Source: Zhongshania aquimaris (GTDB lineage Bacteria; Pseudomonadota; Gammaproteobacteria; Pseudomonadales; Spongiibacteraceae). Taken from it: 64,000 nt of DNA. Made by a program: the position numbers and the translations under genes. Each line of letters opens with the position of its first letter. The stretch's first letter is position 1. The stretch is from assembly GCF_019312595.1 (NCBI RefSeq), contig NZ_JAHWDQ010000001.1, positions 124,001 through 188,000 on the forward strand, written 5' to 3'. This document shows positions 1 to 64,000 of this stretch, piece by piece. The notes beneath the pieces were generated by a model. It was not told where the DNA came from and searched no databases. It worked only from the letters and a program-made list of their open reading frames with translations.

Positions 1-900
1 CACCCTATGGCGATCATGTGTGGTGTGGTTGGCGCGCTGTCTGCGTTTTACCACGACTCACTCGACATTACTGACGAAAAGCACCGCGAGATTTCAGCGA
101 TTCGCCTAATTGCAAAAATGCCAACCTTGGCGGCAATGACCTACAAATACACCATTGGCCAGCCTTTCATGTACCCACAAAATCACCTCAGCTACGCAGA
201 AAACTTTCTGCACATGATGTTCGGCAACCCTTGCGAACAAGACAAGGTAAATCCCGTACTTGCTAAAGCAATGGACAAAATTTTCCTCTTGCACGCTGAC
301 CACGAACAAAATGCATCAACGTCTACCGTGCGCTTAGCTGGTTCAACTGGCGCCAACCCATTTGCCTGTATATCCGCTGGCATTGCAGCACTGTGGGGAC
401 CATCACACGGCGGCGCGAACGAAGCTGTATTGGACATGCTAAACGAGATCGGCGACGCTTCGCGCATCGACGAGTTTGTTGCTAAAGCGAAGGACAAAGA
501 TGACCCATTCCGCCTGATGGGCTTTGGTCACCGGGTTTACAAAAACTTCGACCCACGCGCTAAGGTAATGAAACAAGCTGCCGACGAAGTGCTGGCAGAA
601 CTAGGTTTAGAAAACGATCCCCTTTTAATTATCGCTAAACGTCTAGAGCAAATCGCACTGGAAGACGAATATTTTATTGAAAGAAAACTCTATCCAAATG
701 TCGACTTCTACTCAGGCATTATTCTGAAAGCGATTGGCATTCCGACAAGCATGTTTACCGTAATTTTTGCCCTGGGACGCACCCCAGGCTGGATCGCACA
801 CTGGAATGAAATGATAAGCGGCAGCTACCGTATCGGTCGCCCTCGCCAGCTTTACACTGGACCAGCTCAGCGCGATTTTGTACCGTTAGACAAACGCTAA
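1..900 (+). CDS. gltA: Citrate synthase, 3' part (5' end outside window)
   Basis: Condenses oxaloacetate and acetyl-CoA to citrate at the entry of the TCA cycle, in the cytoplasm. The reading frame is open from the first base, so about 299 C-terminal codons are visible and the start lies upstream. Counting from the Met at base 7, the family's catalytic residues are present: His134 in [10 protein letters not shown], His175 in GFGHRVYKN and Asp233 in NVDFYSG, matching His264, His305 and Asp362 of the E. coli type II enzyme. The C-terminal [10 protein letters not shown] region is typical. A strong terminator follows at once, so the gene ends its transcript. Nothing is unusual apart from the truncation by the window edge. 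Confidence 0.97.
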
Positions 901-904
901 TTAA

Positions 905-935
905 TAAAAAAGGCCGCTATCGCGGCCTTTTTTAT
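905..935 (+). terminator. Rho-independent terminator of gltA
   Basis: AAAGGCCGC pairs with GCGGCCTTT around a TATC loop and is followed by a T run. It begins a few bases after the gltA stop. The A run on the left could let it also serve the convergent lipoprotein gene on the minus strand. Confidence 0.9.
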
Positions 936-968
936 TTCCATTTAATCGCCGTTGCAGCAAAGGTGATG

Positions 969-1412
969 CTAAAACGTTTTATATTCAAAACCCATTTCAG
1001 CGCCGTCCACCGAATCCCCATAAGCATCTAATTTACTATTTTTATCGAACTCTGCGCCCTCCTTGATACGAAGTTTCGTTTTTAACTTTAAACGCCGCTC
1101 CTCACTTTTGTTCTCCTCAAACCAAGTTTCAACGCCATAGCGGCTTTCTTGCTGCGTATTCCAATCTTGTGTATTTAACTTCTCACTGCTTGGCAAACTT
1201 AAATCCAAGGGCTTTAATTCCTGTGATGACGTAACGGAAGCTGGTATCGCTGGCACCGAAACTATTGGCTTTTTTGCCTCGACACTACCTTGCTTTACTA
1301 CAATCACATTAGATTTCTGCTCCTGCAGCACTGCGCCTTCCTGCTTAACTTTTTCACCGCACGCGAGCAGTAGCACACTAAAAAAAATCATCAACAAATA
1401 ACGACTCAACAT
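969..1412 (-). CDS. Small predicted lipoprotein of unknown function
   Basis: The 147-residue protein starts MLSRYLLMIFFSVLLLACGE: a short basic N-terminus, a hydrophobic stretch and a lipobox (LLAC) with the lipidated Cys at residue 18. It is therefore probably exported by Sec and anchored by lipid. The mature part is hydrophilic, rich in Lys, Glu, Ser and Gln, with no domain I recognise. The C-terminal half has alternating charged residues and ends GAEMGFEYKTF, possibly beta structure. The ATG is preceded by AAAGG five bases upstream. It converges on gltA and has no operon partner. The secretion call is from sequence; the function is unknown. Confidence 0.75.
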   Translation of the reverse strand: MLSRYLLMIFFSVLLLACGEKVKQEGAVLQEQKSNVIVVKQGSVEAKKPIVSVPAIPASVTSSQELKPLDLSLPSSEKLNTQDWNTQQESRYGVETWFEENKSEERRLKLKTKLRIKEGAEFDKNSKLDAYGDSVDGAEMGFEYKTF

Positions 1413-1488
1413 ACTTACCTTTCAACTTATTTAAAGACAATCCACAAACCCTAGTACTCCTTCAATTTAATATTGCCTGATGCCAAAG

Positions 1489-1624
1489 TTTGTAGATTGA
1501 GGAACGACATGCCTTCAGGCTGGACGCCCGTCAGGGCACCCCGAAAGGGTTTATCAAACCCAACATGGCGCGATGCTCTACCAACGCTTGTTGGGTATCG
1601 CTACCGCTCCACACAACCTACAAA
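1489..1624. repeat. Short non-autonomous inverted-repeat (MITE-like) element
   Basis: The ends are inverted copies: TTTGTAGATTG at 1489-1499 and CAACCTACAAA at 1614-1624, with one mismatch. Inside, CCCAACA (1559-1565) and TGTTGGG (1589-1595) form a second inverted pair, and GGACGCCC/GGGCACC-like arms a third. The 136-bp unit codes for nothing plausible. The pattern GTAGGTTG...CCCAACA...CAACCTAC resembles a class of short dispersed repeats seen in many bacterial intergenic regions (from memory). It fills most of the 1413-1738 gap upstream of the SDR gene. Confidence 0.55.
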
Positions 1625-1738
1625 GTCACACGTCATTTTCAAATTGAATGAGTACTAGTCCAATTGGACAATAGCCAAGATCACGAGTGGCGTATACATT
1701 TAGCTCATTTTACACCACCAAAAAATAAGGAATATAAA

Positions 1739-2512
1739 ATGAGCAGACTAGCTGGAAAAGTCGCCATAATCACTGGCGCCGCTCGCGGCATGGGTGCGGT
1801 AACAGCTAAGTTATTCGTAGAACAAGGCGCTAAGGTTATTATTGCAGACATTCTCGACGACGTCGGCGAGTCCTTGGCTACCTCACTTGGCAACAGTGCT
1901 CAGTATGTACACGCCGATGTATCAAGCGAGGCTGATTGGGTAAAACTCGTAAGTGAAGCGGAAAAGCTAGGCCCTTTAAATATTCTAGTAAACAACGCCG
2001 CGATATTACACGCCGCCTCCATTGCCGATTCCAATGCCGAGGACTATATGCGGGTTATAAAAATCAACCAGCTAGGCACCTATTTGGGTATTCGCGCGGC
2101 GATAGCGCCAATGAAAAAAGCCGGCGGCGGCTCTATTATAAATATTTCATCCATCGATGGCCTACAAGCAAAAAATGGCCTGTCTGCCTATGTCTCAAGC
2201 AAATGGGCGGTACGAGGCCTTAGCAAATCAGCTGCAATTGAATTAGGGCCCCATAAAATTCGAGTGAACACGGTTCATCCAGGCGGGATATTCACCGCCA
2301 TGCACGGCGCAGAAGGCCAAGCTGAGCCATCCGAACAGGACAATGCATTTTACGTTAACCACGCTCTACCCCGAGTAGGTTTACCAATTGAGGTGGCAAA
2401 TATGTCCTTATTTCTAGCCTCTGACGAGAGCAGCTACTCAACTGGCGCAGAGTTTCTCGTCGACGGTGGCTGGCAGGCGGGGCTCCGTCTCAGCATGTTG
2501 CCAAGCTCTTGA
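1739..2512 (+). CDS. Short-chain dehydrogenase/reductase (classical SDR)
   Basis: A 257-residue NAD(P)-dependent oxidoreductase. It has the glycine-rich cofactor motif TGAARGMG (residues 12-19), Asp at the end of beta2 (IIADI, favouring NAD), NNAA at 85-88, and the catalytic tetrad Asn110-Ser138-Tyr151-Lys155 (ISSIDG and YVSSK). The C-terminal GAEFLVDGGW segment is standard. Overall it looks like the 3-alpha(20-beta)-hydroxysteroid dehydrogenase type, but the substrate cannot be read from sequence. I chose the ATG at 1739 because TAAGGA lies seven bases upstream and it gives the normal SDR N-terminus; an upstream TTG at 1664 would add 25 non-SDR residues. No linked pathway genes are nearby. 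Confidence 0.93.
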   Translation: MSRLAGKVAIITGAARGMGAVTAKLFVEQGAKVIIADILDDVGESLATSLGNSAQYVHADVSSEADWVKLVSEAEKLGPLNILVNNAAILHAASIADSNAEDYMRVIKINQLGTYLGIRAAIAPMKKAGGGSIINISSIDGLQAKNGLSAYVSSKWAVRGLSKSAAIELGPHKIRVNTVHPGGIFTAMHGAEGQAEPSEQDNAFYVNHALPRVGLPIEVANMSLFLASDESSYSTGAEFLVDGGWQAGLRLSMLPSS

Positions 2513-2601
2513 TTTAGGCGACATCTAAACAAACACTGGAAAGCTAGCAAAGGGTCTTCTATATTGGGCGGGTAACTACGATTTCGTCTGTGGAGGACCC
2601 A

Positions 2602-2835
2602 ATGGACACCGAACTACATACAATGAACTTGCTCTTTGACCAGCTTGGCCTGCCTAGCGAAGACAAAGAGATAGAGCGTTTCATTGTGCGACACCGCCCC
2701 CTACCCAGAGGCTTACAAATTCACGAAGCAAGCTTCTGGAAACCAGCACAGGCACAATTTCTTAAAGAGTCACTAGATATTGACGCCGAGTGGGCCGAAC
2801 TTGTCGATGAGTTGGATGCACGCCTGCGCTATTAG
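2602..2835 (+). CDS. DUF2789 family small protein
   Basis: A 77-residue acidic protein beginning MDTELHTMNLLFDQLGLPS, with the HRPLPRGLQIHEASFW core and the DAEWAELVDELDARLR end that I associate with DUF2789, a family of unknown function common in pseudomonads and relatives. GGAGG five bases upstream fixes the ATG at 2602; an in-frame GTG twelve bases earlier overlaps that site and is unlikely. No signal peptide or membrane segment is seen, so it is probably cytoplasmic. It stands alone between the SDR gene and convergent minus-strand genes. Confidence 0.85.
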   Translation: MDTELHTMNLLFDQLGLPSEDKEIERFIVRHRPLPRGLQIHEASFWKPAQAQFLKESLDIDAEWAELVDELDARLRY

Positions 2836-2855
2836 CGCAGGTAGTACACCACGAT

Positions 2856-3065
2856 TTAACTATTCCCTTCGTCTAAACCGATATAGCTAATCTTTGGGTA
2901 CGATACCCATTTAAATATCTGTTGATAACTGCAAATCATGCACTTATGCGGAATTTCACCCGTCGACGGATTCATCTCTCCCGCGCTTACCATCATGCCG
3001 TGTCCGCATTTATCGCAAACATAATTTACTTCTATCGCTTGTACCGGGCGTTTTATTTCAGGCAT
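2856..3065 (-). CDS. Small zinc-ribbon-like protein
   Basis: A 69-residue protein with two CxxC knuckles, CDKC (residues 17-20) and CMIC (42-45), spaced as in a zinc ribbon, with HK just before the second pair. The N-terminus (MPEIKRPVQAIEVNYVCDKCG) reads like a small rubredoxin/zinc-ribbon protein that has lost any partner domain. Its role is unknown. It lies 15 bp downstream of the coiled-coil membrane protein gene on the same strand and may share its transcript. Confidence 0.7.
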   Translation of the reverse strand: MPEIKRPVQAIEVNYVCDKCGHGMMVSAGEMNPSTGEIPHKCMICSYQQIFKWVSYPKISYIGLDEGNS

Positions 3066-3080
3066 TGACAGAATCTCGTA

Positions 3081-3467
3081 TTAAAGCGGACCGTTACCCG
3101 TATTAGGTGCAGGATCGGCACTCGGTGGTGTTTGACTAGGCTGCGTTGTTTGCTTTTGACTTGCAATCCCCTTTTTTGCTCGCTCCAACTCTTTTTCCAC
3201 TGAATCAATCATAGCGGACCAGCCGTGAATCAGAGCGTCGTTTGCGCTTTCAATTAAGCCGCCTAGCGAATTCTGCTTCATTGTGTCTAATTCTGCTTTA
3301 GCTGACTGGATCCGTTCATCAATACTATCCACCCGCTGCGACAAACTTATCAACTGAGTATTTAAGGCGTTTCGATAAGCCCGCTCATCTCGATACTGCC
3401 AATACTCAAAGGCGAGCAAAACAAATACAATAATGGCTGCGAGCAACACACCAACGGATGATTTCAT
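3081..3467 (-). CDS. Single-pass membrane protein with coiled coil, unknown function
   Basis: A 128-residue protein. Residues 1-20 (MKSSVGVLLAAIIVFVLLAF) form one membrane segment or uncleaved signal anchor. Residues about 28-75 have heptad-like spacing typical of a coiled coil. The tail is rich in Pro, Ser, Thr and Gln and probably disordered. The topology implies a small periplasmic or cytoplasmic coiled-coil protein tethered to the inner membrane. The ATG at 3467 is chosen because AGAGGTG lies just upstream; a longer start at 3494 would add nine residues without a good ribosome site. I do not recognise the family. Confidence 0.65.
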   Translation of the reverse strand: MKSSVGVLLAAIIVFVLLAFEYWQYRDERAYRNALNTQLISLSQRVDSIDERIQSAKAELDTMKQNSLGGLIESANDALIHGWSAMIDSVEKELERAKKGIASQKQTTQPSQTPPSADPAPNTGNGPL

Positions 3468-3614
3468 AGACACCTCTACCGCACTTTCACGCATTAAAAA
3501 TAGAGCTTAATCTCTAAAGACATTACTATGCTACGAGAATAAAGCATAGGCCAACTTTATATACCGCACAGCCAGCCGCGACAATCATTTACGCATTAGG
3601 GAATTCCGTACAGA

Positions 3615-4883
3615 ATGAAATTACAGCTACTTCTCACCGGTAATGAGCTTATGGCCGGCGATACTATTGACTCAAATTCAGCCATGATAGCCGAGCTCAT
3701 AACCGACTACGGATGGCGTATCGGAAAAAAAGTGACGGTTGGTGACAACCTTCAATTACTAGAGAATCAAATTCGCAGCCTAGCTGCGGAGTGCGAAGTA
3801 CTCATTATAAACGGCGGTCTCGGACCAACCGTGGACGACATGACGTCTCTAGCCCTTGCGAAGGTGACGGGCAACACCATCTGCGAGCACCCGGAAGCCC
3901 TGGCTCATTTGACTCAGTGGTGCGAGCAAAAAGGATTTCGCCTCAATGCATCAAACCTAAAACAAACCATGTTGCCAGCTGGCTGCGATATTATCGCCAA
4001 TACCAGGGGCAGCGCGGTCGGCATAAGACTGACAATAGGCAACTGCTTAGTTCTGGCCACACCCGGCGTGCCTAGCGAATTACGCGCAATGATGAACGAT
4101 GAAATTATCCCCTTGTTGAAAAGGCAATTTGAATCCGACTACGTGCAAACTCAACGACTAGCAGTATTCGGTCTGGGAGAATCGTCCATCCAAGAAATGG
4201 TCAACGCAGCCTACCCAGACTGGCCCGATGACGTTGAGCTCGGCTTTCGGGCTTCGATGCCTGTACTCGAAGTAAAGCTCACCACTTACGGCCAACACGC
4301 AGGCGAAAAATTAGGCGAATGGCGCAGTAAAATAATAGGCCTAATTGGCGATCATTTACTCGGAGATATGCCGTTAACAATCGCGCAGGCGGTCATCGCT
4401 ACAGCCAAACAACATAAGCTAAGTCTTTGTACCGCGGAGTCTTGCACAGGTGGCAGAATTGCTGCAGAGCTCACCGGAGTGCCAGGTTCATCGACGGTAT
4501 TCCCAGGCGGCATCGTTAGTTACTCCAACGCACTAAAACAACAGGTTCTCGGCGTTTCAGAATCCAGTTTGGCAAGCGAGGGAGCCGTTAGCGAAACTGT
4601 CGCTAGGCAAATGGCGCTAGGCGCATTGCAGGTTTGCAAAGCTGATTTGGTCGTTGCCGTCACCGGTATCGCCGGACCAGATGGCGGCACTACAGAGAAG
4701 CCGGTTGGAACCGTCTGGATGGCATGGGGTAGCAGAGACGACTTACGTGTAGAAAAGTTTTTCCTTCCCGTAGACCGCGGCCTGTTTCAAACCTTGGTGA
4801 CGGCATTGGGCCTAGATCTTCTCAGACGGCATATAAACGGTATTCCGGGACGTCCAGAGTTAATGACACGTCGCAGAGCTTAG
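3615..4883 (+). CDS. cinA: CinA family protein: MoaB-like domain plus nicotinamide-nucleotide amidohydrolase
   Basis: A full-length two-domain CinA (422 residues). The N-terminal half (about 1-170) is a molybdopterin-binding-like/ADP-ribose pyrophosphatase domain with TGNELMAGDTIDSNS and NGGLGPTVDD. The C-terminal part (about 255-415) is the PncC domain, which deamidates nicotinamide mononucleotide in NAD recycling, recognised by TAESCTGG, the FPGGIVSYSN strand and the VTGIAGPDGG loop. It is therefore likely a cytoplasmic NMN deamidase. The name reflects competence/DNA-damage induction in some Gram-positives, but no recA is adjacent here. It is transcribed alone and ends at a hairpin. Confidence 0.93.
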   Translation: MKLQLLLTGNELMAGDTIDSNSAMIAELITDYGWRIGKKVTVGDNLQLLENQIRSLAAECEVLIINGGLGPTVDDMTSLALAKVTGNTICEHPEALAHLTQWCEQKGFRLNASNLKQTMLPAGCDIIANTRGSAVGIRLTIGNCLVLATPGVPSELRAMMNDEIIPLLKRQFESDYVQTQRLAVFGLGESSIQEMVNAAYPDWPDDVELGFRASMPVLEVKLTTYGQHAGEKLGEWRSKIIGLIGDHLLGDMPLTIAQAVIATAKQHKLSLCTAESCTGGRIAAELTGVPGSSTVFPGGIVSYSNALKQQVLGVSESSLASEGAVSETVARQMALGALQVCKADLVVAVTGIAGPDGGTTEKPVGTVWMAWGSRDDLRVEKFFLPVDRGLFQTLVTALGLDLLRRHINGIPGRPELMTRRRA

Positions 4884-4898
4884 CCCTGTCGGGCTAAG
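4879..4898. terminator. Hairpin between convergent cinA and SRPBCC genes
   Basis: CTTAGCCC (4879-4886) pairs perfectly with GGGCTAAG (4891-4898) around a TGTC loop, overlapping the cinA stop codon. No long T run follows on either strand, so it is a plausible but weak terminator serving both convergent genes. Confidence 0.5.
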
Positions 4899-4910
4899 CT
4901 CATCACTAGC

Positions 4911-5336
4911 TTATTTCTCAGCGGCAAACCAATCAACGATCCACTGCAGCAGCATTTCATAAGCACCGTTGATCATTGCAATCGCATCGGAATCGCTAAC
5001 ACCTTGGGGTTCTGCACGTCCATACCAATCAATTTGACAGCGGCCATCATCTAGCGCCGTTACTTTCGCGTTGGCGGAATAATTGGTCACCGGCATTGGC
5101 ACACCCCGTGGAATATCGTAGGCGAAACTCATCGTAGAAGCGTCTTGCGCGGTTAACACCTCGTCAATAGGGTCGATGCCTTTAATATGTAAACGACGGG
5201 TCATCCCGATACCGCTGCCAATCAATTCAATTTTATCAATACCTGGCGCCCAACTTATATCGCCAAAATCTTCCAAAAGTGCCCAGACTCGCTCGGCGGG
5301 AATATCTAACTCCCGCGCCAAATGTGTTTCAACCAT
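4911..5336 (-). CDS. SRPBCC (START-like/polyketide cyclase) family protein
   Basis: A 141-residue protein with the helix-grip fold pattern of the SRPBCC superfamily: an opening strand and helix (ELDIPAERVWALLEDFGDISWAPGI), the G-x-G-x-x-R-R strand (GSGIGMTRRLHIKG), then the DPIDEVLT and MSFAYDI strands, and a long C-terminal helix (AMINGAYEMLLQWIVDWF). These proteins bind hydrophobic ligands in a deep cavity; the ligand cannot be inferred. No signal peptide is present, so it is cytoplasmic. It stands alone and converges on cinA. Confidence 0.8.
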   Translation of the reverse strand: MVETHLARELDIPAERVWALLEDFGDISWAPGIDKIELIGSGIGMTRRLHIKGIDPIDEVLTAQDASTMSFAYDIPRGVPMPVTNYSANAKVTALDDGRCQIDWYGRAEPQGVSDSDAIAMINGAYEMLLQWIVDWFAAEK

Positions 5337-5474
5337 GCTTTATTGCTACCTTATGACGTAAGTTACTTGCCGCATCATGCCTCATCATTAAAAATCAATC
5401 CTCACCCGAACGGCCTATCTCTTCCTAAACCTTTTGCAATGTAAACCTTAGCTAATTGGCGCCTTGTTTAAAGG

Positions 5475-5494
5475 CTGTTACTCTTAGGTAACAG
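5475..5494. promoter_or_regulatory. Inverted repeat upstream of the radical SAM gene
   Basis: CTGTTAC and GTAACAG form a perfect 7-bp inverted pair around TCTTAG, about 50 bp before the start codon. It could be an operator or a small hairpin in the leader. No regulator is linked to it. Confidence 0.25.
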
Positions 5495-5544
5495 ACCCTT
5501 AACATAAAAAGCGTCAGGCATATCGAGACGATCGGAAGACAAAT

Positions 5545-7467
5545 ATGACGGCTTCACCAACCACTCCCGTGCTGCTGTTCAGCATGGACTCAGACCAATT
5601 TTGGGCGGCACCCACCACAACCGGCGGTTTAAAAGCCTATTACCAAAAATACGGTAGTCAAACTGAAAAATATCATATTGATTTAATTCATTTTAAGGAT
5701 GAATCCGCAATAGTCCGTTGGCAGCAATCGTGGCAAGACCACTACCTGCCTGCGATACAGGAAGCCACCGAGCGCGGAGAACAGGTGATTGTTGGTTTTA
5801 GCATGTACACCTGGAACGCTGCCGAATTTCTCGATCTCATCCATCAAATAAAAGCGCAATGTCCAGATGTGCTCTGCATCGCCGGCGGCCCGCACGTTCA
5901 ACAAGCGGAGGATTATCTCGGTGAAGATCCTATCGATATCATTATTCTTGGCGAGGGTGAAACTAGCTTTCAAGAAATTTTAGATGCACCGCAACGCTTT
6001 CATTGGCCTTCAATTAACGGTATCGCGTATTTAGAAAACGGCGTAATTCAAAAAACGCCTGAGCGCCAGCGCAGAAAAAATCTCGATGAACTGCCCTCGC
6101 CGCTTGATGTTGTTGCACTGTCCGACGCAGAAGGCAAGCCCCTCTACGATTCCATTTCATATGAAACCAGCCGTGGCTGCCCCTTTAAGTGCGCTTTTTG
6201 CGAATGGGGCACCGGCGCTATTGGCAGCAAAATGTACCAGTTTTCAATGGACAGAGTGCGCAGCGATTGGCACAGGATTGTCGATGCAGGCATAAAAGAT
6301 ATATGGCTTGCCGATTCAAATTTTGGCGCATTAAAAGAAGATCTTGAGAAGGCGCAACTGATTTGCGAACTAAAAGAGAAAACCGGCTTACCCAGCAGTT
6401 TCGCAACGTCGTGGTCAAAAAAACACAGCCCGAGAGTGCAGGAGATAGTACTCCTGCTGCATAAAAACGGGCTGCTTCCCCACTACCAATTAGCGCTGCA
6501 AACACTGACACCACTGGCATTAGAGCTGAGCAATCGCCAGAATATGGCCGCTAATAAATACGAGCCCATTGCCCGCCAAATGGCAGCCGAAGGTGTACCC
6601 ATCGCCGCCGAGTTAATTTGGGGTTTACCGGGGGACAATCTCGCGGATTTTGAGCGCAATCTAGATCAATTACTGCGAACCTTTCCAAACCTCAATATCT
6701 TTGCTTACACGCTATTACCAGGCACAGAGTTTTATGAAAAGCGGCTTGAATATCAGATTGAAACCATTCCCGTCGCGGGTTATGGCAAGGCCAAGGGTGA
6801 ATATGTGGTTGCCTGCCATACGTTTGATCGCAATGAGGGAATTGAAGGCTATTTCCTTATCACTGCGCATATTCTCTTTGCCCACGGCCATTTGATTCCT
6901 TTGACCATACGCTTCCTTGCACTGCAAAATGGCATCACCACAGCACCGCTACTCCGCGCCTTATTGCGCGCTGTTTGCATCGAATATCAAGACGAGCTGA
7001 CCGAACTGGACCTACAAGACCGAATGACGGTCTATGAACATCGCGCCAGAATATATACGTGCATTCTTAACGACCCTAAACGGCTGTACTCACTGATAGA
7101 GAAGGAAGTCAGTGACTTTTTACAAGCTAGTACTAACAGCCATTTTATCCCTGATACTCGCCGTATACTGGCCTTAGACCACGCCCTGTCGCCACGCTGT
7201 GGTAGCGCAACTGAAATCACATACGACTTTGATTTCGATGCCCTCAGCAGCAAAGCGGCACTCGACTGCCTGAGCCTTCCCTGCGAAGAAGACCTCGTCC
7301 CCTCGACGTCACAAAGCCTTTTGATCAAAAGTCCAGGCGGTGTTGGCAGTATCTTAAAAGATCCTGACGGCGGCGCATGGCTGAGAGGAGAAGTTTTGCA
7401 CCGCCAAGTCGATATCCAGACAGTGAAAATACTTCACCCCAATGTAAAACCAGTGCAACCTAGTTGA
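5545..7467 (+). CDS. Cobalamin-binding-domain radical SAM enzyme, substrate unknown
   Basis: A 640-residue class B-like radical SAM protein. Residues about 70-145 form a B12-binding-type Rossmann domain (VIVGFSMYTWNAAEF, then AGGPHV and ILGEGETSF). The radical SAM core follows, with the cluster motif CPFKCAFC near residue 212, set in YETSRGCPFKCAFCEWG. The SPASM-less C-terminal 230 residues are helical and not recognised. The B12 part lacks the classical DxHxxG motif, so cobalamin may be bound base-off without a histidine. Relatives include methyltransferases and ring-forming enzymes of natural-product and cofactor pathways. No precursor peptide, biosynthetic or transport gene is adjacent, so the substrate is unknown. 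Confidence 0.85.
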   Translation: MTASPTTPVLLFSMDSDQFWAAPTTTGGLKAYYQKYGSQTEKYHIDLIHFKDESAIVRWQQSWQDHYLPAIQEATERGEQVIVGFSMYTWNAAEFLDLIHQIKAQCPDVLCIAGGPHVQQAEDYLGEDPIDIIILGEGETSFQEILDAPQRFHWPSINGIAYLENGVIQKTPERQRRKNLDELPSPLDVVALSDAEGKPLYDSISYETSRGCPFKCAFCEWGTGAIGSKMYQFSMDRVRSDWHRIVDAGIKDIWLADSNFGALKEDLEKAQLICELKEKTGLPSSFATSWSKKHSPRVQEIVLLLHKNGLLPHYQLALQTLTPLALELSNRQNMAANKYEPIARQMAAEGVPIAAELIWGLPGDNLADFERNLDQLLRTFPNLNIFAYTLLPGTEFYEKRLEYQIETIPVAGYGKAKGEYVVACHTFDRNEGIEGYFLITAHILFAHGHLIPLTIRFLALQNGITTAPLLRALLRAVCIEYQDELTELDLQDRMTVYEHRARIYTCILNDPKRLYSLIEKEVSDFLQASTNSHFIPDTRRILALDHALSPRCGSATEITYDFDFDALSSKAALDCLSLPCEEDLVPSTSQSLLIKSPGGVGSILKDPDGGAWLRGEVLHRQVDIQTVKILHPNVKPVQPS

Positions 7468-7468
7468 A

Positions 7469-7867
7469 TCAGGGTGTACTCAAAGCAGCGCGTATTTTCT
7501 CCGCCGCGGCTGCTAGGGAATCGCCGTCAGCGCGCTTGGCATTGCTTATATTTGCATCGGCCATATCATTAATTGGCGAGAGATGAATATGAGTATGTGG
7601 TACTTCCAAGCCAATAATCATCATGCTGACACGCTGGCAGGCGTAAGCTTTTTTCAAGGCCTTCGCTAAGGTCTGAGCTACCGACATTAAATGTGCAGCC
7701 AGCTCGGGCTGCAGATCGTCCCAGTGATCGACCTCCTGCCTAGGAATAAGCAATATATGCCCCTCTTGAATCGGTTCAATGGTTAAAATAGCGACAGCCT
7801 GCTCGTCTTCCCAGACAAAATGACCGGGCAGTTCACGTTGAATAATTTTAGAAAAAATACTGCTCAT
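7469..7867 (-). CDS. HIT family protein (nucleotide hydrolase/transferase)
   Basis: A 132-residue histidine-triad protein. The HTHIHL motif near residue 90 is the H-x-H-x-H active site that attacks the alpha-phosphate of nucleotide conjugates, and the N-terminal strand set (AILTIEPIQEGHILLIPR) is typical. HIT proteins of this size hydrolyse AMP-lysine-type or dinucleotide substrates; which one is not visible. Its ATG overlaps the tmcA TGA by four bases (ATGA), so it is translationally coupled as the last gene of the tmcA operon. Confidence 0.9.
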   Translation of the reverse strand: MSSIFSKIIQRELPGHFVWEDEQAVAILTIEPIQEGHILLIPRQEVDHWDDLQPELAAHLMSVAQTLAKALKKAYACQRVSMMIIGLEVPHTHIHLSPINDMADANISNAKRADGDSLAAAAEKIRAALSTP

Positions 7868-9948
7868 TTTTGCTCCACATCTACAATAGTTAGCATTTGT
7901 TCAAACACCTTTCTAAGCTCTTGCTCAACAGCCGCTCGGCCGGCTAACTGATACTTGAGAGACACGCTAGCCCAGTCGAGTGCGAACAAGAGTAAATCGA
8001 CTGCCAGCGCCGAATGCGTTACTGCGCAAAGATCAACACACAGACTTAAGCGCGTGGCGCTAGCGACAGCCTGCTCGAAAACCAACTCTCTGCGGCAGTA
8101 GCGGCGCACCGTATTGCTATCAAACAGAGATAGCGTTCCAGGCCCAACACAAGACAATAGTGTCGCCAGCGAGTCCGTACTCAGATTTCGATGCACGCTT
8201 CTCAAGCTCAATGGTAAATCACTGCGCAAGCGCTGCTGCATAAGTTTGAAATCGATATCCAAACCGTCACTTAGCGATTTTACGACAAGAAGAGAATACG
8301 CTCCGCTAGCGGAGTCTCTGCGACTCCCAAGCCAAACAGGTAGAAATTCCTGCCGCCGCCAAAACAGAATAACATCTGGAGATATGGCGAAACTGGATGA
8401 TAGATAGCTCGCACCTTTATGTCGAGCGCACTCCTCAGCCATCCCCAACATCAGGCGGCCAACACCATGTCGACGGCATTCAGTCGCTACCGCGATACGG
8501 TTCACACGATAGCTGTGACCGCGAGCGTAGTTAGCATTGCCACTGATATGCGCTAAACGCTGCGCGACCAAGTGCCCTTTCGGGCGACGCTCGCCCGCTA
8601 TAACTGCGTTGGTGGTTACCTCATCCAACCCCCCTTCTGCCAATAGTTGGCAAACGCCGACGATACTGCCATCAGATTCCGCGACGATCACTTGGCATCG
8701 TGAATCCATTAAATATTGGAGATCACTTGGCGTAGTTTGATAATGCGCCTGAACAAGTAGTCCAAAAACTTGGCTTAGCACGCCCTGCTGTTCCAAATCT
8801 GTTTGATGCAGCACGCGTACGCTAACGTGTTTTAACGAACTGGCTTTTTTCGGCTCGGCATCTAGAAGAAATGCATTGTTTAAGAATTGCTCAAGAGGAT
8901 CATCACTCGCCCACCGCACCGGCTCTCGCAACTCAATGCGCCGCCACTGTGGCCGCTCCCGATGGAGAATATCCTTAAAGCGAATATCAAAACCGCGTCC
9001 GCTGCCTTCATAGCCGTGAACCGTTGTCGAAAAAACAATTCTCGGGTGCTGTAGCAACTCGCTCAACACGCTTACGGGAAGAGTCGCCGCTTCATCTACC
9101 AGCACTAAACCCCAATTATCAGTACGCTTTAAAGCAAAAGCCGGCAAAAATTGCAGTTCGCAGTCATTGAAATAATAAGCATCGCCGTGCCTCTCCCCCG
9201 CCGGTATCAACGCCTGAACCCTGCGAAATGCTGCCTCAACGGCCTCTGCGCGCGGCGCCGTTAACGCAATGCGCCGACACAGTCCACCTTGAAAAAGTTC
9301 TGCCACCGCAATACCAAGTGAGGAGGACTTACCACGCCCGCGATCTGATCGAATCACCAGTGGTCGCTTCGCTCTGCCGGTGACAACTCGGATGATCGCA
9401 TTCACCGCAGATTGCTGATCAAATGTCGGCAATTGTGACAGCCACTGCTGGCTTTTACTTGGCAGTTGCGGAAGGCTTTGACTGTCCAACAATCTCTGCT
9501 CGCTAAGGTGATAAACCCCCGCGCCATCATCGACCATCGTCAATATTCGGGTTAAGAATTGAGACTCGGGGTAATCCTTTGCAGCGGCAGAATGACGTTG
9601 AAAGATTTGCGGCCAACGGCCAAAATCTGGACATAAAATTACGAGCAGCCCCCCGGCCAACAGCGTGCCCGCGGCGGCCAGCCAATCATCTACGGACTGT
9701 GCGGAGTTGGCGTCAATAACAACAGAGTTAAACTCTCGGCCCAATTGTTGCTTTGCAATCTTAGGTTTCACACCACACAGTGGATGTGCGGCGAGTAACA
9801 AGGTTTCGGTTTCACCTAGCGCAAAGCACGTGAGTTGTTCCTCAGCCCAGCTAGGCTCGCCACTAAGAAATAGTAAATACCGATGACCGTTATGTTGAGC
9901 CACATCACGAAGCTGCTCAACAAACTGCTGTAGCTTCGCTATTTTCAT
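7864..9948 (-). CDS. tmcA: tRNA(Met) cytidine acetyltransferase TmcA
   Basis: Forms N4-acetylcytidine at the wobble position 34 of elongator tRNA-Met, using acetyl-CoA and ATP. The 694-residue protein has the family's parts in order: an N-terminal DUF1726 domain, an RNA-helicase-like ATPase with Walker A RGRGKSSS (about 203-209) and Walker B VDEAAT (284-289), a GNAT acetyltransferase domain with VNRIAVATECRRHGVGRLML (about 475-495), and a C-terminal tRNA-binding region. It is slightly longer than the 671-residue E. coli protein. The ATG at 9948 is chosen because it gives the family's N-terminus (MKIAKLQQFVEQL); upstream in-frame codons overlap the previous gene. It is flanked by the 99-residue unknown gene (4 bp gap) and the HIT gene (ATGA overlap). 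Confidence 0.95.
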   Translation of the reverse strand: MKIAKLQQFVEQLRDVAQHNGHRYLLFLSGEPSWAEEQLTCFALGETETLLLAAHPLCGVKPKIAKQQLGREFNSVVIDANSAQSVDDWLAAAGTLLAGGLLVILCPDFGRWPQIFQRHSAAAKDYPESQFLTRILTMVDDGAGVYHLSEQRLLDSQSLPQLPSKSQQWLSQLPTFDQQSAVNAIIRVVTGRAKRPLVIRSDRGRGKSSSLGIAVAELFQGGLCRRIALTAPRAEAVEAAFRRVQALIPAGERHGDAYYFNDCELQFLPAFALKRTDNWGLVLVDEAATLPVSVLSELLQHPRIVFSTTVHGYEGSGRGFDIRFKDILHRERPQWRRIELREPVRWASDDPLEQFLNNAFLLDAEPKKASSLKHVSVRVLHQTDLEQQGVLSQVFGLLVQAHYQTTPSDLQYLMDSRCQVIVAESDGSIVGVCQLLAEGGLDEVTTNAVIAGERRPKGHLVAQRLAHISGNANYARGHSYRVNRIAVATECRRHGVGRLMLGMAEECARHKGASYLSSSFAISPDVILFWRRQEFLPVWLGSRRDSASGAYSLLVVKSLSDGLDIDFKLMQQRLRSDLPLSLRSVHRNLSTDSLATLLSCVGPGTLSLFDSNTVRRYCRRELVFEQAVASATRLSLCVDLCAVTHSALAVDLLLFALDWASVSLKYQLAGRAAVEQELRKVFEQMLTIVDVEQK

Positions 9949-9952
9949 AATA

Positions 9953-10252
9953 CTAATCGACCTTAGAAGGATATACCGGCGCTTCATGCATACGGAGATG
10001 CAAAACAAGTCGCTCGTCGTCGCGATACCGGGCAGCGCTATCGTCACCCAGATAACGCTCTGCAAGTTTGACTAGACGGCTTTTTATTTCAGTTTCACTA
10101 ATAAAAGAGGAGAGAATTCCGGCCTCAATAAACCCTTCTAATCGATACAATACGGCGGGAGGAATATCCAAGCCGGATGCTTGATCATCAAAAAATGCCG
10201 TAAGTCGCTCATCCAACGCGGCTAAATACTGTGCCGAAACTGACGCTGTCAC
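9953..10252 (-). CDS. Unknown 99-residue protein in the tmcA operon
   Basis: The protein starts at a GTG that overlaps the stop of the DUF2288 gene (GTGA). GGAGG sits five bases upstream of this GTG, so it is a much better start than the in-frame ATG at 10381, which lies deep inside the neighbour. Predicted composition is helical, with a repeated pattern of acidic and leucine-rich helices (AALDERLTAFFDD, VLYRLEGFIEAGI, SRLVKLAERYLG) and an Arg/His-rich end. There is no signal peptide, membrane segment or recognised motif. Tight coupling to tmcA suggests a cytoplasmic role near translation, but that is inference only. Confidence 0.7.
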   Translation of the reverse strand: MTASVSAQYLAALDERLTAFFDDQASGLDIPPAVLYRLEGFIEAGILSSFISETEIKSRLVKLAERYLGDDSAARYRDDERLVLHLRMHEAPVYPSKVD

Positions 10253-10560
10253 GCCGGCCTCCGGTCCTGTTGCACCAAAACCCACGGCGCAACGACGACC
10301 GCCCACACTTCGCAATTTTCCGCCAACCATGTCATCGCAAGTTTTTCCGTTGCTTTCTGCAATAGATTGTCTTTCATCCACGTCGACACAGCTGCGGCAT
10401 CGTCATTCGCGACCGCCGCAGCGGTGGCAATTAAATCTAACTCTGGCGCCACCACTAATACAGCGCCTTGCGCATAAAAACGCTGTAGTTCAGTCCACAG
10501 AATACGAGAGGTTTCACGATTCAACTTGAGCATTAACTCGGAAGATTCATCTGGGGTCAC
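10249..10560 (-). CDS. DUF2288 family protein
   Basis: A 103-residue cytoplasmic protein with the DUF2288 pattern as I know it: LNRETSRILWTELQRFYAQGAVLVVAPELDLIATAAAVANDD, then a short helix pair and WLAENCEVWAVVVAPWVLVQ before an Arg-rich end. The N-terminal half resembles a small alpha/beta sensor, but the function is not established. It is the first gene of the operon that continues into the 99-residue gene (4-bp overlap), tmcA and the HIT gene. Confidence 0.8.
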   Translation of the reverse strand: MTPDESSELMLKLNRETSRILWTELQRFYAQGAVLVVAPELDLIATAAAVANDDAAAVSTWMKDNLLQKATEKLAMTWLAENCEVWAVVVAPWVLVQQDRRPA

Positions 10561-10625
10561 ACGAATACCTTATATATTTTCAAAAACAAAGATCATCACT
10601 CGCCGTTTTACATAAAGTGCTAACA

Positions 10626-11330
10626 TTAATTCAGGCTGGGCCATTTGATATTCCACGGCGGATCACAGTCTAGCAGCACTGTTTGTAAGGCTACATCGGT
10701 AAATGCCTCTCCTTCATGGGGAAAACAGACATAATGCTTTTCGCCACCTCGGAATTGAAAACGCAATGCCATGGCGTGTAAATACATGCGATCACACTCT
10801 TGATTACGCGGCCCGTAGCGGCGATCGCCAAGGATAGGCACCCCAAGACTCTTCATTACCACGCGTAATTGGTGTGTTTTACCGGTATGGGGCTTTAGAA
10901 GGTAGGCGCGTCGCCCATCACTTAGTGAATAACTAAAAAATTGACTCACCGCGGGATTAGTGCGCGTGCGGCTGAGCAGATAACTGCCGCTGCGGCTCTT
11001 TTTAATGTCGCCAACAATGGTGCCCTGCTTCTTACTCGGCTTGCCATCGGCGAGTGCAAAATAGAATTTTTCAACCTCTCTATTCGCAAATAGATTGCCT
11101 AACTCCGCCGCGGCTAGTGGACTTTTTGCAATCAATAACAAACCAGACGTCGCATCGTCCAGGCGATGTACCAAATGCAAAGACTGTCCGGGAAAATCCG
11201 CGTGTAACACATCAAGCAAGCTCTGTTGATGCTGGTTTCGATGTAAGTTCACGCCAGGCGCTTTATCAACTACGAGGTAATCTTCATTATTCTCTACAAT
11301 TAAATAAGTTAGTTCGCGAATACTCGTCAT
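10626..11330 (-). CDS. RluA-family pseudouridine synthase (TIGR01621-like)
   Basis: Isomerises uridine to pseudouridine in structured RNA. The 234-residue protein lacks an S4 domain and carries the catalytic loop HRLDDATSGLLL (family motif HRLD, Asp nucleophile), preceded by LVVDKAPGVNLH, and followed by LKPHTGKTHQLRVVMKSLGVPILGD, all standard for RluA enzymes. The position modified is unknown; the short TIGR01621 form differs from RluC/RluD. I start at the ATG at 11330, seven bases after the fimV stop; a TTG at 11360 would overlap fimV. Position after fimV suggests cotranscription. Confidence 0.88.
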   Translation of the reverse strand: MTSIRELTYLIVENNEDYLVVDKAPGVNLHRNQHQQSLLDVLHADFPGQSLHLVHRLDDATSGLLLIAKSPLAAAELGNLFANREVEKFYFALADGKPSKKQGTIVGDIKKSRSGSYLLSRTRTNPAVSQFFSYSLSDGRRAYLLKPHTGKTHQLRVVMKSLGVPILGDRRYGPRNQECDRMYLHAMALRFQFRGGEKHYVCFPHEGEAFTDVALQTVLLDCDPPWNIKWPSLN

Positions 11331-11337
11331 GAATCTT

Positions 11338-13461
11338 TTAATCAGCTCTGCCGTTGCCAAAGAAAAACGTATTTTTATCTAGCTGTTCACGCAATACCTT
11401 TATCTCTCTTTTGACTGACGCCTCAGAAGACGATAACTCAATCTGCGAGGCTAAATTTTCAAACTCATCACGCTCGCCACTGCTGGCATAGACATCCAGC
11501 AACTGCATTTTTAGCGCCACATTATCGCGATGAATGATGACACCCTCTTCCAGTATCTCCCGCGCGCCCGCATAGTCGCTTAGCTCAATGCATGCCGACG
11601 CTCGGCTAATAAAACTTTCAATCTGTTCTTCGCTTGCGTCAGATGCCGACCAATCTTGATCGAGATCATTAATATCTAGTGCTAAAAACTCTTTGTCATC
11701 GTCTAAATCACCGCGCTGACGGAGGGCGTCTTCGTCAAGATCAGCAAAAAAATCATCGTCAATATCAGACATATTAGTATTGCCAATTGCGCCCGCAGAC
11801 AGTGTGGCCGGGTTGCCCACTTTAGGCTCTGTCTCGTCTATTTCGCCAAATTCGCCATCCGGCGCGCTATTCTCGAACCGTCTGCCCACTGATTTTGCGT
11901 CCAGTGCTGAAAAAATATCGTTGAAATGATCTTTGGAAAGATGACGCTCTGCCTGCGCTTTAGCGATAACCGCAGCGCTTACGTCTGATAATTCGCCAGT
12001 CACACTAAGATCATCGGTATTGTACGGCGCCGCCGATTCACGTCGATTGCGTACTAACAGCACTACCACCCCAATTATGGGTAGCAACAACCACCACAAC
12101 CAAGACCAAGAATCTGTGTTGTGAGACGCCATCTCTGGGCTACTATCAACCCTTGCCACTGTCTGCTCAGCAGCACCGTCGTCAATCATGACATCGTCGA
12201 CGAAATTAGCCTCTTCAGTATATCCCTCGGCCGAAAACTCGTCGCTTTGAACGGGGTCGACGACGATAACGCCATCATCCAAAATATCGTCACGCAATGC
12301 CCTATCATCAAATTGCGACGACGAATCCGCGCCGTCACTTTCTACCAACATGGCATCAGGCCGGGGAGTTGAATTAGCCTTCTCGCTCGGTTCAGAATTC
12401 AATGATGTCGCTTGCGCGTTTAAACTCGCTAGCTGCACCTCTAATGCTGCTAGCTTCTCTGTCATCAGGGCGATATTGGCAGAGACGTCCGCAACCTGTG
12501 TGCGTACTTGTTTTAGGCTTTCTTGTAAGAATTGTTTCTCCGTCAGTGCCTCACTAGCTGAAGAATCACCTAAATCAAACTCTCGCCGAAGGCCGGCATT
12601 CTTCATTGCCTCAGGTGATGGGCCTGGTGGTCGACTCGAACCACCCCGCAACTCATCTTTTCTTGCCAGCTTCGGCGGTTCAACCGCTGCGCTTCGCGCT
12701 ACTATTTGCGCATCAACTACACTTTCAAACAAATCCAGCGTGACACGCTCTTTTAATAAATTACGATTATCGCGAATAAACGCGCGGGGGTTATTTAAAT
12801 ACAGACGCTCCATCCACTCATTGGCACCGCCACCCTTTGCACGGGCAGCACGCTGCGCAATACTCCAGAGGCTATCTCCGCGAACAGTTGTATAAACACG
12901 GGTATCAGCATTTATTGCTTGCGGAGGGGAATTTTCAATTGCAGCCCCCCTACTCAGTGCCGCTTGCAAAATACTGGCAGACTGCCTACTATCGTTTAAC
13001 GGTTCAGCAAGACTAAGGGCTGCATTATTTAAATTTTGAGTATTCGACGCGCTCGCAATACCGTCAGGCAAATCCAGAAGTAAGGTATAAGCGCGACTTA
13101 ATTGACCGCCCGGCCAGCGAACCGTGATCAAAAAATGAAGATACGGCTCATTAACTACCTCATTACTACGAAGATAAATTGTCCCCGCGCCCAAATTGCC
13201 CATTTCACCCACTGCGGAAATAGACCGCGTATCGACACTACCAACCTCGACTCCCGTGTCTGGATCGATAACGGAATGCAACGAGACTCTCACCTGTTCA
13301 CTACCGATGCCCTCAGCGCCAAAGATTGGAATTCGCGCAAACAGGGGCTGCCCGAGTTTTGAGTCCAAATTTGCCGCCCCCAGGCCCAATGCCATTGCAT
13401 CTCGCGCCATGAAAACCGCCATGCATAGCGGCAGTAAGGCTGGTAGTTTGCCAAGTCCCAT
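11338..13461 (-). CDS. fimV: FimV-like peptidoglycan-associated polar hub protein
   Basis: A 707-residue inner-membrane protein related to Pseudomonas FimV, which organises polar type IV pilus and cyclic-AMP functions. Visible parts in order: a signal peptide (about 1-24); the FimV N-terminal domain (LGAANLDSKLGQPL...VSLHS); a LysM-type peptidoglycan-binding segment (VRGDSLWSIAQRA, about 190-245); a coiled coil (LKQVRTQVADVSANIALMTEKLAALE); a membrane helix near 460-476 (WLWWLLLPIIGVVVLLV); an acidic cytoplasmic stretch; and the conserved C-terminal FimV/TPR-like domain (SRASACIELSDYAGAREILEEG). It is shorter than the roughly 900-residue Pseudomonas protein. The ATG follows AGAGAG. Confidence 0.9.
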   Translation of the reverse strand: MGLGKLPALLPLCMAVFMARDAMALGLGAANLDSKLGQPLFARIPIFGAEGIGSEQVRVSLHSVIDPDTGVEVGSVDTRSISAVGEMGNLGAGTIYLRSNEVVNEPYLHFLITVRWPGGQLSRAYTLLLDLPDGIASASNTQNLNNAALSLAEPLNDSRQSASILQAALSRGAAIENSPPQAINADTRVYTTVRGDSLWSIAQRAARAKGGGANEWMERLYLNNPRAFIRDNRNLLKERVTLDLFESVVDAQIVARSAAVEPPKLARKDELRGGSSRPPGPSPEAMKNAGLRREFDLGDSSASEALTEKQFLQESLKQVRTQVADVSANIALMTEKLAALEVQLASLNAQATSLNSEPSEKANSTPRPDAMLVESDGADSSSQFDDRALRDDILDDGVIVVDPVQSDEFSAEGYTEEANFVDDVMIDDGAAEQTVARVDSSPEMASHNTDSWSWLWWLLLPIIGVVVLLVRNRRESAAPYNTDDLSVTGELSDVSAAVIAKAQAERHLSKDHFNDIFSALDAKSVGRRFENSAPDGEFGEIDETEPKVGNPATLSAGAIGNTNMSDIDDDFFADLDEDALRQRGDLDDDKEFLALDINDLDQDWSASDASEEQIESFISRASACIELSDYAGAREILEEGVIIHRDNVALKMQLLDVYASSGERDEFENLASQIELSSSEASVKREIKVLREQLDKNTFFFGNGRAD

Positions 13462-13803
13462 AATATAACTCTCTAATGACTCTGCCAGTCACGAAACATT
13501 TTCAATAGGCAGAGTAGAATCCCGTCTTATAAAAACTAATCCAAAAGCACACTTACTATTAAACGCCCACCGAAATGTGAACACAATCACAAATTCGCTC
13601 CATAGGGGTCAAGTCACTACCAACGCCGAGTTTTTACATAGCTGTGTATAAGTCCTTGCTGGAAGACGACACTGAAAGAAGGTTTTCCCCAATTAAGGTG
13701 AATAAGCTTGTGGATAAGCATGTAGATTACTAGCTTGAGGCAAGGCTCATGGTGCACAGGAGAAACCGCATAGTTTTTAACCAAACTGTCACATACCTAT
13801 GGT
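13462..13803. other. Intergenic region between fimV and the MFS gene
   Basis: A 342-bp AT-rich gap. It must hold the fimV promoter on the minus strand, but I could not assign -35/-10 boxes confidently. I see no plausible reading frame, tRNA, strong hairpin with T run or repeat in it. Confidence 0.5.
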
Positions 13804-15066
13804 TTAGGCTCGCCATGACTTCTCGAAAAACATGAATAACACAATGACAGCAGACATCACCATCGCCGCACACCAATAGGGGTAGCTCGGCGAGATACGA
13901 TATAGGGCACCGCCCAACAAGGGTCCGAACATAAAGCCAAGTCCCGCTATAGCGCCCAACAAACCAGCTAATCCACCCTGCTCGTGAGCTTCCACCGTCA
14001 TGGTTGCAGTAGCGGTAAATGAGGGGCCGGTTAAGCCCATGCCAAAGCCAAACATAGCCATCGCAAGATATAGCATTGCAATATTGCTGGCATTGGCCAA
14101 AAGTAAATACGACAACAACATGAATGGCAGGCCGACGCGCAGTAAACGCATCGGCAGCCCGCTATAGCGACGCACCACAAGGAACTGCGCCAGTAATACG
14201 GATATCGATGAAATAACCATTGCAGTCGAGAACAATTGTGCTGCACGTTTACCATCCACACCTAAGATATCTTGATAATAGAAACCCAAGGTCTGCTGAA
14301 CCATTCCCAACAAACTGAATATGGTAAAACCAATGGCGATGTACACCCGATATCGAGGGTCAAAATACGACAATTTAGGCAGCTTTTTACCACTGCTGTT
14401 ACTGGCGGCAATCGGTGGCAGGTACCGCCAAACTAGTACCCCAACAATGAGGGAAACTCCAGCTTGAATATACAAGGGTGCGAGATAACTAAGCGTTACA
14501 AACCATGCCAAAGCGGGGCCGACCATCACCCCTATTTGGTTAAAGGCTTGAAGTTTGCCCATGCCCTTGGTGCGCTCATGAACCGTCGTAACGTCCACCA
14601 TATACGCCGCCGATGCGGGGTGTGTTGGCGTCATTATCACCGCGTGAAATGCGCGACTGATAATCAATAGTATAAACAGAGGCACACCCAGCAAAACCCC
14701 CGAGAGGCCTAATTGAGCAACAGCATTAAATAGCAGCGTGCCGATAACATAGCCAAACAGCCCTAATATAATGAGCGGTTTGCGCCCCCAGCGATCACTG
14801 AGGCGCCCCCATTTTGGCGCCACGATAAAAAATACAAACGCAGTCAGTGCTGACAGTGAGGTAATTGCGAGTTCTTTGGGCTGAACGTCGAGGTTGAAAA
14901 AAGGTATGTGGAATATTAGCTTATCGAGTTGAAGCTCTCTGCCTAGCATCGGCAGTATTGCGAACACCACTGTTTGGCCCATGCCAACACACATCATGGC
15001 AAGGTAAAGACTGAACATCGCCTTATTACTAGGCTTTATCGCGTTTACTTCTGAAACACTACTCAC
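13804..15066 (-). CDS. Major facilitator superfamily transporter (DHA1/TetA-like)
   Basis: A 420-residue polytopic protein with about 12 predicted membrane helices. The loop between helices 2 and 3 carries the MFS motif A as GRLSDRWGRKPL (near residue 85), and the general layout resembles TetA-type drug:H+ antiporters, including the GFGMGLTGPSF helix. It probably exports a small molecule across the inner membrane; the substrate is unknown. The start is GTG with GAGGTGG seven bases upstream. No regulator is adjacent. Long gaps on both sides indicate a single-gene unit. Confidence 0.88.
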   Translation of the reverse strand: MSSVSEVNAIKPSNKAMFSLYLAMMCVGMGQTVVFAILPMLGRELQLDKLIFHIPFFNLDVQPKELAITSLSALTAFVFFIVAPKWGRLSDRWGRKPLIILGLFGYVIGTLLFNAVAQLGLSGVLLGVPLFILLIISRAFHAVIMTPTHPASAAYMVDVTTVHERTKGMGKLQAFNQIGVMVGPALAWFVTLSYLAPLYIQAGVSLIVGVLVWRYLPPIAASNSSGKKLPKLSYFDPRYRVYIAIGFTIFSLLGMVQQTLGFYYQDILGVDGKRAAQLFSTAMVISSISVLLAQFLVVRRYSGLPMRLLRVGLPFMLLSYLLLANASNIAMLYLAMAMFGFGMGLTGPSFTATATMTVEAHEQGGLAGLLGAIAGLGFMFGPLLGGALYRISPSYPYWCAAMVMSAVIVLFMFFEKSWRA

Positions 15067-15452
15067 TAATCACCACCTCACGGCCGAATGGAACGCAGAG
15101 ACAGGGCGAACCGAGATTAAATTATGACCTAGTTGGGCTTTATATACCTTAATCGTGCTGGAAATATTCAGAAATTGATTAATAAATACACGAAACCAAA
15201 ACTACACACATGAGATTTTAGCACTGCTAAGCAATAGCGAAAATGTAAGCCAGTAAAATTACGTCGCAGCTATACCAAAATAGAAAGTTAAGAATAAAGA
15301 TACGCTAAAAGAGAGTGGTGCTAACGCGGCCGTCTAGCGACGGGCTTACGCACACCGCTCGCAGAATAGAATTGTCGACACCTATTGCTGAAAAAATAGC
15401 TGCGCTAGCGGTTATACTTACGAATTAAAGGTCTAAGACGCAGGCTTCAAAG
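15067..15452. other. Divergent promoter region between MFS and abgT-like genes
   Basis: A 386-bp AT-rich gap between divergent genes that must contain both promoters. I see no convincing gene, hairpin terminator or repeat. No operator palindrome stood out. Confidence 0.5.
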
Positions 15453-16967
15453 ATGAATAATGTGGAACAAAGCCCAACTTTAATCCAACGCTGGCTAAAT
15501 CGGCTTGAGAGAATGGGCAACCGACTCCCCGATCCAGTACTGCTATTCATTTTATTCTGTATCGCCATTATCGGTATTTCGGCCATTGCCGATATGTTCG
15601 CAGTCTCCGCCGTTCATCCGGTTAGCCATGACATTATCGCCGCAAAATCTTTACTAAGTGCCGACGGTATAAAGTGGATGGTCAGCAATACCGTCGGTAA
15701 TTTCATTCATTTCGCGCCGGTCGGTTCAGTTTTGGTGGCGATACTGGGCATTGCGGTCGCGGAAGATTCGGGCCTGCTCGGCCACACACTGCAGCGTTTA
15801 ACCGCGAATGCCCCACCGCGCAGCCTAAGTAGCTTTATCGTATTCGCAGGGGTGATGTCTAGCATCGGTTTTGATTCTGGCTACGTCGTGCTCATACCAT
15901 TGGCAGCGCTTATTTTCCGAGCAGCTGGTCGCTCGCCACTGGCGGGTATAGCCGCCGCTTTTGCGGGTGTTTCCGGTGGGTATAGCGCCAACCTGTTACT
16001 TGGTCCTGTAGACGCTATTTTGTCGGGCATCAGCACCGAAGCGGTTGCCTTAGTCGCACCGGACCAGCAAGTATTAACCAGCGCCAACTATTATTTTACC
16101 TTAGCGTCTACATTATTTATCACCATCACCGGCGCCTGGATTAATGAAACCATAGTCGAGCCAAGACTATCGAAACCCAGCGCTCAGAATGCGCTCGCAG
16201 AAGATTCGACAGCTATTGAATCCCCAGCCTTAAAAACCGGCATGCGCAGAGTCGGCCTATTCAGCCTATTTTTTATAGGGTTGCTAGTTTACTTAGTTGT
16301 TCCCGACCATGGCATCTTACGAAACCCCGACCCCAACGGTTTGGCCGCTTTACCGCTGTTAAATGGCATCGTGGTTTTTATTGCGCTATACGCGACGATT
16401 AGCGGGCTAATATTTGGGTACAGTACCGGTAAATACCAACGTCACCGCGACTGGATTGCCGGTATGGAGACAGGTGTACGCACCTTGGCTGGCTATATGG
16501 TATTGATGTTTTTCGCCGCGCAGTTCGTGAACTACTTCAACTGGACCGGCCTGGGCGCCATCTCAGCCATAAATGGTGCAAATTGGCTTGCCGGACTCAG
16601 CCTGTCGAAAGCTAGTCTATTAGTTGGTTTTATTATAATCAGCGCGAGCATCAATCTTTTAATTGGCAGTGCTTCAGCAAAATGGGCATTGATGGCACCC
16701 ATTTTCATTCCGATGTTATATCTATTGGGAGTGGATCCAGAATCAGCACAAATGGCCTATCGCATCGGCGATTCAAGCACCAACATTATCACGCCGTTGA
16801 TGCCCTATTTTGGTGTTGTTGTTGCCTTCATGCAGCGTCATGACAGTGAAGCCGGAATGGGTACCCTAATCGCCTTGATGCTGCCTTACTCGGTGATATT
16901 TCTTATCGGATGGGCCCTGCTGCTCAGTCTTTGGCTCGCCGCAGGTTTACCGCTAGGTCCAGGCTAA
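15453..16967 (+). CDS. abgT: AbgT family transporter
   Basis: A 504-residue membrane protein, close to the 508 residues of E. coli AbgT. Family marks are the N-terminal RMGNRLPDPVLLF, the GFDSGYVVLIPLAALIF segment, NWTGLGAISAINGA, and the re-entrant regions with SASAKWALMAPIFIPMLY and GDSSTNIITPLMPYF. E. coli AbgT imports p-aminobenzoyl-glutamate; related MtrF/YdaH proteins export sulfonamide-type antimetabolites, so direction and substrate here are open. There are no abgA/abgB hydrolase genes beside it. An internal hairpin overlaps its stop codon. Confidence 0.9.
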   Translation: MNNVEQSPTLIQRWLNRLERMGNRLPDPVLLFILFCIAIIGISAIADMFAVSAVHPVSHDIIAAKSLLSADGIKWMVSNTVGNFIHFAPVGSVLVAILGIAVAEDSGLLGHTLQRLTANAPPRSLSSFIVFAGVMSSIGFDSGYVVLIPLAALIFRAAGRSPLAGIAAAFAGVSGGYSANLLLGPVDAILSGISTEAVALVAPDQQVLTSANYYFTLASTLFITITGAWINETIVEPRLSKPSAQNALAEDSTAIESPALKTGMRRVGLFSLFFIGLLVYLVVPDHGILRNPDPNGLAALPLLNGIVVFIALYATISGLIFGYSTGKYQRHRDWIAGMETGVRTLAGYMVLMFFAAQFVNYFNWTGLGAISAINGANWLAGLSLSKASLLVGFIIISASINLLIGSASAKWALMAPIFIPMLYLLGVDPESAQMAYRIGDSSTNIITPLMPYFGVVVAFMQRHDSEAGMGTLIALMLPYSVIFLIGWALLLSLWLAAGLPLGPG

Positions 16968-16980
16968 AACCTGAACCTAG
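16953..16980. terminator. Bidirectional hairpin between abgT and phoU
   Basis: CTAGGTCCAGG (16953-16963) pairs with CCTGAACCTAG (16970-16980), one mismatch, around CTAAAA containing the abgT stop. It separates two convergent genes only 27 bp apart. No T run follows, so efficiency is uncertain. Confidence 0.45.
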
Positions 16981-16994
16981 GCAAAGTGGCTCAC

Positions 16995-17711
16995 TTACTC
17001 CTGAACCGTAGCCGCCATTTCATCGATATCGACGTGACGTACGTTGGCGCCTTTCACTAAATAAATAACATGCTCGGCAATATTCCGCGCGTGATCTCCG
17101 ACTCGTTCTAATGAACGCAAGGCCCACATCACTTGTAAAACAGAGGAAATCGTACGCGGGTCTTCAATCATATACGTCACCAAGCTGCGCATGGCGGTGC
17201 CGTATTCTAAATCGACTGCCTTATCTTCCTCAGCGACTTCCAAGGCTAAATCGATGTCAAGGCGCGCGAAGGAATCCAATGCGTTGCGCACCATGCCAGA
17301 CACATGATCGCCAATGTGTCGGATTTCCAAAACGCTGCGCGGCAAACCACCAAGCTCAGTGAGTTTTATAGCGCTGTCCGCAACCTTGCTGGCCTCATCG
17401 CCCATGCGTTCAAGATCGCTTAATATTTTACTGATCGATAATACCAGCCGTAAGTCACTTGCCGCCGGCTGACGACGCGCCAGAATGATGGTGCACTCTT
17501 CATCAATCGAGACTTCTAAATTATTAACGATTTTATCGCCCAGTTTTACGTCTGAGGCTAAGCCGGTATCCAAGTTCATAAACGCATTGGTGGCATCGGC
17601 AACCTGCTTTTCGACCAAGCCTCCCATTTCTAACATACGCGTTTTTATATCGTCCAGCTCAGTATTAAACTGCTGAGATATATGATGAGTATGCAAATTT
17701 TTTTCTTTCAT
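16995..17711 (-). CDS. phoU: Phosphate transport system regulator PhoU
   Basis: A 238-residue all-helical protein made of two three-helix PhoU repeats. Each repeat carries the metal-binding ExxxD-type motif (LSDLERMGDEASKVAD and LRSLERVGDHARNIAEH). It links Pst transport activity to PhoR and keeps PhoB silent when phosphate is plentiful. It is the last gene of the pst cluster. The ATG at 17711 is preferred because GGGAG lies eight bases upstream and it matches the usual N-terminus (MKEKNLHTHHISQQFN); an upstream start at 17738 is less likely. Confidence 0.96.
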   Translation of the reverse strand: MKEKNLHTHHISQQFNTELDDIKTRMLEMGGLVEKQVADATNAFMNLDTGLASDVKLGDKIVNNLEVSIDEECTIILARRQPAASDLRLVLSISKILSDLERMGDEASKVADSAIKLTELGGLPRSVLEIRHIGDHVSGMVRNALDSFARLDIDLALEVAEEDKAVDLEYGTAMRSLVTYMIEDPRTISSVLQVMWALRSLERVGDHARNIAEHVIYLVKGANVRHVDIDEMAATVQE

Positions 17712-17772
17712 TTTCAATCTCCCAAAATCTAATAGCAAACCTCAAGGCATTACCGAATGAGTCAGAACTGCC

Positions 17773-18615
17773 TTAACCATAGCGACCGGTAATATAATCT
17801 TCGGTTTGCTTGTTACTGGGGTTTGTAAAAAGAATATCCGTGTTATCAAACTCAATTAATTTGCCCATATACATAAACGCCGTATAGTCCGAAACACGCG
17901 CCGCTTGCTGCATATTATGAGTAACGATAACGATAGTATATTTGTCTTTCAGCTCGTAAATAAGTTCTTCTATTTTCAGCGTAGAAATAGGGTCAAGGGC
18001 CGATGCGGGCTCATCTAGCAATAGCACTTCTGGCTCTACCGCGATGGTACGAGCGATAACGAGGCGCTGTTGCTGCCCACCAGACATACCTAGCGCATTG
18101 TCGTGCAGACGATCTTTTACTTCGTCCCACAGTGCGGCACCGCGCAATGAGCGTTCAACCACTTCATCCAGTACCCGCTTTTTATTTATGCCTTGGATGC
18201 GCAAACCATACGCCACATTCTCATAAATAGATTTGGGGAAAGGGTTCGGCTTTTGGAACACCATACCAACGCGGCGGCGCAAGGTGGCAACATCTACCCG
18301 CTTGTCATAAATATTGGAACCATCTAAGGAAATTCCGCCATCGGTCCGACAAGTATCAACCAAGTCGTTCATGCGATTAAAACAGCGCAGTAACGTAGAC
18401 TTACCACAACCACTTGGCCCGATGAATGCCGTGACCTTTTTACGCGGAATGACCATATTCACATCAAATAAGGCCTGCTTCTCACCGTAATACAGATCCA
18501 GATTATTTACGGTCAAGGTGATGTCTTCATCGTGAATAGATTGTTCCACGCGATTACGTCCAAGCGACTCCATATTAATAGCGTGCGCCTTTACCGTTGA
18601 TTTGTCACTTGTCAT
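17773..18615 (-). CDS. pstB: Phosphate ABC transporter ATP-binding protein PstB
   Basis: ATPase of the high-affinity phosphate importer PstSCAB. It shows Walker [10 protein letters not shown], the Q-loop [15 protein letters not shown], the signature SGGQQQRL, Walker [14 protein letters not shown] and the H-loop [12 protein letters not shown]. From the ATG at 18615 it has 280 residues, close to the 277 of Pseudomonas PstB, with a similar N-terminus ([13 protein letters not shown]). A GTG at 18648 just after the pstA stop is the alternative start and would add eleven residues. It works with PstA and PstC directly upstream. Confidence 0.96.
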
Positions 18616-18650
18616 AAAACTCGCCGCCTTATCGTTCAGTTCATTCACGA

Positions 18651-20351
18651 TTACATTTCCAATGATTTGTATTTTTCGCGCAGATGATTACGCAAAGCCA
18701 CCGCACTTAAATTCAGCAAGGCGATGATAACAACCAACAGCAAGGCCGTGGCATAAACCAGGGGTCTCGCCGCTTCTACATTGGGGCTTTGGAATCCAAC
18801 ATCGTAAATATGAAAACCCAAATGCATAAATTTCTGATCTAAGTGGAAGTAAGGAAAATTGCCATCAACGGGCAGCGATGGCGCTAATTTAACAACCCCT
18901 ACCAGCATAAGTGGCGCCACTTCACCGGCCGCACGCGCAACCGCAAGTATCAAACCGGTCATCATTGCCGGGCTAGCCATCGGCAACACCACACGCCAAA
19001 GCGTTTCGGCTTTCGTCGCGCCCAACGCTAAGCTACCTTCACGCAAATTGCGAGGGATACGCGCCAAGCCCTCTTCCGTCGCCACGATAACAACCGGCAA
19101 CGTTAGCAGCGCCAAGGTCACTGATGCCCACAATAACCCCGGTGTGCCGAAGGTTGGCGCAGGCAATGCTTCAGCAAAAAGGGCTTTGTCCATCTCCGCA
19201 CCAAGGAAATAGATGAAGAAACCCAAACCAAACACACCGTAAACAATAGACGGTACACCAGCCAAATTATTTACTGCGATGCGCACGATACGAGTCATCA
19301 GGCCCTGTTTGGCGTATTCACGTAAATATACTGCCGCCACAACACCAAACGGCGTCACCAATACCGACATAATCAGCACCATAATGACGGTTCCAAAAAT
19401 GGCGGGGAAAATACCACCTTCGGTGTTGGCCTCCCTCGGCTCATCTGTTAAAAACTCACCAAATTTCGCAAAATAGAAGCCCACCTTCTGAATAAGATTC
19501 ATGTTATTAGGCTGATATGCTTTCACTACCGTCGAAATACGCTGCTCTTTAACTTGCCCCCCCGCCGTTTTCATCGTGAAGGTATCGCGGTGCCATTGTT
19601 TATAGAGATCAGCAAGCTGGCCCTGCAACACTTTATACTCAACATCTAACTCGGCGCGCTCGGCCGCGATATCTGCCTGCATTTGTTGGCGCCGGCTTTC
19701 ACTTACTGAGCTATCAAGTTCAAGACCACGCTCTTTCAAGCGCATTTTCTCAAGTCGATAATTAATTGCGCCAATGTCTTTCTTTTCTATTCTTTTAATT
19801 TCTTCGTGAATATTGTTTGCGCGCGCAATGCGCGCTTGAAATTCATCCCAGGCCTTGCCGTCGTCAATGCTAGCGACGACATTGCCCTGCTCTTTGACAT
19901 TTTGTAAATAGCCATAAAAATTCCCCCACTCAAGCCGTTCTATAACAACAGCATCAGCTGGGTAACTTATCTCAGACAAATAGCGCGTGATTACCCATTT
20001 AAAATCTGCACCAGTGACGTCACGATTACCTAACTTAACTAGTTGGCGATCAACAAATGCATCATCGGTGTCAATGTTAAAACCCGCACTCAGCAGCTGC
20101 TCTATAGGTACTGCTTCAGATTCCACCTGCTCAGCTAAAACCGGCGTAGCCTGCTCGCTGGGAAGTGTATATTGAGCCTGCATTACTGACGCGGGCCAAA
20201 AATGACCAAAACCACGAACAGCTAACAGCAAAAGCAAGCCGATAACAGCCAAGGTACTGACGGTTACCGCCGACGCATTGAGCCAAATCATAGGCTCGCC
20301 GCGCTTACACCACTCTATAAAGCCTTGCTTGTTATCATCGTGCAATGACAT
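18651..20351 (-). CDS. pstA: Phosphate ABC transporter permease PstA, enlarged form
   Basis: A 566-residue inner-membrane subunit of PstSCAB, about 270 residues longer than E. coli PstA. After an N-terminal membrane helix (about 24-45) comes a large extra, probably periplasmic domain (about 50-300) with a charged coiled-coil-like stretch ([27 protein letters not shown] region). The normal permease core follows, with the EAA loop [20 protein letters not shown]. This extended type is known from pseudomonads and marine gammaproteobacteria. It sits between pstC and pstB. Confidence 0.94.
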
Positions 20352-20405
20352 GACTTAACATCCCGTAATTCTTAGTCTGGCGCATCAGTAAATTCAGTAA
20401 ACACA

Positions 20406-22637
20406 TCATAGGTTTCCGTAGCGCATACGCAGGCGCTGACGCACGGTTTCGGCCACGGTATTCACTGCGAAAGTAAACATAAACAGCACAAAGGCCGCTA
20501 AAAACAGCACGCGATAGTGCGAGCTATCCACCTCGGTCTCACCGATCTCTACCGCGATATTCGCCGCTAAGGTACGCATACCCTCAAATATATTGGCATC
20601 CATAATGGGCGTATTTCCTGTGGCCATCAGGACAATCATCGTTTCGCCAACGGCGCGCCCCATACCAATCATTAGCGCCGAGAATATCCCTGGGCTGGCG
20701 GTGGGCATTACCACACCAACTAAGCTTTGCCACGGCGTTGCCCCCAAAGCTAGTGATCCATAGCTTAGATGTTTGGGTACAGAAAAAATGGCGTCTTCGG
20801 CGATCGAGAAAATGGTAGGGATAACCGCAAACCCCATGGCGATACCGACAACTAGGGCATTTCGCTGATCGAAGGACACACCGATATCATTTGTTAACCA
20901 CGACCGCATATCGCCATTAAAAAACCATCGCTCCATGGGGGCGCTCATCTCGACGCAGCCCATTACAACAAGGAGTACGACGGGCACAAGCAATAGCGAA
21001 TGCCAACCGTCAGGGACATGGCGCCGAAACGTAGATGGCAATTTCGACCACGACCAAGCGAATAACAAAATACCAACCGGAAGTAGCAGGAATAATGAAA
21101 AAACCGCCGGTAAATTTTTCTCAATGAACGGTGCCAACCAAAGTCCCGCTAAGAATCCAAGAATGACGGTTGGCAAGGCTTCCATTAACTCAATTAGCGG
21201 TTTGGTTTTTCTGCGCAGCGCGGGCGCCATAAAATAAGCGGTGTAAATAGCGCCGCATATCGCCAGCGGTGCAGCAATTAGCATGGCGTAGAAAGCGGCT
21301 TTTAAAGTTCCGAAAGCCAAGGGTGCAAAACTGTACTTCGGCTCAAAATCATTACTCGATGCCGACGACTGCCACACATAATCCGGTTCGGGGTAACTTT
21401 CATACCACACCTTGCTCCACAGGGCTGTCCATGACAACTCAGGGTGTTCATTGTGCAGGTCAAAACTGGCGAGTCCGCCATTGCTATTTTCTACTAATAT
21501 TTTATTTGCACGGGGTGAGATTGCCAGGGCACGCACACTGCCTACATCAAGATCTTTTCTCAGTAAACGGCGATGTGAGGTAGTGTAAAATAAATCTAAC
21601 TGGCCCTGTGGCGATATGCTTACAAACCCTTTTCGACGATGTTCCGTCACCAAAGCGGCGCTGCCACCATCGGGTATTTCAAAACTCCGAACCGGCTGTA
21701 ATTTATAACCAGATTCACGCTCTTTGTCGCGGACGACAAACCACTGCCCAACCGAACCGTGATCACTGGCGACTAATAGGGAAATGCCTCCCAGTAAAAA
21801 CCGCGCTTGGCTCAGCTTGCCGTTGTCGAATAAATACCCACGATCTGTAACGACCTGTTTGCGAAGATCAATTAAACGAAAACCGCCATCAGCGGCCAAT
21901 ACATAAAGCCATTGCTGGGCAGGACCAATTAAGACGCGACTGGGCACAATATCTAATTTAGGCAGCAATAGTTCTTCTTCACTGAGGGTGACTTCCTCAC
22001 TGAGAAAATCTTCCTCTTTCACCCAACGGCGGCCAAATAATGTTCCCTTGCTAATACCTATAATAATAAGCGCATCATCATTATCACTTATACCGAGCTG
22101 TTCAATCGGCATGTCTTCTGCCAGTAAAAACGCCTGCTCACCATAGGGGTAGCGTAACACCGGTGTAATAACGCGCTGATCATTGGGGTAGCTGGTTCGA
22201 TAATCATGTTTGGCAATGAGCACTTTTCCGTCGCTCAAACCCAAAGCAAATAAACGACTCTCCTCAGATTCAAGTGCAAAACTGAGAATTCCCGCTCCCT
22301 GCAATGGTAAATCTGAGGCTGACGACACGCTGCCGTCGCTGAGCTGGAAGAACTCTGCATAACCCTTAGAATCCAAACGGAAACCTATTTCCGCCTGCTC
22401 TTCCATAGCAAGATATAGGGCTGGCGATTCGCTAGCCGTTGCGAATTGCGAGTCCGCCTTTATAGACGCCGATTGAAACAGCGGCATAATTTCATATAGT
22501 AGATAGAAAAAGATAAGGAGGATGGCGAACAGCACACCGATGCCGCCAGCGGTGATCGTCGTCGTAGCGATTCCGTCTTTTACTTGTCGCCATTTACGGT
22601 AGGCGGAAGCGGTAGCTCGTACCTCAGATTGACTCAT
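20406..22637 (-). CDS. pstC: Phosphate ABC transporter permease PstC, enlarged form
   Basis: A 743-residue permease, more than twice the 319 residues of E. coli PstC. A first membrane helix (about 27-52) is followed by about 380 extra residues rich in beta strands, with recurring LxxxGxLxxF- and FDLHN-type turns that resemble a WD40-like or beta-propeller periplasmic domain. The C-terminal 300 residues are the standard PstC core with the EAA motif SLALGATPWQSLVGVVMPTASPG and GRAVGETMIVLMATG. The start ATG has AGAAGAA upstream. A Pho box lies 34 bp before the start, so transcription may begin here as well as at pstS. Confidence 0.94.
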   Translation of the reverse strand: MSQSEVRATASAYRKWRQVKDGIATTTITAGGIGVLFAILLIFFYLLYEIMPLFQSASIKADSQFATASESPALYLAMEEQAEIGFRLDSKGYAEFFQLSDGSVSSASDLPLQGAGILSFALESEESRLFALGLSDGKVLIAKHDYRTSYPNDQRVITPVLRYPYGEQAFLLAEDMPIEQLGISDNDDALIIIGISKGTLFGRRWVKEEDFLSEEVTLSEEELLLPKLDIVPSRVLIGPAQQWLYVLAADGGFRLIDLRKQVVTDRGYLFDNGKLSQARFLLGGISLLVASDHGSVGQWFVVRDKERESGYKLQPVRSFEIPDGGSAALVTEHRRKGFVSISPQGQLDLFYTTSHRRLLRKDLDVGSVRALAISPRANKILVENSNGGLASFDLHNEHPELSWTALWSKVWYESYPEPDYVWQSSASSNDFEPKYSFAPLAFGTLKAAFYAMLIAAPLAICGAIYTAYFMAPALRRKTKPLIELMEALPTVILGFLAGLWLAPFIEKNLPAVFSLFLLLPVGILLFAWSWSKLPSTFRRHVPDGWHSLLLVPVVLLVVMGCVEMSAPMERWFFNGDMRSWLTNDIGVSFDQRNALVVGIAMGFAVIPTIFSIAEDAIFSVPKHLSYGSLALGATPWQSLVGVVMPTASPGIFSALMIGMGRAVGETMIVLMATGNTPIMDANIFEGMRTLAANIAVEIGETEVDSSHYRVLFLAAFVLFMFTFAVNTVAETVRQRLRMRYGNL

Positions 22638-22670
22638 TTCTTCTAGCTCTCTGAAAACTCACAAACACAA

Positions 22671-22689
22671 TATGACACTTTTGTTACAG
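22671..22689 (-). promoter_or_regulatory. Probable Pho box in front of pstC
   Basis: On the minus strand the bases read CTGTAACAAAAGTGTCATA, close to the PhoB consensus of two CTGTCAT-like repeats separated by AAAA-type spacer. Its position downstream of the pstS terminator suggests that PhoB can start a separate pstC-pstA-pstB-phoU transcript. Confidence 0.65.
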
Positions 22690-22707
22690 TTTGATGACGG
22701 AGGCTTT

Positions 22708-22742
22708 TCAAAAAAAATGCCGCGGGTATTCCTACGGCATTT
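22708..22742 (-). terminator. Terminator/attenuator after pstS
   Basis: On the minus strand AAATGCCG pairs with CGGCATTT around a 12-base loop and is followed by a run of about seven T. It lies between pstS and pstC and would make PstS transcripts far more abundant than those for the membrane subunits. Confidence 0.85.
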
Positions 22743-22763
22743 ATGCTGATCACTCCATCATTG

Positions 22764-23732
22764 CTAGAGCGCCATCTTCGCCTTAATTTTCTCTACGACA
22801 CTCGCTGGGAGCGGTATATAGCCATCTTTTACGACGACTTCTTGACCTTGCTTAGACAGAACCAGTTTCAGGAACTCACGCTCCAAAGGAGCAAGTGGCT
22901 TATTCGGTGCTTTGTTTAAATAGACATACAAAAAACGAGACAGTGGATAGGTGCCAGATGTAGCATTTTCTGAATTCGCTTCGACAAACCCGCTCTTGTC
23001 ATCTTTCGCTAAGGGCACTGTGCGCACGCTAGAGGTTTTATAACCAATTCCAGAGTAACCGATGCCGTTAACTGATGTAGAAACCGATTGCACCACGGAA
23101 GCTGATCCTGGTTGCTCGTTCACACCATTTTTAAAATCACCCTTACACAGCGCAGCCTCTTTAAAGTACCCGTAGGTACCCGATACCGAGTTACGGCCGA
23201 ACATTTGAATATCGCGAGTCGCCCATGCGTCGCCCATCCCCAGTGCGCCCCAGGTCTCTACGTTATCGGGGTGACCACACTTATGCGTGCTAGAAAAAAC
23301 CGCATCTACCTGCGCCATGGTCATGCCTTCAATCGGATTATCTTTGTGTACAAAAACGGCTAAAGCATCTATCGCTACCGGAATGGCCATTGGTTTATAG
23401 CCGTACTTAATTTCAAACGCCTCAATTTCCTTGTCTTTCATTTTACGGCTCATAGGGCCAATGTTTGAGGTGCCTTCTGTCAAGGCTGGCGGCGCTGTAG
23501 ACGAGCCCGCAGCTTGGATTTGAATATTGACGTTGGGGTAGAAACGTTTGAAATCTTCGCCCCATAATGTCATCAAGTTGGCCAGCGTGTCTGAACCAAC
23601 GCTGGACAGGTTGCCCGAGACACCGGACGCACTTTGGTATGTCGGCAACGCCGAATCAACTTCAGTTGCGGCTATAGCCACTACTGAAGACAAGGCAACA
23701 ATGGATCCCGCCAAATACTGTTTAATGTTCAC
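22764..23732 (-). CDS. pstS: Phosphate-binding periplasmic protein PstS
   Basis: Captures phosphate in the periplasm and delivers it to PstC-PstA. The 322-residue protein starts with a signal peptide ([24 protein letters not shown], cut near AIA-AT). Phosphate-site segments typical of PstS follow: SVGSDTL near the start of the mature protein, GSSTAPPAL, and SRKM and SGTYGYF loops. I chose the GTG at 23732 because GGGAG and AGGG lie upstream and it gives a normal signal peptide; the alternative is a TTG at 23747. A Pho box and -10 lie just upstream, and a terminator follows. Confidence 0.95.
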
Positions 23733-23774
23733 GCACCCTACTCCCAAACCAATTAATTACATCAACGCAGCCAC

Positions 23775-23806
23775 TTTATAGGGCAATTATGACAACTTTG
23801 TGACAG
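23775..23806 (-). promoter_or_regulatory. Pho box and -10 element of pstS
   Basis: On the minus strand the Pho box reads CTGTCACAAAGTTGTCATA (23788-23806), two CTGTCAT-like repeats 11 bp apart, and TATAAA follows at 23775-23780 as a -10 box. This is the arrangement of PhoB-activated promoters that lack a normal -35. Confidence 0.85.
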
Positions 23807-23827
23807 TCGCTAGGAATAGTGACGACT

Positions 23828-25129
23828 TTAAGCCGTCTTAATTTGAACCGCGGCGGAACGGGGAAATACACAGGTAAACACACTACCTTTTTCTGGCACA
23901 CTTCGAATCCGCAGCTCTGCCCGATGGCGAATTAAAACATGCTTAACAATGGCTAAGCCGAGGCCTGTACCGCCAGTGTCCAGCGAGCGACTTTGATCTA
24001 CGCGATAAAACCGCTCAGTCAATCGCGGTATATATTGGGGCTCTATTCCGATCCCCGTGTCTTCGACCTCGAAGTAAGCGTGGTCATCATCGCGGTACCA
24101 GCGCAGGGTTATGGTGTCGTTCTCTGCGGTATACCGAGCGGCATTGATCGCTAAATTAGAAAACGCACTGCGCAACTCATTGGCATTTCCGCGGATTGAA
24201 ATGGTATCGTCACATTCAATCACAATACGACGCGGGCCCTTTGCCGCTGAACCGCACTCCTCTCTAATCATCTCCATCAAAGACCGCAAGCTTAAAACGG
24301 TATCATCGCCGGCTTTGGGAATCGCCTCTAAGCGCGACAACAGCATAAGATCCTGAATAAGCATATGCATGCGACGTGATTGCTGAAGCATCTGGCTTAC
24401 TGCACGATCCCAGCGTGGGTTCTCGCCGCCGTGTTCTGAAAACGTTTCGAGGTAGCCATTTATCACGGTTAGCGGTGTGCGAAGTTCGTGGGAAACATTG
24501 GCAACAAAATCTTTGCGCATTTTTTCCAAGCGGTGGGTTCTGGTGACATCGCGGGCAAAAAGCAATCGATTGCGCTGGCCGAAGAAGTTCACACTAACGC
24601 TCAAGCTTAAACTGCCATTCACTGGCGATGTCATCTCAAGCGGTGACTGATAACGCTCCGCTTCAAAATAACGCAAAAAAGCCGGACTTCGAATTAGGTT
24701 AATCAGTTGCCGACCGGTGTCGTCTGACTGGCGTAAACCGAGTAAGTCGTGGGCTGAGGCATTACACCATTCAATATTACCCACCGGATCTAGCATCACA
24801 ACGGCATCTGACATCGATGCGAATGAAGAGTGAAGATAGTCGATCATCGCCTGTAGTTTAGCGTTATTCTGCGTGGTCTCACGCTGCATGTCATAAATGA
24901 CATCAAAAACCTGCCCCCACATTCCCGATGCCTCCGGAGGCGCTTTATCAACGCCGCTGTAAAGCCAATCTGACAAGTGCTGCAAGTTGCGTAGCAACCA
25001 AGCACAAACCAACAGCGCTGCAATAAATAAAGGCCACAAACCCAAATCAAAAATTGCACAAACAGCCGCTACCGCCGTCAGCAGCAGACCAATGCGCAAT
25101 AATTCCGTTTTCCAATTGTAATAGCGCAT
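23828..25129 (-). CDS. phoR: Phosphate regulon sensor histidine kinase PhoR
   Basis: Senses phosphate status through PstSCAB-PhoU and phosphorylates PhoB. The 433-residue protein has two N-terminal membrane helices (about 12-50), a short linker, a PAS domain (about 98-190), the dimerisation/phosphoacceptor box FVANVSHELRTPL with His214, and a catalytic ATPase domain with NLAINAARYT, DTGIGIEP and GGTGLGLAIVKHV boxes. The ATG at 25129 lies 13 bases after the phoB stop and aligns with E. coli PhoR; a GTG at 25156 overlapping phoB is possible. No clear ribosome site is visible for either, so coupling to phoB is likely. Confidence 0.95.
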   Translation of the reverse strand: MRYYNWKTELLRIGLLLTAVAAVCAIFDLGLWPLFIAALLVCAWLLRNLQHLSDWLYSGVDKAPPEASGMWGQVFDVIYDMQRETTQNNAKLQAMIDYLHSSFASMSDAVVMLDPVGNIEWCNASAHDLLGLRQSDDTGRQLINLIRSPAFLRYFEAERYQSPLEMTSPVNGSLSLSVSVNFFGQRNRLLFARDVTRTHRLEKMRKDFVANVSHELRTPLTVINGYLETFSEHGGENPRWDRAVSQMLQQSRRMHMLIQDLMLLSRLEAIPKAGDDTVLSLRSLMEMIREECGSAAKGPRRIVIECDDTISIRGNANELRSAFSNLAINAARYTAENDTITLRWYRDDDHAYFEVEDTGIGIEPQYIPRLTERFYRVDQSRSLDTGGTGLGLAIVKHVLIRHRAELRIRSVPEKGSVFTCVFPRSAAVQIKTA

Positions 25130-25142
25130 TAATTCATGTGCG

Positions 25143-25850
25143 CTATGCGCAAACACCTGTCGTCGAAAAACGATAACCGGTGCCGCGTACCGTCTGGATC
25201 AGCAAACCACAGTCTCGTTGATCAGTTTGCAGGGCTTTGCGGAGGCGACGAATATGCACGTCTACCGTGCGTTCTTCGACGTAGACATTGCTGCCCCAGA
25301 CTTGGTCAAGTAACTGACCACGGCTGTAGGCACGCTCTTGGTGGGTCATGAAAAACTTAAGTAGTTTAAATTCTGTCGGCCCCATGTCTAAGGGCTGAGT
25401 GTCGACAAAAACGCGATGACTGGCAGGATCCAATTTTAAACCGCCGACTTCAATGCTTTCTTCCTGCTCACGAGTAGTAGATCGGCGCATAATCGCCTTA
25501 ATTCGTGCCATAAGCTCACGGGAGGAGAAGGGTTTGGTAATGTAATCGTCTGCACCGACATCTAAGCCCTGTACACGATTATCTTCATCGTCTTTCGCCG
25601 TTAGCATGATAACGAGCAAGTCGCGGGTAAGCTCATCCCGGCGCAAGCGCCGCAACAACTCTATACCGCTTGTGACCGGCATCATCCAGTCTAGCAAGAC
25701 CAAATCAGGGCGCTGATCAACAATAATACCGTGAGCGTCCTGTGCATTGCTTGCCTCCAGGCACTCGTAGCCGGCAAGTTCCAGCCCAACGCGGATCATT
25801 TCCCGTATGGCGGCCTCGTCGTCAACAATCAGTATGGTGGTTGCAGTCAT
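25143..25850 (-). CDS. phoB: Phosphate regulon response regulator PhoB
   Basis: DNA-binding activator of the phosphate regulon. The 235-residue protein has a receiver domain (acidic pair VDDEA, phosphoacceptor Asp54 in LLDWMMP, Lys in [12 protein letters not shown]) and a C-terminal OmpR-type winged helix ([35 protein letters not shown]). The ATG at 25850 follows a purine-rich AAGGGTAGAGGG. A nearly perfect Pho box lies about 50 bp upstream, so phoB-phoR is autoregulated. The gene is the first of the phoB-phoR pair and sits beside the pst genes it controls. Confidence 0.97.
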
Positions 25851-25900
25851 CCCTCTACCCTTTTTTAACAATATTTGTAAGCAGCATTAAAACGACATTT

Positions 25901-25919
25901 GGTGACAATTTTATGACAG
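25901..25919 (-). promoter_or_regulatory. Pho box of phoB-phoR
   Basis: On the minus strand the bases read CTGTCATAAAATTGTCACC, almost identical to the PhoB consensus. It lies about 50 bp before the phoB start and implies positive autoregulation. Confidence 0.88.
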
Positions 25920-25935
25920 TGCCCGTTTATCTAGA

Positions 25936-26790
25936 TTAATCAAACACTACCGTCTTATTCCCGAGCACTAGCACCCGGTCTTCTAAATGATTTCGCAACG
26001 CCCTCGCGAGCACCGACTTTTCGACATCTTTACCCAAGCGAACAAGGTCGTCCTTGCTGTAGCGATGCGACACACGAATAACATCTTGTTCGATTATGGG
26101 CCCTTCATCAAGGTGCTCAGTCACGTAATGGCTGGTTGCGCCAATCAGCTTCACACCTCGATCAAACGCTTTCTGGTAAGGGTTTGCGCCAATGAATGAC
26201 GGCAAAAAGCTATGGTGGATATTGATCATTCGCCCCGTGTAAGCTCGGCAAAATTCAGGTTGAATAATTTGCATATAGCGCGCGAGGACCACGCAATCTG
26301 CTTGATACTCACCAGTAAGTTCCATAATGCGCGCGTGTGCCGGCGCCTTGTTTTGAGGATCTATAGCGACGTATTCAAAGGGAATGCCGTGCCACTCCAC
26401 CATGCTACGCAAATTCTCGTGGTTAGAGATGACACAGGGAATGTCACAATCCAGCTCACCGCTATGCCAGCGGTGTAAAATATCTGCAATACAGTGCGAG
26501 GCATGACTCGCCAATATGACAACTTTGCGTTTTACCGACGAATCCACCAACTCCCAGCGCATACCGTATTCGTCTGCGATCGGGGCAAAAGCGGTGCGAA
26601 CAGCCTCCGCACCCATCTGCAGAGAATCGGCGCGGATTTCATTGCGCATAAAAAACCAATTATTCTCAGCATCAGCATGATAATTAGCCTCCGTAAGCCA
26701 GCCGCCCTGATCCGCTACAAACTGACTTACTCGCGCCACAATACCCACCCGATCTGGGCAACTGATTACCAATCGAAATGTATGTTCCAT
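25936..26790 (-). CDS. purU: Formyltetrahydrofolate deformylase
   Basis: Hydrolyses 10-formyl-tetrahydrofolate to formate and tetrahydrofolate, balancing one-carbon pools. The 284-residue protein has an N-terminal ACT regulatory domain (about 5-80, LVISCPDRVGIVARVSQFV) and a formyltransferase-like catalytic domain with NHENLR, the catalytic INIHHSFLPSFIGANPY (Asn-His) and GATSHYVTEHLDEGPIIEQD (Asp) segments. It lies nine bases downstream of qmcA on the same strand and may be read through from it. Confidence 0.95.
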   Translation of the reverse strand: MEHTFRLVISCPDRVGIVARVSQFVADQGGWLTEANYHADAENNWFFMRNEIRADSLQMGAEAVRTAFAPIADEYGMRWELVDSSVKRKVVILASHASHCIADILHRWHSGELDCDIPCVISNHENLRSMVEWHGIPFEYVAIDPQNKAPAHARIMELTGEYQADCVVLARYMQIIQPEFCRAYTGRMINIHHSFLPSFIGANPYQKAFDRGVKLIGATSHYVTEHLDEGPIIEQDVIRVSHRYSKDDLVRLGKDVEKSVLARALRNHLEDRVLVLGNKTVVFD

Positions 26791-26799
26791 TAAACGTGT

Positions 26800-27648
26800 T
26801 TAAACCTTATTCAGAATTCCGCGTAAAGCCTGGGGCAAATCCGCTGGCAACACGACGGTTTTAGCATTGTTTGACGTTGATAATTTAACCAGCGCATCCG
26901 CATATTTTTCACCCAGAAGATACAAAACTGGTAAATCCTGGTCTCCTACCGCTTCCGACACCAGCGTAATTGCAGCGCCGCTGGCCTTAGCCAACACGAC
27001 CTGCGCCTGCGCATCGCGACGAGATGCCTCCAAGCGACCATCCGCTTCCAGAATCGCCGCCTGTTTTTCACCTTCAGCTTTGGTTACTGCCGCGCGGCGC
27101 TGACGCTCAGCGGCGGCCTGTTCTTCCATGGCTTGCTGCATAGTCATCGACGGGTTTATGTCCTGAATCTCAACTGTCTTGAGAGTGATTCCCCAGTCGG
27201 CAATATCGTCTGATATCGCGGCTTTGAGCTTGGCTTTGATCTGATCCCGTGATGACAGGGCGGAATCCAAGGCCATTTCACCAACGATTGAACGCAGTGC
27301 CGTTTGCACCAGATTCTGAATCGCAAACGTATAGTTTTCCACCCCATAAACCGCTTTTTCGGGTGAGACGATGTTTATATACGCAACAGCGTTTGCAATG
27401 ATGACCGCATTGTCTTCGGTGATAACCTCCTGCGAAGGAATATCAAGCACTATATCTTTGGTGGTGAGCTTGTAGGCTACCGCATCAATGTAGGGGATAA
27501 TAAAATTCAAACCGGGATTCAACGTGACATGATACTTACCTAAACGCTGCACAATGTGTTTGTAACCCTGTGGCACGGTGCGAACACCCTTCGCTAAGGT
27601 CACCACTACCAAAATCGCCAACGCGACTACCACTGCTAAGCCATCCAT
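26800..27648 (-). CDS. qmcA: SPFH/stomatin-family membrane protein (QmcA-like)
   Basis: A 282-residue protein with one N-terminal membrane helix (about 2-20) and an SPFH/prohibitin domain (VPQGYKHIVQRLGKYHVTLNPGLNFIIPYID...), followed by a long Ala/Glu/Arg coiled coil (about 165-225) used for oligomerisation. It belongs to the QmcA/paraslipin group that forms inner-membrane rings or microdomains and affects membrane protein quality control. The NfeD-like gene directly upstream is its usual partner. Confidence 0.92.
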   Translation of the reverse strand: MDGLAVVVALAILVVVTLAKGVRTVPQGYKHIVQRLGKYHVTLNPGLNFIIPYIDAVAYKLTTKDIVLDIPSQEVITEDNAVIIANAVAYINIVSPEKAVYGVENYTFAIQNLVQTALRSIVGEMALDSALSSRDQIKAKLKAAISDDIADWGITLKTVEIQDINPSMTMQQAMEEQAAAERQRRAAVTKAEGEKQAAILEADGRLEASRRDAQAQVVLAKASGAAITLVSEAVGDQDLPVLYLLGEKYADALVKLSTSNNAKTVVLPADLPQALRGILNKV

Positions 27649-27692
27649 CGCCCATCTCCTTTAATGACGTAATACCATTTCCAATAAATTGC

Positions 27693-28166
27693 TTAGTGCG
27701 CCTGCCCTAAAGCCAGTTTTACAATCAGTGAATTGCCGGACACATCCTCAACCGCAACGCGGTCGCCGACAGACACTGGGTCACGGCAGATAAATTCCCA
27801 TTCGTCGCTGCCCAGTACCGGTATTGAAAACCGCAATGTACCATGACCAAACTCAGACCCTAGCTTTATCACCATCGCCTCTTGTCCTACTACCTGTTCG
27901 CGCGACATCCCCGACAAGGTTTTGTTTTTCATCTTGGGATGAACAAACTTAAACCACACCGCCAAGTCGATCACTGACATGATCAACCATACCAGCAACT
28001 GAACGCTGAACGGCATCTCAATCGCAGCCAAGATTAGGCCGACCGCAATGGCACTCGCGCCAAACCAGATCATCACGAAACTGGGGATAAAAATCTCACT
28101 TGCCACCAGCAACATGCCAAAAACCATCCAGTGCCAATACGCAATATTGGTATTTAACCACTCCAT
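27693..28166 (-). CDS. NfeD-like membrane protein, QmcA partner
   Basis: A 157-residue protein with three or four membrane helices in residues 10-75 and a C-terminal OB-fold domain (about 95-150, GQEAMVIKLGSEFGHGTLRFSIPVLGSDEWEF...VAVEDVSGNSLIVK). It corresponds to the short YbbJ-type NfeD without a protease domain. SPFH and NfeD proteins are commonly encoded as pairs, and qmcA follows 44 bases downstream on the same strand. Confidence 0.88.
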   Translation of the reverse strand: MEWLNTNIAYWHWMVFGMLLVASEIFIPSFVMIWFGASAIAVGLILAAIEMPFSVQLLVWLIMSVIDLAVWFKFVHPKMKNKTLSGMSREQVVGQEAMVIKLGSEFGHGTLRFSIPVLGSDEWEFICRDPVSVGDRVAVEDVSGNSLIVKLALGQAH

Positions 28167-28339
28167 TTTGTACCCCTTTACAAAAGGTCCGCCCGCAAGG
28201 CATCTATTTACTAATTATTTATCAAAATATTCAAGCACTTACTGCATGACTTTATATTTCATTGGAAGCTGACTCAGGCCAGCAAGAAACCACATTATCA
28301 CGTATAATGCGCCTTCATTCAGAATTCTGCGTCCGCACC

Positions 28340-30487
28340 ATGTCATCAGTTATGCAAACACCTAAAGTCATATTTAGCCATCGCCCGTATTGGGCTGAAT
28401 GTTTTGGCACCGCCAGCTACCTTCCGACCTCGCGCGCGGAGATGGATGCGCTGGGCTGGGACAGCTGCGACATCATCATTGTGACCGGTGACGCCTATGT
28501 GGACCATCCAAGTTTTGGCATGGCGGTCATTGGCCGCGTATTAGAAGCACAGGGCTTTCGCGTTGGCATTATTGCCCAACCTGATTGGCAGTCCGCTGAG
28601 GCGTTTAAACAACTGGGCCAGCCCAATCTGTTTTTTGGGGTCGCGTCGGGCAATATGGACTCCATGATCAACCGCTACACGGCTGATCGCCGCTTGCGTC
28701 ATGACGATGCTTACTCACCAAATAACGAAGGCGGCAAAAGACCTGATCGCGCGGTTATCGTCTACTCACAGCGCTGCCGCGAAGCCTATAAAGACACGCC
28801 CATTATTATCGGCTCCATAGAGGCCAGCCTCAGGCGTATCGCCCACTACGACTACTGGAGCGACAAAGTTCGACGTTCGGTACTACTCGATTCTCGCGCA
28901 GATTTACTGCTGTATGGCAATGCCGAGAGAGCAATAATTGATGTTGCTCACCGGCTAGGCCGCGGTGACCCAATTGATAGCATCACTGACTTGCGCGGCA
29001 CAGTCTATGTTATTCGAGACATCCCGACAGGCTGGACCGTAATTGACTCTGCGAGCGTAGATCAATTAGGCAAGGTCGACCCCATTACCAGCCCCTACGT
29101 CGATACCAGCGCTACCGAGAGCTGCAAAAAGAACGACGATGAAGACGTTGCCAAGGCGCAAGAAGAAGTTCAAGCCGTCCGCATCATTGATCCCTTGCAA
29201 GCGCGCAAGGCTGGCACCGATTCAGCAAAAACAGTCATTCGCCTACCGGACTACGAGGTCGTTAAAAATGACCCGGTAAACTACGCCCACGCGGCACGGG
29301 TTTTACATCTTGAGACTAATCCCGGCAACGCCCGCGCCCTAGTTCAACGCCATGGCGATCAAGAAGTCTGGCTGAACCCACCGCCGATTCCCTTGACCAC
29401 AGAAGAACTTGACTGGGTATTTGAACTACCCTACCAGCGTAAACCACACCCGGTGTACGGCAAGGCAAAAATTCCCGCCTACGACATGATTCGATTTTCA
29501 GTGAACATCATGCGCGGTTGTTTCGGCGGCTGTAGCTTCTGCTCTATCACTGAGCATGAAGGTCGCATTATCCAAAGTCGCTCCCACGAATCGATCGTCA
29601 AAGAAGTTGAAAACATCCGTGATAAAACTCCGGAATTTACCGGCGTCATTTCCGACCTTGGCGGGCCAACTGCAAATATGTGGCGGCTAAATTGCAAGAG
29701 CACCGAAATAGAAAGTCGCTGCCGCCGCCTATCCTGCGTGTTTCCCGGCATCTGTAAAAGCCTGAATACCGATCAAACGCCATTGATAGATTTATATCGT
29801 GACGTGCGCTCACTGGACGGCGTGAAGAAGGTACTAATTGCCTCTGGCCTCCGTTACGACTTAGCGATCGAAACCCCTGAGTACGTGAAGGAATTAGTCA
29901 CTCACCACGTTGGTGGTTACTTAAAAATAGCGCCCGAACATTCGGAAGACGGCCCGCTTTCTAAAATGATGAAACCGGGTATGGGTAGCTATGACAAGTT
30001 CAAAGCAATGTTCGATAAATATTCAAAACAAGCGGGCAAGGAACAATATTTAATTCCCTACTTCATCGCGGCTCATCCCGGCACCACCGACAAAGACATG
30101 ATGAACCTGGCGATGTGGTTAAAAAGCAATGGTTTTAGGGCCGATCAAGTTCAAGCCTTTTACCCGTCGCCAATGGCCAACGCGACTGCCATGTATTACT
30201 CCGGCAAAAATCCGCTCAAGAAAGTATCAAGAACCAGCGAAGACGTTGTCAGTGCTAAAGGCTTAAAGCAAAGGCGCTTACACAAAGCCTATCTACGCTA
30301 TCACGACCCAGAGGGCTGGCCATCGATTCGCGACTCACTGCTCAGCATGGGCCGTAAAGATTTAATCGGCTACGGTAAAAAGCACTTGGTTCCGCCGCGT
30401 CAACCCGCTAACTGGACGCCCAAAAATGGCAAAGGTCGCAGAATTCTCACTCAGCACACGGGTTTGCCGCCGAGAAAAACGAAATAA
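28340..30487 (+). CDS. ygiQ: YgiQ family radical SAM protein
   Basis: A 715-residue radical SAM enzyme of unknown reaction. The N-terminal UPF0313 domain (about 1-330) opens [29 protein letters not shown]. The radical SAM core has the cluster motif CFGGCSFC (in [19 protein letters not shown], near residue 395) and the [14 protein letters not shown] and [11 protein letters not shown] segments. Family members are widely conserved, but the substrate is unknown. The ATG at 28340 gives the family's usual N-terminus; an ATG at 28262 would add 26 atypical residues. It is divergent from the nfeD gene and appears to be a single-gene unit. Confidence 0.93.
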
Positions 30488-30540
30488 AAAATTCATTTTT
30501 TGAGGTGCAAAAGTCTTCCTATCGTGCTTGCGAGTATGTA

Positions 30541-30546
30541 TATAAT
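30541..30546 (+). promoter_or_regulatory. Probable -10 box of the cold-shock gene
   Basis: A consensus TATAAT stands about 140 bp before the start codon. The -35 region is weak. It would give a leader of about 135 bases, the long structured 5' UTR usual for cold-induced csp genes. Confidence 0.5.
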
Positions 30547-30687
30547 GGGTCTGCTGGCTACGGATGCAGCTTGGTTTTATGTATATAGCACCACGAAGTC
30601 GTTTTTAGTACCTCGTTCTGTTTCATAAGTCCCTGCCTATCTCAGCTCAAGCACCAAAAAAGGCAACCACGCAACGAGGTACACAAT

Positions 30688-30894
30688 ATGTCCAGAAGCA
30701 CTGGAAAAGTAAAATGGTTTAACGAAACTAAAGGCTTTGGTTTTATTGAGCAAGACTCCGGACCAGATGTTTTTGTTCACTTTAGCGCCATTGGCGGTTC
30801 GGGCTTTAAAACCCTGGCAGAAGGTCAGGCAGTCGAGTTTGACGTGACGACTGGCCAGAAAGGCCCTCAAGCAGCAAACGTAACACTTCTCTGA
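30688..30894 (+). CDS. Cold-shock-domain protein (CspA family)
   Basis: A 68-residue single-stranded nucleic-acid chaperone made of one OB-fold cold-shock domain. RNP1 is KGFGFI and RNP2 is VFVHF, with the aromatic platform residues present ([12 protein letters not shown]). Such proteins melt RNA secondary structure. The ATG is preceded by GAGGTACACAAT. The long leader suggests post-transcriptional control, as in E. coli cspA; whether this copy is cold-induced cannot be told. A strong terminator follows. Confidence 0.95.
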
Positions 30895-30901
30895 TTTATC
30901 T

Positions 30902-30928
30902 AGGGCGCCGCAATTGCAGCGCCCTTTT
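30902..30928 (+). terminator. Terminator of the cold-shock gene
   Basis: AGGGCGC pairs with GCGCCCT around a ten-base loop and TTTTTC follows, a few bases past the stop codon. Confidence 0.92.
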
Positions 30929-31058
30929 TCTTCCCAGCTATTCCCCAAGCGAAGCCGGTAATATACCGAATTAGCGATCGCCGCTCTGCCGTGGCAGGTG
31001 GTAAACATTGGAAAGTTGAGCACAGCCGTTCACGCTATTTATTTCAGGGAAAATAACA

Positions 31059-31622
31059 ATGACCGCAATGCATTTCACTCGCACTCTCTGCTTAACATCG
31101 GCAGCTTTATTAATGAGTCTTGGCGCCCACGCTGAATCTTCGACACCTAATATGCTACCGAAACACATCGTATTTTTGGGTGGTTTAGCCCACAACAAGG
31201 GTCCAATCGCCAGTGAAACCGAAGATGGGCCCGACGTAAACATTGCCTATCATCATTTGCTGAAACGCTTCGATAATTCTGGCCTTTACGCACATGGCGG
31301 CGCTGTCATCAACTTATCAGATGGCACCAGCTACGCCTATATTGGCGGCACTGGACGACTCGCCTTCGGTGCCTCCCCTGTGTATGGAGAGATCGGTGTC
31401 GGCTTCGCAGTACACGATGGTGATTTGGAAAAGAAATCGAATAACAAACGCGAGCTGGGATCGCGAGAACTATTCCGATTTGAAATAAGCCTGGGCTACC
31501 AAATAAGCGATGCGATATCAGCCAGCTTATTCATGGATCACATATCTAACGGCAGCATTCTCAATAACGACGACAACCGTGGGCTCGACACCTACGGTCT
31601 GCGAATAGGCTATAGCTACTAA
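31059..31622 (+). CDS. PagL-like lipid A 3-O-deacylase / acyloxyacyl hydrolase family
   Basis: A 187-residue protein with a cleavable signal peptide (MTAMHFTRTLCLTSAALLMSLGAHA) and an eight-strand outer-membrane barrel pattern ending in aromatic Tyr. Near the C-terminus HISNG supplies the His and Ser of the PagL catalytic triad. The third residue, Glu in Pseudomonas PagL, is Asp here (NRGLDTYGLR), as in many distant relatives. The family trims an acyl chain from lipid A in the outer leaflet, altering endotoxin structure and antimicrobial resistance. No two-component regulator is linked. The deacylase activity is inferred. Confidence 0.8.
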   Translation: MTAMHFTRTLCLTSAALLMSLGAHAESSTPNMLPKHIVFLGGLAHNKGPIASETEDGPDVNIAYHHLLKRFDNSGLYAHGGAVINLSDGTSYAYIGGTGRLAFGASPVYGEIGVGFAVHDGDLEKKSNNKRELGSRELFRFEISLGYQISDAISASLFMDHISNGSILNNDDNRGLDTYGLRIGYSY

Positions 31623-31656
31623 ATTTTGCCGTCATTATTGAAGAAAAACGCCATCC

Positions 31657-33834
31657 CTAGCGGTGGCGTATATACCAGCAGTAGTGAATCGGTTTACCTG
31701 CGCGAGAAAAATCTTCGTCTAAAGACCATCTTGTTTTATCTTCTATTTGATATTTCTCTGCCACGCTTTCGTCGAGACTAAAGTCGCGTTTATTGGTAGA
31801 AAATATCAGCAAGCCATCTACTGCTAAGCAGCGCATTGTGTCATCTATCAACTCGCCGTGATCGCGCTGAGTATCGAGCACATCATCCATGCGTTTTGAA
31901 TTTGAAAATGTAGGCGGGTCTAACAGAACAAGGTCGTATTGATCTTCGCAGCTTTTTAACCACTTTCGACAATCCGCGTGCTCGGTTCTATGCCTAGCCT
32001 CGCTGAGGCCATTTAGAGATAAATTACGCCTCGCCCACTGCAAATAGGTTCGCGACATATCCACCGACGTAGTAAAGCGCGCACCGCCGATACCCGCCTG
32101 CACGGATGCAACGCCGGTGTAGCTGAATAAATTTAAAAACCGCTTTCCCTTTGCGCGCGCGGCAATATCTAAACGAACCGGACGATGATCTAGAAAAAGT
32201 CCCGTATCCAGATAATCAAACAGATTAACCAGAATTTTAGCCTGCCCCTCTCTCAATTCCATAAAAGAATTTCGTGGTGCCTGCCGCTGGTACTGATCTT
32301 TGCCGCGTTGCCGCCTGCGCTCTTTAATAGCGATATTACCAGCGGAAACAGAAAATACTTGGCTTACCGCTTCGATGACTTCCCGCAATCTGCGCTCAGC
32401 ATCTTCTTCTGAAATAGTCACCGGAGCCATATACTCGGCGATATGCACTGCGCTGCCGTAACAATCTACCGCCACCGCGTACTCGGGCATGTCGGCGTCG
32501 TAAACTCGGTAGCATTCAATCTCGTTTTTGTTTTTCCACTTACTTAAACGCTTAATGTTTTTCCGAAGACGATTCGCAAACATCTGGCCGCCGGCGGTCA
32601 ACTGCACATCCGACGCCGCGTTTTTATCCTGCAGCTGCGCCTGATCGCGCTCAACGACAAATGCCTCAGAGTTAATATTAAATAATAATAACTTCGCTGG
32701 GATGGTGCCGTTTAAAAGCTGATATTGCTTATGGCTTCTCACGCCCATACGCTTACCTAGATCCGGATTCCCGGTAAATATCGCCGCTTGCCAGCCTGTA
32801 AAATGGGCTTTCATCGCTTGACCAAGATGACGGTATAAATGCAGCAACTCCGCCTGTTCCCCTAAGCGTTCACCGTAAGGCGGGTTGGTAATGAGCAAAC
32901 CTTCAGGCACGGTTCTGTGAGTCGGCATTGCTAATTGCGCGAGCTCACGACGAGATACTTTTACAAAGCGACTTAACCCCGCATTGTCGATATTCTCCTC
33001 CGCTTGGGCGACAACTTTGCCGTTGGCGTCGTAGCCGCGAATTTCCGGCCAGTCTTTAGCCATCGCCTTACTGCGCAATGCGCGCGCCTCTTCCAAGAGA
33101 CTATCCCATGCGATTTGGTCGTGGCCACGCCAGCCGGTAAACCCCCAGCGGCTTCGCAACAAACCCGGCGCAATCTGCATCGCCATCATCGCCGCCTCAA
33201 TCAGCAGGGTGCCTGATCCACACATCGGATCAATTAAGCCACCCCCTCGGCTAGCCATACCCGGCCAGTCGGCACGCAACAATAATGCCGCGGCCAAATT
33301 TTCTTTTAACGGCGCCATAGCGCCACTGCTGCGGTAGGCGCGGCGGTGCAGACTCTCCCCCGATAAATCGATTGCTACGGTGATATAGCCCTTGCGCAAG
33401 CGCACATTGACTCGCACATCGGGGTTTTCTTTGTCAACACTTGGGCGCTGCGTCCCGCTAGCCAAAAAATAATCGACTATGGCGTCTTTGCTTTTTAAAG
33501 CACCAAAATGCGTGTTGCGGATATCATTAGACTGGCCATTAAAGTCGACAGTAATTTTGCTATCTGTAGATAAATGCTCATCCCACTTTAGATTTTTTAA
33601 GCCGTCATACAGTGCATCCGCGCTTTCGCCGCGAAATTCAGTCAAGACCAGTAACACACGGTTGGCCAAGCGCGACCACAAGCAAATTCGGTAAGCTGTC
33701 GCGACATCCGCGCTAAAACTCATCGCACCGACGGTCTCGCGATTGAGCTCTGCCCCCAAGGCAGAGATTTCTGAAGCCAAAAGTTGCTCCAAACCCTTTG
33801 GGCAAGTAGCAATAAAAGAATATCTTTGACTCAT
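31657..33834 (-). CDS. rlmKL: Bifunctional 23S rRNA methyltransferase RlmKL
   Basis: Makes N2-methylguanine at 2445 (RlmL part) and N7-methylguanine at 2069 (RlmK part) of 23S rRNA (E. coli numbering). The 725-residue protein starts with a ferredoxin-like/THUMP RNA-binding region (about 5-160). The RlmL methyltransferase has GLIDPMCGSGTLLIEAAM and the N6/N2-type motif NPPYGERLG (near 317). The RlmK domain contains FLNLFSYTGVASVQAG and VLLDPPTFSNSK (near 640). Length is close to the E. coli fusion protein (702). It is a single-gene unit convergent with the PagL-like gene. Confidence 0.95.
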   Translation of the reverse strand: MSQRYSFIATCPKGLEQLLASEISALGAELNRETVGAMSFSADVATAYRICLWSRLANRVLLVLTEFRGESADALYDGLKNLKWDEHLSTDSKITVDFNGQSNDIRNTHFGALKSKDAIVDYFLASGTQRPSVDKENPDVRVNVRLRKGYITVAIDLSGESLHRRAYRSSGAMAPLKENLAAALLLRADWPGMASRGGGLIDPMCGSGTLLIEAAMMAMQIAPGLLRSRWGFTGWRGHDQIAWDSLLEEARALRSKAMAKDWPEIRGYDANGKVVAQAEENIDNAGLSRFVKVSRRELAQLAMPTHRTVPEGLLITNPPYGERLGEQAELLHLYRHLGQAMKAHFTGWQAAIFTGNPDLGKRMGVRSHKQYQLLNGTIPAKLLLFNINSEAFVVERDQAQLQDKNAASDVQLTAGGQMFANRLRKNIKRLSKWKNKNEIECYRVYDADMPEYAVAVDCYGSAVHIAEYMAPVTISEEDAERRLREVIEAVSQVFSVSAGNIAIKERRRQRGKDQYQRQAPRNSFMELREGQAKILVNLFDYLDTGLFLDHRPVRLDIAARAKGKRFLNLFSYTGVASVQAGIGGARFTTSVDMSRTYLQWARRNLSLNGLSEARHRTEHADCRKWLKSCEDQYDLVLLDPPTFSNSKRMDDVLDTQRDHGELIDDTMRCLAVDGLLIFSTNKRDFSLDESVAEKYQIEDKTRWSLDEDFSRAGKPIHYCWYIRHR

Positions 33835-34084
33835 AAAACCTCTAATGGGTGCTAGTGATAGAAAAATTCAACTTACTTAACAACAACTTAATTCTTTATA
33901 CGTCTTACATCTAAAACCAGCAATACTTATAAGTAATAGGTCTTCGACGAAGCATATGAAAGTTTGATTACATGAAGATCCTGTCGCGATCAAACGCATC
34001 GCGATGGTGACAGAAAACCGGCTGTTGCGCGAACAAGCAATACCGTAGCGACATGTTGACTAAATACGTGGAGGCTAATGCCCT

Positions 34085-34288
34085 ATGAGAAGACAGAAAC
34101 GCGACATGACTGAAAGAGCATATCAACGTGGTTATCAAGCAGGCATTTCCGGCAGGCAAAAAGACAATTGTCCCCATAATCAAGAGCAACTTAAACAGGA
34201 GTGGATGACAGGCTGGCGAGAGGGACGCACCGATCATTGGGATGGTATTGATACCGCCACCGCTCTGGAAAAACAGGCGTTTCATTAA
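34085..34288 (+). CDS. rmf: Ribosome modulation factor
   Basis: A 67-residue basic protein that dimerises 70S ribosomes into inactive 100S particles in stationary phase. It is clearly homologous to E. coli RMF (MKRQKRDRLERAHQRGYQAGIAGR) through RRQKRDMTERAYQRGYQAGISGRQKDNCP and ends with the WREG helix segment. It has a 12-residue C-terminal extension. GGAGG lies ten bases before the ATG; an earlier ATG at 34078 is out of frame. It stands alone behind a 250-bp upstream gap and ends at a strong terminator. Confidence 0.94.
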   Translation: MRRQKRDMTERAYQRGYQAGISGRQKDNCPHNQEQLKQEWMTGWREGRTDHWDGIDTATALEKQAFH

Positions 34289-34303
34289 TCAAACACTATC
34301 GAT

Positions 34304-34329
34304 AAAAGGCCCTCAGGGCCTTTTTTTAT
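34304..34329 (+). terminator. Terminator of rmf
   Basis: AAAAGGCCCT pairs with AGGGCCTTTT and a T run follows. It lies 16 bp after the rmf stop, between rmf and convergent rluB. Confidence 0.92.
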
Positions 34330-34389
34330 TCCCGCTCAAATGCCTAGCTTATACTGCCCATCAGCATCTAAAACTGATCAAAACGTTAA

Positions 34390-35181
34390 TTAACGCGTTC
34401 TCCGTCCCCGCCCGCCGGCAGGCGTATCAGTAACTGGCATCGCCAATTCTGCCATGCCGTAGACATTGGCAATTTCTTTCTCATCTAACTCTATCCACTG
34501 CCCCACTTTAACTTTAGAGGGAATGAATACCGAACCGTAACGCACGCGCTTTAAGCGATTAACCTGTAATTCCTGGGATTCCCAAAGGCGCCGAACCTCG
34601 CGGTTGCGACCTTCCATAATGACCACGTAATACCAGTGATTAATGCCTTCTCCGCCACCGTCGACGATATCGCTAAAGCGCGCGACACCGTCTTCCAGTT
34701 GCACACCCTCTGTTAAGCGCTTCAACACGTCTTCTGTCGCATTGCCCATCACCCGACACAGGTACTCGCGCTCAATGGTTGTTGACGGGTGCATTAGTTT
34801 ATTCGCGAGATCGCCATCGGTTGTAAACAATAGCAGGCCGGTGGTATTGAAATCTAAACGCCCAACCGATATCCAGCGCTCACCTTGTAATCGCGGTAAA
34901 CGATCAAATACCGAGCGTCTTCCCTCGGGATCCTTGCGACTACAGATCTCGCCCTCAGGCTTGTTGTACAGCAATACCCGCGGTTTTGCCGCAGCAGTAT
35001 CGAGACGCAAAGGCTTACCATCTACTTGTATTTTGACTGCCGCGTCTACGCGGTCCCCCAACGTCGCTACGCGGCCATCGACGAGCACACGGCCTTCGCT
35101 AATTACTTTTTCCATTTCCCTGCGTGAACCCAAGCCAGCTCGAGCCAATACTTTCTGCAGTTTTTCGTCGGTTTGTATCAT
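34390..35181 (-). CDS. rluB: 23S rRNA pseudouridine(2605) synthase
   Basis: Forms pseudouridine at 2605 of 23S rRNA. The 263-residue protein has an N-terminal S4 RNA-binding domain ([31 protein letters not shown]) and an RsuA-type catalytic domain with [16 protein letters not shown] (Asp nucleophile). The tail is rich in Gly, Arg and Thr ([10 protein letters not shown]), as in other RluB proteins. Its ATG shares one base with the scpB stop (TAATG), so translation is coupled. Sequence cannot fully separate RluB from RluE, but position after scpAB is typical of RluB. Confidence 0.93.
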
Positions 35182-35936
35182 TAAAAGTTGGTCTCGGGTG
35201 GGAATTCTTTGTCGTAAACCTCGTCTTCAATCACGTTGCTTTCCGACTCAGCTTCTATTTCAGTATCTATTTCAGTATCTATTTCGGTAACTAGCTCGGA
35301 CTCTGATTCCGTCTGCGCGTCGGACTCCGCCCTCGTGTCTTCGCCGTTGTTGCTATCTAAAGCAAACTCACCGGTGTGCAGCTCTAACTCACCGTTCATC
35401 GTATCGAGATCGGTAATTTCAGCCAGGCTCGGCAATTCATCGAGATTACGCAAATTGAAGTAATCTAAAAATTTACGGGTGGTCGCATACATCGCAGGCC
35501 GACCAGGTACATCTTTGTGGCCCACCACGCGCACCCATTCGCGCTCTAACATAGTCTTAATGATTTGCGAACTGACCGCTACACCGCGTATATCTTCAAT
35601 ATCACCGCGGGTGATCGGCTGGCGATAGGCAATCAAAGCCAAGGTTTCTAGCATGGCGCGGGAGTAACGCTGCGGTTTTTCCTCCCACAGGCGACCTACC
35701 CAAGGCGCGAGATCTTCACACACCTGAAGGCGGTAGCCACTGGCTACCACTTTAAGCTCATAACCTCGACCAGCGCAGTCCTGACCAATCGCATTCAGCG
35801 CATCTTGAATATCGCCCGTGCTCGGCCTTTCGTCGACCTCGAATAATTCGGCGATATGCTGCAGGGATACGGGCCTCCCCACTGCCATTAAGACGGCTTC
35901 AATGATTCGTTTTAACTGCGGTAAATCCGGCATCAT
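35181..35936 (-). CDS. scpB: Chromosome segregation/condensation protein ScpB
   Basis: Part of the SMC-ScpAB complex that compacts and separates chromosomes. The 251-residue protein has two winged-helix domains ([25 protein letters not shown] and ...[31 protein letters not shown]). The last 60 residues form an acidic tail with repeated TEID units encoded by a 12-bp tandem repeat, absent from most ScpB proteins. Its ATG overlaps the scpA TGA (ATGA). Works with ScpA, encoded directly upstream; the smc gene is not in the window. Confidence 0.94.
35254..35289 (-). repeat. 12-bp tandem repeat, three copies, in the scpB tail
   Basis: On the plus strand TCTATTTCAGTA occurs at 35254-35265 and 35266-35277, with TCTATTTCGGTA at 35278-35289. 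Read on the minus strand it encodes repeated acidic TEID units in frame. Each copy keeps the reading frame, so slippage would only lengthen or shorten the acidic tail. Confidence 0.85.
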
Positions 35937-36886
35937 ATAACTTTCGCTTTTACGTGGATTGGCGCGAAGGCCTCTGATTGTACAATTTCTACTAAAGATT
36001 CTTTGATCAATTCCATAATCGCCAGAAAAGTTACCACGACGCCTAAACGCCCCTCTTCCGCTTTAAACAAGGTAACAAACGGCACGAAGCTATCCGATCG
36101 CAATACGGCTAAGACCTCGGACATACGTTCGCGAGTTGACAGCTTTTCGCGCTGTATTTGGTGGCTTTCAAACAGGTCGGCACGACGCAGTACTTCGCCC
36201 AACACAATAAGCAATTCTTTTAGGTCTACATCCGGCTCAGCGCGCACCTTTGACATCGGTGGTGGCTCAATAACAACCGCGTAATTATCACGCCCCATTC
36301 GCGGGAGTTGATCGATGTTTTCAGCCGCTTGTTTAAAGCGTTCGTATTCTTGTAAGCGGCGAATCAGCTGCGCACGCGGATCCTCTTCGTCGTCGAGCAC
36401 GTCCGCCGAACGCGGCAGCAGCATACGCGACTTGATCTCAGCGAGCATGGCCGCCATGAGTAGGTATTCCGACGCCAATTCAAACTGCATCGCGCTCATC
36501 ATATTCACGTACTGCATATACTGCTGAGTGATCTGCGAGACGTTTATTTCCAGAATATCGAGGTTTTGACGCTTAATAAGATAGAGCAGCAGATCGAGTG
36601 GCCCCTCGAACGCCTCTAAAAACACCTCTAGTGCTTCAGGTGGTATATACAAATCTTTGGGAATTTCGGTGAGCGGCTTGCCCTGCACCACCGCGAATGG
36701 CATTTCGCCCTGCTGTGGTAATTGCCGAATAGCCTTGAGACTAACAATCTCGATGGCTTGCTGCGCAGCGTCTGGTAAAGGCTCCAGACGACCGAGCAAT
36801 ATGTCAGGCGACACCGAATCCTGTTCAGCCAGCGGCACTGAATCAGGCTGTTCTACGGCGAGCTTTTCTGAAGGTTCATCTTGCAC
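35933..36886 (-). CDS. scpA: Chromosome segregation/condensation protein ScpA (kleisin)
   Basis: The kleisin subunit bridging SMC heads. The 317-residue protein has an N-terminal extension of about 75 residues, then the SMC-neck-binding segment FLEAFEGPLDLLLYLIKRQNLDILEINVSQITQQYMQYV, a middle helical ScpB-binding part, and a C-terminal winged helix (FVTLFKAEEGRLGVVVTFLAIMELIKESLVEIVQ). The start is GTG with only a weak ribosome site, so a later start is possible. It overlaps scpB by four bases. Confidence 0.94.
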   Translation of the reverse strand: MQDEPSEKLAVEQPDSVPLAEQDSVSPDILLGRLEPLPDAAQQAIEIVSLKAIRQLPQQGEMPFAVVQGKPLTEIPKDLYIPPEALEVFLEAFEGPLDLLLYLIKRQNLDILEINVSQITQQYMQYVNMMSAMQFELASEYLLMAAMLAEIKSRMLLPRSADVLDDEEDPRAQLIRRLQEYERFKQAAENIDQLPRMGRDNYAVVIEPPPMSKVRAEPDVDLKELLIVLGEVLRRADLFESHQIQREKLSTRERMSEVLAVLRSDSFVPFVTLFKAEEGRLGVVVTFLAIMELIKESLVEIVQSEAFAPIHVKAKVI

Positions 36887-36949
36887 TATTACTGAGATCT
36901 CACGATATCATCTACCAAGGGCGCGATTATACGTTGATCTGGGCGCCCG

Positions 36950-37579
36950 TCACAGCGAATCCTCAAATTGACTCACATCACCCAAACCACGGCGAATAAT
37001 GACGGGAACATCGTCAACCAAATCGATCACCGAGGTGGCCTCCATGCCGCAGTAACCGCCGTCAATAACAAGGTCTACGAGATTGCCGATGGTATCGCGA
37101 ATATCGTAGGGATCCGTCATCGGTAGCTCTTCACCGGGCAATATTAAACTCACACTCATCAAGGGCTCGCCGAGCTCCGCCATTAAATCCAAGCAAATCT
37201 GATTTGCCGGCACACGCAAACCTACACTTTTACGCTTAGGGTGATGTAAGCGTTTCGGCACCTCTGGCGTCGCCCGCAATATAAACGTATACGGCCCAGG
37301 GATATGCGCTTTCAGCAAGCGAAACGCGCTATTGTCGACCTTGGCATAGGTTCCCAGCTCAGAAAGATCGCTGCACATTAAGGTGAAGTTATGCTTTTCA
37401 TCTAAGCGGCGTATAGATCGCACACGCTCAAGCGCTGATTTATCACCTAATTGACAACCCAGTGCGTAAGCCGAGTCCGTTGGGTAAGCAACCACCCCGC
37501 CCCCTCGAATGATATCGGCCGCCTGCTTAATTAAACGAGCTTGCGGGTTTTCTGGATGTATTTGAAAAAATTGTGTCAC
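36950..37579 (-). CDS. yciO: YciO family (Sua5/YrdC-like) protein
   Basis: A 209-residue YrdC/Sua5-fold protein, very close in pattern to E. coli YciO (SQFFYIHPDNPQQRLI vs TQFFQIHPENPQARLI here). Motifs: the nucleotide-binding VVAYPTDSAYALGC, KHNFTLMCSDLSEL, PGPYTFIL, and KRKSVGLRVP. YciO has been proposed to make threonylcarbamoyl-AMP like TsaC, but its physiological role is not settled. The start is GTG with AAGG upstream. It lies 19 bases downstream of rnm and 63 upstream of scpA in one operon. Confidence 0.93.
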   Translation of the reverse strand: MTQFFQIHPENPQARLIKQAADIIRGGGVVAYPTDSAYALGCQLGDKSALERVRSIRRLDEKHNFTLMCSDLSELGTYAKVDNSAFRLLKAHIPGPYTFILRATPEVPKRLHHPKRKSVGLRVPANQICLDLMAELGEPLMSVSLILPGEELPMTDPYDIRDTIGNLVDLVIDGGYCGMEATSVIDLVDDVPVIIRRGLGDVSQFEDSL

Positions 37580-37598
37580 TGCGCCTACCTTAAAGTAC

Positions 37599-38438
37599 TT
37601 ATATTGTTGATTCTACATGTTGCCAGCGCGCCCAAACCGGCTTGCACGGCGCCACTATATCGGCATTGCAACCGAGTTCCAGCCAGTTACTGGGCTGGTG
37701 AAAATCGCTGCCCGCAGACGCCTCAAAGTCGAATTGAGTGCAGAGCTGACGGAGGTAATTTAAGTCACTAGGCGATGGCCGGCCATTGCAGACCTCCAAG
37801 CCTTCACCACCAGCTTCTTTAAAATCTGCCAACATGCGCCGCAGCTTGGCATTGGTCAGCTTGTAGTGCAGTGGATGTGCTAATACCGCCACCCCACCTG
37901 CTGATTTTATCCAGTTTATTATGGTTTCAAGTGACGGCCACATCGCCTTAACATCACCCGCTTTGCCCGCACCTAAATATTTATCAAATGCAGTCGCCAT
38001 TGAATCTACATAACCCTGTGCCACCATAAACCGCGCAAAATCAGGGCGGCCAATGGCGCGTCCATCAGCTAGCGCAGACGCACCTTCAAAGGTATCTTTG
38101 AATCCGAGCTTTGCAAGCCGATCACCGATGATTTTAGCTCTCTCGCCACGCGCAGCGCTCTGATCAGACAGCTCTGCCTGTAACCGACTGCAAGTTGTAT
38201 CTATACCCAAGCCAAGCACATGGATATTAACGCCTGACCACGTACACGATAGCTCTATCCCCGCGATGAGTTTTAATTCTCCAGTGCTGACTTCGCTGAT
38301 CGCTGTATAGCCGTCAATGGTATCGTGGTCAGTCACCGCCAGTAATTGCACTCCACACTCCTTGGCGCGCAACACCAACTCCGCTGGGCTCAAGCCGCCA
38401 TCTGAGGCTGTGGTGTGGGTATGTAAATCAACTATCAA
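37599..38438 (-). CDS. rnm: PHP-domain phosphatase/exoribonuclease (RNase AM type)
   Basis: A 279-residue PHP metal hydrolase like E. coli YciV/RNase AM, which trims short 5' RNA extensions (including 5S/16S/23S 5' ends) and removes 3' phosphate from nucleoside 3',5'-bisphosphates. Metal ligands are visible in DLHTHTTASDG, VTDHDT, GIELSC, LAHPLHYKL and AGSDFHQP. The start is a TTG because the conserved DLHTHT begins at residue 4, so no later start is possible. First gene of the rnm-yciO-scpA-scpB-rluB operon. Confidence 0.9.
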   Translation of the reverse strand: MIVDLHTHTTASDGGLSPAELVLRAKECGVQLLAVTDHDTIDGYTAISEVSTGELKLIAGIELSCTWSGVNIHVLGLGIDTTCSRLQAELSDQSAARGERAKIIGDRLAKLGFKDTFEGASALADGRAIGRPDFARFMVAQGYVDSMATAFDKYLGAGKAGDVKAMWPSLETIINWIKSAGGVAVLAHPLHYKLTNAKLRRMLADFKEAGGEGLEVCNGRPSPSDLNYLRQLCTQFDFEASAGSDFHQPSNWLELGCNADIVAPCKPVWARWQHVESTI

Positions 38439-38539
38439 GCCAAATATGCTCCGAGGCTAGTGGTCAAAAATTAAAATGGGTATAGTGGGCGGATAATCTT
38501 CTCCAACCCTTCTACTGACATTTATCAACGGGATTTCCA

Positions 38540-39241
38540 ATGCCGGACCAGGCAAATACACCTCAGCGTCACAGCGTCATCGTCAATCTTTTGTTCAACA
38601 TCATTGTCCCAACATTGATACTAACCAAGCTCAGCGGCGATGCATACCTGGGGCCTCGCTATAGTATCGTGATTGCTCTCGCCTTCCCATTAGGTTTTGG
38701 CATTTACGACTTCATGAAATCACGTCGCGCCAATGCGTTTGCGATACTTGGCTTTATCAGCGTCTTATTAACAGGCGGTATTAGCCTATTGGAGCTCGAC
38801 GCCGAATACATCGCCATCAAAGAAGCCAGCATACCGGCAATTATCGGTATCGCCACTTTAGTGTCACTGTATACCCCTTACCCCCTGATCAAAACCTTCC
38901 TCTTCAATGACGAAGTTATCTACACTGAAAAAATAAGCAGGGCGCTGAAGGAGCATAACAACGCAAGCATGTTTGACGCGGCACTTCGCAACGCGACCTA
39001 TTTAGTCGCCTTCTCATTTTTTCTGTCGGCGACGCTCAATTATATTCTCGCCAAAGTACTCTTGGTGAGCCCACCGGGAACAGCTGAATACAGTGCGGAA
39101 TTAGGAAAAATGACCGGGCTCAGCTTTCCGGTAATCGCGCTGCCTTGTACCTTAGTTATGCTGGGCGCCCTATTCTATTTAGTCAAACAGATCGAAAAAT
39201 TGACCGCGCTCAGTTTCGACGACATTTTCAGAATACATTAG
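38540..39241 (+). CDS. VC0807 family multi-pass membrane protein
   Basis: A 233-residue inner-membrane protein with about six predicted membrane helices. The pattern [42 protein letters not shown]...[32 protein letters not shown]...[11 protein letters not shown] matches the family I know as VC0807 (unknown function, sometimes labelled as an intracellular-septation-like or MFS protein). Function is not established. It starts a plus-strand gene series continuing with the YciI gene nine bases downstream. Confidence 0.78.
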
Positions 39242-39249
39242 GATTTTCT

Positions 39250-39549
39250 ATGTTATACGCAGTAATCAGTGAAGATGTTGCAGACAGCCTCGATAAAAGA
39301 TTAGGTGCTCGAGCAGCGCATATTGAGCGACTTCAAGCACTTAAAGCCCAGGGGCGCCTCGTTCTGGCTGGACCTCACCCCGCTATTGATAGCGAGGACC
39401 CGGGCGAAGCAGGTTTTACCGGCAGTTTGATCGTTGCTGAGTTTGCATCGCTTCAAGAAGCACAGCAATGGGCCGACAGCGACCCCTATATTGAAGCCGG
39501 CGTTTACGCCAAGGTGTTAGTTAAGCCTTACAAAAAAGTATTACCGTGA
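39250..39549 (+). CDS. YciI family protein
   Basis: A 99-residue dimeric alpha+beta-barrel (ferredoxin-like) protein. Family marks are [42 protein letters not shown] and the [41 protein letters not shown] end, including the invariant His and Asp of YciI proteins. Related to YCII/dyp-like barrels; the reaction is unknown. I start at the ATG at 39250 after AGGA; a longer frame overlaps the previous gene. Adjacent to the VC0807 gene, a combination I would expect in gammaproteobacteria near yciO. Confidence 0.88.
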
Positions 39550-39634
39550 TTGATGCAGAATTTGAACTACTCTTATAAGTGCTTTATCCTTCAATGTTAA
39601 ATATTTAGCGCAGTTTATTAACGTGGAAAATACA

Positions 39635-40306
39635 GTGAAAAAATCATTTATATTCGGCTTGTCAACGGTCCTGTTTTGTTTGACAAGCGCGTCTTTCGCC
39701 GACACCCGTTATATCAGCGATAAAATCTACGTACCGCTTCGAGTCGGTGACGGTTCAAAATACCGCATCATTCACCGCGGCCTACCAAGCGGCGAGAAGC
39801 TTGATCTAATCAGTACCAACGAAGACAGCGGATACTCAAAGGTTCGCACTGACAAGGGCGTTGAGGGCTGGCTGCCAAGCCATTATTTGACAAACTCTCC
39901 GGCCGCACGAAGCCAGCTGGCCACTAACAAAAAGCAAATCGATGAGCTGAGCAGCATCAACAAGGATCTGCAAAAAAAGCTGGAAAACACCACCCAAAGT
40001 AGCCAGGAAACCAATAGCATCGTTGAAGAGCTTCAACTCGAAAACAAATCACTAACCGAAGAGCTGGAAGAGATAAAACGTATTTCTGCCAACAGCATTA
40101 AGCTGGATGACGACAACCGCCGCCTGCTTGAATCGAATCAAATGCTCAGCAGCGAAGTTGATGTACTAAAAACTGACAATGCCCGCCTTCGTGAAAACAA
40201 AGAGAACGAGTTCTTCTTAAACGGGGCATTCGCCGTGCTTATAGGCGTGATGATCGCACTAATAGTCCCGCGAATGATGCCTAAACGACGCTCAGATTGG
40301 GGTTAA
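39635..40306 (+). CDS. SH3-domain membrane protein (TIGR04211/YgiM-like)
   Basis: A 223-residue envelope protein. It has a signal peptide (VKKSFIFGLSTVLFCLTSASFA, cut after FA), a bacterial SH3 domain (about 22-90, RYISDKIYVPLRVGDGSKYRIIHRGLPSG...GWLPSHYL), a long coiled coil (about 100-195), and a C-terminal membrane helix (NGAFAVLIGVMIALIVPRMM) with a positive tail. This is the architecture of E. coli YgiM, so the SH3 domain would face the periplasm. The GTG at 39635 is chosen because GGAAAA lies eight bases upstream; the earlier GTG at 39623 is possible. Confidence 0.85.
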   Translation: MKKSFIFGLSTVLFCLTSASFADTRYISDKIYVPLRVGDGSKYRIIHRGLPSGEKLDLISTNEDSGYSKVRTDKGVEGWLPSHYLTNSPAARSQLATNKKQIDELSSINKDLQKKLENTTQSSQETNSIVEELQLENKSLTEELEEIKRISANSIKLDDDNRRLLESNQMLSSEVDVLKTDNARLRENKENEFFLNGAFAVLIGVMIALIVPRMMPKRRSDWG

Positions 40307-40308
40307 AC

Positions 40309-40881
40309 ATGCGCTTTCTGCCAGCACTGGTCTTTGCGATTTTCAGCCTAGCCGCGGTTACGCCAACTTTAGGTGAGGAAAGTAAGCCCAACCCCGTGGT
40401 CGTGATAGAAACTTCGAAGGGCGACATCACCCTTGAACTTTACCCAAATAAAGCGCCGGTCACCGTTGAAAACTTTTTAGGCTACGTAGAAAGCGGATTT
40501 TACAACGGCACCATATTTCATCGTGTAATTCGCCGCTTTGCCGTTCAGGGCGGCGGCTTTACGCCAGATTTAGTTGAAAAACCCAATGGCGAAAGTATCG
40601 TCAACGAGTCCAAAACCAGCAAACTTAGAAATGATCGCTGGACTGTTGCCATGGCTCGCACAGATGACCCCAATAGTGCCCGCTCTCAATTTTTCATTAA
40701 CATGCGCATGAATCTGGACCTTGACTCCCGAATGGGACGCGATGGCTATGCCGTATTTGGCAAAGTGATTGAGGGAGAGAACATCGTTCGCGACATCGCC
40801 ATAAGCAATACTCACTCCGTTGGCGGCATGGACGACGTGCCGGTTGAACCAATTCTGATTATTAGCACGACAATCAAGTAA
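40309..40881 (+). CDS. Periplasmic cyclophilin-type peptidyl-prolyl isomerase
   Basis: A 190-residue cyclophilin with a signal peptide (MRFLPALVFAIFSLAAVTPTLG). The catalytic segment is FHRVIRRFAVQGGGF, with the active-site Arg in FHR, then NDRWTVAMARTDDPNSARSQFFIN. It speeds proline cis-trans isomerisation of envelope proteins and corresponds to E. coli PpiA in location. The ATG at 40309 is two bases after the stop of the SH3 gene, with GGGG upstream, implying coupling. Another cyclophilin (ppiB, cytoplasmic) lies at 52351. Confidence 0.9.
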   Translation: MRFLPALVFAIFSLAAVTPTLGEESKPNPVVVIETSKGDITLELYPNKAPVTVENFLGYVESGFYNGTIFHRVIRRFAVQGGGFTPDLVEKPNGESIVNESKTSKLRNDRWTVAMARTDDPNSARSQFFINMRMNLDLDSRMGRDGYAVFGKVIEGENIVRDIAISNTHSVGGMDDVPVEPILIISTTIK

Positions 40882-40915
40882 GCGAAACTATTGCGCCTAC
40901 GCGCGAGGGGTCATT

Positions 40916-41674
40916 TTGACTGCGCTAAGTATCAACCTGAATAAGATTGCTTTAATTCGCAATTCCCGCGATACAGAATACCCCAGCGTCGTCTTGCACG
41001 CAGTGCGCTGCATTACCGCCGGCGCGCACGGAATTACCGTACACCCGCGCCCTGACCAACGTCATATTCGCGCGGATGATTGCTACGAACTCGCCAGCTT
41101 ATTAGACGTCGAGTTTAATATCGAGGGCAACCCTTTCGCACCAGCCTGTAAAAGCGATCGGCGTTATGTAAGCGACTATCCCGGCTTTATGGAGATAATC
41201 CGCTTAACACGACCTGCGCAATGCACCTTAGTACCGGATACCGACAGCCAACTTACTTCTGACCACGGCTTTGACTTACGTAAAGATGGCGATCGCCTTG
41301 CGCCAATCATTGCAGAATTAAAATCCCTAGGCGTTCGCGTCAGCCTTTTTATGGATCCAGATCCAGCTCAAATTCGACTTGCAAAGGACATTGGTGCAGA
41401 CCGCATTGAGCTTTACACCGGCCCGTATGCAGAAAGTTTCGGCTCACTTCATCAGGACAGCGTGCTGAAGCAATTTATAGCCGCCAGTGACGTAGCCGCA
41501 GAAGTCGGGCTTGGCCTTAACGCAGGACATGATCTAAACCTTCACAATTTATTTTTATTTAAGAATAGCGTGCATAAACTATTAGAAGTCTCCATCGGTC
41601 ACGCTTTCACCGTTGACGCCATCGAACTAGGCATAGATAACTGTATTAAATCGTATCTGAACTGCTTACGTTAA
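40916..41674 (+). CDS. pdxJ: Pyridoxine 5'-phosphate synthase, Bacteroidetes/alpha-like form
   Basis: Condenses 3-amino-2-oxopropyl phosphate with 1-deoxy-xylulose 5-phosphate to make pyridoxine 5'-phosphate (vitamin B6). The 252-residue TIM barrel keeps the catalytic His (GITVHPRPDQRHIR), Glu (VEFNIEGNP) and C-terminal His (LNAGHDLN). The HPRPDQRHI and EFNIEGNP wording, and the longer insertion after it, look unlike the E. coli enzyme (HLREDRRHI, MNLEMAV) and more like Bacteroidetes sequences as I remember them. The start is TTG with GAGGGG five bases upstream. It is not in the rnc-era-recO operon where gammaproteobacterial pdxJ usually sits. Confidence 0.88.
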   Translation: MTALSINLNKIALIRNSRDTEYPSVVLHAVRCITAGAHGITVHPRPDQRHIRADDCYELASLLDVEFNIEGNPFAPACKSDRRYVSDYPGFMEIIRLTRPAQCTLVPDTDSQLTSDHGFDLRKDGDRLAPIIAELKSLGVRVSLFMDPDPAQIRLAKDIGADRIELYTGPYAESFGSLHQDSVLKQFIAASDVAAEVGLGLNAGHDLNLHNLFLFKNSVHKLLEVSIGHAFTVDAIELGIDNCIKSYLNCLR

Positions 41675-41721
41675 AACCCCAAAATTAAAATCTTCGCGTT
41701 TTAATTAGTCTTATTAAAAGC

Positions 41722-41752
41722 GGCGCTTATCTACATTAAACAGGTAAGCGCC
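41722..41752 (-). terminator. Hairpin after the TpsB-like gene
   Basis: GGCGCTTATCT pairs with AGGTAAGCGCC (one G-T pair) around a nine-base loop, between the convergent pdxJ and TpsB-like genes. On the minus strand CTTTTAAT follows, so it more likely ends the secretion operon. Confidence 0.55.
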
Positions 41753-41766
41753 ATTCAATGGCTTAA

Positions 41767-43431
41767 TTAAAATACCTTTTTGAGTACAACGTAAAAATCT
41801 GCCTCAAGCTTATCTAGCTCATCGCTCGACTCAAAACCATCGTCCATAAGTGGTCTAGCAGCCACAGCATCAAGAGTTATGCCCCAACCTAAGTCAGCTC
41901 CAATACGCACGCCCATATCGGCAATACTGCGCTCAGCACCCGCTGCCCCACTAGCATTCTCAAATTGCGATGCACCGTATTCAACAAATACCGACACCGA
42001 GAGATCAACGCCACCCAATATAAATTTATGAGTAAAATCCGCTGCAGTGAAGTAACCCGAATCACCAGACAATACACCTGGCAGGTAAGCACTAAGTGCG
42101 CTCATACCACCAAGCACCCATTGCTGCTGCTGCGGTAGCTGCTCATCCGCAATTTGCGCCGAGAAATTAAAATTAAGTTCCGAAGCGTCGGATAAAGGCA
42201 GTTTCGCCGCGACCTTTGGCAACACCACAACAAATTCCGCAGTGCGGGTCGTAGGCCCGACTTCGGGCGACGTCGCTGTAGCCGTACCAAGAGTACCGCT
42301 GTCACCAGTTACTCCTGCTTTTAACGACAATTGCGCCGACCAACGGAAGGTTTTGCCGTCCATCAAACTAGCAGAAAAATATTTTGCGCCAAGTTCCACA
42401 GTGCCATATTTTTCGTCTTGCAAACTACCAAAGGAGCCAGCGTCAATTTGCGAATCGATGTATTCTACTTTTTCAAACAGATTAAAACGGTGAGTTATAT
42501 CGGCTGATAATACTTGCTCACCAGTCAGAGCCACCGCGTCAATATCGGCATCTAATGACAAATTTTGTACTGAAGTTGTGGTTGTCGTTGTTCCGCAACC
42601 GATTCCCAATAAACCACAAAGCGGTGTACCGCCAGTCGTCGTTGTGCCAACAATCGTTACCGGACCAAAATCTTGCGAATACTCTGTGTGACTCGCGTTA
42701 ATACCGTATAAGCCGCCCTTGAATGCTCGATCCGCACCTAGTTGAAAGCGGTGATAGTTTTCCCCATTTCGCGACTCACCTAAATCAGTAAACGCCGTTT
42801 CATAGCCAAAAGTTGCTCGCGTACCGTTCTCGAAATTATGGCTTATACCCACATCGCCAAAATAACGGCCAACGTAGCGGCTCCCCTGATTACCAATTTG
42901 GAAAACCACGTCAGTTGAGTCAAAATCCTCTACTGGCCGCGGCTCAAAAACCAGCACAACATCTTCAGGATTATTAGCATCATTCTGATACGATACTGAG
43001 TAATCCATTCCGATCCGCTGACTCTTCACATTTGCCATAACTCGAGCGCGCTCAAACTCAGCCCGCGTTAGATCCGCATCACCAACTAAACCCTCAAAAA
43101 ACTCACCAAGCTGATCGCCCTGGACATCCGCCACTCGACCTTGTACTGCGTGTATATAGACAACATTGCTATCGGGTGCATATTGCATCGTCACCAACAA
43201 ATGACCTTTGCGCAAAACCAGAGAGTTCATTAAAAAAATTGCTTGTGACGGTGTTTTCGCGGCCACGAAAATGGCATCTAACTCGTCGTTACTTAAATAG
43301 TGGGTTCCAGAAACCCGCAACTCGTAACCGATAACCTTCCCAATGTAGCTTGCAGAGGCGCCAGACACTGACTCGATATATTGCGGAGTCGTTAACTGTG
43401 GCGGTAACGCCGGAGGAAAATCAATTGCCAT
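41767..43431 (-). CDS. FhaC/ShlB-like (TpsB) outer-membrane transporter, atypical
   Basis: A 554-residue Omp85-superfamily protein of the two-partner secretion type. One or two POTRA-like segments occupy residues about 33-165 (ELRVSGTHYLSNDELDAIF, GHLLVTMQYAPDSNVVYIHAVQGRV), followed by a 16-strand-like barrel (175-554) ending with Phe. It is oddly lacking a signal peptide: the protein begins MAIDFPPALPPQLTTPQYIE. The loop that normally carries RGY or RGF in GGxSxVRGYxxGxLSGDSGY reads LSAY (446-449). A Thr-rich loop with two Cys lies at 262-288. AAGGA precedes the ATG. It follows the OmpA-repeat gene by 98 bp on the same strand. Function is inferred from fold. Confidence 0.72.
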   Translation of the reverse strand: MAIDFPPALPPQLTTPQYIESVSGASASYIGKVIGYELRVSGTHYLSNDELDAIFVAAKTPSQAIFLMNSLVLRKGHLLVTMQYAPDSNVVYIHAVQGRVADVQGDQLGEFFEGLVGDADLTRAEFERARVMANVKSQRIGMDYSVSYQNDANNPEDVVLVFEPRPVEDFDSTDVVFQIGNQGSRYVGRYFGDVGISHNFENGTRATFGYETAFTDLGESRNGENYHRFQLGADRAFKGGLYGINASHTEYSQDFGPVTIVGTTTTGGTPLCGLLGIGCGTTTTTTSVQNLSLDADIDAVALTGEQVLSADITHRFNLFEKVEYIDSQIDAGSFGSLQDEKYGTVELGAKYFSASLMDGKTFRWSAQLSLKAGVTGDSGTLGTATATSPEVGPTTRTAEFVVVLPKVAAKLPLSDASELNFNFSAQIADEQLPQQQQWVLGGMSALSAYLPGVLSGDSGYFTAADFTHKFILGGVDLSVSVFVEYGASQFENASGAAGAERSIADMGVRIGADLGWGITLDAVAARPLMDDGFESSDELDKLEADFYVVLKKVF

Positions 43432-43496
43432 AAATACAAGTCCTTTGATAAAGGCTTAATATGCAATTGTAAGCATATTAAATTTAATAGAGATTC

Positions 43497-43523
43497 GACG
43501 GGTCAGCCAAAAGCTGACCGTCG
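43497..43523 (-). other. Hairpin between the OmpA-repeat and TpsB-like genes
   Basis: GGTCAGC (43501-43507) pairs with GCTGACC (43513-43519), extended by GACG/CGTC with one bulged base. It lies just after the upstream stop. It could lower transcription of the transporter gene relative to its exported partner. Confidence 0.55.
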
Positions 43524-43529
43524 TCATAA

Positions 43530-45167
43530 TTACTGATCAGCGTTGTTCTGTTCTTTAACGGATTGAAACACGTCACCGTCGAGAATATTCAACTCTACGC
43601 GACGGTTTTCAGCACGCCCTGCCGGATTGTCACTGCCATCGTCATTTTCGTTGCTAGCAACGGGAACAGATTCGCCATAGCCACGATATGCAAGACGCTT
43701 TTCTTCAATGCCTGCTTCGATCAAATAGTTATACACGGTCGCTGCACGAGCGTAAGAAAGACGGATATTGTAGTCATCACTGCCTTTGGCATCAGTATGC
43801 CCATCCACAGCTACCAAGGCTGCTGGCTTAGCCCCAAGAACCCTGACTGCATGTTCAAGAATTGGCAACGACTCTGGCGTAAGATCAGCGCGATCGAATT
43901 CAAAATTAACGCCACGCAAAACAAGCGCCGCATCTTCGGTTAAGTGACAGCCGGTTAAAAAGACTGGCATATCAGCCGGCGTATCTAAACACTCATCGCG
44001 ATCATCACAAACGCCGTCAGCATCCAAATCTTTACAGCTATCCAGCAAAGCTAGATTATTGCGATCCGCGCAGCCCACCCCACCGGTAGCAGCACAATTA
44101 CCTGCATCACCACCACCAGAGCCATCGCCACCATTACCCGCCTCATTCGCTACTGCAACCGTAATTAAACCGCCATTTCCAGATCCAGGCCCGTTCAGCG
44201 CGCCCACAGCGACTAATCCACCATTCGCCGAGTTAGCACCGTTTAATGCACCAACAGCAACGGTTTCGGAATTACCTGAATTATCGCCATTCAACACAGC
44301 AATTGCGCCAAAGTCAGAATTACCGGAATTATCGCCATTCAATACCGCCAGCCCCGCGCTACCGCCATTACCGACATTGTCGCCAGACAAAACAGCTGCG
44401 CCAACAGCATCGCTGTTACCGGAATTACTGCCAGATATTGCAGCTATGCCAGCAAGACTGCCGTTGCCACTATTGCTGCCACTTAAAACAGAAACACCAA
44501 TCAAATCGCCATTGCCTGAATTATTACCAGACAATACTGCAAGACCAATTATGCCGCCGTTACCTGAAGAACCGGGTGTTAACAACGCAATTCCGGCCAA
44601 GCCGTCTGCAGCGGCGTTACCCGAGTCAGCCGCACCAAGTAAGGCTAGACCTATTGGCTGACCATCTAAGCCCGGCAGCGACAACATTTGAGCCATCTGA
44701 ACACCACCAGCAGTAAGCTGGTCGGTAAGACCTTCTAGTGCGCCCACCACGGGAACCACTATCGCTCCCTCAGGACCAACTAAACTGCGCAGTTGCGTGA
44801 CAATGCCGCTTTCATAATTTAAGCCAAGCGCACCTATTAACTGCGACAAGCCCAGTGCATCTAAAGGTATTGCCGTTCCCGAGCCAGTTTTATTTCCAAA
44901 ACCTAGAAGCTCACCGGAAGCCAAGGTAAGGCCTAGATCATTCTCTGGGTTGAGGGCATCCGCGCCAAGAAAGTCATTGTCGCCAGTGCCCACGGGGTCC
45001 AAAACTGAGGCCCCGACGGTCCCGACTGTCGTTCCGACCTCCGATAAAAGCTGAGTTAAACCTAAGGTATTAAGTAGATCTGTAAGAGCATCTGCTGTTG
45101 CAACCGTCGAAAATAACAATGCCATCGTCACAGTAAATATAGACAATAGCTTGCGTAAACACGCCAT
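43530..45167 (-). CDS. Secreted OmpA-domain protein with 16-residue SGN repeats
   Basis: A 545-residue envelope protein. Parts in order: signal peptide (MACLRKLLSIFTVTMALLFSTVATA-DA); a Gly/Leu-rich domain (about 26-173); roughly ten 16-residue repeats of the type L-A-V-L-S-G-x-N-S-G-N-G (174-347); a Gly/Asp linker with two Cys; a thrombospondin-3-like calcium motif (DLDADGVCDDRDECLD); and an OmpA C-terminal peptidoglycan-binding domain (FEFDRADLTPES...GHTDAKGSDDYNIRLS...NRRVEL). The ATG at 45167 is preceded by GGGGAG. It may be a surface or periplasmic beta-solenoid anchored to the wall. The linked TpsB-like gene makes it a candidate exoprotein. No TPS haemagglutination domain is seen. Confidence 0.82.
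   Translation of the reverse strand: MACLRKLLSIFTVTMALLFSTVATADALTDLLNTLGLTQLLSEVGTTVGTVGASVLDPVGTGDNDFLGADALNPENDLGLTLASGELLGFGNKTGSGTAIPLDALGLSQLIGALGLNYESGIVTQLRSLVGPEGAIVVPVVGALEGLTDQLTAGGVQMAQMLSLPGLDGQPIGLALLGAADSGNAAADGLAGIALLTPGSSGNGGIIGLAVLSGNNSGNGDLIGVSVLSGSNSGNGSLAGIAAISGSNSGNSDAVGAAVLSGDNVGNGGSAGLAVLNGDNSGNSDFGAIAVLNGDNSGNSETVAVGALNGANSANGGLVAVGALNGPGSGNGGLITVAVANEAGNGGDGSGGGDAGNCAATGGVGCADRNNLALLDSCKDLDADGVCDDRDECLDTPADMPVFLTGCHLTEDAALVLRGVNFEFDRADLTPESLPILEHAVRVLGAKPAALVAVDGHTDAKGSDDYNIRLSYARAATVYNYLIEAGIEEKRLAYRGYGESVPVASNENDDGSDNPAGRAENRRVELNILDGDVFQSVKEQNNADQ
44127..44648 (-). repeat. 48-bp tandem repeat array (about ten copies) coding the SGN repeats
   Basis: The region codes for successive 16-residue units such as LAVLSGNNSGNGDLIG, VSVLSGSNSGNGSLAG and IAVLNGDNSGNSETVA. 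Most copies are exactly 16 residues; the second is longer by three. The hydrophobic tetrad followed by an Asn/Gly turn is the pattern of a beta-solenoid with one turn per unit. The array ends in a degraded copy (VAVANEAGNGG). Confidence 0.85.
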
Positions 45168-45839
45168 TATAACGCTCCCCAATGAACACTAAATCTCCAA
45201 CTCAATTGTCGAAGACACATTACCAAAACCACACGCCAGACGACCGCCAGCAATCGCTTTGCTAGTGGTCACAAAATTCTAACGACGAATAAATAAGGGA
45301 ATTAAATACAGCTGAGAAGATTTGCCGAAAATATTGCGAGATATAAGAGCGTGTTTTCCGCAGCTGCCTTTAAAAACAGCTGCAACATTACATTTTCGCA
45401 AACAAATTGCGTACACAGACCAAAATTGCATTCTCCATGTACGCAGCAGAAACCCTCTACTGGAACGTCATTGTTCCGCGGTACTTAACAACACAAAAGA
45501 AAATACCTGCGAACTAAAAACACAGGCTAAAGCTATGGCACTAATACTAATCAAAGGCTTGAAGCTTAAATAGCGAAGCAATAGGTAAAAACCACTATTA
45601 ATATTGTTTTGTGACGGCAATCACATAGGCAAAACGCGAGAATGGCTACTACGACACATTCGAAGCAACTTGCCCGCTTGACGACTTGGATAAATTTAAT
45701 AAAAACCAGAACTTAGGAGGAGATAAGGTGTGGCGAAAAACTGAAACCGCTATCAAAAAAAAACAGATAAAAACAAACATTAAAAATGCGATCTGAGCGT
45801 CGAAAACGCTAACTATCTTTAGTGGAGATATTTAGAAAA
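45168..45839. other. Non-coding gap between the secretion locus and tRNA operon
   Basis: A 670-bp AT-rich stretch. It should contain the promoter of the OmpA-repeat gene on the minus strand, and the 3' side of the tRNA transcript. A weak frame with a TTG start at 45322-45573 has no recognisable features and I do not accept it. I found no hairpin with a T run and no repeats. Confidence 0.5.
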
Positions 45840-45916
45840 TGGGGTGGCCGACGGGGCTTGAACCCGCGACAACAGGAATCACAATCCTGGACTCTACCAA
45901 CTGAGCTACGGCCACC
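45840..45916 (-). tRNA. tRNA-His (GTG)
   Basis: A full cloverleaf on the minus strand: GTGGCCG acceptor arm pairs with CGGCCAC, anticodon loop TTGTGAT gives GTG, and the T arm has GGTTCAAG. The extra 5' G at -1 pairs with C73, the mark of tRNA-His. The CCA end is encoded. Last gene of the three-tRNA operon. Confidence 0.97.
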
Positions 45917-45941
45917 ATTGGGGAAAAAATCGTCCTGTAAA

Positions 45942-46018
<77 letters not shown>

Positions 46019-46046
46019 AAAACCGTCCGAACTGAGATACGAAAAA

Positions 46047-46123
46047 TGGTCGGGGTAGAGAGATTCGAACTCCCGACATCCTGCTCCCAAAGCAGGCGCG
46101 CTACCAGACTGCGCTATACCCCG
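46047..46123 (-). tRNA. tRNA-Pro (TGG)
   Basis: Acceptor CGGGGTA pairs with TACCCCG, starting with the unusual C1-G72 pair of bacterial tRNA-Pro. Anticodon loop TTTGGGA gives TGG; T arm has AGTTCGAATCT and CCA is encoded. It is the first gene of the operon, about 40 bp after the promoter. Confidence 0.97.
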
Positions 46124-46161
46124 TTTTTCGTTTCCCGTATGCCCCGCTACAGGAGCTGCGC

Positions 46162-46190
46162 ATGATACGCAGACCTTTTTATCTCGTCAA
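46162..46190 (-). promoter_or_regulatory. Sigma-70 promoter of the tRNA Pro-Arg-His operon
   Basis: On the minus strand TTGACG and TATCAT are separated by exactly 17 bases, followed by a G/C-rich discriminator (GCGC). This is a near-consensus stable-RNA promoter and probably under stringent control. Confidence 0.85.
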
Positions 46191-46294
46191 CGGTTTTGGG
46201 AAAAATTATTCGATTGATTTGTTGGCCTGTAGTTTGTGCACATGCGACAATAACATCTTAATTTGAATCATCTTTTTATGCGAGACCTATCTGA

Positions 46295-47140
46295 ATGACG
46301 GCGTTGATTTTAGACGGCAAAACACTGGCGGCAAGCTGGGAAGAACAACTCACAAACCGCGTTACGGCGCTAAAAAGCCGTTCAAACGGCCGCACTCCCA
46401 TACTAGCGACAATCTTAGTTGGCGATGACCCCGCCTCCGCTACTTACGTCAAGATGAAGGGCAATGCCTGTCGACGCGTAGGCATGGATTCATTGGCGGT
46501 GGAAATGCCCGGATCGACCACCACAGAGCAGTTGCTGGCCAAAATTGATGAGTTAAATAGCGACCCAAATGTTCACGGCATTTTGCTACAACACCCCGTT
46601 CCAGAGCAAATAGACGAGCGCGCTTGTTTCGATGCGATTGCTCTTCACAAAGATGTAGACGGCGTGACCTGCCTCGGCTTCGGTCGCATGGCAATGGGCG
46701 AAGAAGCTTATGGCTGCGCCACCCCCAAGGGCATTATGCGTATACTAGAGCACTACGAGATTGGGATCGAAGGCAAGCATGCCGTTGTAGTCGGTCGTAG
46801 CGCCATTCTCGGCAAGCCAATGGCCATGATGCTACTTGAGGCCAATGCCACTGTGACTATCTGCCACTCACGCACGCAAAACCTTCCAGCCTTGATAAAG
46901 CAGGCGGATATTTTAGTCGGCGCAGTGGGTAAACCTGAATTTATCAAGGCGGAATGGATTAAAGACGGCGCGGTTGTTGTCGATGCCGGCTACCATCCGG
47001 GCGGCGTCGGCGATATTGAGCTTGCACCTCTAGTCGATCGGGTTAGTGCTTACACTCCTGTACCAGGCGGGGTTGGCCCCATGACGATCAATACTCTGAT
47101 ATTCCAAAGCGTGGACTCCGGCGAAAAAGCCATCGCCTAA
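46295..47140 (+). CDS. folD: Methylenetetrahydrofolate dehydrogenase/cyclohydrolase
   Basis: Interconverts 5,10-methylene-, methenyl- and 10-formyl-tetrahydrofolate. The 281-residue protein has the catalytic Lys in [14 protein letters not shown], the substrate motif [15 protein letters not shown] replaced by TPKGIMRIL, the NADP site [17 protein letters not shown], and [14 protein letters not shown] near the end. It sits just downstream of the divergent tRNA operon; the plus-strand series continues with the acyltransferase gene 14 bases further on. Balances with purU at 25936 in one-carbon flux. Confidence 0.96.
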
Positions 47141-47154
47141 CACGGACAAGCATC

Positions 47155-47802
47155 ATGGCTAGGGTAAACAAACCACCCAAAAAAATAGGACCCGCGCAGA
47201 GGTTTGCGCGGCTGCTGCTTAGCGGTATTCTGCAGATCTTCTTCTGGGTAATGAATACTCTGCGCTTTAAAGGCCAGCTGGCGTTAGAACAACCCTGCGT
47301 GATGGCGGTTTATCACGACGAACTCCTCCCCATTATTCACAGATATAAAAACCAGAATATCGCCGCAATAGCCTCACAAAATCATTTCGGCTACTCGATA
47401 GCCATGGTGATGGAACGCTACACCTATGAAGTCGCCCTCGGTTCGCCGAGCCGGGGCGGCAAAGACGCCTTTGTGCAGCTACTTAAGGCGGCGAGAAAAG
47501 GCAAAACCGTCGCCTTCGCCGTCGATGGCTCTCGCGGCCCCCGCCATGAAATGAAAGCCGGCGCAGTCGTGTTAGCCATGCGGGCAAAGGTGCCGCTCTA
47601 CCTCATCCGAGCGGACTATCAAGGCTGGAGAATTGAGTCAACTTGGGACAAATCTAAATTCCCGAAACCCTTTGGTAATGTGACCTTGCACAGCGAGCGC
47701 TTTCCACTAGAAGACTTTGACGGCCAAGACATTGAACGTATTGTTAGCGCCGCAGAAAAGAGATTAGCGGCCCTGTTACCGGATGATTATCAGCCAAAAT
47801 GA
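47155..47802 (+). CDS. DUF374 lysophospholipid-acyltransferase-like protein
   Basis: A 215-residue protein related to membrane glycerolipid acyltransferases. It has an N-terminal hydrophobic anchor (LLLSGILQIFFWVMNTL), a diverged HxxxxD site (YHDELLP), and the characteristic VDGSRGPRHEMKAGAVVLAMRAKVPLY block of DUF374. Such proteins acylate lipid or lipid A precursors in some bacteria; the substrate here is unknown. It overlaps the VanZ gene by four bases (ATGA). Confidence 0.87.
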   Translation: MARVNKPPKKIGPAQRFARLLLSGILQIFFWVMNTLRFKGQLALEQPCVMAVYHDELLPIIHRYKNQNIAAIASQNHFGYSIAMVMERYTYEVALGSPSRGGKDAFVQLLKAARKGKTVAFAVDGSRGPRHEMKAGAVVLAMRAKVPLYLIRADYQGWRIESTWDKSKFPKPFGNVTLHSERFPLEDFDGQDIERIVSAAEKRLAALLPDDYQPK

Positions 47803-48155
47803 CACTCACCGGAAACACGCTCAGACTCCTGCCCGTTCTGAGCTTCGCGCTTTTCATCGCTTATTTTTCAATACTGCCCTCAGCGGCGATGCCAGACCTA
47901 AACCTGTGGGACAAGCTTCAGCACTTTGGCGCCTACCTGGTGTTTGTCTTATTGACCTACCCGCTGACGCTTAAACGTCACCATTTACACCTTGCCGTCA
48001 TTGCAATTTGTGCCTACGGCGGTCTACTGGAGATAGCGCAAGCCTATTCACCAGGTCGTTATGCGTCGATATTAGATTTCCTTGCAAATAGCCTAGGCGC
48101 TATTTTCGGCCTACTGTTACTCAGACTTTGTCCGCCAATCAAACAGCTCGGTTAA
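47799..48155 (+). CDS. VanZ family membrane protein
   Basis: A 118-residue protein with about four membrane helices. It has the VanZ pattern: first helix, PNLNLWDKLQHFGAYLVFVLLTYP-like segment (here MPDLNLWDKLQHFGAYL), central helices, then ARYASILDFLANSLGAIFG-like (GRYASILDFLANSLGAIFGLLLL). VanZ proteins are found beside glycopeptide-resistance genes but are mostly of unknown function; nothing here indicates resistance. Translation is coupled to the acyltransferase by ATGA. Confidence 0.85.
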   Translation: MTLTGNTLRLLPVLSFALFIAYFSILPSAAMPDLNLWDKLQHFGAYLVFVLLTYPLTLKRHHLHLAVIAICAYGGLLEIAQAYSPGRYASILDFLANSLGAIFGLLLLRLCPPIKQLG

Positions 48156-48157
48156 GA

Positions 48158-48865
48158 CTAAGATTCACTCGGACTATAAAGCAGCAACGCCGCAGCGAGA
48201 CTAGCAAGCCTGCGCCGCTCAACTGGGGATAATTTGCTGTCGATCCACACACCGCCTTCGTTCATCACCTGAATTGCTGCAAGCTGCAGGCCATCGCGAT
48301 AAACGAGATAGCCTACAATCTTACCAACAGGCCAAGCGCTGCCTTCTAGCTCATCAGTGCCAAGCACTTCGTATACCGGCATCGCCTCTTTGCTGGAGAA
48401 TAAATAGCCGTGTAAGTGTTCGTCGTTAGCTGCCATCACCAGCTTCCAAGCAACGGTTTCGCCCCACTCTAACAACGAGCAATTCAGAAAGGATTCGGCA
48501 TCAACGATCCACCTGGCGTCGCCGCCGAGCACGCCGCGAAGATTCACGTGGTCGCTGTCTTCTCCACTTTTACAATCAAGCTGGGCAACGTTGTCGGCGC
48601 CATCAGAGAATGAAAAGCGATATGCACCGGCTTGGCGAACACTTTCAAAATCGCCAATTTCGAGCGTGCTAGTCTTGTCCCAATCGCGATCAACCTTGCC
48701 AGTGACAAAAGACGCAAAACCGAGACGCTGATTAATCAACCAGCCTTGCCGGCCAGTAACAGGAAAATAATCTGCCGCCGCCAAGAAGCCACCATCTAAC
48801 AATAGGTTTGGTGTGGTGCACCCGACGAGTACTGCAAACATCCATAGAAGAATACTTTTTTTCAC
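48158..48865 (-). CDS. Predicted lipoprotein of unknown function
   Basis: A 235-residue protein starting MKKSILLWMFAVLVGCTTPN, with a lipobox (LVGC) and Cys16 as the lipidation site; Thr-Thr at +2/+3 favours transfer to the outer membrane. The rest contains many beta strands (IGDFESVRQAGAYRFSFSDG, WIVDAESFLNCSLLEW) and two Cys that could pair. I do not recognise a domain. It converges on the VanZ gene two bases away and lies downstream of cysS. Confidence 0.7.
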   Translation of the reverse strand: MKKSILLWMFAVLVGCTTPNLLLDGGFLAAADYFPVTGRQGWLINQRLGFASFVTGKVDRDWDKTSTLEIGDFESVRQAGAYRFSFSDGADNVAQLDCKSGEDSDHVNLRGVLGGDARWIVDAESFLNCSLLEWGETVAWKLVMAANDEHLHGYLFSSKEAMPVYEVLGTDELEGSAWPVGKIVGYLVYRDGLQLAAIQVMNEGGVWIDSKLSPVERRRLASLAAALLLYSPSES

Positions 48866-48921
48866 CGCAACGCCCTACGCAATAGATAATTGATTTTAAC
48901 AGCCCTTGCGACGAGATGCCT

Positions 48922-50325
48922 TTATTCACGGCGCCAAGTAGTACCCTCGCGGCTGTCTTCTAAAATGACACCCTGCGCCTTTAAGGAATCGCGAATTTCA
49001 TCTGCACGAGCAAATTGCCGATCTTTCTTGGCTTGCACACGCTCTGCAATTAACGCCTCAATAGCGTCAGCCGCTAACTGATCACCGCTACCCGCCTGTA
49101 AAAACTCATCGGCTGATAACTGTAAAATACCGAGCACGGCCGCCATGGATTTTAAATTGCGAGCCAAACACGCAACGCGATCCGTTTCGAGTGCTTCTTT
49201 TGCGCTATTTAACTCTCTTACCATATCGTAAAGCACCGCCAAGGCAACGGGTGCATTAAAATCGTCTGCCATAGCGGCATCAAATCGATTAACGTAAACA
49301 TCGTCCTTATCTAGCTCTGCATAAGGTCGCGCGATGACAACATCCAATCCTTTAAAGGCGTGATAAAAACGCTCCAGGTTTTGCTTGGCAATAAGTAAAT
49401 TATCTTCTGAATAATTAATAGCGCTGCGGTAGTGGCTGGAAATAAGAAAATAACGCACCACTTCCGGATGATAGCGATCGAGAATTTCACGAATGGTGAA
49501 AAAATTCCCCAACGATTTCGACATTTTCTCATTATCGACCCGCACCGCGCCGGCATGCATCCACGTTTGCGCGTAGCGCTGTCCTGTTGCCGCCTCAGAC
49601 TGCGCTATCTCGTTTTCATGATGCGGGAAAACCAAATCCGGCCCACCACCATGTATGTCGAAGGTATTTCCCAAGCAGCAAGTAGACATAGCTGAACATT
49701 CAATATGCCAGCCCGGGCGGCCCTTCCCCCAAGGCGACGGCCAGCTCACTCCATCGTCTTTAACCGCTTTCCACAATGCAAAGTCACGGGGGTCATCTTT
49801 GGCTTCATCGACCGCAATACGCGCGCCAGATAACAACTCATCCGGGTTTTTACCCGATAACTTTCCGTAGTCGGCAAATGCAGTGACCCGATAATACACA
49901 TCGCCATTTGCAGCGGTATAGGCGAAGCCCTTTTCTATCAACGTGGCGATCATGGTCAAGATATCAGCGATATGAGCGGTCGCTCTGGGCTCCATATCTG
50001 GCGGCATAATATCCAGCCGCGCGGCATCTTCGTGCATGGCCTTAATAAAACGCTCAGTTAACGCTTCAAAGGGCTCATTATTTTCATCCGCCCTGCGCAA
50101 TATTTTGTCGTCGATATCAGTGATATTGCGCACGTAGTTGACATCAAAACCCTTGCCACGCAAATACCGTGTAATGACGTCAAACGCCACCAACACCCGC
50201 GCATGTCCGAGATGACAGAAGTCGTATACCGTCATACCGCAGACGTACATATTAATTTTGCCGTCCTGCAATGGCACAAGAGGCTGCTTGCTACGGCTGA
50301 GGGTGTTGTAGATTTGAATCGTCAT
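48922..50325 (-). CDS. cysS: Cysteinyl-tRNA synthetase
   Basis: Charges tRNA-Cys. A 467-residue class I synthetase with the HIGH motif as HLGH (CHLGHARV), KMSKS in VDNEKMSKSLGNFF (near residue 267), and zinc ligands including Cys28 (MYVCGMT) and GWHIECSAMS and the GGGPDLVFPHHENE His/Glu pair. Length equals the E. coli enzyme (461) closely. The ATG starts MTIQIYNTLSRSKQPLVPLQ. Upstream 184-bp gap separates it from glnS. Confidence 0.97.
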   Translation of the reverse strand: MTIQIYNTLSRSKQPLVPLQDGKINMYVCGMTVYDFCHLGHARVLVAFDVITRYLRGKGFDVNYVRNITDIDDKILRRADENNEPFEALTERFIKAMHEDAARLDIMPPDMEPRATAHIADILTMIATLIEKGFAYTAANGDVYYRVTAFADYGKLSGKNPDELLSGARIAVDEAKDDPRDFALWKAVKDDGVSWPSPWGKGRPGWHIECSAMSTCCLGNTFDIHGGGPDLVFPHHENEIAQSEAATGQRYAQTWMHAGAVRVDNEKMSKSLGNFFTIREILDRYHPEVVRYFLISSHYRSAINYSEDNLLIAKQNLERFYHAFKGLDVVIARPYAELDKDDVYVNRFDAAMADDFNAPVALAVLYDMVRELNSAKEALETDRVACLARNLKSMAAVLGILQLSADEFLQAGSGDQLAADAIEALIAERVQAKKDRQFARADEIRDSLKAQGVILEDSREGTTWRRE

Positions 50326-50509
50326 AAATGATCGCTTAATGCTGGACGGGGGACGGGAAATGCAACGTCAAAATCAACCCAAGCCCGTTATAAAAATTTG
50401 ATTATATCCATCAGCTGCCAGGCTTCAGACTCGAAGCGGGAAAACAGCTTTTGCGTCTCCCCTCTCCGGTCTAGCATCTAGCGCCATCGCTTTCGACAGA
50501 CATCCGACC

Positions 50510-52189
50510 TCAGACGTCCGACTCCTTGCCCCACGTATCACGAAGGGCAATCGTGCGGTTAAATACCGGCGCACCGCTTGTGTGCTCAAGCTTGTCGGCA
50601 ACAAAATAGCCCGTTCGCTCAAATTGAAAACTCGCCTCTGGCGCCGCGTCGGCAAGGCTCGGTTCAATCCAACAATGCTCAATGATGCTCAATGACGCTG
50701 GATTAACATGATCAAGAAACTCTTCCCCGCCTCTATCTGGCGATTCATGAGTAAATAGACGATCATATAAACGCACTGTCGCCTGCTTACCGTGACTTGC
50801 CGATACCCAGTGAATAACGCCTTTTGGCTTTATACCGTCTTCTGGGTCAGCACCGTGGGATGCGGCATCGTAGCTGCAATGCACTTCTACAATATTACCG
50901 GCAGCGTCTTTAACAACGGATTCAGCCAACAGTACATAAGCACTGCGCAAACGCACTTTTTTACCTAATACCAAACGTTTGAATTTTTTATTGGCCTCCT
51001 CGCGGAAGTCTTCGCGCTCTATATAAACTTCGCGGCTGAAAGGCAGGCTGCGCTCACCCAAATCATCACGATTGGGGTGACCCGGCGCATTTAACCACTC
51101 GACTTTGTCGTCGGGATAGTTAGTAATAATAATTTTAAGCGGGTCCATTACGCACATGGCGCGCGGTGCATTTTTATCAAGATCATCTCGGATTGCGTGT
51201 TCGAGCATGGCGACATCTACCACACCTTCACTGCGTGCAACACCGACCATATCGCAGAAATTTCTGAGCGCAGCCGCCGTAAATCCGCGGCGGCGCATTC
51301 CCGCGATCGTCGGCATTCGGGGATCATCCCAACCGTCTACCACGCTCTCATCAACAAGCATTTTTAATTTACGCTTGCTGGTCACCGTGTAATTTACATT
51401 CAAACGCGCAAACTCATACTGCTTGGGCTGCGCTGGCACTGGCAAGTTGGCGATAAACCACTCATATAAAGGACGGTGATCTTCAAACTCCAAGGTGCAG
51501 ATTGAATGCGTAATGCCTTCCAGCGCATCTGACTGGCCGTGGGTAAAGTCATATGTCGGATAAATACACCATTTATCACCTGTCTGGTGATGACTCACCT
51601 TGCGAATACGATAAATGATGGGGTCGCGAAGGTTGATATTTGGCGCTGCCATATCAATTTTTGCGCGCAGTACCCTGCTGCCCTCATCAAATTCGCCATT
51701 GCGCATACTGTCAAACAAGGCGAGGTTCTCTTCCACACTGCGGTCGCGATACGGGCTATTTTTACCGGCTTCGGTCAAGGTGCCGCGGTACTCGCGAGCT
51801 TGATCCGCACTTAAGTCGCACACATACGCGTTTCCGTTGCGAACCAAATGCAGTGCGTAGTCGTACAAGGTGTCGAAGTAATCCGATGCATAGCGAATCG
51901 GACCCGACCACTCAAACCCCAACCAGCGGATATCTTCTTGAATAGCATCTATATATGCCTGCTCTTCTTTTGCCGGGTTGGTGTCGTCAAAACGCAGATG
52001 GCAGCGCCCGCCAAACTGCTTGGCAAGACCAAAGTTCAGGCAGATCGATTTAGCGTGACCGATATGTAAAAAACCATTTGGCTCTGGTGGAAAGCGCGTG
52101 ACGAGCTCACCGCTCAAACGACCCGAGGCGATGTCTTCCTTTACGATAGTACGTAGAAAATTATTGCCGGATACTACATTGTCAGTCAT
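50510..52189 (-). CDS. glnS: Glutaminyl-tRNA synthetase
   Basis: Charges tRNA-Gln directly. A 559-residue class I synthetase with the HIGH motif in [16 protein letters not shown], the DDTNPAKEE loop, the KMSKS-like [11 protein letters not shown] (family form VMSKRKL), and the two beta-barrel anticodon-binding domains. I start at the ATG at 52189 ([12 protein letters not shown]), with GGAAC upstream; a TTG at 52210 is possible but gives atypical residues. A full-length C-terminus is present. Diverges from ppiB. Confidence 0.97.
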
Positions 52190-52350
52190 TGATGGGTTCC
52201 AAATGTCCAAAATCGGCGAATTACTGCAAACCGCCGCGGCCGCAAGAATCCGCGCGCGATAAACACAAAGGTTTAGCGCCGGTTTCGCCCCGCAGCCAAA
52301 AGCCGTATTATAGCGGCTTTAATTTCCGGTTATAAGCGAGATCAGCGTAA

Positions 52351-52845
52351 ATGATTATCTTCACTACAAATTTCGGCGACATTAAGGTTGAGCTGGACTT
52401 CGAAAATGCACCAAAAACCTCAGAGAACTTTAAACAGTATGTGCTTGACGGCTATTACGACGGTACTATTTTTCACCGTGTTATCGACGGTTTTATGCTG
52501 CAAGGCGGCGGTTTTGAGCCCGGCATGAAACAAAAAACGACCCGCGCCCCTATCGAAAACGAAGCGGATAACGGCTTAAAAAATGATGTAGGCACCCTGT
52601 CTATGGCCCGTACATCTGACCCCCACTCAGCCAGTTCACAATTTTTTGTTAACGTGAAGAACAATGACTTCCTAAACCACAGCAGTAAAACCATGCAAGG
52701 CTGGGGATACGCGGTATTCGCAAAAGTCGTAGACGGAATGGACGTTGTAAACCAAATCAAAGGCGTTAAAACCACTAGCGTAGCCGGCCATCAAGATGTA
52801 CCAGCAGAAGATGTGATCATTGAAAAAGCGGTTTGGATAGACTGA
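52351..52845 (+). CDS. ppiB: Cytoplasmic cyclophilin-type peptidyl-prolyl isomerase B
   Basis: A 164-residue cyclophilin without signal peptide, starting [17 protein letters not shown]. The catalytic [15 protein letters not shown] (Arg in FHR) and [19 protein letters not shown] segments are intact. It assists proline isomerisation in the cytoplasm. It lies eight bases before lpxH and 161 after glnS, the usual ppiB-lpxH arrangement beside cysS in gammaproteobacteria. Confidence 0.95.
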
Positions 52846-52852
52846 TATCGCT

Positions 52853-53575
52853 ATGAGCACTTTATTTATCTCAGACCTCCATCTGGATGAATCGCGCCCG
52901 GAAATCACCCGGGCGTTTTTTTCATTTTTAAAAACCACCGCCAGCGATGCCAGCGACCTCTATATCCTTGGGGATTTTTTTGAAAGCTGGGTCGGTGATG
53001 ACGACGAATCACCATTTATTAACTCGGTAAAGCAAGCCCTCAAAGATTTTACCGATCACGGCGCGTCACTCTATTTTATGCACGGCAATCGCGACTTTTT
53101 AATCGGCGATACATTTTGTCGCGACGTCGGCGCCGAACTTCTCCCCGACCCAAGCGTTATCTCTCTAGCGGGAGAACAAACCTTATTAATGCACGGCGAT
53201 AGTTTATGTACTGATGACAAGGACTATATGCAGTTCAGGAAAATGGCGCGAGACCCTCTCTGGCAGCAAGATGCACTCAGGAAATCCCTTGCGGAACGCC
53301 GTGCGATAGCCAAACACATGCGAATGGTAAGCGGCGAATCAAATAGCAATAAAGCCGAAGATATAATGGATGTGAATGCGTCTGCAGTTAACACCGAAAT
53401 GGCGAAGCACAGCTGCACAAGACTAATCCACGGACACACGCATCGCCCTAATCGTCACTCGATTACCACCACAAAAGGAATCGCAGAGCGCATTGTCCTC
53501 GGCGACTGGGGTCACCAATTGTGGTATTTAAAAATAGACAACGACGACATCAACTTAAACTCCGCAGCTATTTAA
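52853..53575 (+). CDS. lpxH: UDP-2,3-diacylglucosamine diphosphatase LpxH
   Basis: Cleaves UDP-2,3-diacylglucosamine to lipid X and UMP in lipid A synthesis at the inner membrane surface. The 240-residue metallophosphatase has the ligands SDLHLD, LGDFFESWVGDD, MHGNRDFLIG, MHGDSLCTDD and HGHTHRPN. E. coli LpxH is also 240 residues. Cotranscribed with ppiB. Downstream is a 309-bp gap before the nitrate-transport operon. Confidence 0.96.
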   Translation: MSTLFISDLHLDESRPEITRAFFSFLKTTASDASDLYILGDFFESWVGDDDESPFINSVKQALKDFTDHGASLYFMHGNRDFLIGDTFCRDVGAELLPDPSVISLAGEQTLLMHGDSLCTDDKDYMQFRKMARDPLWQQDALRKSLAERRAIAKHMRMVSGESNSNKAEDIMDVNASAVNTEMAKHSCTRLIHGHTHRPNRHSITTTKGIAERIVLGDWGHQLWYLKIDNDDINLNSAAI

Positions 53576-53744
53576 GCTAGTCCATACCCTTCACTTAGAG
53601 AAGGCTCGCACCAAATCAAAGCAATCTTGTGCAAATGAAATAGCGCACCATACCCGAAATCCGCCTCAGAGCAGTGCACGGACGCCCCTCGCCAATAAGC
53701 AAAAAATCACGCTAAGACTATGATATAAATAGACTTATTCCTTA

Positions 53745-53760
53745 TGGCATAGCTATTGCT
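53745..53760 (+). promoter_or_regulatory. Sigma-54 promoter of the nitrate-uptake operon
   Basis: The bases TGGCATAGCTATTGCT match the -24/-12 consensus TGGCACGNNNNTTGCW, with the key GG and GC exactly 10 bases apart. It lies 125 bp before the nrtA start and would start transcription near 53771. Upstream there are two GCACC half-sites (53608 and 53645) that could bind NtrC. Confidence 0.82.
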
Positions 53761-53776
53761 ATTAACTCCTCAGAAC

Positions 53777-53860
53777 GTTCTACGCCCCTTGCATCGAGCA
53801 TATATTCGACATGCATAGAACCGATGGCAAGCATCAATGCTGATCACGTCGATGCCTGGC
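53777..53860 (+). promoter_or_regulatory. Two tandem leader hairpins before nrtA
   Basis: The first stem joins GTTCTA (53777-53782) to TAGAAC (53816-53821), with inner TGCAT/ATGCA and CGA/TCG pairs. The second joins GGCAAGCATC (53826-53835) to GATGCCTGGC (53851-53860), with two mismatches, four bases after the first. Tandem hairpins are the sort of target used by ANTAR regulators, and nasT lies in this operon. I do not see the usual hexaloops or a terminator. Confidence 0.45.
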
Positions 53861-53884
53861 ATTAACTACTTTGGAGACGAACCG

Positions 53885-55249
53885 ATGCCTCGGTATCACA
53901 GCCTGTTTACCCGCACCATAAGCGCAATCGCATTAACAACAAGTTGCGTTGCCATAGCAGCAGAACCGGAAAAAGAAGAGCTAAAATTTGGCTTTATTAA
54001 GTTAACAGACATGGCTCCGCTGGCTGTCGCTTACGAAAAAGGCTACTTCGAAGACGAAGGTCTGTATGTGTCCCTCGAAGCACAAGCTAACTGGAAAGTA
54101 TTGCTCGACCGCGTAATAGACGGTGAATTAGACGGCGCCCATATGCTAGCGGGACAGCCGCTGGGTGCCACCATTGGCTTTGGCACCCAGGCACATATCA
54201 TCACTGCCTTTAGCATGGATTTAAACGGCAATGGCATCACCGTCTCCAATAGCGTTTGGGAGGAGATGAAAAAGAATATTCCAAGGCAAGCTGATGGCAA
54301 ACCTGTTCACCCTATTAAAGCTGACGCCTTAAAGCCGGTTATCGACAAGTACAAAAGTGAAGGCAAGCCCTTCAAGATGGGTATGGTATTCCCAGTCTCC
54401 ACACACAACTATGAATTGCGCTACTGGCTAGCTGCGGGCGGCATTCACCCCGGTTACTACGCGCCGTTGAAAGGCCACACCAGCGGCACTATCGACGCTG
54501 AGGCCCTACTGTCGGTCACTCCGCCGCCGCAAATGCCAGCCACCCTAGAAGCCGGCACTATTTATGGCTACTGCGTAGGCGAGCCCTGGAACCAGCAAGC
54601 CGTGTTTAAAGGCATTGGGGTACCGGTTATTACCGACTACGAGATTTGGAAAAACAATCCCGAGAAAGTGTTTGGCGTTAGTAATGAATGGGCGGAAAAA
54701 TACCCCAATACTCACATTGCCGTCGTCAAAGCGATGATTCGCGCCGCCAAATGGCTGGATGACAACAACAACGCCAATCGCCCTGAGGCAGTAAAAATTC
54801 TATCAAAGTCGAGCTACGTTGGTGCCGACTACGATGTGATCGCCAACTCTATGACAGGCACATTCGAATACGAAAAAGGCGATAAACGCGAAGTCCCCGA
54901 TTTCAACGTGTTTTTCCGGCACAACGCGACTTACCCCTACTACTCAGATGCCATTTGGTACTTAACCCAGATGCGCCGCTGGGGACAGATTACCGAATAC
55001 AAGCCTGACAGCTGGTATATGGACATCGCCAAGAAAGTGTATCGCCCCGATATCTATCGACAAGCTGCTGAAGAGCTAATTGCAGAAGGTAAAGTCAGCA
55101 CCAGCGAATTCCCAAACTTCGCATCTGAAACTGGTTACAAACCACCTCAATCAGAGTTCATAGACAACATCACCTACGACGGTCGCAAGCCCAATGAGTA
55201 CATCAGCAAATTTAGCATCGGCTTAAAAGCTAAAGACCTACTGAAGTAA
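53885..55249 (+). CDS. nrtA: Nitrate ABC transporter substrate-binding protein
   Basis: Binds nitrate in the periplasm. The 454-residue protein has a signal peptide ([26 protein letters not shown]) and the NrtA/CmpA/NasF fold with [58 protein letters not shown] and the MRRWGQI end. Sequence alone does not exclude nitrite or bicarbonate, but linked nasS and nasT argue for nitrate. The ATG at 53885 follows GGAG, so the longer N-terminus from 53837 is unlikely. A strong hairpin lies between it and nrtB, suggesting extra expression of this subunit. Confidence 0.9.
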
Positions 55250-55255
55250 TCATCC

Positions 55256-55280
55256 TGCCCCGCCGTGGCGGGGCAATTTT
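55256..55280 (+). terminator. Hairpin between nrtA and nrtB
   Basis: TGCCCCGC pairs with GCGGGGCA around CGTG, with ATTTT after it. The short T run makes it a partial terminator or mRNA-stabilising hairpin that would raise the nrtA to nrtB ratio. Confidence 0.7.
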
Positions 55281-55289
55281 GGAGCACAT

Positions 55290-56309
55290 ATGTTGAAACA
55301 AAATACCCTACATTACTTGAGTGTGGCGGGCTTTCGCTGGATGGTGCCGGTAATAAAACTCGCCTTCTGGGAAAACCCTCGCGAACAAGGGCAGGAAATC
55401 GTTAGATTAATTGCATTACCGCTATTTGCCATTCTCGTTTTTTTAGCAATCTGGTCCACTGCCGCTTCAAAAATCGATACCAGCCTCGGTAGCTTTCCAG
55501 GGCCAGGTGTTGTCGCATCAGCCGCCAGTGGCTTATATCAGGAACATTTAGCGGAACGAGAAAAAGCCGAGGCGTTTTACCAGCGACAAGAGGACCGCAA
55601 CAAAGTCAAATTGGCAAAAAATCCCGACGCAGAAGTTAAAATTCGTGATTACACTGGTAAACCAACCTACTTCGATCAAATTTTTACGAGTTTAATCACT
55701 GTTTTCACGGGCTTCCTTGTCGCATCTATTATCGCCATTCCCATTGGGATCGCCTGCGGACTTAGCCCGCTGCTCAATACAGCGATTGCACCAATTATCC
55801 AAATATTAAAACCGGTGTCGCCACTGGCGTGGTTACCACTGGTTACCATGGTTGTCAGCGCTGTTTACGTGAGTGATGATCCCGCGTTTTCCAAATCGTT
55901 TATCAACTCAGCGATTACCGTCACGCTGTATTGCATGTGGCCAACTCTCATTAATACTGCCGTTGGCGTTGCCAATATTGATAAAGACCTCATCAATGTC
56001 GGCCGAGTCATTCAACTTGGCTGGTTTACTCAGGTAACGAAAATCGCCATACCAGCCGCACTACCAATGATATTTACTGGCCTTCGAATTTCATTGGGCA
56101 TTGGCTGGATGGTCCTCATCGCAGCTGAAATGCTCGCCCAAAACCCCGGCTTGGGAAAGTTTGTTTGGGATGAATTCCAAAATGGCAGCTCCGAATCCCT
56201 CGCCCGCATAATGGTCGCTGTTGTGACCATAGGCTTTATAGGCTTCATATTGGACTCGTTCATGCATACCCTCCACAAAATGATAGCCCACGACGACGCT
56301 GGCGCTTAA
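55290..56309 (+). CDS. nrtB: Nitrate ABC transporter permease
   Basis: A 339-residue inner-membrane permease of the NrtB/SsuC class with the standard EAA-type loop (VIQLGWFTQVTKIAIPAALPMIFTGLRISLGIGWMVLIAAEM). Six or so membrane helices are predicted. After the first helix there is an extra hydrophilic segment of about 50 residues (EHLAEREKAEAFYQRQEDRN..., about 85-135), absent from cyanobacterial NrtB. Works with nrtA and nrtC gene products. GGAG lies before the ATG. Confidence 0.9.
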   Translation: MLKQNTLHYLSVAGFRWMVPVIKLAFWENPREQGQEIVRLIALPLFAILVFLAIWSTAASKIDTSLGSFPGPGVVASAASGLYQEHLAEREKAEAFYQRQEDRNKVKLAKNPDAEVKIRDYTGKPTYFDQIFTSLITVFTGFLVASIIAIPIGIACGLSPLLNTAIAPIIQILKPVSPLAWLPLVTMVVSAVYVSDDPAFSKSFINSAITVTLYCMWPTLINTAVGVANIDKDLINVGRVIQLGWFTQVTKIAIPAALPMIFTGLRISLGIGWMVLIAAEMLAQNPGLGKFVWDEFQNGSSESLARIMVAVVTIGFIGFILDSFMHTLHKMIAHDDAGA

Positions 56310-56319
56310 GGAATACGAC

Positions 56320-57198
56320 ATGTCTACCTATTTAGATATTTCACAAATTAGTATCGACTTCCCCACCAAAACAGGCCCCTTTAGAGCATTAGAAAAAGTT
56401 GACCTTAAAATAGCCAGAGGGGAATTCATATCACTTATCGGCCACTCGGGCTGTGGTAAATCAACCGTGCTAAATATTGTCGCCGGCCTTTATCAAGCTA
56501 CCGAAGGCGCTGTTGTTTTAGAGTCTAAAGAAGTCAACCAACCTGGCCCAGATCGTGCTGTAGTGTTCCAAAATCATTCTCTATTCCCATGGTTAACGGT
56601 TTACCAAAATGTCGAATTGGCGGTCAAACAAGTGTTTAAGGGCAGAAAGTCCAAGGCTGAAATACGACATTGGGTTGAGTACAATCTAGGCTTAGTACAA
56701 ATGTCACACGCCAGCCACAAGCTGCCTGGAGAAATCTCTGGCGGAATGAAACAACGAGTCGGAATTGCTAGGGCACTGGCGATGGAGCCCAAAGTGCTGC
56801 TTATGGACGAGCCTTTTGGGGCACTAGACGCACTTACGCGAGCACACTTACAAGACGCCCTAATGGAAATTCAAGCCGAATTGAACAATACCGTTATTCT
56901 CATCACTCACGACGTCGACGAAGCCGTTTTACTATCTGATCGAATTGTAATGATGACCAACGGCCCTGCCGCTACTGTGGGGGAGATACTCAGCATTGAT
57001 TTACCGCGTCCAAGAGAACGATTGACGCTAGCAGACAACGTAGATTACAACCACTACCGCGCAGCAGTACTGACATTCCTGCACCAAAAGCAAGCGAAGT
57101 CAGATCACAAAGCGAGCACAAAAAAGCCGCATGAATTACGGCTAGCCGACACCAACAAACCAGCAGAAGTAGCACTTAAAAAAGCAACAGGAGCTTAA
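56320..57198 (+). CDS. nrtC: Nitrate ABC transporter ATP-binding protein
   Basis: A 292-residue ATPase. Walker A is GHSGCGKST, the Q-loop FQNHSLFPWLTVYQNVE, signature SGGMKQRVGIARALAM, Walker B VLLMDEPFGALDA and the switch ITHDVDEAVLLSDR. A Lys-rich tail of about 40 residues extends past the usual end. It has no fused NrtA-like domain, so it is more like cyanobacterial NrtD or Klebsiella NasD than NrtC proper. Its stop lies one base before the nasS start region. Confidence 0.9.
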   Translation: MSTYLDISQISIDFPTKTGPFRALEKVDLKIARGEFISLIGHSGCGKSTVLNIVAGLYQATEGAVVLESKEVNQPGPDRAVVFQNHSLFPWLTVYQNVELAVKQVFKGRKSKAEIRHWVEYNLGLVQMSHASHKLPGEISGGMKQRVGIARALAMEPKVLLMDEPFGALDALTRAHLQDALMEIQAELNNTVILITHDVDEAVLLSDRIVMMTNGPAATVGEILSIDLPRPRERLTLADNVDYNHYRAAVLTFLHQKQAKSDHKASTKKPHELRLADTNKPAEVALKKATGA

Positions 57199-57199
57199 A

Positions 57200-58498
57200 A
57201 TGCCCGCAATCAATAATAAAAACGGTATTCGCCTGGAAAAAACCGACATTAGTCTCGGCTTTATTCCGTTAACGGATTGCGCACCATTGGTAATCGCTCT
57301 CGAAAAAGGCTATTTCCGCAACGAAGGACTGAATGTAACCCTCTCTAGGGAAGCATCTTGGGCGGGCATTCGCGACAAAGTGGGCCTAGGTATACTCGAC
57401 GGCGCACAAATGCTCGCCTCTATTCCGGTCGCCTCCCGCCTGGGTGTTGGCGGGCCAAAAATAGATATGATCAGCGCCATGGTTCTGGACTTAAATGGCA
57501 ATGCTATCACTGTCAATAATGACCTATACGACCACCTGTTTAGCATTGATCCGCGCAGCGAGTTCAGCCCATTGATTGCCGCCCAGGCACTGCAGTGCGT
57601 CGTTGAAGAAAATAAACGCGCCAAGCGGCCAAAGTTACGTTTCGGCGTCGTTTACCCCTGCTCCACCCAAAGTTATGAACTGCGCTACTGGTTAGCTAGT
57701 GCCGGTATCGACCCAGATAGAGACATCGAGATTGTGGTCATTCCGCCCTCAAAAATGGTAACCGCCATGACCGATGGTGATATACACGGATTTTGTGTCG
57801 GAGAACCCTGGAACACCTTAGCGGTGCAGCAACAACTTGGTCACGTGGTAGCTACAAAATACCAACTTTGGAATAACAGCCCTGAAAAAGTGTTTGCAGT
57901 TAGCGAGAGCTGGGCAAATGAAAATCCTGCCACCCATCAAGCAATTTTACGAGCCTTAATCAAAGCGTGCATTTGGCTCGATAAAAAAGAGAATCGTAAA
58001 ACCGCAGCAAAAATGATCAGCCAGGCACCTTATATTGCCCTACCCGAAGAAACCGTTGCGCTCTCCCTTATGGGCTTGTCTTTGAAGCATTTTGGACAGA
58101 TGCCAGAAAAAGTTGACGATTTTCATGTCTTCCACCGCTACTCAGCAAACTTTCCATGGCTCAACCATGCCGAGTGGTTTATTTCCCAAATGTACCGCTG
58201 GGGCCAGCTAACCACACCGATTAACATCGAGGAGACCGTTGCCGCCGTATACAAGCCATCGCTATTCCGCATCGCTGCCGAAGCCGTTGGTTTAGAAAGC
58301 CCAAGCATAGACCGAAAAACCGAAGGCAATTTACATGAGAAAAACATGCTAATGAAGTCGCTACAAATAGGGCCTAATCAATTTTTAGATGGTCAGGTAA
58401 TTAGCGTTGGCGGCATTATTAAATACCTTGAACAACAAAGCCTATCGAAGGCCGACATCCCCGCGCTGCGACTTATTAATGTGCAAAAAGAGGCCTGA
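57200..58498 (+). CDS. nasS: Cytoplasmic NrtA-like nitrate/nitrite sensor (NasS-like)
   Basis: A 432-residue protein homologous to the periplasmic nitrate-binding protein but without a signal peptide (MPAINNKNGIRLEKTDISLGFIPLTDCAPLVIALEKGYFRNEGL), so it stays in the cytoplasm. This matches NasS, which in Azotobacter and Paracoccus binds nitrate or nitrite and releases NasT. The binding-fold segments [33 protein letters not shown] and MYRWGQLTTP are intact. AGGAG precedes the ATG. The next gene encodes the ANTAR partner. The role is inferred from architecture and neighbour. Confidence 0.88.
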   Translation: MPAINNKNGIRLEKTDISLGFIPLTDCAPLVIALEKGYFRNEGLNVTLSREASWAGIRDKVGLGILDGAQMLASIPVASRLGVGGPKIDMISAMVLDLNGNAITVNNDLYDHLFSIDPRSEFSPLIAAQALQCVVEENKRAKRPKLRFGVVYPCSTQSYELRYWLASAGIDPDRDIEIVVIPPSKMVTAMTDGDIHGFCVGEPWNTLAVQQQLGHVVATKYQLWNNSPEKVFAVSESWANENPATHQAILRALIKACIWLDKKENRKTAAKMISQAPYIALPEETVALSLMGLSLKHFGQMPEKVDDFHVFHRYSANFPWLNHAEWFISQMYRWGQLTTPINIEETVAAVYKPSLFRIAAEAVGLESPSIDRKTEGNLHEKNMLMKSLQIGPNQFLDGQVISVGGIIKYLEQQSLSKADIPALRLINVQKEA

Positions 58499-58506
58499 AA
58501 GCGCAA

Positions 58507-59076
58507 ATGAAAGTATTACTGATTGATATTGATGATAGCCGCGCGAATAAAATTGACTCTATTTTGGCATCGGCCGGTATCGAGTTAATCAATTTCAACA
58601 ATCAACATGCCGACATCTATCACATTGTGGGTGAAATGCACCCGGAAATCATTTTAGTCGATACCAACTCAAGCAATCGAGACACACTTGAGCATCTAGC
58701 GCAGCTGAACAAAGAATATCCGCGTACAGTAATTAAACTCGGTAATAATCGCTCCGAAAGTATTAATCGACTTGCGGCTGACGCGGGCATCAGCATTTAC
58801 GCCATAGACAATATACCGCCGCGCTTGCTGCAGTCACTTATCGATATTACCTTGAGCTTTTTCCACAGTATTGATCGCTTGCGGGCTGAGGTGCTGGCAC
58901 TGAAACCTGAAATAGATGCGCGCCAAATTTTAAACAGTGCCAAAAAGTTCATCGTTGACACGTATGGCCTTACCGACGAGCAAGCCACCGACCTACTCAA
59001 TAAGAACGCCAATCGCCAAGGGCGCTCTATTACTGATGTTGCTCGCCAGCTAATGGAGACGGGGGCTTTTGTCTAA
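58507..59076 (+). CDS. nasT: ANTAR-domain RNA-binding regulator (NasT-like)
   Basis: A 189-residue protein with a pseudo-receiver domain and a C-terminal ANTAR domain (about 130-185). Receiver parts visible are the acidic pair IDIDD and a possible phosphoacceptor Asp52 (LVDTNSSNRD), but the conserved Lys segment reads IYAIDNIPP, so phosphorylation is doubtful. The ANTAR part has EIDARQILNSAKKFIVDTYGLTDEQATDLLNKNANRQGRSITDVARQLM; the usual AKGxLM is AKKFIV. NasT proteins stop transcription termination in leaders of nitrate genes when NasS releases them. Nine bases separate it from nasS. Confidence 0.85.
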   Translation: MKVLLIDIDDSRANKIDSILASAGIELINFNNQHADIYHIVGEMHPEIILVDTNSSNRDTLEHLAQLNKEYPRTVIKLGNNRSESINRLAADAGISIYAIDNIPPRLLQSLIDITLSFFHSIDRLRAEVLALKPEIDARQILNSAKKFIVDTYGLTDEQATDLLNKNANRQGRSITDVARQLMETGAFV

Positions 59077-59097
59077 CAAATATAGCAGCGAGCAAAC

Positions 59098-59706
59098 TTA
59101 AGCCGCCAAGGGCCCACTGTGGAAACGAAATATCTCGTCAGCGGTTTCAATCAACTCTTGTTCTTTTTGTTTAAACACCGCAATTCGCGGCGTAATATCT
59201 TCGGTAGCGTAGCGCTCAGCCAAGTTCAAATAATCTTTGAAATGGCGACTTTCAGATTTTAATAAGGAGTTATAAAAGGCGCTTAACTCGGTATCTAACA
59301 GTGGCGCAATGCGGGCAAATCGCTCGCAAGAGCGCGCCTCAATCAAGGCGCCAATAATTAAAATATCGATGAGTTTATGCGGTTCGCTAGTGCGTGCCTC
59401 AGCGCGTAAACCGTTGGCATAGCGTGCCGACGATAAATGCCGGTATTCAATCCCACGCTTCTTCATAATGGCCATGACCTGTTCAAAATGACGCAGCTCT
59501 TCACGCGCGAGCTTAGACATGCGATTCATTAGGTCAGGCTTGTCGACATAGCGAAAAATCAAATTTAATGCAGTGCCCGCTGCTTTTTTTTCACAATTGG
59601 CGTGATCAATCAGCATTTCTTCGGGATGAGCCAAGGCAGCGTCAACCCATCCCTGTGGGGTTTCACAGGGCAAAAACGCTAAAATTTCGCTAATATCAAC
59701 TGACAT
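59098..59706 (-). CDS. miaE: tRNA-(ms2io6A37)-hydroxylase MiaE
   Basis: A 202-residue non-heme diiron hydroxylase that adds a hydroxyl to the isopentenyl group of ms2i6A37 in tRNAs reading UNN codons. The ferritin-like helices carry the iron ligands in EELRHFEQV, EARSCERFARI and LLKSESRHFKDYL, with DHANCEKKAAG at the start. Requires oxygen. MiaA/MiaB act first elsewhere. It converges on nasT, separated by about 20 bp. Confidence 0.93.
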   Translation of the reverse strand: MSVDISEILAFLPCETPQGWVDAALAHPEEMLIDHANCEKKAAGTALNLIFRYVDKPDLMNRMSKLAREELRHFEQVMAIMKKRGIEYRHLSSARYANGLRAEARTSEPHKLIDILIIGALIEARSCERFARIAPLLDTELSAFYNSLLKSESRHFKDYLNLAERYATEDITPRIAVFKQKEQELIETADEIFRFHSGPLAA

Positions 59707-59796
59707 TGAAGTGTATCCGGCTTAATAAAACCGCCGCAGTATACCAAAATCCGACGCGGGATCAGAACCGGGTAGTGCTCGCGTCACCAAAAAGAA

Positions 59797-60300
59797 CTAC
59801 TTCTCGGCGTGAAGATACATGCCTATATAGCGCTGATAATGCGCTTCCGAAAGAAGATAAAACTCTTTGTCTATCATGTCTCGCAGCTGTAAGAGGGGCA
59901 CATCCCGATACTGCGAATCAAGTACAAAGCCAAACTGCGCAGGGTCGCTAATCTGGCCAGCGCCGGCCCGAAGTAACTGGAACAGCCAAATATACGGGCT
60001 CTTATGAGCTGGATAGCGAACCCGCTGAACCTGGCACTGCCACAGCAAAATACGGGTATCGCGAATACTTAATTTATTCGACATCACCTGTATTAAGAAC
60101 CCATCTAGGCGTTCATCAATAATCTGCTTCTGCTGATCGGTATAACTATTCCAGTCGATTACCTCGTGACTATATCGTTTGCAGCCGCGACACACATCAT
60201 CGCCCAGCGCGGTAGAACAGACGCCGGTACAGGGTGTAATGACACGGGGAATAGCGGTCGACAAATCTAGCTCCAATTCTGACAGCAGGCTTAGGCGCAA
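59797..60300 (-). CDS. DUF1289 domain protein with C-terminal extension
   Basis: A 167-residue protein. Residues about 20-65 are the Cys-rich DUF1289 domain (TPCTGVCSTALGDDVCRGCKRYSHEVIDWNSYTDQQKQII) with four Cys likely binding metal or an iron-sulfur cluster. The rest (RDTRILLWQCQVQRVRYPAHKSPYIWLFQLLRAGAG...) is an unknown helical domain. The role is unknown. No good start is evident: the frame opens with TTG and weak ribosome site, so the true N-terminus is uncertain. It is upstream of miaE on the same strand, with 90 bp between them. Confidence 0.75.
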   Translation of the reverse strand: MRLSLLSELELDLSTAIPRVITPCTGVCSTALGDDVCRGCKRYSHEVIDWNSYTDQQKQIIDERLDGFLIQVMSNKLSIRDTRILLWQCQVQRVRYPAHKSPYIWLFQLLRAGAGQISDPAQFGFVLDSQYRDVPLLQLRDMIDKEFYLLSEAHYQRYIGMYLHAEK

Positions 60301-60343
60301 AGATTAAGCTACCCTCAAAGCACAGGCAAGCGCGCTTATTCAC

Positions 60344-60714
60344 TTAAGGCAACTGTGATTAATTCGGTGACGCCTCAGGCTTAGCCAAAAATGGCTCGGC
60401 AAGGCGCCGTACCCACAGCACTCGCTACGCTCATGGGGCAGGCTCTCATGCAGGAAGGCTGGCTGCCTTTCAAATGGCGGCAACACAGCGGAGTCCTTTT
60501 TGGCTAAGCCCCGAAGGGCGGGCCTCTGGCGCACACTGGACTGCGTTGCGACGCCGAAACGTCGGACCGTCATCAAGGACAAGCAGCCTTGATCTCGGCA
60601 ACTGCTCCTGCGTTGCTCTACCTCCTGCATCCCTGCAGTCGTTCGCGTCGCGCCTTACCAGTGCGCGCCAGAGGCTCCGCTAAGACATTACCGAATTAAT
60701 CACAGTTGCCTTAA
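60344..60714. mobile_element. 371-bp non-autonomous inverted-repeat element (MITE-like)
   Basis: The two ends are perfect 25-bp inverted repeats (60344-60368 and 60690-60714) starting TTAAGGCAACTG. Nested inside are two more inverted pairs: 14 bp perfect at 60378-60391 and 60497-60510, and 18 bp with one mismatch at 60522-60539 and 60658-60675. The interior is richer in G and C than the flanks and no transposase fits. TTAA at both outer borders, or TA within it, may be a target duplication. It sits between the DUF1289 gene and acnB. Because TTAA is its own reverse complement the duplication cannot be proved from one copy. Confidence 0.85.
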
Positions 60715-60739
60715 CCTATGTAGGGTTTTTCAGTATACT
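60711..60739 (+). promoter_or_regulatory. Probable acnB promoter reaching into the mobile element
   Basis: TATACT at 60734-60739 resembles a -10 box. Seventeen bases upstream lies TTAACC at 60711-60716, whose first four bases belong to the right terminal repeat of the element. It predicts transcription start near 60746 and a leader of about 90 bases. Confidence 0.5.
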
Positions 60740-60837
60740 TGCAGCCCCCTATTTCGCATCGATGATGGGCATCGATAGCCCCGGCCCCGGCGATCCCGGT
60801 GGATACGGGTACCGAAACTGAAAAGAGGAGTTACACT

Positions 60838-63465
60838 GTGCTCGAAGCATATCGGAAACACGTCGACGAACGCGCCGCGCAAGGCATTGTTCCCCAGCCA
60901 CTCAACGCTGAACAAGTCGCGGGCCTAATCGAGTTGCTCAAAAATCCGCCTGCTGGCGAAGAAGCAACCCTTGTTGACCTGATCTCCAACCGTGTACCAC
61001 CAGGCGTTGACGAAGCCGCCTATGTTAAAGCAGGTTTCCTCGCCGCTCTGGTAAAAGACGAAGCAAGCAGCCCGCTAATCAGCAAAGAAGTTGCCGTTAA
61101 GCTCTTAGGCAATATGCACGGCGGCTATAACATTATCACCTTGGTAGAACTCCTCGACCACGCTGATTTAGCTAAACTCGCCGCCGAAGAACTCAAGCAC
61201 ACCCTGCTGATGTTTGATGCCTTCCACGATGTAGAAGAAAAATCGAAAGCCGGAAATGCACTGGCGAAAGAAGTTATACAAAGCTGGGCCAATGCTGAGT
61301 GGTTCACGAATCGCCCCGAAGTACCAGAAAGCATAGTAAATACCGTTTTTAAAGTCACTGGCGAAACCAATACCGATGACTTATCACCAGCACCAGACGC
61401 ATGGTCACGCCCAGACATCCCGCTGCACGCATTGGCGATGTTCAAAATGGAACGCGACGGCATCAAGCCAGACGTCCAAGGCAGTGTTGGCCCACTAACG
61501 CTGATCAAAGAACTAGAGAAAAAAGGCCACCCTATCTCCTTCGTTGGCGATGTTGTCGGTACGGGTTCTTCGCGTAAATCAGCAACCAACTCGGTACTGT
61601 GGTTCTTCGGCGACGACATGCCCGGCGTACCTAACAAGCGCTCTGGTGGTGTTTGTATTGGCAGCAAAGTGGCACCGATCTTCTACAACACCATGGAAGA
61701 CGCTGGTGCATTGGTTTTCGAAGCTCCGGTTGACGACCTAAGCATGGGCGACGTCATTGAAATCCGCCCATACGACGGCGTGATCAAAAATGTTGAAACA
61801 GGTGCGACACTGAGCACCTTCGAACTGAAGTCGCCTGTACTGTTAGACGAAGTTCGCGCTGGCGGCCGTATCAACCTGATTATCGGTCGCGGCCTAACGG
61901 CTAAAGCTCGCGAATCACTAGGCCTTCCTAACTCTACCCTGTTCCGTCTGCCAGAGCAGCCCGTCGACACAGGTAAAGGCTATACCTTAGCGCAAAAAAT
62001 GGTTGGTCGCGCTTGCGGTCTGCCTGAAGGCGAAGGTATTCGTCCAGGCACGTACTGCGAACCGAAAATGACCACCGTGGGTTCACAGGACACCACTGGC
62101 CCAATGACCCGTGACGAGTTGAAAGATCTGGCCTGCCTTGGCTTTTCTGCCGATCTGACCATGCAGTCTTTCTGCCACACCGCGGCCTACCCCAAGCCAA
62201 TCGATATCGACACCCAGCATAATCTGCCTGACTTCATCATGACCCGTGGCGGTGTATCGCTGCGCCCAGGCGACGGCATCATCCACAGCTGGCTGAACCG
62301 TATGCTGCTGCCTGACACGGTCGGTACCGGTGGCGACTCACACACTCGCTTCCCCATGGGTATCTCTTTCCCGGCGGGTTCTGGTCTGGTTGCCTTCGCT
62401 GCAGCTACCGGCGTTATGCCACTGGATATGCCTGAATCTGTATTGGTTCGCTTTAAAGGCAAAATGCAGCCCGGTATTACCCTGCGCGATCTGGTTCACG
62501 CCATTCCTTACCAAGCCATTAAAGAAGGTCATCTGACCGTTGAGAAAAAGGGCAAGAAGAACATCTTCTCTGGCCGTATTCTCGAAATCGAAGGTTTGGC
62601 CGGTCTGACCGTTGAGCAGGCATTTGAATTGTCTGACGCCTCTGCAGAGCGCTCTGCAGCCGGCTGTACTATCAAACAAGGCATTCCAGAAATTTCTGAA
62701 TACCTACGCTCGAACATCACCCTGCTTCGCTGGATGGTAAGCGAAGGCTACGGCGACAAGCGTACCTTGGAGCGTCGCGCTGCCAATATGGAAGCGTGGC
62801 TGGCCAACCCGAGCCTGCTTGAAGGCGATGCCGACGCCGAGTACGCCGCGGTTATTGAAATCGATCTAGACCAGCTAAAAGAGCCCGTTGTGTGCTGCCC
62901 TAACGACCCAGATGATGCGAAATTATTGTCTGAAGTTGCCGGCGACAAAGTCGACGAAGTTTTCATCGGTAGCTGCATGACCAACATCGGTCATTTCCGC
63001 GCCGCCGGTAAACTGCTAGACGCTAACAAAGGCAGCTTGTCCACCCGTTTGTGGTTATCACCACCAACTAAAATGGACCAGCACACTCTAATGGAAGAAG
63101 GTTATTACAATATCTTCGGCGCATCTGGTGCTCGTATGGAAATGCCTGGTTGCTCATTGTGCATGGGTAACCAGGCACGTGTGGCCGACGGCTCAACCGT
63201 ACTTTCTACGTCTACGCGTAACTTCCCCAACCGTCTCGGTAACGGCGCCAATGTCTACCTAACCTCTGCTGAATTGGCATCAGTTGGCGCAATCTTGGGC
63301 CGCCTGCCAACACCGGCTGAGTATATGGAATACTGCAAAGATCTGGATGCGATGTCTGGCGAAATTTATCGCTACATGAACTTCGATCAAATTGCGTCTT
63401 TCCAGAAAGGTGCGGAAGAAGGCAAGCGTATTGCATCGGTAGAAATTACTGAAGTAACTATGTGA
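60838..63465 (+). CDS. acnB: Aconitate hydratase B (aconitase/2-methylaconitase)
   Basis: Isomerises citrate to isocitrate and can hydrate 2-methylaconitate. The 875-residue protein (E. coli 865) starts [15 protein letters not shown], close to E. coli MLEEYRKHVAERAAEG. It has the N-terminal HEAT-like domain, the swivel domain and the iron-sulfur core with Cys in [13 protein letters not shown] and [12 protein letters not shown]. The GTG at 60838 is chosen for this match and AGGAG upstream; a GTG at 60799 is unlikely. Apo-AcnB binds mRNA in E. coli. A terminator follows. Confidence 0.96.
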
Positions 63466-63497
63466 GTGCGATGCAAGTCTTTGACTTAACTCGTTAA

Positions 63498-63526
63498 AAG
63501 GAAGCCGCCTTCGGGCGGCTTTTTAA
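63498..63526 (+). terminator. Terminator of acnB
   Basis: AAGCCGCC pairs with GGCGGCTT around a stable TTCG tetraloop, followed by TTT. It lies about 35 bp past the acnB stop. Confidence 0.92.
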
Positions 63527-63695
63527 CGTCTGCGATTTATATAAACTCAAACAACTAAAAAAATGATGTCTTTCTAAAGGATTGAACGATAAACACGCCA
63601 GCTAAACTTCATGTGTTTTTTTAAAAATCCTTCTAAACAAGCATAAAACACAGCCCTAAAAAATACTCAAAACGTCATTATTATCTTGGCAATTG

Positions 63696-64000
63696 TTAGA
63701 ATGACTTAGGTGCGTAACCGGTAACTTCCGTTATGCCCATCTCCTTACCTAATGCCGTCAAAGGATGAACAACGATAAGGCCGCGTATAGACTTTTTAAA
63801 CTTGCCCATATCGGCCTGCTCGACTTTAGTAAGCACTCGATTAAAAGCCAGCGCCTTCAAAGCTTCAACCTGAGCAGAATTATTACGACTCTGCATACCT
63901 TTAATACTGGCGATCTTCTTGTTCACTGTTGCCAGCTCACGCTTAAACTGAAGAACCAGAGGCTGATTATCCTTGGCCTTCGCGTCATCTAATTTCCGTC
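63696..64000 (-). CDS. yibL: YibL family ribosome-associated protein (5' end outside window)
   Basis: About 101 C-terminal residues are visible; the frame is open to the window edge, so the start lies beyond base 64000. The segment NRVLTKVEQADMGKFKKSIRGLIVVHPLTALGKEMGITEVTGY matches the C-terminus of E. coli YibL ([37 protein letters not shown]) as I recall it. The visible N-terminal part is charged and helical. YibL associates with ribosomes; its role is unclear. It converges on acnB, about 170 bp beyond the terminator. Confidence 0.85.
   Translation of the reverse strand, partial: RKLDDAKAKDNQPLVLQFKRELATVNKKIASIKGMQSRNNSAQVEALKALAFNRVLTKVEQADMGKFKKSIRGLIVVHPLTALGKEMGITEVTGYAPKSF

Follow-up and report, generated by a model that had tools for sequence, protein, structure and literature searches.

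A TpsB-fold transporter without a Sec signal peptide pairs with OmpA-domain exported proteins in Spongiibacteraceae

Type Vb systems for two-partner secretion, like FhaC/FhaB, CdiB/CdiA and ShlB/ShlA, consist of a transporter of the TpsB fold with two POTRA domains and a 16-stranded barrel and an exported partner, which is encoded by an adjoining gene. For HMW1 and HxuA, the part of PMC5422565 that deals with them describes exoproteins held on the cell by their C-terminal part, which the TpsB pore locks in place. ZirTS of Salmonella is a two-partner system that lacks a TPS domain; a passage in PMC2270342 presents ZirT as an intimin-like barrel for which a signal sequence is predicted and which does not belong to Omp85. 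Omp85 barrels are also connected to peptidoglycan binding: an excerpt of PMC4104836 mentions wall-binding domains, e.g., LysM, as domain architectures associated with one group of Omp85 proteins. Anchors of the OmpA family (Pal, OmpA, OprF) carry an OmpA domain at the C terminus.

The window, a stretch of 64,000 nucleotides from Zhongshania aquimaris, contains a locus that agrees with type Vb in the transporter fold and the adjoining gene of an exported partner. However, the family transporter is without signal peptide and L6 arginine and seems to have limited space for a plug helix and a linker, and the window partner shows no TPS-domain match, bears an OmpA domain on the cargo and is encoded first. 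In contrast to HMW1 and HxuA, a peptidoglycan-binding domain would hold the cargo, and, unlike in the Omp85/LysM architectures, the wall-binding domain is located on a separate exported partner. In contrast to Pal, OmpA and OprF, the OmpA domain is joined here to an exported cargo, with a TpsB-like barrel as its counterpart. Among the matches listed for open-licence PMC titles and abstracts, neither a TpsB protein without signal peptide nor an OmpA-anchored TpsA was found. We assign a probability of about 0.58 to the reading that the pair is a new variant of two-partner secretion, in which a Sec-exported cargo is threaded outwards while its OmpA domain retains it on the wall. Such a pair would bring together a barrel for protein export and a cargo that carries its own wall anchor.

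The partner protein and the transporter fold

All features described here are located on the reverse strand (-) of the window. The partner gene (43530..45167) encodes 545 aa from the ATG at 45167. Its N-terminus, MACLRKLLSIFTVTMALLFSTVATA followed by D, was recognized as a signal peptide from the sequence (45093..45167), with the cleavage site judged by eye. SGN repeats with a period of 16 residues extend from 44133 to 44636 (limits approximate). Orthologues vary by insertion of whole SGN units (by eye), and Tandem Repeats Finder reported no SGN array at the DNA level. AlphaFold modelled the partner poorly (mean pLDDT 51, about 50-77 in the SGN part), with one strand per 16 residues. The cysteine-flanked DxDxDGVCD linker (43947..44036) recurs in each of the genome's four partners and is presumably of the calcium type, as judged by its motif. 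The C-terminal OmpA-like domain (43635..43904) matches PF00691 with an E value of 1.1e-17, beside a single Pfam match below the cut-off (E 0.38), and places the protein in the OmpA family; from family knowledge, we take it to bind peptidoglycan. No N-terminal TPS domain was detected in the window partner, for which only OmpA-type matches were obtained (in one scan, the best 25 of 40 families).

The transporter gene (41767..43431) encodes 554 aa. Its AlphaFold model (pLDDT 87, pTM 0.80) predicts a TpsB-fold barrel with two POTRA domains and 16 strands. The best match of this model in the PDB by Foldseek is CdiB (6wim, E 1.8e-22, TM 0.65), and FhaC (4ql0) was found with an E value of 2.1e-21. 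POTRA 1 (residues about 29-97, 43141..43347) and POTRA 2 (residues about 99-166, 42934..43137) were read by eye from the elements of the model, while the barrel (residues 173-553, 41773..42915) was delimited by model and Foldseek with strands counted by hand. In the model, the helix at residues 16-23 is the sole element before POTRA 1, which begins near residue 29. The predicted structure would leave little room for a plug helix of the FhaC type and a linker. ShlB (PF03865) is the sole Pfam match of the window transporter (E 9e-7, 29.1 bits, cut-off 22.7) and is matched by 35 of the 38 transporters of set A3 at E 0.01. Pfam POTRA_2 was not matched, the 38 transporters gave nothing in NCBIfam at E 0.01, and neither the window transporter nor profile A3 matched the PDB by sequence. 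These results agree with the first-pass annotation, which had placed two open reading frames in the order, strand, 98-bp spacing and coordinates given here and had called them an FhaC/ShlB-like transporter and an upstream protein of SGN repeats, a calcium-type linker and an OmpA domain, lacking a TPS domain of the haemagglutination type.

The transporter start and the lid-lock motifs

For comparison, 73 transporters from the 21 Spongiibacteraceae genomes drawn were analyzed. All of them begin with M(A/P)ID, and the start motif of the window transporter, MAIDFPPALPPQ (43396..43431), has M1, I3, D4 and P11 in 73/73. A start of the same kind was also found in L084, L085 and L090. Outside the family the only match to the motif is G012:C4:130156, a 101-residue frame unlike the transporter, which was taken as a chance match. 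A Sec signal peptide was found in none of the 73 transporters by analysis of frames and starts and by a hydrophobicity scan for 12-mers with a mean Kyte-Doolittle value ≥1.8. Such a 12-mer occurs in the first 25 residues plus upstream frame of only one transporter; when 45 rather than 25 residues were scanned, six were flagged, and in five of these the 12-mer lies at residues 28-43. All 14 control TpsB frames have a hydrophobic 12-mer (1.86-3.18) within their first 80 residues. The codons immediately 5' of the start are mildly hydrophobic in the SGN clade (1.78 in the window, 1.81 in L099).

Barrel columns including G441, G442, P451, G452 and D457 are invariant in the 73 transporters, and 71 of them end with F, Y or W. 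A terminal aromatic residue is usual in outer-membrane barrels, and since it is kept, the barrel presumably still reaches the outer membrane. The arginine in L6 of the Omp85 lid-lock is absent in 73/73; in the window, LSAY (42085..42096) replaces (V/I)RG(Y/F). The 14 controls have arginine (13) or lysine (1). In strand 13, the FVEYG motif (41974..41988) carries Glu at the Asp position of (F/G)xDxG in all 73 copies. Only the loss of the L6 arginine is telling, because Asp was kept in just 9 of the 14 controls (Glu 2, Tyr 2, Ser 1). The family offers a natural experiment on the need for the lid-lock salt bridge in Omp85 proteins. Sequence and model show a branch of TpsB which starts with M-A-I-D-L-P-P-x-x-P-P, lacks signal peptide and L6 arginine and seems to leave little space for plug and linker.

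Pairing in Spongiibacteraceae and remote relatives

Co-occurrence across genomes had been named beforehand as a test of the pairing, and it was observed within the family. All 21 genomes contain two to five copies each, and 72 of the 73 transporter genes directly follow an OmpA-domain gene with a gap of 16-209 bp. The OmpA domain in partners outside the window was detected by a profile built from four partners. In the remaining copy, L157, the preceding gene encodes a protein of 251 residues whose start resembles a signal peptide (by eye) and which matches nothing in Pfam. Of the 72 partners, 69 have a hydrophobic 12-mer (mean ≥1.8) among the initial 90 codons of their frame. Like TpsA exoproteins, the partners have a signal peptide and a gene adjoining tpsB. 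The distances among partners (last 220 residues) and among transporters correlate with 0.811, compared to a mean of 0.085 and a maximum of 0.195 in 500 re-pairings within genomes. The same nearest neighbour in another genome was found for 45/72 pairs (re-pairings: mean 11.8, maximum 28). The two families co-evolve, and chance neighbours are ruled out by the 72/73 pairing and the re-pairing test. At the four loci of the genome (12-14 kb each, ORFs ≥100 aa), only transporter and partner recur, and no third gene is common to them.

The first-pass annotation had described the pair as a transporter with an OmpA-anchored SGN-repeat protein. SGN repeats were found in only 15 of the 72 partners and were rejected as the defining part of the pairing. 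What stays constant in the partner is the OmpA domain. Cargo comes in at least three types, SGN repeats being only one, so that the transporter pairs with the exported OmpA-domain protein itself. The partners of L134 and L136 reach about 1600 aa, and 41/72 are short (207-375 residues from the first Met) and without either repeat type.

In other families of the order, 0/36 genomes matched at E 1e-20. Surveys at E 1e-12, with overlapping draws, yielded 25/390 genomes in the order (18 of the family, 7 weak with ≤58 bits), 8/369 in the class (own, G503, G619, G475, G598 and 3 weak) and 9/398 in the phylum (own, G934 and 7 weak). In the order of G934, two of 250 genomes matched at E 1e-20, namely G934 and G555, the latter with a control TpsB. 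G475 and G503 belong to orders of two genomes each, both matching. A tblastn search of the plasmid collection gave no match. In remote lineages, the exported cargo and the OmpA protein are encoded apart, next to a transporter of this type. L084 encodes an SGN protein, an OmpA protein and the transporter consecutively as separate genes, L090 an SGN protein and then the transporter, and L186 and L187 the transporter, an exported protein and an OmpA protein in this order. The cargo proteins of L084, L090, L186 and L157 gave nothing in NCBIfam at E 1. A transporter that elsewhere typically adjoins a classical TPS exoprotein had been expected to speak against the new pairing. One case was found, in the remote L185, where the transporter is followed by a TIGR01901 exoprotein (NCBIfam, 38.2 bits, cut-off 29.1) without match in Pfam or, by sequence, in the PDB; we read it as a hint of a TPS-like function.

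Proposed function and intergenic elements

In the proposed secretion mechanism, the partner would enter the periplasm via Sec by its signal peptide. Fold and co-evolution suggest that the two POTRA domains of the neighbouring 16-stranded barrel would receive its N-terminal cargo, which would then be threaded outwards; this cargo consists of SGN repeats here and, in paralogues, of other repeats or of a short stretch. The C-terminal linker and OmpA domain would remain in the periplasm on the peptidoglycan, leaving the cargo displayed yet tied to the wall. The barrel itself would reach the outer membrane by a route which its sequence does not reveal.

The loss of the L6 arginine counts against secretion, and so do the 41 short partners without repeats, which would have little cargo to secrete. 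The poor model of the partner and the absence of a Pfam match for the L185 exoprotein weaken this reading as well. The lost arginine and the short partners, together with the OmpA domain as the constant part, would fit a fixed outer-membrane complex without secretion, where the N-terminus of the partner docks to the POTRA domains and its OmpA domain tethers the barrel to the peptidoglycan. We consider such a complex unlikely in view of the two very long partners, the TPS-domain exoprotein in L185 and the exported proteins without OmpA match that lie next to such a transporter in L090, L084, L186, L187 and L157 (by Pfam in all but L187). The missing signal peptide counts against any outer-membrane role of the transporter, since outer-membrane barrels are, to our knowledge, held to require a Sec signal peptide and we know of no exit from the cytoplasm for a barrel without one. 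The transporter could accordingly have been recruited to a task in the cytoplasm or inner membrane, with POTRA domains and barrel as relics. This seems improbable given the terminal aromatic residue, the invariant barrel columns, the confident TpsB fold and the tight pairing with an exported protein.

An ordinary two-partner system, whose signal peptide escaped detection because the start codon was misassigned or because of a frameshift or readthrough out of the partner gene, is very improbable and was rejected on frame, start-codon and Shine-Dalgarno data. It would agree with known TpsB proteins, which a passage in PMC2270342 describes as thought to be exported by Sec, with the 24/72 gene pairs in the same frame and with one copy in L118, which has a TTG 15 codons upstream and a short hydrophobic stretch. 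However, a stop codon lies immediately 5' of the ATG in 11/73 transporters, only 0-33 codons (median 6) are open upstream of the start, and an upstream in-frame ATG, GTG or TTG, at most 15 codons away, occurs in only 8/73. A Shine-Dalgarno 4-mer precedes 65/73 starts, compared to 7% of 1597 gene-internal ATGs. The phases of partner and transporter are spread over the three frames (24/20/28), and the start is of the same kind in all copies and in L084, L085 and L090. As to the route taken by the barrel under the secretion reading, the conserved N terminus might itself be, or serve, an exit from the cytoplasm without signal peptide across the whole TpsB branch; we propose this only tentatively. 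Such an exception to the Sec signal-peptide rule would be directly testable with 73 uninterrupted copies and several hosts that are culture-collection strains.

A hairpin between the two genes and a terminator after them had also been proposed. The stretch 3' of the transporter, with a stem-loop at 41722..41752 as possible terminator, folds better than 200/200 shuffled sequences (z -3.7), but a consensus terminator scan listed no stem there. A spacer hairpin as a general feature of the family was rejected, since just 18 of the 50 spacers with ≥40 nt in the family gave a z below -2 (mononucleotide shuffles). In the window, the 98-bp spacer (43432..43529), which contains AAGGA ahead of the start of the transporter and hairpins at about 43496-43524 and 43455-43481, folds better than 200/200 shuffles (z -5.2). 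In five orthologues, 5 of the 24 pairs of these hairpins are kept by double changes, with a weak covariation term of -0.28.

The gene pair and its occurrence in Spongiibacteraceae

The first-pass annotation had described an exported protein with an OmpA domain followed by a FhaC/ShlB-like transporter, and re-examination of open reading frames, gene order and domains bore out this description of both genes. The partner (43530-45167, minus strand) consists of a signal peptide, SGN repeats with a 16-residue unit, a DxDxDGVCD linker flanked by cysteines and the OmpA domain. The transporter (41767-43431, minus strand) has PF03865 as its sole Pfam match. The spacer between them (43432-43529) folds strongly (z -5.2), and this fold possibly sets the ratio of partner to transporter. 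Some base pairs of the spacer are retained via double changes across five orthologues.

Three further transporters with 42-45% identity to that of the window were found in the source genome, each immediately preceded by an OmpA-domain gene. A transporter profile was searched in 57 relatives at a cut-off of E 1e-20 and matched 21, exactly the 21 Spongiibacteraceae genomes drawn (73 copies, 2-5 per genome), with no match in the 36 genomes that represent as many other families within the order. This search is free of start-motif bias. A scan of a species collection by two peptide patterns, one of them the start motif and the result therefore motif-biased, gave 37 loci; 34 of these correspond to Zhongshania, Spongiibacter, Neomelitea, Litorivivens and other Spongiibacteraceae, with taxon names taken from matching named records. 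PF03865 (E 1e-5) matched 17 of the 18 genomes of the genus at 37 places, all of which fall within copies of this family when coordinates are compared by eye.

The pairing proposed from gene order proved to be real. 72 of the 73 transporters lie immediately 3' of a co-oriented OmpA-domain gene (gap 16-209 bp; domain detected by a profile from the four partners of the source genome). Partner and transporter distances correlate at 0.811, whereas 500 within-genome re-pairings averaged 0.085 and never exceeded 0.195. The sole exception, at locus L157 (2998-5479, minus strand), has the most diverged start of the family (MAIDMLPAMQP) and follows an exported-looking protein of 251 residues with no Pfam match. 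In two genus genomes (loci L118 and L121), two complete SGN partner-transporter pairs stand in tandem; about 4.2 kb separates their starts, an arrangement that would fit duplication or gathering of the whole pair.

Transporter fold and amino terminus

A PDB sequence search with the transporter gave no matches at E 1. The AlphaFold model, run on 38 relatives (pLDDT 87, pTM 0.80), contains two POTRA domains and 16 barrel strands by our count, and its top Foldseek matches among solved structures are CdiB and FhaC; despite the missing PDB sequence match, the predicted fold is that of TpsB. In FhaC, R450 of the L6 motif (V/I)RG(Y/F) is salt-bridged to D492 of (F/G)xDxG, as described in an excerpt of PMC4490367. 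Unlike FhaC, the family has no arginine at the aligned position in any of 73 copies (S 60, N 5, A 5, H 2, G 1), and judged from the alignment the L6 arginine is lost; 13 of 14 control TpsB, the weak matches outside the family from wider genome surveys, carry Arg and one Lys. The strand-13 position is Glu in 73/73 copies, which alone is uninformative because only nine of the 14 controls have Asp there and two have Glu.

Judged by start site, upstream frame and hydropathy, the family transporters are without a signal peptide. All 73 open with M[AP]ID[LFM] (MAIDLPP 60, MAIDFPP 8, MAIDFPS 2, MPIDLPP 2, MAIDMLP 1), with M1, I3, D4 and P11 invariant. A Shine-Dalgarno 4-mer precedes 65 of the 73 starts versus 7% of 1597 gene-internal ATGs. 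The open frame upstream spans 0-33 codons (median 6; 0 in 11 copies), and an in-frame ATG, GTG or TTG occurs in only eight copies, 1-15 codons away; only one of these, an L118 copy, gains a short hydrophobic stretch from it. The scan for a 12-mer with mean hydropathy of at least 1.8 was positive in 1/73 transporters over the upstream frame and first 25 residues, and in 6/73 when extended to 45 residues (five at residues 28-43). The same scan was positive in 69/72 partner frames (first 90 codons) and 14/14 control TpsB frames (first 80 residues). Of the 61 occurrences of a degenerate DNA motif for the start across 18 genomes, 60 coincide by eye with transporter starts and the remaining one is unrelated; a control pattern did not occur in these genomes.

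Remote relatives, possible export route and partner repeats

Six remote relatives outside Spongiibacteraceae, from four lineages (L084 with L085, L090, L185, L186, L187), have no signal peptide by eye either. Three consecutive genes at L084 encode an SGN protein that lacks an OmpA match, a distinct OmpA protein and the transporter. At L090, the transporter is preceded by an SGN protein of 603 residues, and an OmpA gene, found with a profile built here, lies on the opposite strand about 1.6 kb past the transporter. L186 and L187 show the order transporter, exported protein, OmpA barrel protein (export signals at L084, L090, L186 and L187 judged by eye; Pfam scan of L084, L090 and L186). Cargo and anchor are thus one protein in Spongiibacteraceae and separate genes in remote lineages; by Rosetta-stone reasoning, they and the transporter would act together. 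At L185, the transporter adjoins a TPS-domain exoprotein that matches TIGR01901 and nothing in Pfam; the L085 contig ends too early to show neighbours. LuxR-like regulator genes, recognized by eye from their C-terminal ends, adjoin the transporter in two lineages (L084, 7589-8530, minus strand; L090, 5089-6114, plus strand).

In the proposed mechanism, the partner would be exported via Sec, taken up by the POTRA domains, threaded through the transporter barrel and held on peptidoglycan by its OmpA domain.

SGN repeats occur in 15 of the 72 partners and TDPVDG-type repeats in 16; the other 41 have neither type. By eye, the TDPVDG-type partners occupy a whole clade of 16 in the tree, and the SGN partners sit within another clade of 19. 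The longest partners found, at L134 and L136 (about 1600 residues as read), have TDPVDG-type repeats that look helical by eye, not solenoid.
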